From assembly GCA_001931875.2 (NCBI GenBank), contig MSJH02000830.1, forward strand, positions 62,001-126,000: DNA of 64,000 nt, read 5' to 3'. Position 1 is the first letter of the stretch. Each line of letters opens with the position of its first letter. Of this stretch, positions 1-64,000 are shown one piece after another. This DNA comes from Byssochlamys sp. IMV 00236. Its lineage: Eukaryota; Ascomycota; Eurotiomycetes; Eurotiales; Thermoascaceae. The notes beneath the pieces are model-generated. The model saw only the letters and a list, made by a program, of their open reading frames with translations. It was not told the origin of the DNA and did no database searches. The position numbers were made by a program, and so were the translations under genes.

Positions 1-616
1 CAACATCGTCGTCATACTTGCGGACACCCTCTCGAGACTTCTCACGAGAACTAGCATGCCCTTCACTACGGGCATTTCTGCCGGGAAAGACAACCTCGTC
101 CTCGCTGGAATCCTCCGCACTCGAGAGTTCTAGCCGGGCGACCGGGTCGAGGAGCCCAGTCGTGGCAGGCTTATCACCATGACTATCGACGAAAAATAGC
201 GTGTTCCCAGTGTCCTCTGCTCCATCGATGGTATCTGTTGCTGTTTCGTGTTTAGGCTGTGTCTCTGCGTCCGTCTCCCGGGACTCCTGCTGTGGTTCTG
301 CTGTTTCTTCGTTAAGCTTGTCCAAGTACATACTGCCGGCCTTCACAAAGTTGACTTTGTTGAAGCGCAGTTGGGAGGTCTCCCAGGAAACACTGTGTCT
401 TCCTGTGTTATGTGCCTCCTGCTGCATGGTAAGTTGGGATTCGGTATCGTCTGCGCAATCCCTCATGTCAGTATCTCGTTCGTTGTAGTCGGGAAGGCAC
501 AGCTCACTATGCGTGGATGGGTGCGGTGACCCAGCCCAGTGTGAATTGACGCGAGAAGTCATCGCAGCAAACCCAGAGCGTCTGGAGCGTGCCTTTGCCT
601 TCCCGGAACGAGCCAT
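1..616 (-). CDS. sqs1: Sqs1-like G-patch/R3H protein, N-terminal part (runs off the window)
   Basis: The frame is open from an ATG at 616 (complement) to the window edge, giving about 205 residues with no stop. The N-terminus is basic (MARSGKAKARSRR), and an acidic, Ser-rich low-complexity stretch follows. Around residues 64-100 there is an island with EAHNT, a Trp, LRFNKVNFV and AGSM. This resembles the N-terminal conserved block of fungal Sqs1 (EARNT...W...LRH..I.FV.AG.M), the G-patch activator of the helicase Prp43 in splicing and ribosome assembly. The R3H and G-patch domains would lie outside the window, so the assignment rests on this one island. It is divergent from atg4. If it is not Sqs1 it is an unassigned disordered nuclear protein. 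Confidence 0.55.
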   Translation of the reverse strand, partial: MARSGKAKARSRRSGFAAMTSRVNSHWAGSPHPSTHSELCLPDYNERDTDMRDCADDTESQLTMQQEAHNTGRHSVSWETSQLRFNKVNFVKAGSMYLDKLNEETAEPQQESRETDAETQPKHETATDTIDGAEDTGNTLFFVDSHGDKPATTGLLDPVARLELSSAEDSSEDEVVFPGRNARSEGHASSREKSREGVRKYDDDV

Positions 617-1471
617 GGTTTTTTTGCTTGGGAACAATCCAGGTCCGGCAGTGGGTGGCAGCAAAAAATCTGTCCCCCTAGCAGACCCAATGTGGCGACT
701 GCGTCGAGGTGCTCTCGGTCCAGCCAGGAGCCGGGACGTGTCAAACTTGTCCAGCTCCGGGGAACAGTGACATTGCTGTTGTGCCAGGCTCGACCTGGTT
801 GTGCTGTTCTGCGTGGTCTGGGTGCTGTTGACAATGGTCAGAAGAAGCCTGGGGGGGTCAAGAAAGTCGGTATGGCCGGGAAGTGATTCTTCAAGTTGGT
901 TGATTACTATTATTATTATTATCGGGGCTGACAGGCGCAGGTGGGGCGAAGGTCCAAGGCAGCGCTGAGGCAGCCATTCACTCCCCCACCCGTGATCATG
1001 GCGGCATGACTTGCTCCTGTGAGTTGTAGATACCACTTCTTGTATTCATTGATTTGTTTTATTTTCCTATACTGGACTTGTACTCCTGGCACAGATAGAT
1101 CGCGTTTTCTCTGTAAAAGAGCTTTGGAGGCAGTTTGTTGATACGCTCTCTCAGCTCTTGCGGGGTCGGGAATGACGTCCTGTCCCTTGATTTGATCACC
1201 CTTGCTATCTTTGCATGACTGCATGCGACTTCCTGTGCCTCTGAGGCGGCAGTTTTAAGTGATCTTGTTTCCTATCTCTTGTCTAGCTCACATTGTTTGG
1301 TATTGGAGGTCTGTTTCTGGTGAGTTATATTTTCTTGGGGCGACAATGCTGCAGCATGTGCTCGCTACCGTGCATCCGCAAATATATATATATATATATA
1401 TTTACATGTACTGTATACATGCCCAGTGAACCTCACGAGTATCCAACATCCATCCACCACACACTCCAGAC
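617..1471. other. Intergenic region between sqs1-like gene and atg4
   Basis: This divergent promoter region holds no convincing gene. It contains a short TTA-type microsatellite near 905-921 and an (AT)n run near 1381-1401, about 70 bases ahead of the atg4 start codon. Small open frames here (for example 919-1224, minus) show no recognisable protein features. Confidence 0.6.
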
Positions 1472-2998
1472 ATGAACAACGTCGACCTGGGCAGCTATAA
1501 GCGCATAGTACAATATTTCTGGGACCCGGAGCCAAAAAACGACGATGAGACCGGTTCATCCATATGGTGCCTCGGCCGGGAATATGCCTCACCGTCACCT
1601 CCAGCCAAGAAAGCTGTGATCGCGAACGACTCAACGGGCAACGGTACCGCACCCACGTCCGGCCCTCAATATCCTACAGAGTCCGAAATCCCGGCCCCTG
1701 TATGCAAGATCAGCGACAGGCCCGAGGATGCTCACACCGGCGCAAGATCCGACGAGGGAAGAGACAACGGCTGGCCAGATGCCTTTCTCGATGACATGGA
1801 GTCGCGTATCTGGCTCACGTACCGCTCCAACTTTCCCATCATCCCGAAATCAGAGGATCCAAATGCTCTATCCTCGCTGACACTGGGCGTGCGCCTGCGG
1901 AGCCAGCTCATGGAGTCACAGGGGTTTACATCTGACACTGGATGGGGTTGCATGATACGATCCGGCCAGAGCCTTCTCGCAAACGCATTGTCACTCCTGT
2001 GGCTGGGACGTGGTAAAAGACACACTCACTATTGCTATTATACTCATTGACTGACATGCTAACGATTACCCAGACTGGCGTCGGGGTTCTCGATCCCAAG
2101 AGGAGAGTAGACTACTATCGCTCTTTGCAGACCATCCCAGCGCACCCTTCTCGATACATCGCTTCGTACAGCAGGGCGCCTCCTCATGCGGCAAATACCC
2201 AGGGGAGTGGTTCGGTCCCTCTGCAACTGCGAGGTGCATACAGTATGAGATCACCAAAAACCCCAATGCATCCCGCATGGAAGCTCACAGATAGCAGGGC
2301 ATTGTCAAGGGAATGTAACGACGCTGGCTTGAACGTCTATGTCACAAGTGATACCTCAGATGTATACGAAGATAAATTCAGAGCAATCGCACGAGGGGAC
2401 TCTGGGAATATCACTCCGACACTGATCCTACTAGGTCTTAGACTGGGCATTGATCGCGTCACCCCCGCATATTGGGAAGGGCTCAAAGCCATCCTGCAAT
2501 ATCCGCAATCGGTAGGCATAGCAGGGTAAGTTCCAAAGATAGTATTTCCTGATCGTCCATTACCCACTCACTGACCATACTATCCAAAGGGGCCGACCCT
2601 CAGCATCTCATTACTTCGTTGGAGTCCAGGGGGATTACTTCTTCTACTTGGATCCCCATCATACTCGTCCTGCCCTTCCATATCATGGGAATGATACAGC
2701 CTACAACAAAGAAGAACTAGACACTTACCACACTCGCCGATTGAGAAGACTGCATATCAAAGACATGGACCCGAGCATGCTGATTGGATTCCTTATCAAG
2801 GACGAGGAAGACTGGGCTGACTGGACCAAACGCGTATCATCTGTCCAAGGAAAGACCATAGTTCACATCTACGATAGTGAAGCAGTGTCGAATCACCCCT
2901 ATGAACGAGAGGGCGCGTTGGACGAGGTCGAGACACTCGACGAGGATGACGAGGATGAAGAGGATCATTCGCAAGACGGAGATCCGGTCCCGACTTGA
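1472..2998 (+). CDS. atg4: Cysteine protease Atg4 (autophagy)
   Basis: Atg4 cleaves the C-terminus of Atg8 and later removes it from phosphatidylethanolamine, so it is needed for autophagosome formation in the cytosol. Four exons: 1472-2012, 2074-2242, 2295-2525 and 2590-2998, total 449 residues. The peptidase C54 core is intact: the catalytic Cys is at 160 in [15 protein letters not shown], a [16 protein letters not shown] block follows, and the Asp/His pair is at 335/337 in [14 protein letters not shown]. The protein starts [17 protein letters not shown], as fungal Atg4 does, and ends in an acidic tail. The second intron (2243-2294, 52 bases) is needed to join the frames of GPSATARC and [15 protein letters not shown]. 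Residues about 38-100 are a low-complexity linker. Confidence 0.95.
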
Positions 2999-3348
2999 AG
3001 GGCTAGATATCAGACGCAGGCGGATCAATAAGTGCAGCAAAACAGAAATACCCAAATATTTGCAGTAGCCAATTCAACAATTGATTTCATGTCCAGAATA
3101 CATAAATCGTGCACTAAAGTGAGTTTGATTTGGAGCTCTAGAAAGGCAGAACAGAGGACCCTAGTTATGTTACACCCTGTCCACCTTTAAAATTGCACCC
3201 ATAAAGACATTCGGCCCATGAAATAACAGCCGTCCCATGACACATTAGAGATCCCACTAACACCCGGTAACCAACCGCATAGCCACGGCAGACCATAAAG
3301 GCAAAAGAACAAAACAAGACAACCCTGGGAATAAAAAGACAAAGCAGC
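2999..3348. other. Intergenic region, convergent 3' ends of atg4 and H2B
   Basis: About 350 bases between two convergent stop codons. I see no gene or repeat here. It should contain the 3' untranslated regions of both genes. Confidence 0.6.
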
Positions 3349-3934
3349 CTATTTGGCGGAAGAAGAGTACTTGGTGACAGCCTTGGTGCCTTCCGACACA
3401 GCGTGCTTGGCAAGTTCACCGGGGAGGATGAGCCTCACAGAGGTCTGGATCTCTCGGGAAGAAATGGTGGACTTCTTGTTGTAGGCAGCGAGCTTGGAAG
3501 CCTCGGTCGCAACACGCTCGAAGATGTCTAAAAGACGCGTCATTAGCATTCGAAGGCTCGACCATCAGATGGTTAAGATGGAAAAAAACAAACATACCGT
3601 TGACGAAAGAGTTCAGGATGGACATGGCACGAGTGGAGATACCAGTGTCAGGGTGGACCTGCTTGAGGACTGGAATTCGAATTCATGTTAGCGATGCTGA
3701 AACGCGAAGTGCAGATACAATAGACGCGTTAAGACGCGTCCATTGTTGATGGAACTCACCCTTGTAGATGTAGGAAGAGTAGGTCTCCTTGCGGGTCTTT
3801 CCACGCTTCTTCTTGTCGCCAGAGGCGGCGGTGGCAGTCTTCTTGCCAGCTTCCTTCTTCTCAGCAGGAGCCTTGCCAGCGGCGGGAGCCTTTCCGCCGG
3901 TGGAGGGCTTCTTCTCAGCGGCCTTGGGGGGCAT
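3349..3934 (-). CDS. htb1: Histone H2B
   Basis: Core nucleosomal histone, 141 residues in three exons (complement 3934-3760, 3669-3598, 3527-3349). It begins [17 protein letters not shown] with a Lys/Ala/Pro-rich tail. The histone fold follows with ETYSSYIYK, then [24 protein letters not shown], then [19 protein letters not shown]. It ends in the conserved C-terminal helix, whose [10 protein letters not shown] carries the Lys that is ubiquitinated in H2B (family knowledge). Both introns are phase 1 with GT-AG ends. It is divergent from H2A, sharing a roughly 725-base promoter, the usual arrangement for balanced H2A-H2B supply at S phase. Introns 1 and 2 contain ACGCGT sites, described separately. 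Confidence 0.98.
3535..3540. promoter_or_regulatory. ACGCGT (MCB-type) site in H2B intron 2
   Basis: Exact palindromic ACGCGT inside intron 2 (3528-3597) of H2B. MCB sites bind MBF-type G1/S factors in fungi. Function here is inferred. Confidence 0.35.
3724..3739. promoter_or_regulatory. Two ACGCGT (MCB-type) sites in H2B intron 1
   Basis: Two exact ACGCGT copies, at 3724-3729 and 3734-3739, lie ten bases apart inside intron 1 (3670-3759). Both are in the context AGACGCGT, as is the copy in intron 2. Confidence 0.4.
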
Positions 3935-4659
3935 TTTGTCTGAAATTTGACGGGAGATTAAATTTGGCGAAATTAGTGGATGTAAAGCTGAGAGTTATCA
4001 CGTCGAGGTGAAGCGTGAGTTGATGATGGAAGATGGATGGATAAGTGGAAGAAACAGAACTCGCGGTGGATGAGGGGGGTGGCGTACTTATAGAGGTCGG
4101 CGAAAGAGCCGGTTGATCCTAGGTGTGCAAAAGCGACGGAATTTCAATACGGTAACAGGGTGGTATGATCTGTATGATTAGCAATGCGCGGACGCGTCAG
4201 ACGACGTGTGGCAGGCGGCGCACCACAACAAGCGCGACGAAAGGGCGGGTAACGGATTACAATACGGCGCCTACCCTGATCGGGAGCCCACCTTGCACTG
4301 GCAGCAGCAGCAAGAATCCTCGAATCCAGCCAGCTAGCGCGCGTTGGCCGCCGCCGACACGGCTAGCCTGGCACATTCTCCCAGAGACGCCAGCCTCTGC
4401 CCACCCGCCAGAACGTCTGATCCGCCTGCTGATTGGCCCGCCCGACTAAGCGAGAGGGTGATCTGGAGGCATGCTCCTGGGCCCAACGTCACCCTCGCGC
4501 TGGTCTTATAAATGTCCTCTACGCCTCCACACTGCCCTCTCACACACCTGCATTCTGTTCCTCCGACTATTACTCTTCGGCCTGCCTGTCTAGCACTGTC
4601 TCTGACAACCATCTATCACCAAAACCAAAAACCCATTTTCACCCATCACCTAAATCAAA
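3935..4659. promoter_or_regulatory. Bidirectional H2B/H2A histone promoter
   Basis: This 725-base region separates the divergent start codons. On the H2A side TATAAA lies at 4507-4512, about 150 bases before the ATG. On the H2B side TATAAG lies at 4087-4092 (minus strand), a similar distance from its ATG. An inverted CCAAT box is at 4432-4436 and an ACGCGT site at 4192-4197. Small open frames inside this segment have no protein-like features and are rejected. Confidence 0.7.
4192..4197. promoter_or_regulatory. ACGCGT (MCB-type) site in the histone promoter
   Basis: Exact ACGCGT about 260 bases from the H2B start codon and 460 bases from the H2A start codon. It is the only one of the five local copies that is not in an intron. 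Confidence 0.45.
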
Positions 4660-5277
<618 letters not shown>

Positions 5278-5526
5278 GCAATTTCTCTTCGTGTTTTTGT
5301 TCGGCGTGGTTAGGTTTACTTTGCGGTAATGGGGTTTGGGCTTGGCACGTTTATGGCTCTTTGACTTTGTTTTTAATGGTTGTACATTATGTCTACGGAC
5401 ATGGAATGATGCCAGAAACTCGCAGAAGGATTTCTCTGCTTCGTGTCTTTTAGAGCATCTATGGTGGATAGCTCACGCCTGGAATGTCACCCTTTTTATG
5501 AATCATACTTGATATTATACTCCGTA

Positions 5527-5567
<41 letters not shown>

Positions 5568-5787
5568 GTAGCTGTTTATTTTACTTTCGCTGCTTAGTTT
5601 ATAGTCTCGTATGATTGGCTATTAAACACCCGAACTCGACCAGAGTAAACGCGCCTCAATCTAGCGTTTGGTATAGATTTTATCGAGGAAAACATAATTT
5701 GAACATTCAATTCCCACGCTCAACCGCCAATGTACACCCTTTTTCTTCAGATGGTTACTATCGAGTAAATTCCTCGTCGCAGGAGAT
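5278..5787. other. Intergenic region with (TA)n microsatellite
   Basis: Region between the convergent H2A and complex I subunit genes. A pure TA dinucleotide run occupies about 5528-5564. It presumably holds the H2A 3' untranslated region. No gene is seen. Confidence 0.7.
5528..5564. repeat. (TA)n microsatellite
   Basis: Uninterrupted alternating T and A for roughly 37 bases, the longest simple repeat in the window. Confidence 0.9.
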
Positions 5788-6344
5788 CTAATGGGCATGT
5801 CTCTCCGCATCTATAGGTCATGTTAAAACAGGGAAGCCACATAGGGCAGTGGGGACGAATTAAACATACAAGGCAATTCGCGAGCAGGAAGGTTTCTCTC
5901 GTATTTCGAACCTGGAGAAATGTCAGCAGCACAGAATAGACGCTGTGAATATCAGATGATTGGGTGTACATACCACCAGGTGCAGTGGGTGCTCTGTACG
6001 GGTCAGGGTGCTTCCAGCCCTCTAGCAACTTCTCCGTCTCTCTGAAAAGAACCTTTTATATTCCAGGGGTATCAGCCATGTTGTCGCATAAGAGCAGGGA
6101 GGAAGACGCGCACCTTCTGCTGACGCGGATCCCGAACATTTCTGTTGGCTTCGAAGAGGGATCGAATATAGACGGCCTGGCCACGCCAGATGTGTCTGTG
6201 GACAGCCCAATCAAGCGCCAGCTTCAAGCTCCGTCGATAGAGAGACCTAATTGACCGCATTAGACGTCAATCGCGCACAGATAGGTAGGTCTCAAAACAA
6301 TATATTGCCAAGACGATCACATACGCTGCCTGGTTGAATGACAT
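5788..6344 (-). CDS. NADH:ubiquinone oxidoreductase LYR subunit (NDUFB9/B22 type)
   Basis: Accessory subunit of mitochondrial complex I, 98 residues in five small exons (complement 6344-6325, 6246-6114, 6052-5974, 5911-5870, 5810-5788). The first exon is only 20 bases (MSFNQA). The LYR motif is SLYRRSLKLALDW near residues 8-20. It is followed by HRHIWRGQAVYIRSLFEAN and DPRQQK, then by LLEGWKHPDPYRAPTAPGG, which matches the fungal NDUFB9 family. LYR proteins bind the acyl carrier protein in complex I. The exon chain is the only one that keeps the conserved blocks in frame. The last exon (23 bases, ending ERHAH) is the least certain part. Confidence 0.88.
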
Positions 6345-6945
6345 GATGGGAAGGAGTGTGTGAAATGACAGGGCTTGGATGCGAGTTGATCTTCTGAAGC
6401 CACCAGGACAGCACTTCTCGTTCGTTTCCGCGCACGATATATCCGGCGCCCAGACCGTAGACTTGGGGAATTGGGTATGGCGTGGAATTGTCCTTGCCGG
6501 TTAGAACCGTCGATGGGAAAGCTGGATGAGGAGCACAAGAGAAGAAGTGCGCAGGAGTGTTATCTTGTTCGCCGTAGAGCGTCGTTTACGGAGTAGCGTA
6601 CTGGTAAATGTAATCCCGCGTAATAATGCTGAGTCGGGATTCGTGTGATTTGCCGGGCGCATGGAAGAGCATCATTCTCTGAGGGAAGTCCCGGTTCGCT
6701 CGGCCCGCCCCAGCTCGTTCGTCACTTAGTCCAGCTCTTCGATCTCTTCTCTTAGATTCCGGTCACCACCGTTCTTTCATCACAACCAGCCTGAAGCGCG
6801 AGGAGACTCCTCTGGTTCTAATATACTTTCGCAGTATATAATCTGACCATTGGACGCGAAGCTTTATCACATTATCTCATCAGGCCTTGCAGTTTCCATT
6901 GGTCGAGCCTACGGTCCAGTTTCTTCCACCAGCTATAAAAACACC
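6345..6945. other. Divergent intergenic region
   Basis: About 600 bases between the complex I subunit and the 2-oxoglutarate dehydrogenase E2 gene, which makes it a likely shared promoter for two mitochondrial-metabolism genes. I see no coding potential. Confidence 0.55.
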
Positions 6946-8883
6946 ATGGCGTCTCGTTTACCGCTTTACCGCTTGCAGGAGCAACAATTAATGACTGCTG
7001 CGCGTCTGGCGCAGAGGTCTCGCAGTCTTCATGTCGGAGCCTCGAGATCTCTGTCGTCCCTTGCCCTGCAGGGACGCGGTGCTGCTGTCCGCCCCGTCTC
7101 CAAGCCTATGCGTTCTGCGCTGCTGAGGTAAGGAAAGAATATATGGATAATGCAGCTCTGTCGATGTGCTTGACTGATGCTGGAAACAGCGGTTCTAAAG
7201 CAAACCTCGAGTCGAACTTGTTCTCTCTGGGCGGCACCCAGGTCCGCACCTACGGTAAAGCCATCTTCCGATAAACAGAAAAACACGCCTGTTCGCTGCG
7301 ACTGACATAGTGGACACAGCCGATACCATTGTCAAGGTCCCCTCGATGGCTGAGTCGATTACGGAAGGCACACTGAAGCAATTCTCCAAGCGTACGTTCC
7401 CCACATTTAAATATATCTGGAGGTGGTAATCTGACGGGGTTCTAGAGATTGGCGATTACGTCGAGCGGGATGAGGAGATCGCTACCATCGAAACCGATAA
7501 GGTGAGCAGTCATGGATTGAGCGGTCAAAACGGTCGTATAGAAGACTTATACACTTCTAGATCGATGTTTCCGTCAATGCTCCCGAGTCGGGTACGATAA
7601 AGGAATTCTTGGTGAACGAGGAAGACACCGTCACGGTTGGCCAGGAAATTATCAGACTGGAACTTGGAGGCGAGCCGGCACCGCCAAAGAAGGAGGAGGC
7701 TGGGGAAGGCCAGAAGCAGCCAGCTGAACCAAAGGCCCCCAAGGAGGAGCCCAAGCCAGAGCAGAAGACCGAAGCTCCCAAGCCCGCTGAGGAGAAGCCC
7801 AAGGCCCCATCCGCACCGAAGCCCGAGCCCCCTGCACAGAAGCAGCAGCAGCAGCCTGAGACTACCCAGCAGCCCCAGCCCGGAAGCCGTGAGGAGCGTA
7901 GAGTGAGTGACCATTGAGCATCGCTCTTTTCTTTTTCCTCCGCTTCTTGCTAATGCACCTTTAGGTTAAAATGAACCGCATGCGCCTGAGAATCGCCGAA
8001 CGTCTCAAGCAGTCCCAGAACACCGCCGCTTCTCTGACCACCTTCAACGAGGTCGATATGTCTTCGTTGATGGAATTCCGCAAGCTGTACAAGGACGATG
8101 TTCTGAAGAAGACGGGTGTCAAGCTCGGCTTCATGAGTGCCTTCTCTCGTGCCAGTGTTCTCGCCATGAGGGAAATCCCTGCCGTGAATGCCTCGATTGA
8201 GGGCCCGAACGGAGGTGACACGATTGTGTACAGGGACTATGTTGACATCAGCGTGGCAGTTGCGACGGAAAAGGGTCTTGTTACACCTGTTGTCCGCAAC
8301 GCTGAGACAATGGATCTTGTGGGCATTGAGCAGGCTATTGCTAACCTCGGTAAAAAGGTAATGAGAGGTACTCAGCTTCATCCGTGATTTGATCACTAAC
8401 TTCTGGTTGTAGGCGCGCGACAACAAGTTGACCATTGAGGATATGGCCGGTGGTACTTTCACTATCAGCAATGGCGGTGTCTTCGGATCCCTCATGGGAA
8501 CCCCCATTATCAACCTTCCCCAGACAGGTGAGATCGCATCATTTATAGTACGTCCGGTAGTATTTGTATTGACCCGGTTTAGCTGTTCTCGGTCTCCATG
8601 CGATCAAGGAGAAGCCCGTCGCCATCAACGGAAAAGTGGAAATCCGACCTGTACGTCCTATACTCGCTGGTGTATACTATAGTAGATTGGCATCGCTAAC
8701 TTCTGGGCAGATGATGTACCTTGCTTTGACCTACGACCACCGTCTTCTGGACGGACGGGAAGCCGTTACCTTCCTTGTTAAGGTTCGTTTTTTATTCCTG
8801 GGTCGCAGAATCCGTCTCACTAACCTTCTATTCAGATCAAGGAATACATTGAAGATCCTCGCAGGATGCTGCTTGGCGTCTAA
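6946..8883 (+). CDS. kgdB: Dihydrolipoyl succinyltransferase, E2 of the 2-oxoglutarate dehydrogenase complex
   Basis: Transfers the succinyl group to CoA in the TCA cycle, in the mitochondrial matrix. Ten exons: 6946-7127, 7190-7254, 7320-7391, 7446-7501, 7561-7902, 7965-8357, 8413-8527, 8583-8650, 8711-8782 and 8836-8883; 470 residues. The N-terminus is an Arg/Ser-rich mitochondrial presequence. A single lipoyl domain follows, with the lipoylated Lys at 125 in IATIETDK. Then comes a Pro/Glu/Lys/Ala/Gln-rich linker without an obvious E3-binding domain, as in E2o enzymes. The catalytic domain ends with [13 protein letters not shown] (His441, Asp445). The start [10 protein letters not shown] is preferred because it gives the presequence and has a good context (CACCATGG). 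Confidence 0.96.
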
Positions 8884-9109
8884 GTGTTTGGACATACATC
8901 TGCCGTCTCTCGGTGCCGGTTCGGTTTTCATCACCAGGGACTACCTCTTCTGTAGACTATTATTCAATTTCAGGGGAGTCATATTGTCTTCTATCTGTGA
9001 GAGCGCTGCATATTTCAATGTGACCAATATAAGCCTGCTAGCTTCGTATCACGCATGACCTTTCATTAGCGACTCGGTAACTTTCCCCCTGTCATACTCT
9101 CACGGCTAT

Positions 9110-10750
9110 CTAGTGCGACTTCTTGACCAATTCCTGGATTATTTGCCTGTGTGCCAGTTTCTTAATCCACGCACGAACCGCAGGACCGTAATCGTGCCTC
9201 CTCCCACTGGCATAGTCATCTTCCTCTTGGTGAGACTGTAGTTCCCCGTTGATAGACTGTCTTATGCTCTGTTGCAGGGAGACGAGTGTTTGTCGATGGA
9301 GGAGGAGGTTTTCTGCCGAGGCCAATTCATACTCCTCAGCTTCCGCAGCGGGCATTGTGGCATTGTCTATGTCGGCTTCCGTGAGGCGGAGAGACGCGTC
9401 AGGTCCAAGGATAACGCTCGGTTGGCTATCATGGGATCCTGGCTCTGAACCGCGCTCGGCCAGCTTCGTGTCTATCCTCTGAAGGGCTTTCACGTTCTGT
9501 GCTAATTGACCTATGTAGTCGACCAGAGGATCCCGAACGACACCGAGAATAGAGAACTCGATTTGGTCCTCCTCATACTCTAACATCCTGGAGAGGATCA
9601 TCGGCTTTACTAGGTCCATCCAGTCCTCTTCGGAGCATAGCCCTTGGGAATGTTAGCCACCGGAAGATATGCATGCAGGGTATTCAAAACATACCCAATG
9701 CCTGCGGCTGCCGCTCTAGTCCGTCAAGTTTCCACACCTTCCCCATAGCCGGTACAAAGGCAATGAAGTGGAACCCAGCCTCGAAGTCTGCAGAGGCATT
9801 ACCTTTCTTTGACCCTCTCGATCGTTTGAAAGTCGATTCATTTTTAAGTTGTAGGTCAGAGTTGAGCATATCCATCTTCCTATCTAGGCATCAGTGTTCG
9901 TTACTCTTTATTTGCATTCAACATGGGTAGGAAACACACCGTGCGAAGGAATTATGTATCCTCTTAACAAACTCAAAGTTATTTATGGCATCACCTCGCA
10001 GTGCCGGGGTGAACTCCATCGTAAAATCTTTGAATCTCTGCAACTTCTCTCCCAGATCGAGAGAATCTATGTTATTGACGATATTTAGCAGTGCAACACT
10101 GGCACAGGCATTGTGTGTGGTCTGCTAGACGTCAGTGAGGGAGCCAAGGGACTTGGGGGTTAAAAGACGAACTTGATTCGCGAACCAGAGACCATCTGGA
10201 CAGCTTGCTTCTTGCTTATCTGCTTCCTCTTCTCGCCAGCGGAATAGAAAAATCAATCCGTAAACGGGTTTGCTGTGAACCGGTTGTTAGATCGGGATAT
10301 ATGGTTGACCAAGGGGGGTTGGGGCTCCCGTGACGCACTGTAGAGACGCTATGATTTCTTCGTCGAGTGAGATGACTTCTTGCACTTTGATGCCTGACAC
10401 TCCGAACTCGCGGAGCATGACACTGAATAGAGCCTGTATGTGTGTAAGCATGAGATCTGGTGGGTGTATCTTCTGGAGTTGATGCAGGAAGTATAGACAT
10501 ATACATATCCATATCCATTGTCCTGCGCATGAATATATGTATATATATATATCTCTCTCATCACCCCCATCAGATTCGCAAGGTGTCACCCTACCGGCTC
10601 AGATTCTATTTCACAAAACCCATTCCATCGATCCTTGACCTCATCACTAATAGGAACAAGCGGATCTTCAGGATAGATCCTCTCATCAAGACCAGACGTC
10701 GTCTTCGACGAAGCTCCCACGCGTCTTCTCTTAGCGCGCGGCGGAGCCAT
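9110..10750 (-). CDS. uch2: Ubiquitin C-terminal hydrolase, UCH37/UCHL5 type
   Basis: Cysteine deubiquitinase that in other organisms works on the 26S proteasome. Six exons (complement 10750-10595, 10433-10339, 10272-10173, 10121-9940, 9879-9695, 9642-9110), 416 residues. The basic start MAPPRAKRRRVG is a possible nuclear signal. The peptidase C12 residues are all present: Gln117 (FANQ), Cys123 in NACASVALLN, His215 in AGFHFIAF and Asp230 in WKLDGLERQPQALG. The C-terminal extension includes SILGVVRDPLVDYIGQLAQNVKAL and ends with a basic stretch (IQELVKKSH), the position of the proteasome-binding tail in UCH37. Residue 178 onward depends on the fourth and fifth introns, both with canonical ends. 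Confidence 0.93.
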
Positions 10751-11708
10751 GGTGATGAGTGTTCGAAGACGAAGAGTGGCGACAGATCGAGAGAACGACT
10801 GAAGAATGAAGGAAATCCTCGTCTTCCTTCTCTATGGTATAATCGAAAATGGCCGGGGTTATATATGTATGTTGTACATAGAGTGTTGGTTGACCGTATT
10901 GAGAAGTAGCTTGCTATTGGACAGCTGGTCGGCTGATACTGGCGCAGCAACCGCAAGTGATGAATTGGATGTTCGCCAATGGCAATATGAAATTGATATT
11001 TGTGTATTAGTTAATCTGAATGGCCTCTCCTTAAAAAGATAAGTTAAAATAACATAATAATAAAACAAATATATATATATATATATTTATATTAAGGCAA
11101 AGAAAAGGGGGTATTAAATTTTCAAATAAAAAACAGCTAAAAACAGCTAAAAATAATTAAAACATTTAAATATTAAATTATGACCATTGAGAAGCTAAAG
11201 AATATACTTTCTCCCTTAGAATTTATATCCAAATAGGAAAATAGATGACTAGATCAACAAGTGAAGCCAGAATCAGATAAAGACTGCATGTTAGAATAGG
11301 GAAATGGTAAGCGCCAAGCGGGCTGCCGTGCTTAGCGCTATACTTATGATAGCTTTGGCGACGGGCAGCTCCCGGCCTAGGCAGGTTTTGTTTAGCCGCT
11401 TAGCGCGACTTTTTGTCCAGTATCGAATTGAAGCAGCGCCTGCTCTCCCACGATTCTGTCTATTCGTTAATTGCACAAAGAGGTTGCAATTGCTGCATCC
11501 GCTGGCTCCTTGTGCAAGAGTCGAAGCCGACTCCAGGAGTCCCCCTTATCCCCGCCCGCTATCCATGAAAAAGTCTGGTGCGTACATAACCTACACAGCA
11601 CCGCTTCAACGCAACGCGTTAATGTTTCTCAAAGGCCCAAAGTAGCTGACCCTTCGCAGCTTGATACAACACAATCACGCAGACTAGACCCGGGACTCGA
11701 AGCATGCG
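10751..11708. other. Intergenic region with an AT-rich block
   Basis: Divergent region between uch2 and pom152. From about 11040 to 11240 the sequence is strongly AT-rich, with an (AT)n run near 11070-11087 and a short direct repeat (ACAGCTAAAA twice near 11131-11151). Open frames at 11291-11779 overlap on both strands and show no protein family features. I see no gene. Confidence 0.55.
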
Positions 11709-14700
11709 ATGAGCGCAACCCCGCGACTCAGGTCTGCCTTTCCACAGACCCCCCAAACGCGTCGAAAGAGACAAGATGACGACACCCCGGTTAAAGCTGT
11801 GGCGCGTCCGGTGAAGGAGCTAAAATCGCTTCCAACGCCCTCCTCACATAAGGACGCTCCTCTAATACCGTTCGAGGTCATCGATGCTCCTTCGCAGAGA
11901 CTTTATGTGGTAGCGATCTATGTGGCATTGAATGCCTGGCGGCTGATCGAGGGCAGTCGCGCAGTCGATGAATTGGATTCGACATGGCTCTTCTTGAAAT
12001 GGATCTTCGTTGACGGACTCTTCCTTTTCGGCCTTCAGATACTGAGGATACCTTGGTTGGAATGGGCATTCCCGACGACGTTAGCGGTCTTTCTGCTCCA
12101 TGCTGCTGCTAATGTGTTTCTGATGTTTCGGATACCGGTAAGTTTGGACAGCTGCTTTCTCTTAGCCGTGTGTTACAATTATCTGACTTGATCTCAAACA
12201 GCTTCCGCTGGGAACATGGATTGCTGGCATGGTAAAAGTGGCATACGACAGGGAATTGTCGATCTCGGAGCGGAAAGTCAAACCAGCAGACATTCTGCAT
12301 AATGCGTCTCTGATTCTGGGAAAGCAGATCGTTCACATTCTACCTGAGGGGTGAGTCCGGTGGAACGGTAGTCTAGGTCCTAGCTAATATCATCAGGTCT
12401 GCTTCACTAAATCCCGATCGAATTCCACTGTGCATTGACTCTGCACGATCCTCTGTCACCTTGCCCATCCGGATCAATCAGACCAATCCCATTGCTATCG
12501 AGCTCTTACGTTTTGACCTCTCAACCGGCGAAAATGAGACCGTGGTTATTCCGTCGAAGCAACTAAAGCAACTAAAACGTCAGGCAGACAAGAGGCGCAC
12601 TGCTTCGGATGCGGAAACACATCGCGACCTCCTTCTTCCGGTCAAGAAAACCGGCATCTATCGCCTGCAGAAAGTTGTGGATGAATCAAAGCTCGAAGTG
12701 CGAACTCGGTCTTTGAATTCTCTAGTGGCCTCGTGTCCCAAAGCCCATATTAAAAACACGCAAACACACAAGTGCAGGGGAGAGCTCTCGGACCTCATGT
12801 TAGAGGTGGAGGGGATTCCTCCGCTGAAAATCAAATATAGTCGGAAAGTGAACCAACTTGATCGCGGTTTCTCTTTCCAAAGTATCCAGCCGGAGAATTC
12901 ACACTCGTCAGTGGTCAAATCGGAAGACACCCCTACGCAGCATCCTGTGCTCGATTTGTCCTGGGCTCACAGTCAGAAAATTGAGGTGCCTCTGAATGAA
13001 TCGCTCAATGTGTACGGTCAATGGTTCTACGCAATTGAAGAAGTCCACGACGCCTACGGAAACGTTGCGAATTACTCGCATCTAGATGAAGCGGATAGAC
13101 CCCTGACCAAGACAGCCCCCCAGTGGCATCAATTTTCTGTCCACGAGAGACCACGCATTTCACTTCATGGGTGCAACGAGCAGCGTCCTCTGGAGGTCGC
13201 GAAGGATGAGACCGTAGAGCTTCCTATCCAGTTTCATGCGTCTGGCGAAGCCTATGGACAGGACGCGCCTTTCACTCTGGCATATTCTTTCAATCAGGCT
13301 GATGCTGAAAACGAAGAACAACCTACAAAAAGTCGACAGGTATCATTGCGGAATCTTGCACACAAGCCTCGCATAAGGGACCCGGGCTGGTACAGCCTCA
13401 AGGCAATTTCTAGCCAATTCTGCTCTGGAGAAGTCCTCGAACCGTCGTCCTGTCTGCTGCACAACCCTCCTGAACCAGAGTTAACAGTTAGACACGAGAA
13501 GGTTTTTGACAAATGTGCGAATAATGCTGTCGGAATAGTCGCAGATTTGGATCTGGTTGGATCTCCACCATTCCGCCTTCGGTATAATATCGAATCCTCA
13601 AAGGGAGTAGAGACGCGCTTGCAGACTATCGACTCACTGAGGGGTCGGCTCGAGCTTACGCCCTCCGAAGCTGGCCATTACAAGTACCGCTTTTTGGATA
13701 TCGCAGACAGTGTTTATGAGCCTCGATCCTTGAAAGACAAAGTTCCTGTATTGGAACAGGACGTGAAGCCTCCTGCGTCTGCTCATATTGTTGGATCAAA
13801 GCAAGTGCGCAAGGCATGTTTCGGAGAGCCGATCTCTGTTGACGTCTCATTCATCGGCGAGTCACCCTGGAATCTCGAGTATGAAGTTGTCCACAACGGT
13901 CGAAAGACAAAACATGTCCTCAAGAGTGAAAGTGAAATGGCGACGATCGTGACCGACAAGCTTGTTAGTGGTGGAGCCTATACTCTCGCGCTGACAAGCG
14001 TCAAGGACAAGTCCAATTGCAAGCGAGTCCTCAAGGACGAAATCAAAATCGAGGCTCGCTCGAAGAAACCACACGTTGCTTTTGGCCAGATCGATAGGGC
14101 GAGGAATGTCCAAGCGCTAGAAGACGCGACTGTCGAACTTCCCGTCAGACTCGGTGGTGAAGGGCCCTGGCATATCAAATACAAGAATATAGCCGCGGAG
14201 TCCTCACCAGTCATGGAGAAGACACTGTGGAACGAGAACAGCGTCATTTCCGTTCGGGAAGAAGGTCGCTATGAACTCCTTGAGGTAATGGATGCTTCAT
14301 GCACCGGTACAGTCGAACAGTCAGCAAAGGTGTTCGACGTGTCTTGGATTCCTCGACCTAGCATTACCGCTGTCGATGGTTCTCCTGCGCATGATGGTCC
14401 GATCGCAAAACGTGATGTTTGTGAGGGTGACACTGACGCTCTTGAACTGAGGTTTTCTGGTTCACCGCCATACAGTCTCCGTTATGAACAACAACGGAAG
14501 AGCCAAGCCGGCGGAAGCTCTGCCCGTGTTAAGACATTAAGATCTGCTCTCAATCTGGCAACCGTGGAGCTAGACACTAAGGAAGCTGGATCTTATACAT
14601 ATAAATTCACGGAGATCAGCGATAGCCTGTACGACCAGGGCAAAAAAGGACAGGAGCCTCTTGTTGTCACACAGCGTGTCAATCCTCTTCCTTCTGCGCG

Positions 14701-15646
14701 CTTTGAATCGCCTGGTCATATTTATGGCTTCTGTAAGGAAGAGGCAGACGGGGAGGAATCAATCCCGGTCATCCTGGAAGGCACCCCTCCGTTCTCGATG
14801 GAGATCTCGATCAAGCACCATTCAAGTGCGAAGCCGGAAGTCGTGTCTATTGCTAACATCAACTCAAACCGACACAATCTTCCTATACCACGTCGCCACC
14901 TTGACCTGGGCCAGCATGTTGTCAGCATTCACAAGGTCCGGGACGCACGTGGATGTCAGCGTATCACCGAATTTGATGCCTCCTCAGTTAGGGTTGCCGT
15001 GTCTGATGTACCCACGATTATCCCGCTCGAGTCACAAGTTGATTACTGTGTTGGAGAACGCATCTCTTTCTCCCTCTCTGGCCACGCACCATTTGAGGTG
15101 TTTTACACCTTTGACGGAGCTCAGAAGAAGGCCACCTCTCACTCGACCAATTTCCGTCGGATAGCTGAGAAGCCAGGTCAATTCACCGTAACTGCAGTAA
15201 GTGATGGGGCTAGCGGCAAGTGCAAAGCACACAAGAATATCACCAAGGTCATACACGAAATGCCCAGTGTCAGGATAAGCAAGGGCCGAGTTTCTGTGAT
15301 CGATATCCATGAAGGCGGAGAAGCCGATCTTAACTTTGAGTTTTGGGGAACGCCGCCATTTGAATTCACGTAAGTTTTCCTCCGGAATTCGTGGACAAAG
15401 TGTTCTTATTACTGACATTCTACTCTCAGCTATACAAGGAGTTCGAATCCTCAAAGAGGAAAGAAATCGCAAATATTGGATATCAAACACGATATCTCCT
15501 ACGAACACACAAAGACAATCAAAGCCTCTGACGAAGGCACGTACGAGGTTGTGGCCATCAAGGACAAGTTCTGCTCCTTTTCTAAACAAGAAGGGGCAGG
15601 GAAGCCCGGATGGGGAGGGAAACAATTGCAGAAATCGAAGAAATAA
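11709..15646 (+). CDS. pom152: Nuclear pore membrane protein Pom152
   Basis: Membrane nucleoporin that forms the lumenal ring of the nuclear pore complex. Four exons: 11709-12137, 12202-12350, 12397-15369 and 15430-15646; 1255 residues, the usual size for the family. The N-terminal about 60 residues are basic and nucleoplasmic. Hydrophobic segments follow near residues 65-85 ([13 protein letters not shown]), 97-120 and 123-145 ([18 protein letters not shown]). The remainder is a long lumenal region of repeated Ig-like beta units, visible as recurring patterns such as G-x-P-P-[FY]-x-[LI]-x-Y and G-x-Y-x-[LF]. The first exon contains IPWLEWAFP, and exon 2 contains [23 protein letters not shown], as in fungal orthologues. 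It converges on utp22 with only 110 bases between stop codons. Confidence 0.95.
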
Positions 15647-15756
15647 TGGAATAGGCGGAAAGAAAGAATTCCCTGTTTTGAAATCTATTTTGTCTAGCAT
15701 GTACATGGCGTTATGATGAATGATTGATTACAATTATCCGAAGAAATAATCACCGT

Positions 15757-18700
15757 CTATGCACCACCGTTTTGAACATAGATCGTCCGTACCAAACCCT
15801 CGCCAAGCCTGGCAATCTCGTTCAGAATGCCAGAAGTGTTGATCGTCACATTGCCTTCAGGATCATCATCGTTTGACTTATCTGGCATTGTCGAATATGC
15901 CAGCTTCAAAGCTAAGCCTCTCGGTTTCTTCATCTGCGGATTCCAAAGGCCCGCTATACGGCGGCAATGGCCATCGCCGTGAAACAACAGCATATTATTC
16001 CCGAAAGATGCCCGGATCTCTTGCACGAAAGACATAATGGCCGCCGACGACTTGTGACTCTCACTGTTGCCAAGCTCCTGCAGATTCTTGAACTTAACCA
16101 AGCCGCCGGACCGGTCGTTGGCGGCACGTTTGGGATCGAGCTCCACGACGAAATCATACGGTGCAAGGGATGGACGAAACAGCTCAGTCACATCGAGATC
16201 TGACCCCTTCTCCCTGATTAACGTCACTGCGGCCTTTGCAAGGGCTGATATGCGCGCCGCGACGACTTTCGAGGGCATTTCGTACTGCGTCCAGGTTATA
16301 CCATCGCGATCGATATCAGAAGCTGCAAAGAAGACGACCGAGTTCATCGCAGGGTCGACCTTCCTCCAAGCAGCGAATCGAGTTCTGATAGATTCCAAGG
16401 TTTCCGCGGTAAGGGATTCGTTCACATCCACGATAAGCGGTTCCTGTTTCCAGTTCCATCGAGAGAGGAAATGAAGCGTTCGTAGAAATCCAGCCATGAC
16501 GCTTGAGGGCGTCTCCCACGGATACGGGTGGAGGAAGGCCCGTGTGGTCAGGAGTTCGATGAATTCCTCGTTTATGTGAGGGACGAGCAGGTGAGAGCTG
16601 AACCAATGTTTCATGACGCGAATTGTAGGGGAAAGCGCAGGAATTCGGGTGCAAAGAGTATGGAGCGCTTGTGTGAGTCGGGGGCCCTGGATGAATAACC
16701 GCTTGTATGCAGCTAGTGCGTCTGCAGTTTCCTCCTTGACGCGGGCAGAAAGAGTCTTATTTTTCAGTTGACCCTCAAGCAGTGCTTGTTCGCGATCATG
16801 GTGGATGCGAAGACGGAAAGTGACGTGAGACTTGTGGACGATATCCAGGAATCCGTTGTTGAGGAGCTTGGTGGATTCATTCTCCAAGCCTGTCCGGCAT
16901 GAGGTGGCCTCCCCAGAAGACTCCAGGTAATCGCCTATTTTCACAAGGAAAGCGAGCTTTGTCATCTGAGTAGCGGCGAGGTCATCGGGCCAGCGTGTAG
17001 AGCTTTCGAACTGTAGAACAACATCGACAACTCCACTGTTCGCGCCACCATCAGGTCTCATTTCCAGCGCTGTATGACGAAGTAGAGGACTGGCTGGTAA
17101 GAGTTGTTTTATCGTGAGCGGAACATCTACCATATCCCTGAGAGATCGTTCAAGAGAATTGAAAGCATCGAGAACAAGTTGGAACAGTTTGCTTGAAGAC
17201 GTGAGACTGCCTCCCCAATTGTCAAGTATCCTGTCGTACTCATCCCCAATATAGGTGAGGGATTCTTCGGATATTCCAAAGTGACGCTGCAGGATGTAGG
17301 CCAATATCTGATGAACAATGGACGGTGCTGATGGGTGGTCTGACCACACCAAAGTCTCGAGAATACTGCCATCTTTGAAACGTCTTAGCTCGGACTTCTC
17401 TCCCCAGAATTGCTGGAATGATGCAGCTTCGTCCTTTTGTTCGGCGGAGGGACCTTGGTCGATCACTCTATTGGCATTTTTAGACTCAAGCAGGAGTCCA
17501 ACCTGGACAACCTTCTTGGAGTTGTTCTTTGGGGAAGAGCCAATAGCCCATGGTTCCGAATCCCTGCTGGACAGAGCTATGAGATTTGCCCTGTCACCGA
17601 GCGCTCTGGACAGGACCTGGAAGAGAAGCGATTGATACTGGAGGGATGCGAGGATTCCACTTGTCTTCGCTGGCAATGGAAGAGACAGGACACGGTCGAA
17701 TCTGAGCATGGGTTCGTGTACCTTGACGATGAAGACATTACCAAAGTTGTCGTAGCGTGACTCATTCAACATCGCGAGAGTGATACGGGCTTCGTGACGG
17801 AGCAGGTTATAGGACCAGGGTGTCATCTTGTAAAGAATATTGAGCCCTCTGTTACCGTCGTAAATCACAGGGCCTTCCGAAGGTATGGACATAGGAGCAG
17901 CGGACAGTATGATGGGCTGTGTCAAGTCCCTGTTGGAGAAGAACTGCATCATTGCCTTGAAGATCTGGTAGCTACTGTACGATGGCAGTAGGACGGGTTT
18001 CCCGTTGGGTCCGCCGCTCTCCATCAGTATGGCGACGATCACAGCCCATTCGAACGTTCCCAAACCACCTGCTTGAGGGGATGGACCGAAACCTCTCTGT
18101 CGAAGCCAAGTGTGCCCGAGAATACAGGCATCTCTGAACGAGTCACTTTTTTGAATAGCCGCATGCAGATATTTCAGGTACGGCGTCACCGTAGCTTCGG
18201 AACGGAGGGCCGCATTATAGTACGGTGTAGGCTCTCCAGAGCTCTCGTTCGACTCGCGATTAGTATCCCCTTTCCGTATATTATTTTTAGCTGGCAGAGT
18301 CTTCGAGATCGGAAAGACTGTCTGGTTGATTGCAGTTATAATTCGGATGCGCGGCGTCGGGGCAACAGCCTGGTTGGTCGCCTTGTGAGGATGTTCCAGA
18401 ACGATTACAGGACGCAGACTATCTCCATCCTGATACTCGAACTTCACAGACAAATCCAAACCCTTAGCGGATTGAAGCCCTGCTGCAATGCACGCCACAT
18501 AATAAGCCCTCTTGTGGAAATATCTGTAGTTCACATAGTCCTTTTCTTGAAAAAGCTCATCGGGCATTGTAACTGCGAGATCGATAGTGTACGGGTTTGC
18601 CGTCTTCACTCCGGTTCGGAGGGCAAAGCTGCCTACCACATTGATATTGGCAGGCTTCGCATATGCCATCGTATATTTGGTCTCTTTCCCCGGACGAGGT

Positions 18701-19098
18701 TCGGGAAATGGAACGACGACGCCATGGGAGCTTCTGATCTCTTTCTCAGCTTCCTTCACAGACTTCGCAGGTCGTTCCGGGATCTCTTCGATGATCTTCT
18801 TGATCTTGGAGAGTGTTTCCTGCATCCGCGACACCTCTCTGTCATAGTCAAGTCTGAGATCGGCAAGCAGATCGTCCATTTGCAGTTTGAAGACATTGGA
18901 CTTGTATAGCCCGCTGGACAGAGCCAGCTCAGCTGAACGATCCTTCTGTACCCGTTTTACACCCGCATGCGACGACGTAGAGGGGCCATTGTGCTGTGCG
19001 TTGCGACCGTTCGAGAGGCTATTTTTGTTGTCGCCGGAGTCCGATTCATCGCTATCGGATGGACTGAGCTTTCGTCTCTTTGCGCTGTGGGCCGACAT
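15757..19098 (-). CDS. utp22: U3 snoRNP / 90S pre-ribosome protein Utp22 (Nrap)
   Basis: Component of the UTP-C module of the small-subunit processome, acting in the nucleolus on 18S rRNA maturation. It is a single exon. The chosen start at 19098 (MSAHSAKRRKLSPSDSDESD) gives 1113 residues. An in-frame ATG at 19164 would add 22 residues unlike the family, so the internal start is preferred. Nrap features include the nucleotidyltransferase-like fold segments INVVGSFALRTGVK and YRYFHKRAYYVACIAAGLQ, FRDACILGHTWLRQRGFG, RFKDGSILETLVW, and the C-terminal block with PHINEEFIELLTTRAFLHPYPW in its middle. The N-terminus is an acidic-basic nuclear-type tail. The protein is a catalytically dead relative of tRNA nucleotidyltransferase-type enzymes. 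Confidence 0.95.
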   Translation of the reverse strand: MSAHSAKRRKLSPSDSDESDSGDNKNSLSNGRNAQHNGPSTSSHAGVKRVQKDRSAELALSSGLYKSNVFKLQMDDLLADLRLDYDREVSRMQETLSKIKKIIEEIPERPAKSVKEAEKEIRSSHGVVVPFPEPRPGKETKYTMAYAKPANINVVGSFALRTGVKTANPYTIDLAVTMPDELFQEKDYVNYRYFHKRAYYVACIAAGLQSAKGLDLSVKFEYQDGDSLRPVIVLEHPHKATNQAVAPTPRIRIITAINQTVFPISKTLPAKNNIRKGDTNRESNESSGEPTPYYNAALRSEATVTPYLKYLHAAIQKSDSFRDACILGHTWLRQRGFGPSPQAGGLGTFEWAVIVAILMESGGPNGKPVLLPSYSSYQIFKAMMQFFSNRDLTQPIILSAAPMSIPSEGPVIYDGNRGLNILYKMTPWSYNLLRHEARITLAMLNESRYDNFGNVFIVKVHEPMLRFDRVLSLPLPAKTSGILASLQYQSLLFQVLSRALGDRANLIALSSRDSEPWAIGSSPKNNSKKVVQVGLLLESKNANRVIDQGPSAEQKDEAASFQQFWGEKSELRRFKDGSILETLVWSDHPSAPSIVHQILAYILQRHFGISEESLTYIGDEYDRILDNWGGSLTSSSKLFQLVLDAFNSLERSLRDMVDVPLTIKQLLPASPLLRHTALEMRPDGGANSGVVDVVLQFESSTRWPDDLAATQMTKLAFLVKIGDYLESSGEATSCRTGLENESTKLLNNGFLDIVHKSHVTFRLRIHHDREQALLEGQLKNKTLSARVKEETADALAAYKRLFIQGPRLTQALHTLCTRIPALSPTIRVMKHWFSSHLLVPHINEEFIELLTTRAFLHPYPWETPSSVMAGFLRTLHFLSRWNWKQEPLIVDVNESLTAETLESIRTRFAAWRKVDPAMNSVVFFAASDIDRDGITWTQYEMPSKVVAARISALAKAAVTLIREKGSDLDVTELFRPSLAPYDFVVELDPKRAANDRSGGLVKFKNLQELGNSESHKSSAAIMSFVQEIRASFGNNMLLFHGDGHCRRIAGLWNPQMKKPRGLALKLAYSTMPDKSNDDDPEGNVTINTSGILNEIARLGEGLVRTIYVQNGGA

Positions 19099-19771
19099 GG
19101 TGATCGTAGATGGAACGCTGGACCAGCGTTCCTCTGGCTTCTTGAAAGGCCAGTTGAGAAGCACGCGCGAGCAATCAACGTGAGAGTTGTTGATTTTCGG
19201 CGATAATGCTCTGCTCGACCGTTGCTGCTACAAAAAAAATTCGGTACTGGACCCGACGGTAATAATTATCGGACTAACAAACGAATCAAAAGCTTAGGGA
19301 AGTTTAACCGGTCATAACGAGTCACGTGACCACTTACTCTATGCATAACAGCTCATCCTGATTTGATTATTATTGTTATTGTCAATAGATATGTTGCAAT
19401 TGTCCTTGTGTAGAGTTAAAATACAGGAGATAGATTCTGACACCGAGAGTGTCTAGTACGGAGACAACTGACTCCCTCTGAATAATTGGTTGTAAGAAGG
19501 AAGAGTGAAAGGAACAGCCTCTTTCACTTGTCTCGAATTTGGATATCAAATTTGGAACGATAACTTGGCTTACGGGACTTGATTTGCCCGATTATGGTGC
19601 CATAAGTCCGGACAGCCTGACCTGATCAAGGCCAATAATCCTCAACCGGGCTGTTTCATATAGGCATTCATCCATGTCGACATAACAAAGTGTTTTCTTT
19701 TTGGGCGGTCAGTTTTCAGTTAGGCTGATGCGCTTGGCGACCCGTGAGAAGTTTGTTAGAAGTTCAGACGC
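19099..19771. other. Intergenic region between utp22 and lsm6
   Basis: About 670 bases holding the utp22 promoter and the lsm6 3' end. A short ATT-type repeat occurs near 19364-19382. No gene is seen. Confidence 0.55.
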
Positions 19772-20127
19772 CTAGTCTCCAGAAATGTAGAGAACTTTCT
19801 CCAGGTCAGCATCATATTATCAAGTAATCCAAGCGACCTGACACTAACCATTATTCCCTCGTACAAAGGCATCTCCATAGCTACGCCTCAGTTTTCCATC
19901 GACGTACTCTTCAGTCTTCTCGAGAGCAATGTTCATATATCCGTCGACAGATTGGAGCTCTCCTAGGAAATATATCAGTATCCATCAAGGACGACGACAG
20001 ACACGCGGGGTAAGTTGGTACCTTTATAGACGACACCGGAATTGAGCTTGACTGTTACCGGGGCGCCGATGATCTCCGACAAGAAAGCGGAGGGATCCTT
20101 GCCCTCGGATGAAGAACCGTTCTCCAT
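19772..20127 (-). CDS. lsm6: U6 snRNA-associated Sm-like protein Lsm6
   Basis: Subunit of the Lsm2-8 ring (U6 snRNP, splicing) and the Lsm1-7 ring (mRNA decapping). Three exons (complement 20127-20022, 19962-19849, 19794-19772), 80 residues. The Sm1 motif runs through FLSEIIGAPVTVKLNSGVVY and GELQSVDGYMNIALEK, and the Sm2 motif through DAFVRGNNVLYIS. The protein ends YISGD. All three exons are short, so no single open frame reveals this gene; it was found by joining splice sites. Dhh1, encoded elsewhere in the window, works with Lsm1-7 in mRNA decay, but the two are not linked. Confidence 0.95.
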
Positions 20128-20734
20128 GCTTGGAGATCTCAGGAGCCTTGAGCTATGGTGGTCAGAACTGGGCGCGCTCTTGCGAGTAACAATGGTCGAT
20201 CGATCGATTTCGGTTCGAGCTTCAAGGATGACATAAGCGGATGGCAGTTGCAGTCTGACTCAGCAGGGTCCAATGTCTTTTTTCAGTTTAGCGCGGGAAA
20301 AAGAAAAAAGACGCGGAGGGGCAGACAGCGGAGCAAAAGAGGAGAGCAACGCAGAGACTCATCGTGATATTGTAGTTTGCAACTGATGATGAGCTTAACA
20401 GTAGTAGTCAAAATAGACAATAGAGTAGATAGACTGATATATCATTATCTTACATGCTAAACACTTCCTGCTAGGCCCGCTAAATCTGGTCCTGGGAAGC
20501 CTCAACAATCGTGGAGTAGAGTATCATACATTACTAGTGTAGATGCTCCGAGATCGCAGGGCCGGAAATGACTAATAATCGATAGGATAACTAGTTACAG
20601 GGACAACTGCTGGTCGTGTTGTTCACATTCAGTCAATAACTATCTGGTGATTCTGTGCTGGACTTGCTGGATCTTATCCCAATCGCTTCAAGGAAGATTG
20701 GCCCTCGCATCCTGTTCTCCTTCGTCCGTCCCAA
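20128..20734. other. Divergent intergenic region between lsm6 and metB
   Basis: About 600 bases shared by lsm6 (-) and the cystathionine synthase gene (+). No coding potential or repeats stand out. Confidence 0.55.
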
Positions 20735-22874
20735 ATGCTTCAAGCGCTGGGAGGGCCAGTCCCTCCGAACACTGACCATGTACGTGCCCAATGCCGAGCG
20801 CGACTTGTGTGTCGCATGCTTCTTCGTTGTCCCCTTCTCTGGGGCTGTAGCATTCAGTTACAGGAGTTCTCTGCTTGATCCGGCTTCATGACGACAATTC
20901 AGCTTTTTAATCGCTATGCTCTAGGAAGAGCGGAGTGCTAACTTTGGAACAGGCAGTCAGTGTCTCTCTGCCAACATGGCAGGCCAACATCGGTTACGAG
21001 GAAGGCCAAGAATGGGTAGTCAGTAAGATGCAGTGTGGCTATCCCAGATTCTTCGTGCATCCCAGCATCAAGAAACTAGCGGAGGAGGTTATACGCCGCC
21101 ACGGGGACGTGGAGGTTGACTCAGCGACACTCTTTCCCACCAAGAGGACGGCAAAGGTGTGCTACTCCTTTATGGCGGCCAAAATACCTCAGGAGGATGT
21201 GCCAAAAGTGCGAGTTCTGAACTTCTTGCCAGCGCGGGGTGCGGATCCCAGTTCGCTTGTGTCCTCTTTATCCTGCGTTCTCTACCCAAAGCAGTATGCG
21301 CCGGTTGCCAAGCAAGTCTGGCAGCATTCAGGCAATGGTATCTCCAGTCGTCGAAGCGAATTTCTCCTCACCGCGCTACAGGATGGCTATCTGGTCGAGG
21401 AACATGCGCCTAGTGCGCAGGCGCAGGAGGTGAAATCCAGAAGGGTGCACAAAGGTCCAAGGAGATACCAGACGAAAGATTCGTTCGATGGAACATCTAC
21501 AAAAGAAGCAGGCTCGCCGCCGCCAACAAACGATGCCCGAGACGGGAAAGAATACGCCCAATTTATCGAAGAACGCTTTGGCCGTAATCTCAATCTTTCC
21601 TTGGCTGATCGAGCGAAACTGGCCGTTCGAAGGCGGATCGCTGGGTCATTGACTGCCGACGTTGATCTGTCCGAGGCCCTCGAGAAGACTTCGTCTGATG
21701 GCCGAATCGCAGGCTTAAGTGAAGAAGACGTTTTTCTGTTCCCGACCGGCATGAGTTCCATTTTCAACGTTCACCAGATCCTGCTGAACACCATTGGCCA
21801 AAGGAAGAGCATCTGTTTCGGATTTCCCTACATTGATACCCTGAAGATCCTTGAGAAATGGGGACCTGGTTGTTTGTTTTATGGCCATGCTTCGGCCGAA
21901 GACATCGACGATATAGAGCGACGGTTACGGGAAGGTGAAAGATTCCTGGCGCTTTTCACCGAGTTCCCTGGAAACCCACTGTTGAAGTCAGCAGATCTGA
22001 GACGTATACGCGCGCTTGCGGATGAATTCAACTTTGCAGTCGTGGTGGACGAAACCGTCGGCAATTTCATCAATGTCAACGTCCTTCCTTACGCGGATGT
22101 CGTTGTCAGCAGTCTAACCAAAGTCTTCAGCGGAGACAGCAATGTCATGGGTGGGAGCGCCGTACTCAACCCGCATGGCCCCTTCTACAGAAGTCTCAAG
22201 GACACGTTCGCGGCAGAATATGAAGACATCGTTTGGGCCGAAGATGCTGTTTTCCTTGAAAGGAACAGCCGTGACTTTATTTCGAGAATAGAGAAGATAA
22301 ACGCCACCACTGAAGCTGTCACCGATGTTTTGAAATCCTCCCCTATCGGTACGTATCTCTAGCAACGAAGCGAAAGGCTTAGCTCGTCTAATACGGAGTA
22401 TAGTGAAGGAAGTTTACTACCCTAAGTATAGCCCTACAAAGCCGCTATATGACAGCTTTAAAAACCCGCGCGGTGGATACGGTGGTCTATTTTCTGTCAC
22501 ATTTCATTCGACTGCTCAGGCCGTGGCTTTTTTTGACACTCTTGAAGTTTTGAAAGGACCAAGTCTTGGAACGAATTTCACGCTCAGGTGCGTCGAACCC
22601 CATGATTCACTGCCTCCATGTCACTGACAATTTCATAGTTGCCCCTATACGCTTATCGCCCACTATACAGAACTGGACTGGGTAAGATGCTTTTCGAGGC
22701 TTGCCATTAGCACACATCACCGTATCTTTGTCACTGACTGTAGTATAGGCACGTTCTTTTAACGTCGATCCCGACTTGGTGCGGATCAGTGTTGGACTTG
22801 AGGACTCTGCAGATCTCAGTGAGAGATTTAAGCGAGCCCTAGCTGCGGCGCAAGACGCGTCCTCCCAGGAGTAA
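20735..22874 (+). CDS. metB: Cystathionine gamma-synthase (fungal type)
   Basis: PLP enzyme that condenses an O-acyl homoserine with cysteine in transsulfuration, on the route to methionine. Five exons: 20735-20779, 20953-22348, 22404-22587, 22639-22681 and 22749-22874; 597 residues. The long fungal N-terminal extension includes the start block LGGPVPPNTDHAVSVSLPTW, which spans the first splice junction. The ATG at 20735 is the first in frame after an in-frame TGA at 20648. The Cys/Met metabolism PLP domain shows FPTGMSSIFNVHQ, the VVDETVGNF aspartate region and the PLP-binding Lys405 in VSSLTKVFSGDSNVMGG. It ends RISVGLEDSADLSERFKRAL. Exon 1 is only 45 bases and the intron is 173 bases, longer than its neighbours. 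Confidence 0.93.
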
Positions 22875-23402
22875 GGATAGATCAGGCTGTGTTTGACAGG
22901 CAGGCGATTCAGCTGCTGTTATATTTCGAGACTCTTATAGGCTCTTGCCCAACGCACTGTCCGTAATAGTCCCGCAAAAAAACCCTGGCACAAAATGGGT
23001 TGGGGAATTGAGGTGACATTCCATTCCCGCGAGTAGTCGTGCAGAGTGGTTGTCAATTACTCCTGTACACAATAACCCGCCCGGCAGATGCATCTGTCGC
23101 CAACAACTATCAGTAAGCCGCTATATCAAGACGTGTAGGAGGAAGTTGGATCTTACCATACACTTGCACACGAGTGCTTAATGCACTCTGTGGAAGGCTA
23201 GATACCCTGGATATGTAGAGTGAGAGTGGTACCATGCAGTAACCTGCTCACAGTAGAATGAACTAGATTTCAAGGGTACAATGTGCACATATCGAGAGCA
23301 CAACACCACCTCCAAAGATATACGACCAGAATGAAGAGAGCTGTCGGCAACAGAGTCACATGGTGCTGAGAAAGTAGTTTAAAGTAGATCTCCCCAAGGG
23401 TA
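22875..23402. other. Convergent intergenic region
   Basis: About 530 bases between the stop codons of metB and the Ser/Pro-rich gene. Nothing recognisable. Confidence 0.55.
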
Positions 23403-24572
23403 TCATTTGATGGGACGATCATACCCTCCCTCGTCATTCTCCGCCATACTTAGAGCCCGACTCCTGATCCCGCTCAGATCACCGCTTCCGGTTCTCCTCA
23501 AGGCTTGTCGCATTGTCTCAACATTGACCTCTCCCCCGAAATTCCCGGATAGTGGACTATGCGGACTATGCGGAATCGGTAAAGGACTCGTAATGCCGCG
23601 ACTTGCACGGTTAGGTGATGTTTCCTGACCTTTGAGTGACGGTGATAAGCTAGTTGGAGGCGATGTACCGAACCCACGAGAGGAGACGGGAGAACGTGCG
23701 GGGGATGGAGAGCCATTCTGGGCGGCCAGGGCAGCTGATGCATTGCTCAACCCTACGATACGCGATGCATCCGAACTGCCGAATTGCTCATTGTTTTCAG
23801 CTTGTTCAGCATTGACAACGTCGGCAAAGGAAATGAAACTCAGGCGTTTAACATCGCTAGAGTCGAGTGCTCCATAAATGGATGCGGTATCTGCGACTTC
23901 ACCGGGACGTTGGCCTGCATCTTCATGCCAGGAGGAAGCAAGAGATTGGTCTGCAGTAGATGCTCCTGCGACAGCTAGAGCTGCTGGCTGGTGAGCATTG
24001 TGTGTAATAATCTCGACGGAATCCGGATCGAGGCGTTTGTCCGTAATTGCAACAGAAGAGGCTTCCAGGATGGGCGGTATATGGTTCTCAGTCATAATAT
24101 GTGAAGGGATCCCGGGAGAAGTTTGAGCTGGCATTATGTCTTCCTGAACATTACGTTCAAAGATCTGCGAGGCAGGTGAACGAAGGCGGGGAGATTTTGG
24201 TTCCATAGAGCGCCCCGGAGATGATGGGTGTGCATATGGATATCGAACTCGACTTGGCGAGGCAGATGAGCGGACAGGATCCAAGCGGCCAGAAGGTGAA
24301 GCAGGAATCATGTTATGAACCGATGAATTCGTGTCTGTCGTATATTGACCCTCGCTACCTGGTCGCTTCTCATCGCCTGCGTCACTAGGGCTTTGAGGAT
24401 ACGACTCTGTTCTTGAGCCAGTATCACGGTCACTGGCTTGCTTGTTTCCCGCAGAGAGTATCCCCTGACTCAATAGTGATTGTTTGGGAAGTGCTCGTTC
24501 TGAAGGGTGCATGGGGCTGGCCGTCGCAAGGGCCGAGGACTGCGTATCGTGCTGCTCCTCAACGGCTGACAT
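23403..24572 (-). CDS. Ser/Pro-rich, probably disordered protein of unknown function
   Basis: Single open frame of 389 residues starting MSAVEEQHDTQSS. I do not recognise the family. The composition is rich in Ser, Pro, Ala and Gly with many SP and TP dipeptides (for example 91-135 and 286-345), the pattern of a heavily CDK/MAPK-phosphorylated disordered protein. Two stretches look less random. Residues 233-263 (YGALDSSDVKRLSFISFADVV) contain KRLS, a basophilic-kinase type site. Residues 344-375 include FGGEVNVETMRQALRRTGSG and could form a short helix. There is no signal peptide or membrane segment. The long frame with coherent composition makes it likely to be real. Its upstream region is unusually long (about 1.5 kb). 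Confidence 0.75.
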   Translation of the reverse strand: MSAVEEQHDTQSSALATASPMHPSERALPKQSLLSQGILSAGNKQASDRDTGSRTESYPQSPSDAGDEKRPGSEGQYTTDTNSSVHNMIPASPSGRLDPVRSSASPSRVRYPYAHPSSPGRSMEPKSPRLRSPASQIFERNVQEDIMPAQTSPGIPSHIMTENHIPPILEASSVAITDKRLDPDSVEIITHNAHQPAALAVAGASTADQSLASSWHEDAGQRPGEVADTASIYGALDSSDVKRLSFISFADVVNAEQAENNEQFGSSDASRIVGLSNASAALAAQNGSPSPARSPVSSRGFGTSPPTSLSPSLKGQETSPNRASRGITSPLPIPHSPHSPLSGNFGGEVNVETMRQALRRTGSGDLSGIRSRALSMAENDEGGYDRPIK

Positions 24573-26054
24573 GCTGAAGTCGTGCTCCCGAGAGGTTAAC
24601 TCGAGATTCGCGATAAAAGGCCTGTAGTAGTTTCCTGCCTCGTGAACCTGTCAGCATCGCGCTGTTCTTCCACATTGTCGCATGGGAGCCATATTTGTAC
24701 AAGGGCGAAAATGACGGCCACCAAGACTTGAAGGGACAATTTACCAATATCCGCTGCAAAAAGAGGGTTACTTGTTGAACTCTGGCTGGTGCTGGTTAGC
24801 AGCTAGGTCTTGTATGAAGATACTGGATCGAGTGCTTAGACTTGGCTGATCCTAAGCCGACTAATAGATAAGGCGGGGTTGAGGGTATTCCACAAGGGAC
24901 GCAAAACCCGATAAACTGCAGTTTGCTAATACAACAATGATGATACAGGTAAGATCAATATTAATAGGAATCTGTTTCTGAGCGAGCTGGGAAGGGCGGA
25001 GTGTCTGCCCGATCGAAAAGGAGGCAGCGCGGATGTGATCATGGGGAGCGGCAAAGCGGGACCACGGAAAAGTAGATAAATCCAGGCAACCAGGAGCGCA
25101 ATTCGAACTGACAGGGGTAAACCATGCGCTCTCCTCTCTAGACGGGATGGTCTGCTTATCGAGATTCCAGAGATTTCTGCGCAGTTCGTGCTATAGTTAA
25201 TAAAAACAAATAAATAATAATAATAGTGGCTGCCGTACTTCTAAGAGAGCTTCGACTGCATGCGGAACCAACTCTGCGATGACAAGCGGAACGTTCTACG
25301 AGCCCAAGCAAGCCACTGTGGGTTATCCAGAGAAGATCTCGGTTTAGATACAACGGCAGGTACGTCACTTGGAGACGAATGCCTTAAAGATCAGCGCAGA
25401 TCCTCCAGAAATCAGGAGAGGGTGTATCTGATACTACCGAGGCTCTTGTTTGCCATATTGGAACTCGAAACGACAACCAGTTAATAGTAGTAGTACGATG
25501 TAGTACATAACTTACTGGTTAGCGGCAGTCAATAACAGTCCATAATTGTAATATATAGTAATATGTAATAATTACATCCATGATTAACTATTAGACAGCA
25601 ACCAGTGCTGATAATAACAAACAAATACATAAATACTGTATTTATTACCGCGAGACGCGTATTGGGCACGTGACCATAAGGCGGTCTGGGCAGTCAACGG
25701 ACCTTTTGCTTCCGTGCTCCGTCTCGCGGAAAACTCCTGGGCTTTGCTCGTCCAGAAGTGCCTCATAGTCGCCGATTCGACGACACAAGTCACTTGCACG
25801 TCCGCAGGTAACGTCGAATCTGATCCGAATTGGAGTTCTGGGACCCATCATCTTCTCTGATCTCCTCTTTGTTAAGGAAATCGGATGATGGAAAGTCATT
25901 GTTGCGACCCTTCCATCTGACCACCTGCATTGTTTCCATATTTTCTCCCAGCTCAAGGACAGAAGGACGAGCCGGTCTTCTTGCGACGTCTCTGCCATAT
26001 CTCTTTAACAGCCTTTCGATCTTTTCCAATTAACGGCATCTTAATTCTCCCATC
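24573..26054. other. Long divergent intergenic region
   Basis: About 1.5 kb between the Ser/Pro-rich gene (-) and mrpl20 (+). Part is AT-rich with scattered TAA/TAG-type short repeats (25200-25230 and 25480-25640). Short open frames on both strands (for example 25645-26029) have no family features. I see no supported gene. A 5' leader of the Ser/Pro-rich gene may occupy part of it. Confidence 0.5.
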
Positions 26055-26660
26055 ATGTCTACCTGCGCTGCGGCCCCGAAGCGGTCCTTTCTGAGACTAT
26101 CATTCCTTCTGCCTTCATGGAGCGAATCGAGCCCTCTGGTGTTCCGCCGGAATCAATCTTCCTACAGGCGGACTAAAGCGCGACTCCGCGTGAAGCCAGA
26201 TGCCTCCTTTGGCCCTTCGCAGGCTCAGCTGCATGAGCACGTCATCTATAATCCCCCGTCGAGCGCGCCATCGGTCTACCAAACACCTACAAAATTTCTG
26301 CCCGCAGATGATATTCGCAGAACTCTCCGTGCTGCCTCTCCCGTAGCAGAAACCAGAGAGACGGATCTACCACCGGTCTTCAAGGAGACCCCGGAGAAGA
26401 AGTACCACCTCACTCCCGCCGACATCGAAGAGATTCGGAAACTCCGTGCTAGCGACCCGATGACGTGGAGCAGATGGAAGCTTGCTCGACGCTTCGACTG
26501 CTCCCCGCTCTTCATTGCAATGGTGTGCGAAGCCAGCCCTCAGAAGAAGGAGATCCAGAAGCAGGTACTGCAAGCAGTACAGTCGCGGTGGGGTACGAAG
26601 CGGCGGATTGCAAGAGAAGACCGAGAGTTGCGCAAGGAAACCTGGGGAAGGGATGAATAA
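26055..26660 (+). CDS. mrpl20: Mitochondrial large-subunit ribosomal protein L20 (mL58)
   Basis: Component of the fungal mitochondrial 54S ribosomal subunit, 201 residues in one exon. The N-terminus is a typical presequence, rich in Ser, Arg and hydrophobic residues (MSTCAAAPKRSFLRLSFLLP), followed by FRRNQSSYRRTKARLRVKP. The family core is KKYHLTPADIEEIRKLRASD, then MTWSRWKLARRFDCSPLFIAMV. The tail ends with a basic helix (WGTKRRIAREDRELRKETWG). The start is the first ATG of the frame. It is divergent from the Ser/Pro-rich gene. Confidence 0.93.
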   Translation: MSTCAAAPKRSFLRLSFLLPSWSESSPLVFRRNQSSYRRTKARLRVKPDASFGPSQAQLHEHVIYNPPSSAPSVYQTPTKFLPADDIRRTLRAASPVAETRETDLPPVFKETPEKKYHLTPADIEEIRKLRASDPMTWSRWKLARRFDCSPLFIAMVCEASPQKKEIQKQVLQAVQSRWGTKRRIAREDRELRKETWGRDE

Positions 26661-27361
26661 CGGTGAAATGACCAATGTTGGTTGCGTCTTCTCCAATTCA
26701 TTTTCGGTGCTGTGCATCAGGATGCGAGACGGTTGCCAAGGCGTATGTGTCGACCTGGATTCTCTGCATGATTACGCTGGCCGGACGGGGTGGACCACGG
26801 CACACGCGAATGGAATGGACATGTATCTGAATCAATTCATGGCTATACAGCATTGTACACTATTATATTTCCTCATCCTCTTTCTCACTGTATTAGAAGA
26901 GCCTTGTGTGTTTAGAACCAAAAACAAAAAATCAAATCATGTCTATGAATACGTTGATAGTTAATAATACCCGACTTGCTCCAAATTTTATCCAGCACAA
27001 ATACTATGATTACGTGGGATTGTAACTAACCAACTAGTGGTATGTTGTATCTCTGGCTCGCGTGTCGTACGGCGCAACCGTCGGGAATCGCGATGCAACT
27101 CTAGGAATTAACGTAATAAGTAGTCGCCCAAAGAAAAGGCCCTCTTCTTATTCGCCCAAATCTGCGACCCCTCTATCGGTATCGATTCCAATGCTCCCCG
27201 CTCTGTCCCTCCGTCGCATTTCAGCATCGTTTCCTAGGTGCAGACAAATTTCTTCGTCTTCACCTACACTTGGGCTTCCTTGCGTGTTGAAGTCTTTCAT
27301 TCCCAGATCGTCTCAGACAACCCCTCGTCGATTCTTCTACGGACATATTGACGACCGCAAA
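26661..27361. other. Intergenic region and 5' leader of the Dug1-type peptidase gene
   Basis: About 700 bases. The last part, from 27191, is in frame with the downstream peptidase and may encode a presequence (see findings). A four-codon upstream open frame (ATG at 27093, stop at 27102-27104) lies before it. Confidence 0.5.
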
Positions 27362-29063
27362 ATGGCGCCGCAGTTGGAGCCTTTTTTCAAGGAGTAAGCA
27401 AGCTCTCTGTGCTTCTGGGAGCCAGTCAGAACTTCAGAAACTGACCCTGGTGTGCTTTCGATTAGGGTGGACCAGCAGTCTGAGTCTTTTATTGACCGTA
27501 TGTACCTTTTCCATGGCCTGTTTGTGCTCTTTTGGGCTTTTGAAGAGTGAAACTGAGCTTCTGCTGCGATCAAGGTCTTCGCAAGGCTGTTGCGATTCCA
27601 TCCGTCTCTGCTCAGGATGAGAACCGAAAGGATGTCTTCAAGGTGAGTTCCATCTGGTTGCCGATTTTAAGCTGCAGTCGTCTGATGTGGTTGCTACTTT
27701 AGATGGCCGATTTCCTCGCTTCTGAGCTGGAAGCTCTCGGAGCTGAAGTGCACAAAAGACCACTAGGAAAGCAGCCCGGTAAGGAGCATCTCGATCTGCC
27801 GCCTGTTGTCATTGCCCGATATGGAAACGACAAGAACAAGCGGACGATCTTGGTGTACGGCCACTATGACGTCCAACCGGCTTTGAAGGAAGATGGATGG
27901 GCTACTGAGCCTTTCACCCTTAGCATTGACGATAAGGGAAGAATGTACGGTCGTGGTGCTACGGATGACAAGGGACCTGTCCTGGGCTGGTTGAACGTTA
28001 TCGAAGCTCACAAGAAGGCTGGCGTCGAGTTCCCTGTGAACTTGCTATGCTGCTTTGAGGGAATGGAGGAATACGGCTCCGAAGGGTTGGACGAGTTCAT
28101 CCAGGCTGAGAGCAAGGGATTCTTCAAGGACGCAGATGCCGTCTGTATCTCCGACAACTACTGGCTGGGAACTGAAAAGCCCTGCCTAACCTATGGTCTG
28201 CGAGGCTGCAACTACTACTCTGTCAGCGTCTCTGGTCCTGCTCAGGATTTGCACAGCGGTGTATTCGGTGGATCTGCACACGAACCCATGACAGACCTGG
28301 TCAACATTCTGTCGAAGTTGGTCGATTCTCAGGGAAACATCTTGATTCCAGGTCTCATGGATCTTGTTGCCCCTCTGACAGAGGAGGAGAAGACGCTCTA
28401 CGGTGGAATCAGCTACAAAATGGAAGACCTTCACGAGTCGCTGGGCAGTGAAACCAGCATTCATCCCACCAAGGAGAGGACTCTGATGGCTCGATGGAGA
28501 TATCCTTCTCTGTCTATTCACGGTATCGAAGGTGCATACTCCGCACCTGGTGCCAAAACAGTTATTCCGGCCAAGGTTATCGGCAAGTTTTCCATCAGAA
28601 CCGTGCCCAACATGGAGAGCGCGGATGTGAACAAATTGGTGTTCGATTATATCAAGGCAGAATTTGCCAAGCTGAACACGAAGAACAAGCTGGATGTCTG
28701 GCTCCAGCACGACGGCAAGTGGTGGGTTGCTAGCCCGAAGCACTGGAACTTCACAGCTGCCAGTAAGGCTGTGAAGCAAGTTTTCGGAGTCGAGCCCGAT
28801 ATGACTCGTGAGGGTGGAAGGTTTGTAGCCTACTGAATCCTTTGTGCAAAGGACTAAAGAAAGCTAACTGTGGTGATAGTATTCCTGTCACATTGACTTT
28901 CGAGCAGGCAACGGGCAAGAACGTGTTGCTTTTGCCGATGGGCAGCTCCACGGATGCTGCTCACTCTATCAACGAGAAGCTCGACAAGCGAAACTATATC
29001 GAGGGAACGAAGCTGCTGGGAGCTTATCTTCACTATGTCGCGGAGGAGCCCATTGTTAACTAA
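27362..29063 (+). CDS. dug1: Cys-Gly metallodipeptidase, Dug1/CNDP type (M20 family)
   Basis: Metal-dependent dipeptidase that in yeast splits Cys-Gly during glutathione breakdown. Five exons: 27362-27393, 27466-27497, 27575-27642, 27703-28820 and 28880-29063; 477 residues from the ATG in [11 protein letters not shown] (context AAAATGGC). M20 metal and catalytic motifs are present: [40 protein letters not shown], the [11 protein letters not shown]sp region, and the C-terminal His in [18 protein letters not shown]. The lid domain contains [15 protein letters not shown]. An in-frame upstream ATG at 27191 would add 57 residues resembling a mitochondrial presequence, with no stop between the two starts. 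Confidence 0.95.
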
Positions 29064-29692
29064 GAGAATCTCGAAGAGGGGCGTTTATTCAAGCGCTTCA
29101 AGCAAGTCAGCGTCGTACAACTGCAAGCACGGCTTTGATGATTTCTCTCAGTGCTGTTCCTTCTCCATCCTAAGAAGTCGTGGAACTTATTATCGGAGAC
29201 AGAGAGATTCGTAATACATAAAAGGATATCGGAGAAGAAACACGTCGAGTTCACTAGGAGTGTATCAAGGATCATGTGGTGCACGAAATTAGCCAAATAT
29301 CCACTTGGGTACTCTCATATGGGTAGTTATGGTATTATCTATGTCAATGAACAGAGAAAAATAAACCTCTATCCGTGCTCCATCGTGATATGATGATTGT
29401 AACGGGGGTTAGCTGTATTCTGCTTACTGGTCTGAAGAGGATCGATAGCGGTAGTACAGTTACTAGTAGTATGTAATTATTCACTACCAGATCACTACCG
29501 TAATAGGCAATAATTAAACTGTTCGCGGTGGTGGAGTCGCGCCAAGATTCGGGTCGCTTGCCCTACCGGCGACGCGCTACAACGCGCCGACAATAATGTG
29601 TCTGTCGATGCGGTTCAACGACACATGAGGTATTACTTTTTCCAAAGTGTTCTATTTCCCCTCACGTGTTAAATCGACGATGCGATTATGCG
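29064..29692. other. Intergenic region between dug1 and smc6
   Basis: About 630 bases with the dug1 3' end and smc6 promoter. No gene or repeat recognised. Confidence 0.55.
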
Positions 29693-32600
29693 ATGGCTCC
29701 TACCAAGCGTTCACGGGCCCTGTCGGATTCTGCAGAGTCAGATGAAGAAACCAGCACACCCGCTGGTATAGAATCAGTGCGTACGACCGATGCGACGTGG
29801 CATACTACTTTCTGACTTATACAGAGAAAACGAAGCAGAATTTCAGACACCAGTGATACCGCGCGCGTCGACTCCGATGAAAGCGATCAAGGCTGGCAAG
29901 AGCAGACCGATTCGTACATCACCGAGGCCCTCGACAACGAAAACGAACTTGAAGTACGAGCGACACAGATCATCCAGGAGAAATATGCCTTCGCCAGCGA
30001 CGAGCCCAATGTGCCCGCTGATCATGGCATACTTGAACGCGTCGAGTGCTATAATTTCATGTGTCATGAACATTTCTATGTCGAACTTGGACCCCTTATC
30101 AATTTCATTGTCGGAAAAAACGGAAGCGGCAAAAGCGCAGTACTTACAGCTATCACGCTTTGTCTGGGAGGAAAAGCGTCTGCCACGAATCGAGGTCAAA
30201 GCTTGAAGAGCTTCATAAAAGAAGGAAAGGAGTGAGTGTCACTGTCTTCCTCAGGATGGAGTTTTGGGGTTCTGACAAGTATGCTATAAAAGATCAGCGA
30301 CCATCATCGTTCGAATCAAAAACCAGGGCGATGGTGCCTATATGCCCCAAGAGTATGGAAAGTCTATCATAGTCGAACGGCACTTCACACGAAGTGGAAC
30401 AAGCGGCTTCAAGCTGAAGAGCGACAGCGGACGGATAGTGTCGACGAAAAAGATCGAACTAGATGCAATAACGGACTTCTTCAATCTGCAGATCGATAAT
30501 CCTATGAATGTGCTGTCTCAGGATATGGCTCGGCAGTTCCTTAGCACGTCTAGCCCCGCTGATAAATACAAGTTCTTTGTGAAGGGAGTTCAGCTACAAC
30601 AACTGGATCAGGACTATCGGCTGATCGAGGAATCGATCGATCAAATTGAGGATAAACTGCGCAGTCGCCTGGATGATATCAAAATTCTCGAGCAGAGGAG
30701 AGATGTGGCGAAACGGCGACTAGAGATGTCTGATCAACATGCTTCTCTCAGAGATCGAGTCAGGGTGCTCCGAAGGCAGATGGCGTGGGCCCAAGTTGAG
30801 GAGCAAGAGAGGGTGAGGCACAGATCAACCTGTCTGTTCATGAACGCAATCCTGACCACAATTGCAGATTCGGGATTCTATCGACGAGCAGCTCGTTCAA
30901 GCCGACCAAAAGATCTCAGCAGCTGAGACGGATGTATCCCGCGCGGATGCTCTGTTTCAAGAAGCAGAGAGAGAGTCAGAAGTCGCTGCCGAAGTCGTTA
31001 GACAAGCCCAAGGAGAAGTTGAGCGGGCGCAGGACGAGAAAAAGGAGACAAAATCTCGCCTTGATGAAGAAATGAGCGAGCGCTATGACTTACAAGTTTG
31101 TTCTGACGATCCTAAAGTGATAGTTATCAGACCTCTAATTACGCTCTCTTAGGCCCAACAACGCACAATACGTGAATGTCTCAAGACGGCAGAGTCTAGA
31201 ATAAAGGAGCTCAACGAGGATATTGCCAAGGAGAATCAGCGACTCGCGGACATCAGTGGAGGGAGTTACACGCGCATGCAAACTGAACTGGAGCAGAAAC
31301 AGGAAGAGGCTTCCGAAGCCCGCAAGCAATACGAGGAGCACCAGAAAGACACAAATCGCGTAAAAGATAACATAAAAAACGCTGAAGAAGACCACAATTC
31401 CAAGATCGCACCCGTTGAGAAGGTAAAATCGGATATTGAGCAAGCAGAAAATGTACTGCGCAGTCTAACAAAGGACCGCGGCACACAAGACGCTGGATTC
31501 GATCCAAAGTTGCCGATGCTTCTCAGAGCAATCCGGAACGACAATTCTTTTAGCAAACAGCCAGTGGGACCAATTGGCCACCATGTGAGACTACTAAAGC
31601 CAAAATGGTCATCGATCTTGGAAACGTCTTTTGGCGCTACGTTGACTAGTTTTGTGGTTACGTCCAAGCGTGACATGAATATCCTTTCGAACATCATGAA
31701 GAGGGTCAAATGGTATGTGCACCTTTTGTTTCCATCAACAAAGCTTCCTTCTTTCTCACGAGAGTCCAGTGAACTTCCCATATTCATCGGAAGTGAAGGT
31801 TATATCGACACCTCAGAACATGAACCGGATGCGCAGTTCGATACGGCTCTTAGGGTTCTTGAAGTATGCTGTGCATGATGTCCATATAGTATCCGGACCG
31901 ACTGACATTAGTACTAGATTGACAACGACCTGGTCCGCAGACAGCTGATTATCAACCACGGTATAGAGCAAATGCTGCTCATTGAGAAGCTGGAGGAGGC
32001 TTCCTCAGTGCTTTTCGATGGCCAGCGGCCAAAAAACGTTAAGCGATGTTACTGTATTGATCCAAACGACAGGAGACGTGGAATTCATCTCTCGTATAGT
32101 CGATCAGGAGACCCCAGCCAGACACCCGTTGCAGCCTATACGGGACGATCACGAATGAGAACAGATAGTGAGACACAAATCAGGTGCGCTCTCATTACCC
32201 TTGCCCCCCGCGGTCGATCATATTTTAATTAACAAGCTGTAGGATGCAAAAGGAAATCATTGATGATCTTAAGCGCCAGCTATCAGATCTCCAAAACCAT
32301 GCTCGTGCTGCGCGGTCTCATCTTGAAAGCTGCAAGCAGGCTCTGGTGAGGCATGAGAGGAAGGAAAAAGACCTTCAGATTGCTATTCAGAGACTTGAGG
32401 ACCAGGTTGAAGAGCTTCGAGATGACCTCGAAAGGGAGGCGGTCGACGCTCCTCGTCTGGACGTCCTTAAAGGCGAGCTTCATGAGGCGGAGGAAGAGAA
32501 ACAACTGAACGAGGGGTCGTATGCTGATAGTGTCAAAGCTATGGATGCGATCATGGACAAACTAAAAAAGACGAGGAGAGAGATAAACGCCAAGGACGCC

Positions 32601-33847
32601 GAAATCGCCAGCCTGGAAGAGCAGCTTCGCATTGCCCAGAGTGAGGAGGCGAAGGTGCAAGACAAACGCAGACGTGCTCTTGGGGATAAAAATGCTGCAA
32701 TTGGACGGGTCGAGGATGCAAAGCAAGACAAAGCCAGGATTCAACACAAGAGAGAACAAATCGAGGCTCGAATCATTGATTATAATGAGAAAGCCAGTAT
32801 GGTGTCTCCGCGAGTTCCGGTTGATGAAGGCGAGACTCCGAACAGTCTTGACGAGAAACTTGACCGACTCTACAAGGATCTCCAGCGTTTTAATGATCAG
32901 TAAGTCCATCATGATCACCAGCTTTTCTTGTTCTGACATAGTCTAGGATGGGCGCTTCCCGGGAGGAGATTGCTGCGGAAGCTATGAAGGCAAACAACGC
33001 CTACGATCAGGCCAAGCGCCAGGTTACCGAATTCAGGACACTTGCAGATGTAAGCGAAGATGATTCTGCGCATCTTCAATGCGAATCAACTGACTTAGAG
33101 CCTTGTTCAGATCTTCAAGAACACCCTTCGACATCGTAAGAAGAGATGGGCGCTATTCCGGGCACACATTTCATCGCGGGCTAAAGCGCAATTCACATAT
33201 CTTCTGAGTGAGAGGAGTTTCCGTGGACGGCTCTTGGCAGATCATGAAGGAAAGCTTCTGGACCTCCAAGTAAGCAATATGGGCTATAGAACCTGTCCAT
33301 CCTGGATGCCGTTTCTGATAACTTCATAGGTCGAGCCAGATATCACGAAAGACAGCGCTGGAAGAGGCGCGAAGACTCTTTCCGGCGGTGAGAAATCATT
33401 TTCTCAGGTCTGCCTTCTGCTATCGCTGTGGGAAGCAATGGGATCACCCATCCGTTGCCTTGATGAGTTGTATGTACATACTAATGAACCGGGCGATGGT
33501 ATCCTTATGCTAATTTCTGGTAGTGACGTGTACATGGATTCGGTTAACCGGAAAATGGCCATCGATATGCTTGTATGTCTTCCTAACTTGAGTCCGCAAT
33601 GTGCTACTGGCTAACGAAGGCGTGACTAGATGCTGGCCGCGAGAAGGTCGATTGGACGACAGTTTATCCTCATCACACCAGGTTCAAGAGCTGAGATCAG
33701 TCTTGCTCCCGATGTACGCGTGAAAGAGTAAGCCTTTAATCCTACCCCAGTGACACTTAATAAGCCAGGAGTCTGTTATCTAACTGTTGTCATAGACTCG
33801 CAGAACCTCAGAGAGGCCAGAGGACCTTGTCGTTTCGCCAGAACTGA
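29693..33847 (+). CDS. smc6: Structural maintenance of chromosomes protein 6 (Smc5/6 complex)
   Basis: ATPase arm of the Smc5/6 complex, acting in recombinational repair and chromosome segregation. Fourteen exons: 29693-29776, 29825-30231, 30293-30812, 30868-31095, 31153-31712, 31770-31863, 31918-32183, 32243-32899, 32947-33049, 33111-33269, 33330-33469, 33524-33572, 33630-33727 and 33796-33847; 1138 residues. Walker A is at 125-132 (GKNGSGKS) after VECYNFMCHEHFYVELGPLINFIV. Long coiled coils flank a hinge near the middle (residues about 460-600). The C-terminal head has the ABC signature LSGGEKSFSQV and Walker B CLDEFDVYMDSVNR. It ends RGQRTLSFRQN. Intron 5 (31713-31769) is a multiple of three with no in-frame stop, but splicing it restores the family spacing (VKCELPIFIG). 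Confidence 0.95.
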
Positions 33848-34951
33848 GTAATTCATTGTACTGTACAAAGATAATACTTAGTCGATGTAACATATGTTCA
33901 TGATTTATGGGTTCATCAATGCCAGTGTCATTGAATGTATGCTTTAGAGGGATATCTAGGAAACAAAGAAGAAGGAGAAGCGGCACTAATCTTCTATGAC
34001 TAGGTAGGTAGGCACTTGAGAGGGTTGTTGAGGCTCTGCGTTGGCGGCTGAGATATGTATGTACTGTATATAGAAATCGAAGCCAGCCAGATCAGCCAGC
34101 TGAACAAATGATTTTGAATTGCATGTTCACTCTTTCTATTGCTACCGTATTAGCAAACTGTTGATCAACTGATATATTATTGATACATTGATATTATTAC
34201 TATTTGATCACACCATGAAGCCCTAAGGGCAAGCTAAAGCCTGCTGGATTACCTCAGCCAGACCCGCTGGGTCACGCCGCATGGGTAGGTAAAAGCGGCA
34301 AGAGTTCCCGACTGGGACCCATCCGACCTTACACAGTAACTATTCGTTATTCCAACCCGACGACCTGCCATCGACCATTATTGTCTTTCACGCTCGCCTT
34401 GCTCATATCCTCACACGAACCAGCAGCTGCGCGCTGATACATTATCCGAATCGACGTTTTTACGACAGCGCTCGATCTTCATAAACCTCTTTTTCCCACC
34501 CTTCTACTCCACCCAGCCTTTTTCTCTCAAGACTGGCAACGAAGTCCTCTCTCCCTTCTATCTTATTCACCCCTTGATACTTGGAGCATCTCTCGACTTC
34601 TCGAGTCTTCTCTGCACCCACTTGGACTACACTGGAAACCGGGATCATTTCTTTGAAGTTTCACTCGGTTGCTTCCTACCAGACTCTGGTTGACCGGTCG
34701 AGGGTGAGCGTTTTTCCCGACCCAGGCGACAAGGCCGATTTATTCACATATATCTCAGACATTCTACTCATCTAACGCCACCGGAATACTCCTTTGCGCG
34801 ACTTGTCTCTGTGGACGTATTTTTACATATCCTCGTCCAGATATTCACTAGCTAGCTCAACTGGCCTCCCGGAAACCATCCGATATAACGCTATAAAGAC
34901 CTTTTGAAACTTGCCTTCCTCGCTCGTCTTGCTGCCAGCCAGCTTTTCACA
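33848..34951. other. Intergenic region and long ATG-free leader of dhh1
   Basis: The first part holds the smc6 3' end. From 34284 to the dhh1 start codon at 34952 there is not one ATG on the plus strand over 668 bases, and much of the stretch is pyrimidine-rich. This fits a long 5' untranslated region. No gene is seen. Confidence 0.6.
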
Positions 34952-36655
34952 ATGACCGACGCACTTGCCTCACAACTCGGCAACACAAAGCTAGGGTTTG
35001 TGGACTCCGCTCACCGCGAAGTGTGGAATCAGCCATGGACTCACATCGTTCTACAGAGATTCCAACATGGACTCCGCTTGGAGAGAGAAATTAAATGTTC
35101 CCCCTAAAGACAACAGAACTCAGACCGAGGTACATCACACTATGTCCTAGGATATGAGCGGCAAAGATGCTGATTTGAATTACAGGATGTCACGGCCACT
35201 AAAGGACTCGAATTTGAAGACTTTTATATCAAGCGCGAGTTGATGATGGGCATATTCGAGGCAGGATTTGAGAAGCCCTCTCCCATCCAAGAAGAGACGA
35301 TACCTGTTGCCCTTACAGGCAGAGATATCCTCGCGCGAGCAAAGAACGGTACAGGAAAGACCGCTGCCTTTGTCATCCCTACACTAGAACGAATCAACCC
35401 CAAGAGCACCAAGACCCAGGCACTCATCCTGGTCCCGACAAGAGAGCTGGCGCTTCAGACCTCCCAAGTTTGCAAGACTCTCGGCAAGCACCTAGGCGTC
35501 AATGTCATGGTTACCACAGGTGGTACTGGCCTGATGGACGACATCATCCGTCTGAATGATCCCGTGCACATCATTGTTGGTACTCCAGGACGAGTCCTCG
35601 ATCTTGCGAGCAAAGGAGTCGCCGACCTGTCTGAGTGCCACACGTTTGTCATGGATGAAGCCGATAAGCTCCTGTCGCCTGAATTTACCCCTGTTATTGA
35701 GCAGCTGCTGTCGTTCCACCCGAAGGACCGCCAGATTATGCTTTTCAGCGCCACATTCCCTCTAATTGTGAAGTCTTTTAAGGTAGGGCGCACCGCCTGA
35801 GCTTGGCTTACTAGTGATTAACCAGTGATATAGGACAAGCACATGCGCAACCCTTACGAAATCAACCTGATGGACGAACTTACGCTCAGAGGAATCACGC
35901 AGTATTATGCTTTTGTCGAGGAAAAGCAGAAGGTCCACTGTCTCAACACTCTCTTCTCCAAGCTGCAGATCAACCAGTCTATCATCTTCTGTAACTCCAC
36001 GAACCGCGTGGAGCTGTTGGCCAAGAAGATCACAGAGCTGGGATACTCTTGCTTCTATTCACATGCGCGCATGCTCCAGCACAACCGTAACCGTGTTTTC
36101 CACGATTTCCGGAATGGAGTCTGTCGAAACCTTGTCTGCTCTGACCTGCTCACCAGAGGTATCGATATCCAAGCGGTCAACGTGGTCATCAACTTCGACT
36201 TCCCAAAGAACGCTGAGACCTACCTGCACCGAATTGGCCGATCCGGACGTTTTGGACATCTGGGTCTGGCGATCAACCTCATCAACTGGGATGACCGTTT
36301 CAATCTCTACAAGATTGAGCAGGAGCTCGGCACAGAGATCCAGCCTATTCCTCAGTCTATCGACAAGAAACTCTATGTCTATGAGTCCCCGGATACCATT
36401 CCACGACCTATCTCTAGTTTGCCCCAAAACCAGCCCCGGCAGCTCACACAGGGCCAGCCCGGGAGCAACGGAGAACCTCATCAACGTCGCAACAACCACC
36501 ACACGAACGGCGGCCACTACAACTCGAACCGGGGGCGTGGCTCCTATCGTGGAGGTCGGGGTCAAGGCCAGCGCCGCGGCGGACAATATGACGGAAACAA
36601 GTCTGGCGTGCCGCCCCAGGCTGGTGGAAAGTCCCAGCCCTTGCCGGCGTCCTAG
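34952..36655 (+). CDS. dhh1: DEAD-box ATP-dependent RNA helicase Dhh1 (DDX6)
   Basis: P-body helicase that represses translation and promotes mRNA decapping. Four exons: 34952-34995, 35084-35129, 35186-35782 and 35834-36655; 502 residues. It starts [20 protein letters not shown], and the 44-base first exon is joined through an acceptor at 35083. Motifs: Q motif [14 protein letters not shown], motif [38 protein letters not shown] ([11 protein letters not shown]), [40 protein letters not shown] and [13 protein letters not shown]. The C-terminal extension is Gln/Pro/Asn-rich, then RGG-rich ([20 protein letters not shown]), a likely disordered RNA-binding and condensate-forming tail. The splice site that gives LGEK is the only acceptor that keeps the frame. 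Confidence 0.95.
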
Positions 36656-38092
36656 GTCTCCTAAACGACAGAAGAGGCGCATCTCTGTCCTCCTCGATGC
36701 GCCTAAGATTGATGTATGCATGCTTTCTTCACGTTCACATTTCCTGTTCCCTGGGAATTCCCCACGCTTTTCTCAATGTGCCCGGAATCGTGCGGCGCAT
36801 CCATGAAGTCTGACAACCTAGTCTTTTCTATTTGCGCTATGTTGTTTCCCTTGTATTCTGCCTCGTGGTTCTTATGATAGCCGTGCGATGACAGTGCTAC
36901 CAGCCATGTATCATAATTCGTTTACGCGACGGTTTCATTTGCTTTGGGTTGAATACTCGGTTCGAAGTTTGTTTGCTTTCGAAAGTCATGGTGCACTACA
37001 CGAGCCCGAGCCCCATGTCAGTCCGACTAGGCCTGAAATACCCTTCCTTCTGTTGAATGTTCTAATATGGAAGGTTTTTGATTCTGTTTTTCTTTTTCTT
37101 TTTTCTTTTTCTGATACTGTCCTACAGACACCAAAGGTTGGGGTTCTGTCATCGCACCATAAGTTCTGTGGATGTCCTTCATGAATTATTAACTCTGGAC
37201 TGGGAAATGGCGCAGGGGTTGAACGGGGATCCTGCGTGAGAAAGATTTTTGGCAGTCAGTGATATCACTCTGTTTTCAGCCTGACTGAGCAATTCATAAC
37301 ATGCATGCTTCGTCTTCAATCCCTTTCGGTTATTCCTTTTTCTCTCCATATTGTTTAGTTACAGGCTCATTGCCAAGTCTAGGGACTGCGTCTCGGACTA
37401 TAAAGTCATAGGTAATATGTGTTGCTGATGGCCTAAGCGTTATGCTTGCGCCTGTTGCGGGGGTGCAGGTCGTCCTCGACGCTTTAGCAGCTGTCATTCT
37501 CAAGATGATGATGTCCTTCTGATCGAGTCCTCGAACTTAGTCAGAAGTTCTAGTTAGTCTGGAAGATGGTCTGCAAGGACGAGTAAATGAAAGATCCGTG
37601 ATGGGGGGAATGGGATGACCATGATAAGAAATTAGGTTTATCCTAGTTGTTGTTTTCATGTCTAAAAGAAAAGACAAAGAAACTGAACGAAGCGCACAGC
37701 CACTGGGATGGGATAAGCGCACTGGACCCTGTATCACCCATTCCTACGCTAAATCTTCAAAGGTTTGGTGTACAAAGACCTGCAAACCCAATATAGAGTG
37801 GTCGAATACGGGGGATAGTCAGATATTCATGTTCCTAAGAATTGTTGCGGTTTGAACCGGACAGGCTGTGTTTAGATCAAAATTGGGGCTGTGGATCTAC
37901 ATATGTAGTAGAGTACGTCCCCTACATAAACTAAGCATAAAGTTCGCTACTGATCCAGTTAAACCTCCCCATACTTAATAATAATGTGCCTGCGAGCATG
38001 TTTAACCGCTCTCCCCACCTTAGAGGCTAAATGGCTCCTATAAATACTAACTTACCCTTCTACTTACTCGGTCAGGTTCTTAACGGCAGATC
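36656..38092. other. Intergenic region, start of the accessory island
   Basis: About 1.4 kb after dhh1. The first few hundred bases probably carry the dhh1 3' untranslated region, and a pyrimidine tract lies near 37085-37112. The end is the promoter of the MFS transporter, with CATATGTAGTA at 37900-37910. No gene is supported. Confidence 0.5.
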
Positions 38093-39691
38093 ATGATGGC
38101 CTCCCGCCGGGCGTTTGCGTGGCCAGCGGTGCTGGTGCTGGCCCTTGTTGTCGCAGGCACGTCAATGTTGAGCACGGCACGAGTATATATGATCGAGCAG
38201 GCATTATGTCGTACATATTACTCCACTGTCTCTCCTGACAAGATATTACCGAGCGGCAGTGTCCCTGAGCAAGAGTGTAAATTAGATCAAATTCAAGCAG
38301 ATGTCGCACTCTTATCGGGATGCTTTCATGTCAGCAGTTTGGTCCCAGGTGAGATTGCTCTTCTGTTTTGCCAGTTTGGTCTTGTTGTTTCTCACAGAAA
38401 TCTAGGGTTGATTGCTGCACCTCTGTATACACGTCTTGCCTCCATCCTTGGTAGTAGGACAGTCCTCCTTGTGAGTGTCTGTAGTTTTACGCTCGGAATC
38501 TGCTGTTTTGACTTAATCTGTATGTCAATCTCAATCAACTACAAGAGATCCATTGACTAATCCTAACTGAGGCTACTTCTACGGGGTCTTCAACATTTGG
38601 ATGATCCTGTTTACCAACCTGTTCGACCTGATCGGAGGAGGCACGACGCTGCAAAAAATCCTGCTCTACACTTATATTGCGCAAAATACCGATCAAGACT
38701 TACTGTATACATCTTTGGCTCTGTTCGTCATCTGATATATGACTAATATAAGGGATACAGGAGCAACCGGTTGTATTTTGTCAGCGTGCTACTTCTGGGG
38801 ACGTCGTTCTTCGCATCTTTCTTCGGTTCACAAACAATGAAAGCTAGCGCATGGTTGCCCCTGATGATTGGCACATTTCTCTGCGGCCTTACCATTCCGT
38901 GTGTCCTCTGCCTCCGTGGACAGACAAGGGAGAAATCAAAATACGATGAACTTCCTATGGACGACGTGAGTGGAACACCTGATGAACCGGACAGTGATGA
39001 AAACGAGCACGACGAGAAGTCTCCAGGGCTATGGAGTACCATATTCCGGGCTATGACGGTAGACCTTCTACTGTCCTTGTCCCCAGTCGCCGAAGCACTA
39101 AAAGACCCGTTGGCAAGAGTGATGATGCTTATTTTTCTCATAATCGATATCAGTATGGCGGTGCTGGTCACGTTCACTCAGTTTGCATCAGCACTCTCTC
39201 ATTGGAGTCTCGCGGACGTCAATGCTGTTACATCTTTCCACTTGGTAGTGAGCACCACAGCCCTCTTTGCCCTGCCAGTCCTGTCCAACTGGCTGGTTGG
39301 ATTACTGCATTCTACCAAACAGAGAGTAGACCTGTGGACCGCGTCATGGAGTACAGTTGCAAAAATCATCGGGATGGTTGGTATTGGACTTGCCCCGACG
39401 CAATGGATCTGCTTCGCGTCATTGATGATATATGCCCTTGGATATGGACTCCCAGATGCCCTTCGTTCGTTAGCAACCTGCGGGCTTGAGGACGAGAGAT
39501 CGATCCAGAGCCTGTATATGGGGATAGGTCTGGCGCAGGAAGTGGCAGGCCTTGTAGGAAGTCCCATTTGGACCACTATATTTTATGCCACTCTTGATGG
39601 CGATATTCCGCTGCCAAAGGGATCACATTTCTTGGCCGCTGCGTCCTTGTTAGGTATTGCTCTAGCTATAATGATTAGGGCACTGCATTAG
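38093..39691 (+). CDS. Major facilitator superfamily transporter (putative peptide-product exporter)
   Basis: Polytopic membrane protein of 477 residues in four exons (38093-38348, 38406-38519, 38572-38704, 38761-39691). Hydrophobic segments include VLVLALVVAGTSML near 14-27, TVLLVSVCSFTLGICCFDLI near 105-125 (its ends joined across an intron), FNIWMILFTNLFDLIGG, VLLLGTSFFASFFG and WLPLMIGTFLCGLTIPCVL. A central hydrophilic acidic loop (YDELPMDDVSGTPDEPDSDE) separates the halves. The second half has six predicted helices. The LYTRLASILGSRTVLL loop after helix 2-3 fits the MFS. The substrate cannot be read from sequence. Its place beside a repeat-peptide precursor and two UstYa-type proteins suggests export of the peptide product, as UstT-type transporters are thought to do. 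Confidence 0.85.
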
Positions 39692-40857
39692 GGTACTGGC
39701 GAAACGTCTCAAGACGTGAAAATATAGGATGCTTATACTTGGGGGCGAAGCTACTGCACATTAGAACATATATGATTCACACGGCTTTGCTGACTTCGCT
39801 CGGTTTACAATAAAGGATCGACCGAGCAGCAGATGTTTACTCCTGTAATCAGAAGGGTTTAAAATTCGGGTTTCTGGAATCGAAATGTCCGTAGCAAGAC
39901 GTCATCAGCCTCTACGTAGATTAATGATACTCCTCGTCGATTGCTCGCTTCAAGCTTCACCGCTATTTTGCCACGTTTATCCACCCTGATTCGGTGTATC
40001 TTGAAGACTTACAGAAAGAGGTCATTAAAAGGTTCGGCTCGTATGCGGAACTCAGATGTTCGAAACTGGAGAAGATATCAATCAAGTCAAAGCGTGGGTT
40101 ATCGTTTAAGTGGTAGAAGGTGGTGCAAAGGATTGAGTGGCTAGCTGAGGGTATACGAAGCATTGCAGCTTGCAGGGCCACCACGTGGAGCAAAATGGCA
40201 TCACACTGCACTTTAGTGCGAGTAACATGTCTGCAAACCGTCACCTGGAAGAGTCTCGGTGCTGATTTTGTGACATGTAGTACGCTACCTAAGGTAGGTC
40301 CAGACTTAGAGCGAGTTGGAGTTACTTGGCCCCTCCTGAACAACTTCCCCACAGACTGTCGGGTATAACCATGGCAGGCATCGAAGATCTGCTCGCAAGT
40401 GTTCCGTAAACTTGGCGCAGATCTGTTCGCGGCGGAGGATGGATGGCAAATCGTGTTCGAACGACCATATGGAGTTCAATCTGGACTTCGACAACATCCC
40501 GGACAATATGATCATTGTATCGCTTTCTTTTCTCTTTTCTTCTTCCCAAAACCCGCCAGCGTCCAAGTATTTATTAGAGCAAGAATGCATAATGCGACCA
40601 AACATTCCGTTCCAACGCGGCTGGGCAATGTCGTCTGAACTATATCAAAACTGTAGACCAGCTGTTGCCCATTGGTAGAGCCTACTGTACTACTTTCGTA
40701 TGTACAAGCTGCTGGTGAAGCTAATTTTATATCTGAGTCGATTGTAGATGTCTAAAAAAGCTGGTTCAAGACAGAAGTGGAAAAGAGAACAACTTCTACG
40801 GTCGACATTCGAATCATTCGAAACTGAGCAACTCCTGCAGGATTCAATGGAACCCCC
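39692..40857. other. Intergenic region, convergent 3' side
   Basis: About 1.2 kb between the MFS transporter and the first UstYa-type gene. Short frames on both strands (39941-40678) show no family features and overlap each other. The palindrome CTACGTAG is at 39912-39919. I see no supported gene, but a decayed one cannot be excluded. Confidence 0.45.
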
Positions 40858-41613
40858 CTAGTAAGTCTCCTTCCCCATCATAGTTCCATGATCATGATGG
40901 TCGTGCCCATGAGCTTTGGCAATCACAGTGCGATCAGAATGGAGCGCTACCCCAGCCTCAGTTACGATCTTATCCAACGGATCCCTCTTCAAAAACATCA
41001 TCTCGCAGTGATCCAAATGTGCCAGATTATTATACCGATGTTCAATGGTCGTCCCCTTTTCTGGAGCAAGAAACATCTTTTTCCAATAATAAGCACAATG
41101 AACCAGATGCCAATGATGCGTGGTGAAGAAATGCCCTCCCGTCTCAGGAAGCATGGCGACTTCGTGAAGAGTCATCGTCTTGGTTTTATTCTTGTCTGCG
41201 TAATATGGCCAGCTTCCATCAGGATTTGGGCCTGATTTCTCGAACTTGGCGATGAGATCGTCGTTTCGACAAGCGGGAGGTAGCCACGCCGCAGCGATAG
41301 AGTCGTATTTGCAGTTGTTCGAGAGGGCCTCGACAATGGTGTCGCCGCAATTGCAGGAGACTGTCCTTCGCGATTGGATCAAGGTATATGTTCTGAATCC
41401 CAGGTCAACGAAGCCGAAGGTCGCGAGGGAAACGAGCAGGAGTATTTTGATCCGCGAAGCAAAGGACTTTCTGGGAGGATTGAATTGATTGTGCCCCATT
41501 TCAGTATTGCAGTCGGTCTTGTGAGATTCTAGGCTCAGCTCAATGCTGTCCCTTTGGTGAAGATGCTCATACTTCATGGTATCTTGTTTTTGGAAGAGCC
41601 ATTTTGTCAACAT
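40858..41613 (-). CDS. UstYa-type (DUF3328-like) membrane oxidase, paired HxxHC motifs
   Basis: Single-exon protein of 251 residues with a cytosolic basic N-terminus, one membrane anchor at about 54-80 (RIKILLLVSLATFGFVDLGF) and a lumenal domain. The lumenal domain has HLVHC at 169-173 and HLDHC at 199-203, the two HxxHC motifs that define UstYa proteins, which catalyse oxidative cyclisation of fungal ribosomal peptides. Between anchor and motifs lie CNCGDTIVEALSNNCKYDSI, WLPPACRNDDL and GPNPDGSWPYYAD, shared by a divergent branch of the family common in fungi. The C-terminus is His-rich (HGHDHHDHG, 235-243). It lies about 1.2 kb downstream of the repeat precursor on the same strand. Family call is good; reaction is inferred. 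Confidence 0.8.
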   Translation of the reverse strand: MLTKWLFQKQDTMKYEHLHQRDSIELSLESHKTDCNTEMGHNQFNPPRKSFASRIKILLLVSLATFGFVDLGFRTYTLIQSRRTVSCNCGDTIVEALSNNCKYDSIAAAWLPPACRNDDLIAKFEKSGPNPDGSWPYYADKNKTKTMTLHEVAMLPETGGHFFTTHHWHLVHCAYYWKKMFLAPEKGTTIEHRYNNLAHLDHCEMMFLKRDPLDKIVTEAGVALHSDRTVIAKAHGHDHHDHGTMMGKETY

Positions 41614-42814
41614 AGCTGCTTATTATTTGATGGTTGGTGTATCACGGTTGAGATAGAAGTACTCGGTGCAACTACGACGACCCTACGGCAGAAATTTATC
41701 ACAGCATAGATTTGCCCTTTGGCTGGCTGGGGCCTCACCTCCCCTTCGTTTCACCTGGTTTATGTAAAATAAACTCACCAAGATGCGCATGCTGATCTTT
41801 TCACCGATATACTTAATGATGATACCTTGCATGAACAGGTTCATGCTGCATCCCGCACGCCATGCAGCCATAATGCAAAAGCCCAAAAGTTCATTGTACT
41901 ACGTAGTGACCACAAACATGGCTGGCTGAGAGTGGAGAGTTGTGGCTCCTATACAGAAGAGCTATATCGTGCAGAATAATACGCTAGTTGAATACCTACT
42001 CTAATGCTGTTCACGCTAATGCAACTAATAATACATGTCGGCAAGGGCTCTACTACTGTACGTACTACGTAGATGTAAACACTATAATAACCAACCCCGA
42101 AATATTGCCGCCCAGATCCCAATATATAAACTCTCTACTACGATGCCTAATACAGTGCAGGCCGGATTGAGGGGCAAGCGGTTATATACTATTGGCGCGA
42201 GGCTATTCGAGCAGAGGGGAGAATCCTCCTGTTTGGTCATGTCTGGATCTGGCATACTAAGAACTAAACTGAATTACGTATAGCTTCAAATCATTTAGCG
42301 ACAGTAAATGCGTGCCCACTGCAAATCATTTCTAGATATCCTACTTCACGCTAAAAATCCCTCGATGAGCTAGTGCCACTGAGAAAGTTAGTTACCAGCA
42401 ATATTGTTGGTCAGCTTCTTCAGTCAACAGCTCCAAGTTTCAGTGGCCTTTCGTACGTGCGCGGTTATACAAATTGAAACTACGCATAGTTCAGTATAAA
42501 ATGAGACGTTCATGGCTAGTACGTGATCCGTAATTGTAACTATAACAGAGTTTTCCCATTCTTGTATGTCATCGTAGACTAACTATGTGTATACTTCGTC
42601 ATAATCTGAAAAGATCAACTCGATTATCTCTGCTTTCCCATGGAGAACCCCACATCTAGGAAGGGCATACAAGCTGAGAGCTCCATATGCTAAAGTCAAG
42701 CAGAGATAAGACTAGGAAGCGGAGAAAGCAAGAGCACCAATCTCACGATCAGTCACATCGACACAGGCATTCCTTGAAGAAATGCAGCTCGAGCCAATCT
42801 GTCTCTCCATCCGT
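41614..42814. other. Intergenic region between UstYa-type gene and precursor
   Basis: About 1.2 kb of fairly AT-rich sequence. It has two copies of the palindrome CTACGTAG (41899-41906 and 42065-42072). No frame with protein-like features was found. Confidence 0.5.
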
Positions 42815-43380
42815 TTAGGGGTAGAACGGAATAGCCTCGTCGTCAGCGCTGCGCTTAGGATAGAATGGAATAGCTTCATCATCTGCGCTGCGCTTTGGGT
42901 AGAATGGGATGGCCTCGTCGTCCGCGCTGCGCTTTGGGTAGAATGGAATGGCTTCATCGTCTGCGCTGCGCTTAGGATAGAACGGAATGGCTTCGTCGTC
43001 CGCACTGCGCTTTGGGTAGAACGGAATGGCCTCATCATCAGCACTGCGTTTAGGATAGAACGTAATGGCTTCGTCGTCCGCACTGCGCTTTGGGTAGAAC
43101 GGAATGGCCTCATCATCAGCACTGCGTTTCGGGTAGAATGGAATGGCCTCGTCATCTGCACTGCGCTTAGGATAGAATGGAATAGCTTCATCGTCTGCGC
43201 TGCGCTTTGGGTAGAACGGAATGGCTTCGTCGTCTGCGCTAGCTACAAATTCGATATTATTTTGTCAGTATCAGGCATAGCAAATACGTCCTTGGAAGCA
43301 GAGCTGGCCATACCGATAGGAGCCGCCGAGATCAATGGAAGACCAACGGCCAGCAGGGAAAGTACAAATTTGAGCTGCAT
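42815..43380 (-). CDS. Secreted repeat peptide precursor (candidate RiPP/dikaritin precursor, UstA-like)
   Basis: 164 residues in two exons (complement 43380-43314 and 43242-42815). Exon 1 is a signal peptide: MQLKFVLSLLAVGLPLISAA, with likely cleavage after SAA. The 71-base intron has GTATGG, a TACTGAC branch site and TAG; reading through it meets a stop. Exon 2 encodes one Ala and then eleven tandem copies of SADDEAIPFYPKR. Copy 5 has Thr for Pro (AITFYP). Copy 11 stops after FYP. Ten Lys-Arg pairs are Kex2 sites, so the secretory pathway would release identical 13-mers. Acidic spacer, Tyr-containing hydrophobic core and KR spacing match UstA, PhomA and AprA precursors. A Kex2-processed secreted peptide without cyclisation is the alternative. 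Flanked by two UstYa-type genes. Confidence 0.88.
42818..43240 (-). repeat. Eleven tandem 39-base coding repeats
   Basis: Ten full 39-base units (43240 down to 42851) plus a 33-base final unit (42850-42818) inside the precursor gene. Units differ almost only at third codon positions. Units 4 and 6 are identical in DNA, and units 5 and 7 differ at two bases, which shows a past 78-base duplication. Confidence 0.95.
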
Positions 43381-44496
43381 TTTGCACTAAATACTTTCAA
43401 GTGTTGAAAGATACGGCGTCAAGTAGTTCTGGGCTTAGGTACGGAATGGACAAGAAGAACAATGTGATGGTGTTACTGTTCAAGGATCTGTAGCTGATTT
43501 TATAGTTCTACAGGTGTAGATGCAACTCTTTCACTTCTTCATATCGACCAAGTCAGCATACGGCTCCATTGGTGGTACACTAGGAAATGCCCACAGCGAC
43601 GGCTAGCTGAGAAAACTCGGTGAACGACGAGGCGTAGCCAGTTCTGGTCAATGTGCCTACATATCCTGCATATGTAGTACAAACTTGGATTCCATTCACA
43701 GCTGTCCAATGATAGCAATTATGGAACACGCTCGATGTCGCCATCTGTAAGGGAAACAGGCAAGACTTGGATTTCGTGCAAAACCTGCATATTCATTGAA
43801 GATCGAATGCTCTAGGATGTGGATCTGCTGCTGTTGAAGCACTCGATTTACCAATGTGTTATGTCCAGACAGTACTGTGCTGTATCAGCTACACTGATAT
43901 GTATCATGCCCATGCTCGGATGCTTGACATTGAGTGAGGAAATGATCCATAAAGGTAAATATGAGGCTGGAAGCAAACTTGAACTGGTCTTAAATTATGA
44001 GGGTTTGGGATTCAAGAACCACGATGTTCTCCATTTGAGGTTCTGTGGAAAGACCAGCAACTTTTGTTTACGCCCCATCTGGCCTACATACATAGAGTTT
44101 AAGCCAATGATGCATCCGCGCACGATCTGCGGCGATCTGTGAACTATCTAAAGATCTATTCATCTACTTCAGTGGTCCTCACAGCAAGCCACAGCCGGCT
44201 GCACGTTGGGAAACCCTTCAGCTGATACCAGTCGCTCTGATATACATAGGGACAGGAAGCGGCCTCTCCTCTAAGTCTGTCACCCCGCCTTTTCTCATAC
44301 CCCTTGCTTTCGGCGAGCAACCCCTCAGTCGGTATCAATCTAGCTATGCTGTGAATACTGAATACTAATTATACGTTACCTGAGCCGGTGACGTTGGGAG
44401 CGTGGCATTTCCTCCTGACTGCGAAACCTTGAATAAAACAAGCTCTCTGCCAGACTATTCTTTGCTGAGTATTCAAGTGAATCGTTTGAGCTCAAG
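43381..44496. promoter_or_regulatory. Divergent promoter region of precursor and second UstYa-type gene
   Basis: About 1.1 kb between the start codons of the precursor (-) and the second UstYa-type gene (+), so it should hold both promoters. CATATGTAGTA at 43669-43679 is also found ahead of the MFS transporter. A frame at 43819-44142 (+) would encode 107 residues without recognisable features and is not accepted. Confidence 0.5.
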
Positions 44497-45505
44497 ATGA
44501 TGGCCCTGGGTGAATCTCAATTTCATCAGGCCCCGGATGACAGATCTGGCAATTGGCGTGAGAGTATCGATGAGAAAGAGCCAGAGCAACCTTTACTGAC
44601 TGTCCCCGGCAATTCGGTACACGACACAGAGCACAGCCCTACGGGCTGTCTGCAATGGCAGAGGCGCGATTGGGGACTCTGGCTCACTATCTTGAATATC
44701 TCGGTCTGGCTGTTAACGATTTTCTTCATCTTCTCGCCGTTTGCTAGCCGTGCTTGCCTCCGACACCTGAGTGACCAAGAGAAATGGAAAGCCGTCTCTT
44801 ATTATGGTAAGACCACCAAATACTATATATCTATATATATTCTTCAATCATAGGAAATAATCTAACGACATTTCAGCCCCCGTTTTTGACCGTTTTGAGA
44901 TCCCTCGCATAGTCCAAACGACCAACGGGTCACTATATGATACATACCCACCCTCGATCCTGCGAGTTCCCAAGGGACCTGAGGCAGACGCAGAATGGTT
45001 TCGGATAGGAACTGGTGTTTTCCCACTCATAATCTCATCAACTGAGATCCGCAAACTGGGCAAAGACCCCTCTGTGGCTGTGAAAATTCCACCAGAACAC
45101 GGATACGGCGATGATGCGTACCTGGCGCAAACTGAAGTGTTCCACCTTCTCCATTGTCTCGATATGCTTCGCAAGGAGATCTCCTACGAACATTATTACT
45201 TCCCGAAGTTCGGAAACAATCCCGATGCTCAGCACCAGGCTCATATCGGACATTGCATAGACTTGCTTGCACAGTCGATTAAGTGTTCAAGTAGCGTCGA
45301 TGTCATCTTGTTCAACTGGGTCGAGGGCTGGAATCAGCCATTTCCAGACTTTAAAAACAGGCATGTTTGTCGGGACTTCGAGGCACTTCTTGACTATGTC
45401 AATGACCATTCTGTTCCGGTGGAAGTGTTTCAAGCCATGAAGGAACCGCCCGAAGGTTATGTTCGTTTACCAGAGCCAGCTCCCGTGAACAGTGAGGGCG
45501 CATAA
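44497..45505 (+). CDS. UstYa-type (DUF3328) membrane oxidase, paired HxxHC motifs
   Basis: 312 residues in two exons (44497-44806 and 44877-45505). A hydrophilic cytosolic N-terminus of about 58 residues precedes a single membrane anchor (WGLWLTILNISVWLLTIFFI, about 59-80). The lumenal domain shows the classical DUF3328 pattern: FDRFEIPRIVQ..., ILRVPKGPEADAEWFRIGTG, YLAQTEVFHLLHCLDMLRK with the first HxxHC at 193-197, and HQAHIGHCIDLLAQSIKC with the second at 226-230. VILFNWVEGWNQPFPDFKNR and CRDFEALLDYV follow, as in UstYa and UstYb. In ustiloxin, phomopsin and asperipin pathways such proteins install the Tyr ether cross-link. It is divergent from the precursor gene. This is the clearest UstYa homologue of the two. 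Confidence 0.92.
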
Positions 45506-46065
45506 GTGCATAATAGATGAGGATCAACCGAGCTGGCTTACTCACTTAGATTACGACACGAATTTCAGATAACTTAGCTTTCATGGTAAATATGTGAAGG
45601 GTTGGTGGTTATCTTGATAAGAGGCGTCCTCAGGTCAGTTATTACTGTCTGTCGGGAAGGTACAGTGCCCTGCCACTACTCCCAACTCCCAGGACTATAT
45701 TCCACTACAAGATATACTAGTAGTTATCTTCAGTTAAGTAGGTATGTGGGTTGCAAATGGCCTCACTCTATCTCCGTCCGTCCCAAATATTAAGCAATCA
45801 GCACTGCAGGAGCCGGTTACAATATCATATAGATTGAACGGCTTTGAGGAAAAGAAGAAGAATGTTGATTTCCCTAGCATAAGGATTTGTAGGATTCTAC
45901 ATGTTGACAACCTGTGAATTTCAATTGTCGGCGGGTTTGGATGCACAAGCAGGGGTTGCCGACTGCCGTAATAAATTGTTGCCGACAATCGGCGTTTCCA
46001 CTGTCGAGCTTCTGTCATAGACAACATCGTCCCGCTCATCGAGTGCAGGGAGGGCGTCTACAGCA
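45506..46065. other. Intergenic region, end of the accessory island
   Basis: About 560 bases between the second UstYa-type gene and ctp1. No gene or notable repeat seen. Confidence 0.5.
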
Positions 46066-47514
46066 ATGGCCACTGCTGAGAAAAGGGAGACAAAACCCAA
46101 GGTTTGCTTCAATCTCGAACACATCGATTGGTGCCCTTCTAATTGTCTTCGCAGCCTAGCAGCTTGCGGTCCATCATCGCTGGCTCTACTGCCGGAGCTA
46201 TCGAGATTGGTATGATCATCCAGGCCCAATAGCAACTGGACGAGATGCAACAATGACCAGCGGCTGACCAAAATACACAATAGCGATCACATACCCAGCA
46301 GAGTGTACGGACAAGAATTCCTCCTCTCCAGTTCTATCCCGCGACCACTGACCAGCCAAAACCTCAGTCGCAAAGACCCGGTCACAGCTCAACCGAAGGT
46401 TACCGGACGGGAAGAAACTCCCATGGCCGCCTTTCGGTAAACAATGGTATGCCGGATGCACGACTCTGATCGTGGGAAATTCCCTTAAAGCAGGAATCCG
46501 TGAGTTGTCTGCCCCGCTTCGTCGTTGTCATATCGTTCAAAGATCCATGTATGGATGTATACTGTCTTCCGAATACCCGCTGATATTTGTGGACTTTGAC
46601 AGGCTTCGTTGCCTTCGATACCTACAAATCGTTGCTCCAGGATGAAAATGGGCACATTTCTGGCCCCCGGACAGTCATTGCTGGATTTGGTGCCGGCTTC
46701 ACTGAATCTCTTTTGGCGGTCACTCCGTTCGAGAGTATTAAGACACAGCTGTTAGTCACTCTTGCTTCCTCGCTATATTTGGTCTTCGGTTAGACAAGAA
46801 CGCTGACTGGGGCGTTCTGTTACACCCAGGATCGATGATCGCAAGTCTGCCAAACCTCGTTTGAACGGATTCCTGCACGGCAGTAAAGTCATCTTCCAGG
46901 AAAGAGGTATTCGAGGCTTTTTCCAAGGCTTTGTTCCGACAACGGCCAGACAAGCAGCCAACTCGGCGACGAGATTTGGCAGCTACACGACGTTGAAGCA
47001 GTTTGTTCAAGGCTACGTCGCTCCGGGAGAGAAGCTGGGCACAATGAGCACTTTCGCTATTGGAGGCATGGCGGGTTTAATCACTGTGTATGTCTATACC
47101 GAAACTCATGCGCGCGATATCTGTGGACTATTCTGTTTGGCTGATATTTCCCATACTATTCTAGCTACGTTACGCAACCTCTCGACACGGTGAAGACTAG
47201 GTAAGCTGGTTTATAGAGATAATGCTGGAATACATGCTAACTCGGGCAGAATGCAATCATTGGAAGCGAGCAAGAATTACAAGAACAGCTTTGTGTGTGC
47301 TGCGAAGATCTTCAAAGATGAAGGCCCTCTGACCTTGTGGTCTGGCGCTGTCCCACGTCTGGCAAGACTGATCATGAGTGGAGGAATTGTGTTTACGATG
47401 TGCGTATAATGATTGCATAATATCATATCGAAAAACACTAGCTGACTTTTAAACAGGTACGAGAAGACGATCGAGGCAATGGATAAGTTCGACCCGCAAG
47501 GAAAATATATATGA
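46066..47514 (+). CDS. ctp1: Mitochondrial citrate/tricarboxylate carrier
   Basis: Inner-membrane carrier exporting citrate for cytosolic acetyl-CoA. Nine exons: 46066-46101, 46155-46209, 46284-46304, 46368-46499, 46603-46750, 46830-47087, 47165-47200, 47250-47399 and 47457-47514; 297 residues. It has three mitochondrial carrier repeats. Signatures are YPAEFAKTRSQLNRRLPDGK (repeat 1), TPFESIKTQLIDDRKS (repeat 2) and QPLDTVKTRMQSLEASKNY (repeat 3). WPPFGKQWYAGCTTLIVGNS and ATRFGSYTTLKQF match the citrate carrier subfamily. Exon 3 has only 21 bases. The exon chain is the only one that gives three complete PX[DE]XX[KR] motifs. It marks the right-hand housekeeping border of the peptide gene island; a role in supplying the pathway is not implied. 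Confidence 0.95.
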
Positions 47515-47742
47515 TGTGACGGTTGCGGCCTATATTGTACACTACTGGTATCTAAAGTGCCCCAGCTTAGACATGAGAGCTATTGTCATCAATGACATAC
47601 TATACAACATGCATCAGTTCAGTAAAGGGAATACTGGGTGTTCCGACTCGAATTATATCCGCAAGTTTATTGCCCGTGGTACATTGCGGGCCATGCAGGA
47701 CCCTCGAACATGGAACGGCTGTTTCCAGAGTGGGCTGTTCTT

Positions 47743-49175
47743 CTATGCCTTCTTTTGGCCCTTCCCCTTTGCCTCCTTCACTTCATCTTCGGCAATCATT
47801 GTCTCAACCTCACGGTCAGCGAGCCAACCTTGTACGCTCTCCATGACCGCTTCGAGACCGTCACCGCCATCGAGAACATTCCCTAGGTTGTGGATTGTGA
47901 TACCACTACGATGGTCGGTACATCGACTCTGATTGTAGTTATACGTGCGGATCTTGTCACCACGACCCATTTTCGCAACACCCCCCATTGCGCCTCGTCG
48001 GAGTTTCACTAGCTCCTCTTCACGAGCTTCTCGTCTCGCATCTGCCAGCTTGGCTCGCAAAATTTGCCATGCTCTTTTGCGATTTGCGTGCTGGGACCGT
48101 GACTCTTGCATGGAGACGACAATTCCAGTGGGGATATGTGTCAGGCGGATAGCCGACTCAGTCTTGTTGACGTGCTGTCCACCGGCGCCGCTTGCTCTCA
48201 TTTTCTCTGAGCGAACATCCTGGGGATCGATATAGTAGTCGCTGTTCGGATCCTCGAAATTCAGCGGACTGTCCTCGCCTAACCCTGGCTCCGGGAAACT
48301 AGGAAGGACCATCACGCTGACAGCACTTGTATGTATACGTCCCTTGGCCTCCGTAGCTGGAACCCTCTGGACTCTATGCACGCCAGCCTCCGTCCTAAGA
48401 ACATTATAACTGCCATCAGTCTCCACCTCCATGACAGCCTCCGTGAGACGATCATCCGCAGTTCCGTCTTCCGCATCTAGCTTGATTATACCCGTGCGGA
48501 ACCCCTTTCGAGAACAGAACGCGATGTACATTCTTAGCAGTTCGTACGCGAAGAGGCCTGCCTCGTCGCCGCCTGCACCGGGTCGGATTTCGATCAAACA
48601 AGGAAGATCCGCAAAGGGGTGACGGGGAATAAGTGATTTCTTTAACTGATCCGAAATCGCGGGTAGGTTGGTATTGCTACTTTCGAGATCCTCAATGGCT
48701 AGGGATCGTAATTCCTCGTCTGTCTGGGGGTCTTTTAGAAGTGAATTGAGCTCTGATATGGACTGCGGTAGTCGATCAGTCAGTAAATGCGAGTCTGAGA
48801 GGAGATGAGATCGTGTGTCATTGGGCGCACCTCATTTGCCTTATCCCATTCTGCCAAAGCATTGACGATCGGAGTAAGTTCGCCAACGCGCTTCGCAACT
48901 TTCGCATCGAAGGACTCGGCGAGACGGGTAGAAAGAGATGCATGCTCGGCTGCGATCGATCGTGCACGATTAAGAAGAGCCGATGATAGGAGTCCGTTTG
49001 AAACTGCATGTTATCTGTAAATAACTGCTTTTGCTGGAAAAGAGGTCGAATAAGCAGGAGATAACGTACCTGTAGTTTGACTCCGTCGCTGCACAGGCAC
49101 GGGCAAGCCCTGTCTCCATGAGACTCTCAAAGATCGAGAGAGACATCTTGAGCATACCCAGGGGATATTGAACAT
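47743..49175 (-). CDS. mrf1: Mitochondrial peptide chain release factor 1
   Basis: Releases the completed peptide at UAA/UAG codons on mitochondrial ribosomes. Three exons (complement 49175-49070, 49003-48831, 48762-47743), 432 residues. The presequence MFNIPWVCSRCLSRSLRVSW is rich in Arg and Ser and has no acidic residue. Class-I release factor features follow: LIEIRPGAGGDEAGLFAYEL, HRVQRVPATEAKGRIHTSAV, the catalytic GGQ at 287-289 in ASGAGGQHVNKTESAIR, and DKIRTYNYNQSRCTDHRSG. The C-terminal tail is acidic-basic. Its stop codon converges on ctp1 at about 230 bases. Confidence 0.95.
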
Positions 49176-49666
49176 ATTCCAGAGAGAATATGGGCTGCCA
49201 ATGCTCTTGGACCCCACTGCCAGTATCGATTCACAAAGCCGTTCTATTTCTTTCAGATCTTGAGATATCCGCGGAGCGGACACCGAATCACGTGCAGATA
49301 TGTTCTGCTTACATCGATGATGTTCCAGTATTGTAAAATACGTAATATTACGCATTTTGGCAACCAATCACCCAAAGACAGGGCGTAACAATACGAAATA
49401 AAACGGTAAAGGCCAGACTTGCAGGAGCGATAGCACGGAGGGACGTTTGAGCTCATCTTGTCTACTTACTCTATTCCTGCTTCATGCTCTGAACAAGAAC
49501 AGTAATGTAACTGCGCCATCTTCTTGAACTCTCGCACACATCGTCTCAGTACTGGTCGACGGTTTTCGTGGACACCCAGGCTGCTGGGTCTTCGTCAGTC
49601 GCCTTCTAATCTTAATACCTAGTTACACTGTCGCTATAGTTCATTCGTTACGACCGAGCTCTCGCC
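49176..49666. other. Divergent intergenic region between mrf1 and the ER DnaJ gene
   Basis: About 490 bases, presumably the shared promoter. No other feature seen. Confidence 0.55.
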
Positions 49667-51309
49667 ATGATACTCTCTCTGTATTCTCTGACGGTCCTCC
49701 TGGCCTGTCTTTCGACTTCCAGTGCCCTTCAAGAGCCTATCGCATCAGACACGCCGCTGTCGTCTCTTATCTCGTCGGCAAAGGCTCATCTCAGTAATGG
49801 CTCTCCCCGCGAGGCTCTGACTTATTTTGATGCTGCAGTGGCGCGCGATCCAACGAACTACTTGGCGCTTTTCCAGCGCGGAGCCACCTATCTCTCCCTG
49901 GGAAGAAATTCACAAGCTGTGGAGGATTTCGATCGTGTACTGAAACTAAAGCCGGACTTTGAGGGCGCCCTCATCCAGAGGGCTCGTGTCAAGACCAAGA
50001 CAGCAGACTGGACTGGAGCCAAGCGTGATCTGGAGACAGCTGGAAAGAAAAAGTCAGCGGAATATGAGGAACTGGAGGAGGCACAGGCGGCAACACTGCT
50101 AGCAGAGGAGGCTGAGAGAAAGAGCAACTGGGACAGCTGTGTGGAGCAGGCCAATGTTGCCATTATGAAGGCGAGCTTGGCTCCCAGTCTTCGTCAGACC
50201 CGAGCGCACTGTCGCTTTGAAAGAGGGGAGATTCGAGAGGCTCTCAGTGATCTTGGTCATTATCTGCAGCTCGCTCCCGGCTCGGTGGAACCGCATCTCC
50301 AGATCTCGAAGACGTTATTCTACGCTCTCGGAGAAACAGACCCTGGCGTTTCCCAAGTGCGGAAATGTTTGCATTCCGATCCAGATTCGAAACCATGTTC
50401 GCGACTGTTCCGCAGAGAGAAGCAGTTGGTGAAACGACTAGACAAGGTGCAGGATGCGATGGAGAAGCGGAAGTTCAACAATGCTGCGAACCTGATCGTC
50501 GGAACTAGTGGTGAAAGCGGTCTCCTTGAGGACGTAAAGGAGGATGTCAAGGAAGCGAGGGAAGCTGGCCATATTCATCCCAAGGCTCCCAGCAACCTCT
50601 ACATGTCGCTCGTCCAAAGTGCCTGTGAAGCTTATCGTGCGGTATGTTATCCAACGTTTGATTTTCCAAACTATACCTATTTGCATTCAACTGACCCTTT
50701 TTATTATAGATGCACCAGACCAAGAAAGCGAAGCCCTATTGCTCTGAATCTTTGGGTCTTGATCCTCAATCTCTCCACGGGCTGTTGTTCAAGGCTGAGA
50801 CGGAGCTGGACGAGGAAAGCTTTGAAGACGCGATTAGAACGCTAAACAAGGCCAAGGAACACCATCCAGGTTCCAATGAGGTACAAAGCTTGTTACAGAA
50901 GGCACATACTCTGCTCAAGAGATCGAAGTCAAAGGACTACTACAAGGTTCTCGGAGTCAGTCGAGATGCCGATGAGCGAACTATCAAGCGTGCCTACCGC
51001 CAGCTGACGAAGGAGCATCACCCTGATAAGGCCAAGTCTAAAGGTGTTACCAAGGAGGAAGCGGAGAAGAAGATGGCTGCTATCAACGAAGCGTATGAAG
51101 TGCTGTCTAACCCCGAACTGAAAGCCCGGTTCGACAACGGCGACGATCCTAACGACCCCGAATCGGGAAGGCAAAACCCCTTCCAACAGGGAAATCCCTT
51201 TGCTGGAGGAGGACGCCAGCAGTTCTTCTTTCAGCAAGGGCATGGTGGACCTCAATTCAAGTTCTCAGGCCAGGGGTTCAACTTCCCCGGAGGGTTTCCC
51301 TTCGGCTAA
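49667..51309 (+). CDS. ER-lumen TPR/DnaJ co-chaperone (P58IPK/DNAJC3 type)
   Basis: 524 residues in two exons (49667-50641 and 50710-51309). It has a signal peptide (MILSLYSLTVLLACLSTSSA). Tandem TPR repeats run from about 32 to 390 (for example DAAVARDPTNYLALFQRGAT and DFDRVLKLKPDFEGALIQRA). A J domain lies at about 399-465 with HPD at 429-431 (LTKEHHPDKAK). The C-terminus is Gly/Phe/Gln-rich (GGGRQQFFFQQGHGG). This domain order and the signal peptide match DNAJC3, which presents unfolded clients to the ER Hsp70 and is induced by the unfolded protein response. There is no HDEL-type retention signal at the C-terminus (ends GGFPFG). Confidence 0.92.
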
Positions 51310-51804
51310 TTATTTGCATGCTGCTTTGGTCCTTTTTTCGTGCATTTTCTCACCCATGCTCCCACAAGCATTCTTTTGCTGGTAATCTTCTGTTTCGGTT
51401 CGATGTATCTTTTTGGGGTATTGGTATTTTCCAGGTGAAATCGGATCAGGAGTGCTGAGGCGTAGTGTACTTCTAACTTCTTCCTCGAGAAGAAGCTCAC
51501 TTGAAGGATATTATCAATTTAGAACGTTTCTTTATAGGTATTCTAATGGAGAATGCTATCAAATCTGCAGTTTCATCTAAGTAAAATCTACTCGAATACA
51601 GTACCTCTGGCATACAGACAAAGATTTTCGTGTGCATTTAGAGTTGTAAAGACGTTCATGCTTCAGGATATTATGCTTTTAGTACCCATTCGACGAGCGA
51701 GGAGAGACTCAACTCAATACCCATCGCAGAAGACTATGTAAACACAAACGCCGATCAACTCCCGGAAAACATGGGAGTCGGGATAAATAAAAAGCATGAC
51801 CCGT
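51310..51804. other. Convergent intergenic region
   Basis: About 495 bases between the ER DnaJ gene and the methyltransferase gene. No gene recognised. Confidence 0.55.
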
Positions 51805-52635
51805 TCATCTTGGAGGCGCATCAGTAAGTGGCACATAGCTAACCGCAAAGACCTTCTCCTTATGTACGGAGCCATCAGCCTTCTTATCTACGACCCAGAT
51901 ATACTGACCACCGCCCAAACCGAGGGCACTCAGCGCCGCTCCACCACCTTCCTCTGACTCTACAGGAATGAACAGACGTCCCGGGGCACGCAACTGCTCC
52001 ACGAGAACAGGATGGAGCTTATCAGCCGCGGCCCCGACATGGATAGCATCGTAAGGCGCATCTTCAGGCCAACCTTTGCGTCCGTCTCCAGTGACGAACT
52101 TGACTTTTCCCGACTCGAGCATTTTACGGCCCTCGGGGGATTTGCTCATGTTCTTCTTCGCGAGGTCGACGAGTTCTTGGATGTGATCGATTCCAACGAC
52201 GTAGCCGTCCTTGCCGGTAGATGGACCATCGATCAGATTCGCGAATACGTGAGTGAGGTAGCCTGATCCGGAGCCAATGTCCAGGACACGAGAGCCGGGA
52301 TGGAGGAAATCGATGAGATACTCGCAGGCATGGCCATGCATATGGGGAGCGGAGATGGTGGCGCTGTATCCGATCGGCTGAGGGGAGTCGGAGTATGGGG
52401 CGGAGGGCGCATAATGAGCGCGGTCCACCTTGACAATTGGACGATTAGCTTTATTGGTACTGTAAAGTGAAGCTGTGTGATAGCTTTACAACCGGATGTA
52501 AAGTATAATGACAGCGGTGAAAGAAATACTTACGCCTAGCATGGCATTCTTTACTCGTTCATTCTTGATGAGACCTGCCTCGAACAGGTTCTCGATCAGT
52601 TCGCTGTTTGTTTGTCCAGAACAATACCACGCCAT
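51805..52635 (-). CDS. Protein-L-isoaspartate O-methyltransferase
   Basis: Repairs isoaspartyl damage in proteins using S-adenosylmethionine. Two exons (complement 52635-52534 and 52428-51805), 241 residues. It starts MAWYCSGQTNSELIENLFEA. Then come ERVKNAMLG and, across the intron, VDRAHYAP, as in PCMT enzymes. The cofactor motif I is SRVLDIGSGSGYLTHVFANL, YDAIHVGAAADKLHPVLVEQ is post-I/II, and PGRLFIPV is motif III. IGYSATISAPHMHGHACEYL is the substrate-side signature. The first residues of the 52486-52743 frame upstream of MAWYC are not family-like, so the internal ATG at 52635 is used. Confidence 0.94.
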
Positions 52636-53091
52636 TGATAGCAGTCTTGTTGGAACCCTGATCCGATGACGATGACAGCTTTTGGAAAGTGTTCTCGACA
52701 GTAGAGATGCTGGTCGGTTAAACGTGGAGGGGTTGATTGTCATAAGATGATCAGCAGCTATAGAGGCCGAGGGGCAGAAGATGGAGCAAGATTAGCAGCA
52801 CAGCGCAGCGGAATACGATTATAGGATAGACCAGACGACCTGGACTTTATGCGAGACAGGAGAAGCATGAGCTATTATCTCTTCTAAGCGCCGGACATCC
52901 CGACAAGCAACTGATCGCATTGCAATCGCGGGGATACACTCGGATGACGCCAGAGTCACGAAGACCCACGTGACATTCTAGTTCACGTACGGAGGATATC
53001 ATTTCTCCAAAGCTAGAGTTCGTTAAATCGTTATAGTACACGCCTGCACCCGTGTCGGATGCTGCTGCAGAATTATTGCAGGCGGAAAGCA
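52636..53091. other. Intergenic region between cdc7 and the methyltransferase gene
   Basis: About 455 bases between two genes on the minus strand. No feature recognised. Confidence 0.55.
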
Positions 53092-54732
<1,641 letters not shown>

Positions 54733-55298
54733 GGTAGCGTAGCTTGTCGTTTGGATTGATTAGCAATGGCAAAGGCCTGAGACTTGAACTGAGAATGGCG
54801 AGTGCACGACTGGCAGTTCGAGAGCGAGAGCCACAATTCAATCAATCAATCAATTAACGACAACTGTGCTTCATCGTCGCTGGCTTGCATTCATCTCTAT
54901 CCGGAACGAGCGAAAATGCTTTGTCGTCGCGTGTTGTCTTGTTTGCTCTCGGCGCGGCGCGTGCTCTGGGCGGCGTGATATTCTTCCCTATCAGGAAGGG
55001 GCTCCCAGTGTGCGCCTTCCCAAAACAGATACGCTGCAGTGCTGCCTGAAAAATACTAAAAGGGAAAAATACAAACACACCGATTCGGCCTTAGACTAAC
55101 GCTCCTTCCCCCTCAACTCAGTTGCGGAGATCAACACCGCAAAGACTCCGTCCACCACCATCCCCGATCCTCATCGACAACATCGCCATCCATCGTCGCC
55201 ACGCCACTATCCGCCTCATGACTCTACGACAGTGACTTTTTTCTTTTCGCATTGATAGGCGCCTTCAAAGGCCATCTTACATTTCGCACCAGTCCGCC
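54733..55298. promoter_or_regulatory. Divergent promoter between cdc7 and condensin subunit 1
   Basis: The region includes a short (AATC)n tract near 54835-54856 and a GC-rich stretch near 54930-54975. I saw no exact ACGCGT here. No gene inside. Confidence 0.5.
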
Positions 55299-58200
55299 AT
55301 GGAGGACAGGATAAACTTTGATCTCAACGAATCCCTAAAGCACTATCTCAGTGATCCGGCGACCGTCCCGACCACTGAAGCAGATTCCGAGCTTCTCGAC
55401 TGCGAAAATGACCCAGAGTCCTTGTCGTCCGCGCAGATAGACGCGGTACTGAACCCCATCGTCGATGCCGTCGCAGAGAGCCCGGAGGGCCTGACGAGGG
55501 CAGTCTTTTTTGACTCGCTTCAACTTCTGCTCAAGTGCGCCTCGACTTTTCCTTATGATCCGTCTCGCTGTGATAACCCAAATGACCCTGATTCTGAACT
55601 GTCTTTTACATCCAGGTGTGTCACCGCGATCTCGTCCAAGACGTTGAGCAAGATTCTCGACCTCATCGTCTCCGGTCTCGCCGTTGAAGCCGATATCATC
55701 CACGGTGATCTCGAAGCCGACGAACAAGATGCCGTACAGCACCACAAACAGTTGCTGGAGATGTATGGCTTCCTGCTGCAATGGGCGCTGTCGGCAGTGG
55801 AGGTCAAAGCCGCAGAGAAAACGACAGAGGCAGTTCCTGCGCGTTCACGAAAAGGGCCCAAATCGAAGAGCAACAAAGATGGCCACTGGGACTGGACAGC
55901 TCAGATTCAAATCGCTATGGAGACCATGTGTAAAGTCATGAAGCTCAAACTCAGCAAGATTTTCCTAACTACTTCCGACCGCGACACTTTCATCAGTCTC
56001 TTCACGCGATCGATCTATCTGATACTGGAGAGCGAGCAGCGAGTCAAAAGCATGTCCATCCGGATGCACGCCTTCAAGGTATTGTGCATCGCGGTAAAAC
56101 ATCACGGTCACGCGTTCGGTAGGTTCCACGGCCTGCTCTGGAAGACGTGGCCTTGATTGACCATCTATATAGGTGCCCAGACATCGATCGTCCAGAACTT
56201 GACTTATTTTGAACATTTGTCGGAACCGATGGCAGAATTCTTGCACATTCTGGCGGAGCAATACGATTATCCTCAGCTGTCCGACGAGATATTAAAGTAC
56301 GATCTACTCTCCAGAACGCTACAGCATGGAGACTAACAAGTCACAGGGAATTGGCAAACAAGGAGTTTAACTCGAATGATACCAGAGGACCCAAGTCGGT
56401 CTCTGCGTTCATCGTGAGGCTGTCGGAGCTTGCTCCCAGACTGATCATTAAACAGATGACATTGCTCGCGAAGCAATTGGATAGCGAGGTAAAATCTCAC
56501 ACAGAACTCTACTGTCGAGCTTCATTAACACCCATACTAGTCATACACTTTACGATGTGCCATTATTGAAGTCTGCGGGAACCTTGTCGCGGACCTTACT
56601 AAGGAGGAAGAAAGGACCGAGAGTTCCAAGACGCAGATCAATGCCTTCTTCGACGTGCTGGAGGAGAGATTCCTGGACATCAACCCTTACTGTCGGTCCC
56701 GAACAATCCAGGTCTACATGAGACTCTGTGATTTGGAGCAGAAGTTCCCCAAGAGGAGGCAGAAGGCGGCAGAACTGGCTGCACGTAGCTTGGAAGACAA
56801 GAGCAGCAATGTCCGAAGGAACGCAATCAAGCTGCTGACCAAACTGGTCTCAACCCATCCCTTCAGTGTCATGCACGGCGGACAACTCTCGCACAAAGAG
56901 TGGACTACTAGGCTAGAGGCCGTGGAAGCTGAGCTCGATGCGCTAAAACCCCCTCCAGAGACGCCCGGTCTTGGGGATGATCCCGCAGCCGCACATATCG
57001 ATAGCGAGCTCTTGGACGATGCCACGACCCTCCAAGATGACTCGCCGGAGGACTCCCCATCGAAAACGCCAAGGATGACCGACGAGCAAAGGGCCGCTGC
57101 CATAAAAAAGGCTGCCGAGGAGGCAGCAACATCCGAGCTGCTGGCACGCTTGCAGTTAACTAGGAAGTACTATGTTGAAGCTCTTCGATTCATTGAAGTC
57201 CTTCATTCTGCATCAGGGAATGTCTCGCAATTGTTATCGGCTCGAAACAAGAGCGAAGTCATTGAAGCGATGGACTTCTTCGTGGTCATCGATGCGTACA
57301 AGGTAGAAACTGCGCGCACAGGAATCCGGCGAATGCTTCGACTTATCTGGACGAAGGGAAACAGCGACGAAGGCAAGGGCGTCCAGACACATCTGATTGA
57401 TTGCTACAAGGGACTCTTCTTCGAAGCACCGGATTCGTTCAGCACAAATGACGCTGCTAACTACATTGCCCGAAACATGATCAGTTTGACGTTCGGGTCT
57501 ACTCCGGCAGAACTTACGTCGCTTGAGCAGCTGCTCAGTACCATGATGAAAGCCGGTCACATATCTGACGCGGTCATCGCAAAGCTGTGGCAGGTCTATG
57601 GTGTCCAAAGAAAGGAAATCTCGCGAACGCAGCGCCGGGGCGCAATTATTGTCCTTGGTATGCTTGCTCTAGCCGATCCAGAAATCGTTGTCAAGGAGAT
57701 CGAAACGATGCTCCGAATCGGTCTAGGAAGCCTTGGACGAGCGGATTTGGTCCTTGCAAAGTACACATGTATTGCACTGCGAAGGATGATTCCGGGTCGA
57801 CAAGCGAAGTCCAAGGACACAGGAGTCTCAAAGCTGCCAAATGACCACGCGGTTTTGACTAAGCTTGCAGCCATGACAGATATAGTCACAGACAACAAAG
57901 AATGGTACGGAGTAGCAGAGCAAGCTATCGGTGCTATCTACGCTCTTGCCAAGCATCCAGATAGCCTCTGTTCAGACATCATCAGACGGAAGACGAAGTT
58001 CGTTTTCCAGCCTCATCCCCAACGAGCTGCGTCCGAGCATCCGACTGTCGAGGGCGAGGAACAGCGACCAGGAACGGCATCAAGCAACGATCAAGCGGCC
58101 AAGGAATATAATACGTCTTCAATGCTCTCACAGTTGCTCTTCATTGTTGGTCATGTTGCCATAAAGCAGATCGTCCACCTCGAGCTTTGCGAACTCGACT

Positions 58201-59178
58201 TCAAACGACGCAAAGCTGAGCAAGAAAAGAACAAGCCTGCCAATCAAGCCCAGAAGAAGAAGGATGAAGTAACCGAGGATGACGAACTTGATCTCATCGG
58301 CGGCACCACCGAAGATGACTTCACCGAAGCGATAGCTCATATTCGCGAACGTGAGCTTCTCTACGGGGAGAACTCCCTCCTGACAAACTTCGGGCCTCTG
58401 GTGACTGAGATCTGCGCAAACAACAATGCTTATCCTGACCGCAACCTTCAAGCCGCTGCGACTCTCTGCATGGCTAAGCTGATGTGTGTGTCAGGCGAGT
58501 ACTGCGAGAAGAACCTTCCTCTTCTCATAACCATCATGGAACGCTCTGAAGACCCTATTGTTCGTAGCAATGCTGTTATTGCTTTGGGAGATATGGCAGT
58601 ATGCTTTAACCATCTTATCGACGAGAACACGGACTTCCTTTATCGAAGACTTAATGATAAAGATTCCTCCGTAAAGCGAACATGTCTGATGACCCTTACC
58701 TTCCTGATCTTAGCCGGTCAGGTGAAGGTCAAGGGACAGCTGGGCGAGATGGCGAAATGCTTGGAGGATGAGGACAAGAAGATTGCCGATCTGGCACGCA
58801 TGTTCTTCACTGAACTGGCAACCAAGGACAATGCCGTCTACAACCACTTTGTCGATATGTTCAGCTTATTGAGCGCTGAAAAGGACCTTGATGAGGGTGC
58901 GCTGAAGCGCATCATCAAGTTCTTGGCTGGTTTCATCGAAAAGGTACGTTGCGCTGAATACCGTGTTCTCCCCCATTTGCAACTGTCAGACTGACACTTT
59001 ATTTTAGGACAAACACGCCAGACAACTTTCAGAGAAACTTGCAGCACGTCTGCCGAGATGCGAGACCGAAAGACAGTGGAACGACGTGGCATATGCTTTG
59101 TCACTGCTTCAACATAAGAATGAGGAGATCCAAAAGACCTTGGCTACCGGATTCAAGGTTGTCGCGGCGGCCTCGTAG
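55299..59178 (+). CDS. cnd1: Condensin complex subunit 1 (Cnd1/CAP-D2, Ycs4)
   Basis: HEAT-repeat regulatory subunit of condensin, needed for mitotic chromosome compaction. Five exons: 55299-56118, 56173-56296, 56347-56488, 56541-58943 and 59008-59178; 1219 residues. The N-terminal Cnd1 domain starts MEDRINFDLNESLKHYLSDP. HEAT-type helices recur, for example INPYCRSRTIQVYMRLCDLE, SSNVRRNAIKLLTKLVSTHP, EDPIVRSNAVIALGDMAVCF and DSSVKRTCLMTLTFLILAGQ. An acidic/Pro linker (about 480-540, with EDSPSKTP) contains SP/TP sites that suit CDK control. The C-terminal block is KDLDEGALKRIIKFLAGFIEK, then the terminal exon HARQLSEKLAARLPRCETER. All junctions are canonical. Confidence 0.95.
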
Positions 59179-60343
59179 ATCATCCAGATAGCATAAGAAT
59201 GCAATGTTGGAGTTGGTTTCCATTGTGAGTTCTTCGGTTCTGGCATGGGGATTCTTTTTTGGTCTGGAGTTACAAGGATGTGTCATGAACTGGGAATATA
59301 CTCTGATATGCATGGGGAGGATATATGATTTTGATTTTGCTTATCCTAGGGGGAGGAAAGAACTCCGCATTTTTATTCCAAGCAGATCTCATCTTGAGAA
59401 TTTATGGATGTTATAATTCATCGAACACGTATATACGGTCCCCGGGATTTCTTCAATTACGACGAATCATCTCAGGTTTGATCATTTTGCCAGTTCTGGT
59501 TAGCAAGTCTGGTTCCAGGAGTTTGGCCAGCTCAACTGTTTAAAAACGAATACCATTTGAGCCAACTTTATACATTCTTAACGCAGAAAATTTACATATC
59601 TAATCAGCAGATCACCCCAAATGAAAAACAGTAGAATGTATTAGAGTGCAAAGACCAAAAAAAGAACGAATAGCCCAAAGGTGCAGACAGGATAAACGCC
59701 CGCCAGATTTCGATTACCTAGACAAATACAAATACAAATAACGATATTCTATCAGATTGAAAGTGTTAATAATGGATATTCCAGATCGGATCCGATTTCT
59801 GGAAAGGATGTGCAAAAACGAGGGAGAAAGTGAGAGATAACAGATATGTAGATAGATCAATAGGAATGATTGATCTTGCTCGAATTTCCTGATGGAATTG
59901 GCCGGGGGTGGGGGGAATGAAATAAAGCTAGAAGTATATCCATGTTTATCCCCTTGATAGATAGAGATAGACAGACCATGGATTCTGGAATCTTCCCTCT
60001 GATAATAGAAAGGAAGTTCAGCGCCAAGATGGGTTTAAAAAGAAAAAAGAATGTAATTAGCACATTGTAGTATCAGCGCCCACACCTAAGGAAAAGGGAA
60101 AAGAAGTAATATGAAATAGGACAAGAGGATGGGACGAGAAACTGCCAAGAAGAAGGTAGGATAGGACGGGGCCGAATTATGTAGATTTTTCCCGGAATCA
60201 AACTGCATTCACATTTCGCCGTATTTGTTGTGGTGAAGAGAGAGAGAAAGATAAATAGGGAAAAGAAACAAAAACAAAGAGGTCGAGTCCTGGCATGTAC
60301 ACTCGATTTATGATTTACCGTATATGAATTCGATTCAAGCCAT
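59179..60343. other. Convergent intergenic region
   Basis: About 1.16 kb between cnd1 and the oxysterol-binding protein gene, probably long 3' untranslated regions of both. It is purine-rich on the plus strand from 60060 to 60290. No gene recognised. Confidence 0.5.
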
Positions 60344-62016
60344 CTATACGCCTGTTACCTTGCTTTCTTCCAGTTTGTAATTGTGTTCATGAAGGCCCTT
60401 GAGGGCTTTCTTCCCCTCTTCTGTCAATTCTGGCTTTCCCAGAGGAGTAACGGCGCCGGTGAAAAACCGTGGAGTCCATTCCTCGTTCTTTTCTTTGCGC
60501 TCGGCGGCTTTCTGACGCTGGCGTTCTTCGAGGTCTTGCTTAAACTTGGTGGCTTCACTATACCGCTTCTCGAGGATGGCGGCAGTGACGCCTGACCATA
60601 GCTTGCGTGACTCGTTCGGGAGCTGCTCTGGCTCGGGAGGGACAATCTTGGAGGCGGGGAAGAGAGGGGAAACGTCTATCAGAAGGATTTGTTCGGTGGA
60701 ACCGGGAAGAGTGTAGTATATCCGGTCGTGCCAACAACCGGTGATCCTTGCCAGAACATCACCCTCAGGGACGTCCTTGATCCTGGTCTTGTTGTCGTTA
60801 TCCGGGTCGTAGCGGAATATGATACCCTCGACTCTATTCTGAGCCCGGCTCACCCATCCATCTTCTAGGTACTGCAGGATTGCCTTTATCCGGGTCTTAG
60901 GGGATGTTATAAAGCAGGTATCCGACACGCTGATCGACAGCGAACCGCGCAACAAGCCGCCGAGATGAGCAGCCGGGTGAGTCAGCTGATACTCTTCGTC
61001 GTCCCATTTGGACAGGTTGACGAAAATGCCCAGGTTGTGCTGCCCGGGTGCAACACGGATGCTGGTGCCGGTGAATTTGGCGCTGATCTGGTCAAAACCG
61101 CGGGCGGTCACACCGCGCTCGGGGCAGTCGACATAGAAGGCAGACACCGGGGGATGATGAGACGTCTGTTCGGTCAAGTAGGACACTGTGACGCGCTCTC
61201 CCTTGTCGTCCTTGACGGTGGTAGCGCCATTGGTCTTATCGGTCTTGGAGGAGGTGATGACGGGGCCCGCCGTATCTTCTGTTTCCCAATTACACTGCGA
61301 AAAGGAAAATATCAGCCAAGTCTGACAATCCCCGACAGCAGTCCAAGCCAATTGTACGACCAACCCTAAAAAACTCGCCAAGCGTGGAATTGTAGGGCTT
61401 GCATGGTTTCCCCTTAATGTATTTCTGCAGTAGTTGTTCAGCACGGTTACTCCTCAACATCAGAGAGATGCGTTGTCCGCAAAATGGGCGTACCAGATCC
61501 TTGGTGAACCAGAACCGTAATACTTCAAGCATTCGACCAAGAGGTTCATCCGATTTTCCGATGCTATAGTTCGCCGTCAGACTAGTGTTTCACGGAAGTA
61601 CAAAGGAGTCCAGACCTGACAAAGGTCTCCGGCCTATCCAGATAGTTCCAATACTCTGATGACAGAGAGGTTAGACTATGACTTTCTTGCGTATGCACCA
61701 TGCGTATTCTTAGGCACTCACCAAGGTTGGGAATCGGTTCCATCAGCTGGGCTGGCAGCGAGAAGCGAACAGAGGCAATATCGGCCACGCCGATAAACCT
61801 GTAGTGTAGATAGAGATTAACCGTCTGTCTCCAACCAGAGTATCATCCGTCCTCCTCTTCTGCGAAGTGTCCTGCGAGTTCACGAGCGAGATTGTTACCG
61901 ACGGAGACATACTTGCGGAGGATGGAAAGGAACGTCTTGAGCTTCGAGGAGTCATCGGCGGCTTTCTCGGGGGCGTTGGAGCCCGTAGCAGAGGTGACTG
62001 AGCTGGCTTCTGACAT
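60344..62016 (-). CDS. Oxysterol-binding protein-related lipid transfer protein (Osh family)
   Basis: Moves sterol or phosphatidylserine against PI4P between ER and other membranes. Six exons (complement 62016-61913, 61798-61722, 61655-61616, 61563-61494, 61424-61365, 61294-60344), 433 residues. It is a short ORP with only the lipid-binding domain: lid and start FIGVADIASVRFSLPAQLME, then EYWNYLDRPETFVS, KPYNSTLGEFFR and the family fingerprint EQTSHHPPVSAFYVDCPERG. GCWHDRIYYTL and LWSGVTAAILEKRYSEATKF follow, then a charged helix (EERQRQKAAERKEKNEEW) and TPRFF. The absence of PH and ankyrin domains places it with Osh4-Osh7-like proteins. Confidence 0.93.
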
Positions 62017-62919
62017 GATGGATCTTGCCAAAAGACGCGATTTGAAATGATCCCTAGCAGAAGGACGCTGTGGTCGCCATACAGTAACGACGGCGGCAGA
62101 CAGATAGATAAAGCCACCCCCGGAACCCCGAAAGTGGCGGAGGGGGAAGTCAGATGCGGGCGGGACGATGAAAGAGACACGAACGGAGGGATGAGATCGA
62201 ACAGACTCAGGAGGAGGGGAGATGGGTTGATCGCCAGACAAGAGTCGATGGGTGTTTGAGAAAGTCGAAGACGCTTTTGGAGAGTGGTTTGTCGTTCGCC
62301 GACTCGACTCGACTCTGGCGGTGACGTTTTCGCCCTATTCTACGCTCGGGGCAAGATCCAATCTAGAATCTCGCGTACGTCAACGACGCCCTTACGCCGC
62401 TCATCGTCCAGAAGAATAATAAATAAGATCGATATAGTCGATTCGTTTTCCTCATCTCCATGGCACTCTCGACTGACCTCCAAAGCACTCAAGTCGAGAG
62501 AGAGAGAGAGAGCTATACTAACGGGCTAACCACAGTAATATCATATCTGACATGAAATACCGTCCAATCGGTCCACCACGAGGGCCCAGATCTCTCTCGG
62601 ACACGATGCTTTTGCCCTTGAGATCAACTCTCCTCCCCGCTCGTCATCAAACAATCCTCGACTCCCGGGAAATGCATTATGGTAGACCCCGCCCCAGTAC
62701 CTTGTTCCAACGCACCAGCGACCCGGTTGTCTGTCGATAAAGCTTCTTGCTCCCGCGATTGTGATGTTATATATGTATATATAGAGAAAGAGTACAGACG
62801 TTCATACGAGATAAGAGCTCCTCCTCGAGCCCCTCCAAGCCGTAAGGAAAGAGGGAGGGACGCGGATAGTCAAAGTGGTGTAGTAATAATATATACATAC
62901 CGCTAACAATCCGCTGAAT
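62017..62919. other. Intergenic region between the oxysterol-binding protein and otu1 genes
   Basis: About 900 bases. A (GA)n microsatellite lies at about 62493-62511. Short frames on both strands show no family features. Confidence 0.55.
62493..62511. repeat. (GA)n microsatellite
   Basis: About nine GA units in a row, upstream of the oxysterol-binding protein gene. Confidence 0.85.
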
Positions 62920-63909
62920 TTAACTCGCCTCTCCGAAATCGTAGTGTCCAGTTTGCGCCGCATGCTGTGTGGCGCCCTTCTCGCCCACGAACATCCCACC
63001 GCAAGTATTACATCGGATCTGGAACCCCGCCGTGTCTGTGTAGTAGTGTTTATTTTGCAGGATCTTGCACAGCTCCAGACACTTCTCCAACACTACCGGG
63101 TCTGCCGCATCGAAGATCTTGGTATCGAATTCTGGAGGCGCATACGCGTGGGTAAAAGGCGGATCGGATGGGGAGAGCGCAATCGTGTCGTAGTGGATGC
63201 CCGAGTATACCAGCACACAGCGCGTCGGTTGACCCTCGTTGAACCGATCCACCCGCAGCGTCTGCACGTCGATCGAGCAGATCTCGATGTCGAAGTGTTT
63301 GCTCAAGATGCTCAGTTCGATCGCTCCGCCCCAGGCATTCTCAGTCTGGATCCACCGGCAATAGGCGTCGGGTTTCTTCTCAAGGACAACTTCGGAGTAG
63401 ATATCGGGTTGCTCTTGGATCGCCTGCGCGACAATCGACCGGAGCTCCGTCATCGTATCCATGCCGCCAATTACAGCGCTTCCAACCGCTCTGAAGAGAC
63501 ACGAGTTGTCGTCTGGCATTATCCGCAGTACGAATGTCCCCGAATGCTCTGGGGATGGCACCTCAGGCGGATCCTTTTCCACGTCGCCATGGTCTTTTCG
63601 AGATAGCGACAACGGCGCATCTGCGGCTGCGGCTGCTGCGCTGGCATTGACCTCTGGTTGCGTGGGTGCTCCGTCCTTCTTGGTGGCGATGAGCTGTTCT
63701 CCATTGAGGTTGATGCCGATGTCTGACAGCTGCTGCGTTGGCGAGAATTGATCAAGGGCAAGCCGCTTTATATCAGGAAACCCATATTTCAGATCAAAGG
63801 CCTCCAGCCCAGTCTTCTCCTGGATCTGACCGCGCAGGTCATCCACCGTCGCACTGTTGTCGAGGGTGATGGTGGATTGCCCAGATGGCCCGCGCACTCT
63901 GATCCTCAT
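62920..63909 (-). CDS. otu1: Ubiquitin thioesterase Otu1 (YOD1)
   Basis: OTU-family deubiquitinase that partners Cdc48/p97. Single exon, 329 residues. The N-terminal UBX-like domain is at 1-78 (MRIRVRGPSGQSTITLDNSA...), and an Ala/Pro linker follows. The OTU domain has the catalytic box MPDDNSCLFRAVG with Asp134 and Cys137, WGGAIELSILSKHFDIEIC, and the catalytic His239 in GIHYDTIAL. The C-terminal C2H2 zinc finger has Cys300, Cys303, His316 and His322. The order UBX-OTU-zinc finger is that of Otu1. Only 91 bases of upstream sequence remain in the window. Confidence 0.95.
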   Translation of the reverse strand: MRIRVRGPSGQSTITLDNSATVDDLRGQIQEKTGLEAFDLKYGFPDIKRLALDQFSPTQQLSDIGINLNGEQLIATKKDGAPTQPEVNASAAAAAADAPLSLSRKDHGDVEKDPPEVPSPEHSGTFVLRIMPDDNSCLFRAVGSAVIGGMDTMTELRSIVAQAIQEQPDIYSEVVLEKKPDAYCRWIQTENAWGGAIELSILSKHFDIEICSIDVQTLRVDRFNEGQPTRCVLVYSGIHYDTIALSPSDPPFTHAYAPPEFDTKIFDAADPVVLEKCLELCKILQNKHYYTDTAGFQIRCNTCGGMFVGEKGATQHAAQTGHYDFGEAS

Positions 63910-64000
63910 CTCACCAGCCGGGTATGTGACAACAAAGGAGACGTCGATTCAGGAGTATACTATACAGAGGGAGTGCGACTGCTGTGTCTAGGCGGTACAC

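Follow-up and report, generated by a model that had tools for sequence, protein, structure and literature searches.

A probable dikaritin-type gene cluster with an EAIPFY repeat precursor in Byssochlamys sp. IMV 00236

The 64,000-nucleotide stretch of Byssochlamys sp. IMV 00236 DNA analysed here (the window) probably carries a dikaritin-type cluster, in which a repeat precursor would be cut by Kex2 and its EAIPFY core oxidised by a UstYa-family enzyme, with a cross-link at the tyrosine as the most likely result. The evidence lies in the anatomy of the precursor gene, the selection on its repeats, the oxidase gene that adjoins it, the linkage of the two genes in a second species and the core common to its relatives.

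The precursor gene lies on the minus strand, with its ATG at 43380 and the end of its stop codon at 42815, which agrees with the coordinates 42815..43380 of the original prediction. Its parts are as follows:

43314..43380, minus strand: exon 1, start codon and signal-peptide-like leader MQLKFVLSLLAVGLPLISAAPI
43243..43313, minus strand: inferred intron of 71 nt, GTATGG...TTTGTAG, from reading frame and splice signals
42815..43242, minus strand: exon 2, repeat array and stop codon
42818..43240, minus strand: eleven tandem units, ten of SADDEAIPFYP and one (unit 5) of SADDEAITFYP

The intron was chosen by inference from 16 frame-compatible candidates and holds a branch-like CTGAC site. Its excision gives a precursor of 164 aa with eleven units, of which only the last one in the array of 39-bp units is without a following KR, so that the predicted KR after ten of the eleven units is found in the translation. 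The predicted eleven copies of SADDEAIPFYP are exact in ten cases and altered in unit 5. The signal peptide was called by eye and from the leader pattern MQ[LI][KR]-x5-LA-x-GLPL-x2-A-x-P, which the precursor has in common with three relatives described below (P0001, P0048 and P0051). Kex2-processed repeat proteins (KEPs) have been defined by at least three tandem repeats of at least eight residues between Kex2 sites (PMC7329392), and the precursor has eleven repeats of 11 residues.

Tandem Repeats Finder scores the array at 522 for a 39-bp period and at 580 for a 78-bp period, while 50 first-order shuffles of the window sequence reach 66 at best. The higher score of the longer period suggests that the array grew by duplication of two units at a time. 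Variable columns make up 12 of the 39 in the unit, 11 of them at codon position 3 and one at position 1; the probability of at least 11 of 12 falling at position 3 is about 5 in 100,000 if each column is given a chance of 1/3 and the units, which are not independent, are treated as if they were. Codon differences between pairs of units comprise 299 synonymous and 10 non-synonymous ones, all of the latter arising from the single P-to-T change in unit 5. The concentration of variable columns at third codon positions indicates that the precursor peptide is under selection and has been maintained, and this pattern together with the shuffle scores rules out the array as a product of chance. Codon usage alone would not call the array coding, since its codon log-odds of -0.06 lie below those of all ten training genes (0.041 to 0.181). 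An open reading frame on the opposite strand (42716-43390, plus) is taken as a by-product of the repeat. The pattern IP[FY][YC] occurs ten times within the array in the six-frame translation of the window and once elsewhere, there with Cys.

A DUF3328 gene had been proposed as the neighbour to look for beside such a precursor, and one is present. The UstYa (DUF3328) gene at 44497-45505 on the plus strand is divergent from the precursor gene, with the two start codons 1.1 kb apart:

44497..44806, plus strand: UstYa-family oxidase exon 1, cytosolic-side N-terminus and transmembrane helix
44807..44876, plus strand: inferred UstYa intron, GTAAGA...TTTCAG
44877..45505, plus strand: UstYa-family oxidase exon 2, HLLHC and HIGHC motifs, PF11807 with E 6.1e-53

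The protein has 312 residues. It is hydrophobic in a segment around residues 61-79, and its HxxHC motifs lie at residues 193 and 226. The residues H193, H196, C197, H226, H229 and C230 are invariant in an alignment of 18 homologue rows. An AlphaFold2 model built from 38 rows (mean pLDDT 71, pTM 0.55) places both motifs in predicted helices (190-205 and 221-241). This agrees with the description of the copper site in CctR, a DUF3328 protein reported as a membrane-bound, dimeric, oxygen-using binuclear copper enzyme, in which HxxHC(x)nHxxHC holds the copper and the catalytic part lies in the organelle lumen (PMC12435403). The UstYa profile gave 0 matches to PDB sequences. Against PDB folds the model gave 85 matches with E up to 10, none of which reached 0.001. 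A 2025 JACS paper deals, by its title, with a DUF3328 macrocyclase that depends on copper.

The genome (47.4 Mb, 840 contigs) contains 12 PF11807 matches in only 7 places, and a random site would therefore fall within 5 kb of such a place with a probability of about 0.15%. Dikaritins have been defined by an adjoining DUF3328/UstYa protein with two HxxHC motifs (PMC12048977), and a protein of this description adjoins the precursor. A 2020 survey found DUF3328 genes most often in the position that adjoins a repeat-precursor gene, and Tyr in 65.6% of the repeats near DUF3328 genes (PMC7329392). Cyclisation of the ustiloxin and asperipin-2a peptides needs UstYa homologues (PMC6514808, PMC10512285).

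Homologues of the two genes are linked in a second species. We searched annotated proteins within a limited range of lengths, and scored at most 8000 candidates in the searches with precursors. The first homologue search with the precursor returned one match, P0001 (AJ80_09370) of Polytolypa hystricis, whose units read VIPFYE-KR, AIPFYP-KR and AIPFCP-KR, the last with Cys in place of Tyr. The search with UstYa returned 46 proteins, among them P. hystricis AJ80_09369; the locus tags of the two are consecutive, the strain is the same and both contig sizes are 33158. A profile of the two precursors then picked out seven of 8000 scored candidates at a limit of E 10:

P0001, Polytolypa hystricis
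P0048, Aspergillus steynii
P0049, Cadophora sp.
P0050 (JGI)
P0051, A. coremiiformis
P0052, Seiridium unicorne (E 0.0019, weak)
P0053 (E 0.83, doubtful)

Four further genera thus include named members with precursors of the (E)AIP[FY]Y-KR type, one of the matches being weak. The window precursor and its seven relatives contain 37 unit-like stretches, of which 23 are distinct within species. Among these 23, the I and the P are each present in 22, F or Y in 23 and the Y after it in 22. In 19 of them E stands two residues ahead of I, in 20 I is preceded by A, and in 15 Pro follows Tyr; the counts include the weak P0052 and P0053, and conservation is overstated because the counting pattern by itself calls for most of IP[FY]Y. 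The relatives also have core words in common with the queries, those of P0048 (IPYY) being only DEAIP, SEAIP and YPKRS. By this comparison of units, the conserved core stretch is E-A-I-P-[FY]-Y and the following proline appears dispensable, since Cadophora units read EAIPFY-KR or EAIPFY-KKR, with Tyr leading straight to KR or KKR. The core had been predicted in or near A-I-P-F-Y-P, and the part that holds is (E)AIP[FY]Y; the final proline is not required.

The UstYa link was not seen in A. steynii, where the UstYa relative (P0040) has a locus tag distant from that of P0048 and a contig of different size. Among the annotated proteins of the limited length searched, several Aspergillus, Colletotrichum and other species yielded a UstYa relative but no such precursor. 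One UstYa homologue, P0042 of Colletotrichum scovillei, is named 'dopa 4' and annotated with both PF08883 and PF11807; it is a fusion or a merged gene model.

A second protein with two HxxHC motifs is encoded downstream of the precursor gene on the same strand:

40858..41613, minus strand: second double-HxxHC (HLVHC, HLDHC) protein with a single transmembrane segment, UstY-like by motif

HLVHC is at residue 169, HLDHC at 199 and a hydrophobic segment at 55-73, so the protein has the HxxHC(x)nHxxHC motif and single transmembrane helix of the UstYa family. It has no Pfam match up to E 10, nothing in NCBIfam and only two chance-level matches in the PDB (E 0.58 and 0.66). Comparison with UstYa by hhalign, using a two-sequence profile, brings both HxxHC motifs into register at a probability of 1.8% and P 0.028, which is not significant, and we therefore call the protein UstY-like by motif only. 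Its structure model, with a pLDDT of 37, is unusable, and the genome holds no second copy at E 0.01. Over 141 aa it is 75% identical to the C-terminal part of P0048 (P170DRAFT_445064), whose N-terminal part consists of a leader and EAIPYYPKR-type units. Annotation has probably joined two neighbouring genes in the P0048 model, a real precursor-enzyme fusion being conceivable; the double-HxxHC part of the model is without the transmembrane segment. The order and strand from precursor to double-HxxHC part are the same in A. steynii as in the window. The protein may represent a family that domain-based cluster finders overlook. A second HxxHC family without a Pfam match, tied to this precursor type in two genera, would permit a test of whether DUF3328-like proteins act as mixed pairs.

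Further from the precursor is a gene for a possible transporter:

38093..39691, plus strand: multi-helix membrane protein of 477 aa, possible transporter, from a splice model and hydrophobic segments
38093-38348, 38406-38519, 38572-38704 and 38761-39691, plus strand: four exons of this model

The protein is a possible transporter by its appearance, and it gave no match in Pfam, NCBIfam or the PDB. A relative of 26% identity is encoded on contig G000:C635 of the genome and likewise has no significant Pfam match. The gene may be counted as a candidate member of the cluster only. The left flank contains a DEAD helicase with its C-terminal domain, and the right flank contains mitochondrial carrier, release factor, TPR and DnaJ domains (Pfam), beyond which lies a PCMT-type protein methyltransferase (51805-52485). 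The Pfam scan took in 40 of the 143 listed window ORFs, unspliced except for the transporter-like model. Peptide-pathway tyrosinase, methyltransferase and peptidase families were absent from the stretches scanned between 34.3 and 50.8 kb (part of the ORFs). An older definition of dikaritin clusters looks for a tyrosinase, methyltransferase, peptidase or similar enzyme, which these scanned stretches do not show; functional dikaritin clusters without some of those enzymes have been reported (PMC12048977).

The six other UstYa places of the genome were examined over 9.9 kb each. A strict repeat-precursor script found none there, and a looser one found KR-repeat ORFs with other cores at two of the six, which suggests that the genome employs this type of pathway more than once. 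One precursor-like KR-repeat ORF lies near two UstYa matches (L016, G000:C802:77500-87400, minus strand, about 2892-2665) and has three units such as TEYAYIAVDSDAEV-KRR and AEYAYFALDSDTEV-KRR. The other is a KR-rich ORF with a leader-like stretch between two UstYa matches (L017, G000:C810:168600-178500, minus strand, 4914-4171), with imperfect units such as DPANDLIEYYIDG, DPENDLVVFYIPEE and DSENELVKFYVG. The closest database match to the UstYa beside the precursor is a protein of Paecilomyces variotii with 97% identity, by which the organism is probably a Paecilomyces. The genome of P. variotii is roughly 30 Mb in size. At 47.4 Mb the present assembly is larger, and it could represent a different species or a hybrid, or be of mixed origin.

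The adjoining UstYa gene, the consecutive tags in P. hystricis and the double-HxxHC link in A. steynii together support the original prediction of a ribosomal peptide that is processed by Kex2 and modified by UstYa. The steps of processing, chemistry and transport set out next are all inferred. The precursor would enter the secretory pathway, where Kex2 would cut after each KR and Kex1-like trimming would take the KR off, releasing up to eleven copies of SADDEAIPFYP per chain, one of them with Thr. The membrane-anchored UstYa would form a binuclear copper site from its two HxxHC motifs and, possibly with the second HxxHC protein, would oxidise the conserved EAIPFY within the lumen, most probably to give a side-chain cross-link from Tyr to an upstream residue, with Ile as the first candidate. 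Peptidases would then remove the acidic part, and the product may be transported by the multi-helix protein. By analogy with known cyclised peptides, the Tyr of the EAIPFY core is probably cross-linked, and its joining to Ile is deemed possible because epichloecyclins have Ile before Tyr and victorin has a C-terminal Phe joined to an internal Leu. As ten of the eleven units are identical, one main product is predicted. A more specific proposal is tentative and, in our estimate, may well prove wrong: that two copper oxidases, UstYa and a member of the separate HxxHC family, together form a small ring through side chains of IPFY, in a peptide class found in several classes of Ascomycota, with a C-terminal aromatic donor and no tyrosinase.

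The next reading is unlikely but deserves weighing, namely that UstYa hydroxylates, desaturates or otherwise oxidises the core and leaves the secreted peptide linear. DUF3328 members have been implicated in hydroxylation and halogenation besides macrocyclization (PMC12435403), desaturation of residues has been reported for UstYa homologues in the phomopsin pathway (PMC10512285), and the P. hystricis unit with Cys has no Tyr to link. However, Tyr occupies its place in 22 of the 23 distinct units from eight precursors, as expected of a cross-link donor (the counting pattern favours this figure), and the known UstYa-linked repeat peptides are mostly cyclised via an aromatic side chain (PMC6514808, PMC9233826).

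It is very improbable that the product is an unmodified linear pheromone or hormone freed by Kex2, Kex1 and perhaps Ste13, with UstYa as an unrelated neighbour. Kex2-processed repeats do yield linear pheromones too, and for 78% of the surveyed repeat precursors there is no DUF3328 gene in the vicinity (PMC7329392). Such a gene is also missing near annotated mating factors and pheromones, with three exceptions (same source), whereas here UstYa adjoins the precursor and its P. hystricis counterpart carries the consecutive locus tag; the alpha-type pheromone pattern, with no DUF3328 gene nearby, is thus not what the locus presents. The Ste13 signature consists of XA or XP pairs after KR (PMC6339444). 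The unit does have SA, an X-Ala pair, directly after KR, but DD then interrupts the series, and the relatives show AE, SE or DE in place of SA. A silent or decaying relic, to which the lack of a P. variotii precursor among the annotated proteins searched might point, is hardly credible for a locus with eleven intact units that differ almost only silently, an intact start and stop, plausible splice sites and an intact oxidase with conserved motifs.

The dikaritin-type reading would add to a small group, as a 2022 review lists only five reported dikaritins (PMC10512285), set beside 838 types of fungal repeat precursor predicted in the 2020 survey (PMC7329392). The words IPFYP, AIPFYP, EAIPFY and IPFYPKR matched only a yeast-promoter paper in the literature searched, which was available in part. 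The core is absent from the motifs named in the excerpts of a survey of 250 secretomes (PMC6339444), and the available main text of PMC7329392 contains no Paecilomyces, Byssochlamys, Polytolypa, Onygenales or 'IPFY'. In keeping with the original prediction, no described product with an EAIPFY-type core was found in this literature, a search whose scope ended at the supplementary tables of the surveys, which may list the precursor. With a compact cluster and a core found in several genera, matching of gene to product should be simple.

Among the known systems, asperipin-2a of Aspergillus flavus (aprA, aprY, aprT, aprR) resembles the present locus in its small cluster, repeat precursor with Kex2 sites, UstYa-type oxidase and transporter, and in having no tyrosinase among its four genes (PMC6514808). 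It differs in its core, FYYTGY against EAIPFY(P) here; moreover, the present locus shows no reductase and has a second HxxHC protein, and its transporter-like protein belongs to no recognised family. The ustiloxins and phomopsins also have a signal peptide, many KR-separated repeats and UstYa-type oxidases (PMC6514808, PMC10512285), and two HxxHC proteins if the 40858-41613 protein is counted. However, their Tyr is at the N-terminal end of the core, in an EDYXI motif (PMC6339444), and their clusters have a tyrosinase and a methyltransferase (PMC6514808), neither of which is in the stretches scanned here. The I-P-F order had been thought to recall phomopsin, but the likeness is weak, and a phomopsin-like reading was dropped on account of the final position of Tyr in the present core. 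The epichloecyclins of Epichloe (GigA) have a repeat precursor, Kex2 sites and Ile before Tyr in the core, with a described Ile-Tyr cross-link (PMC9233826); their cores are nonapeptides of other sequence, and the cross-link here is a prediction. In victorin of Cochliobolus victoriae an aromatic residue on the C-terminal side is joined to an upstream aliphatic one, Phe to Leu (PMC9233826), although the donor there is Phe, the product is chlorinated and the cluster encodes peptidases, none of which is seen here. In its order of aliphatic before aromatic residue, the present core is closer to the epichloecyclins and victorin than to phomopsin (PMC9233826).
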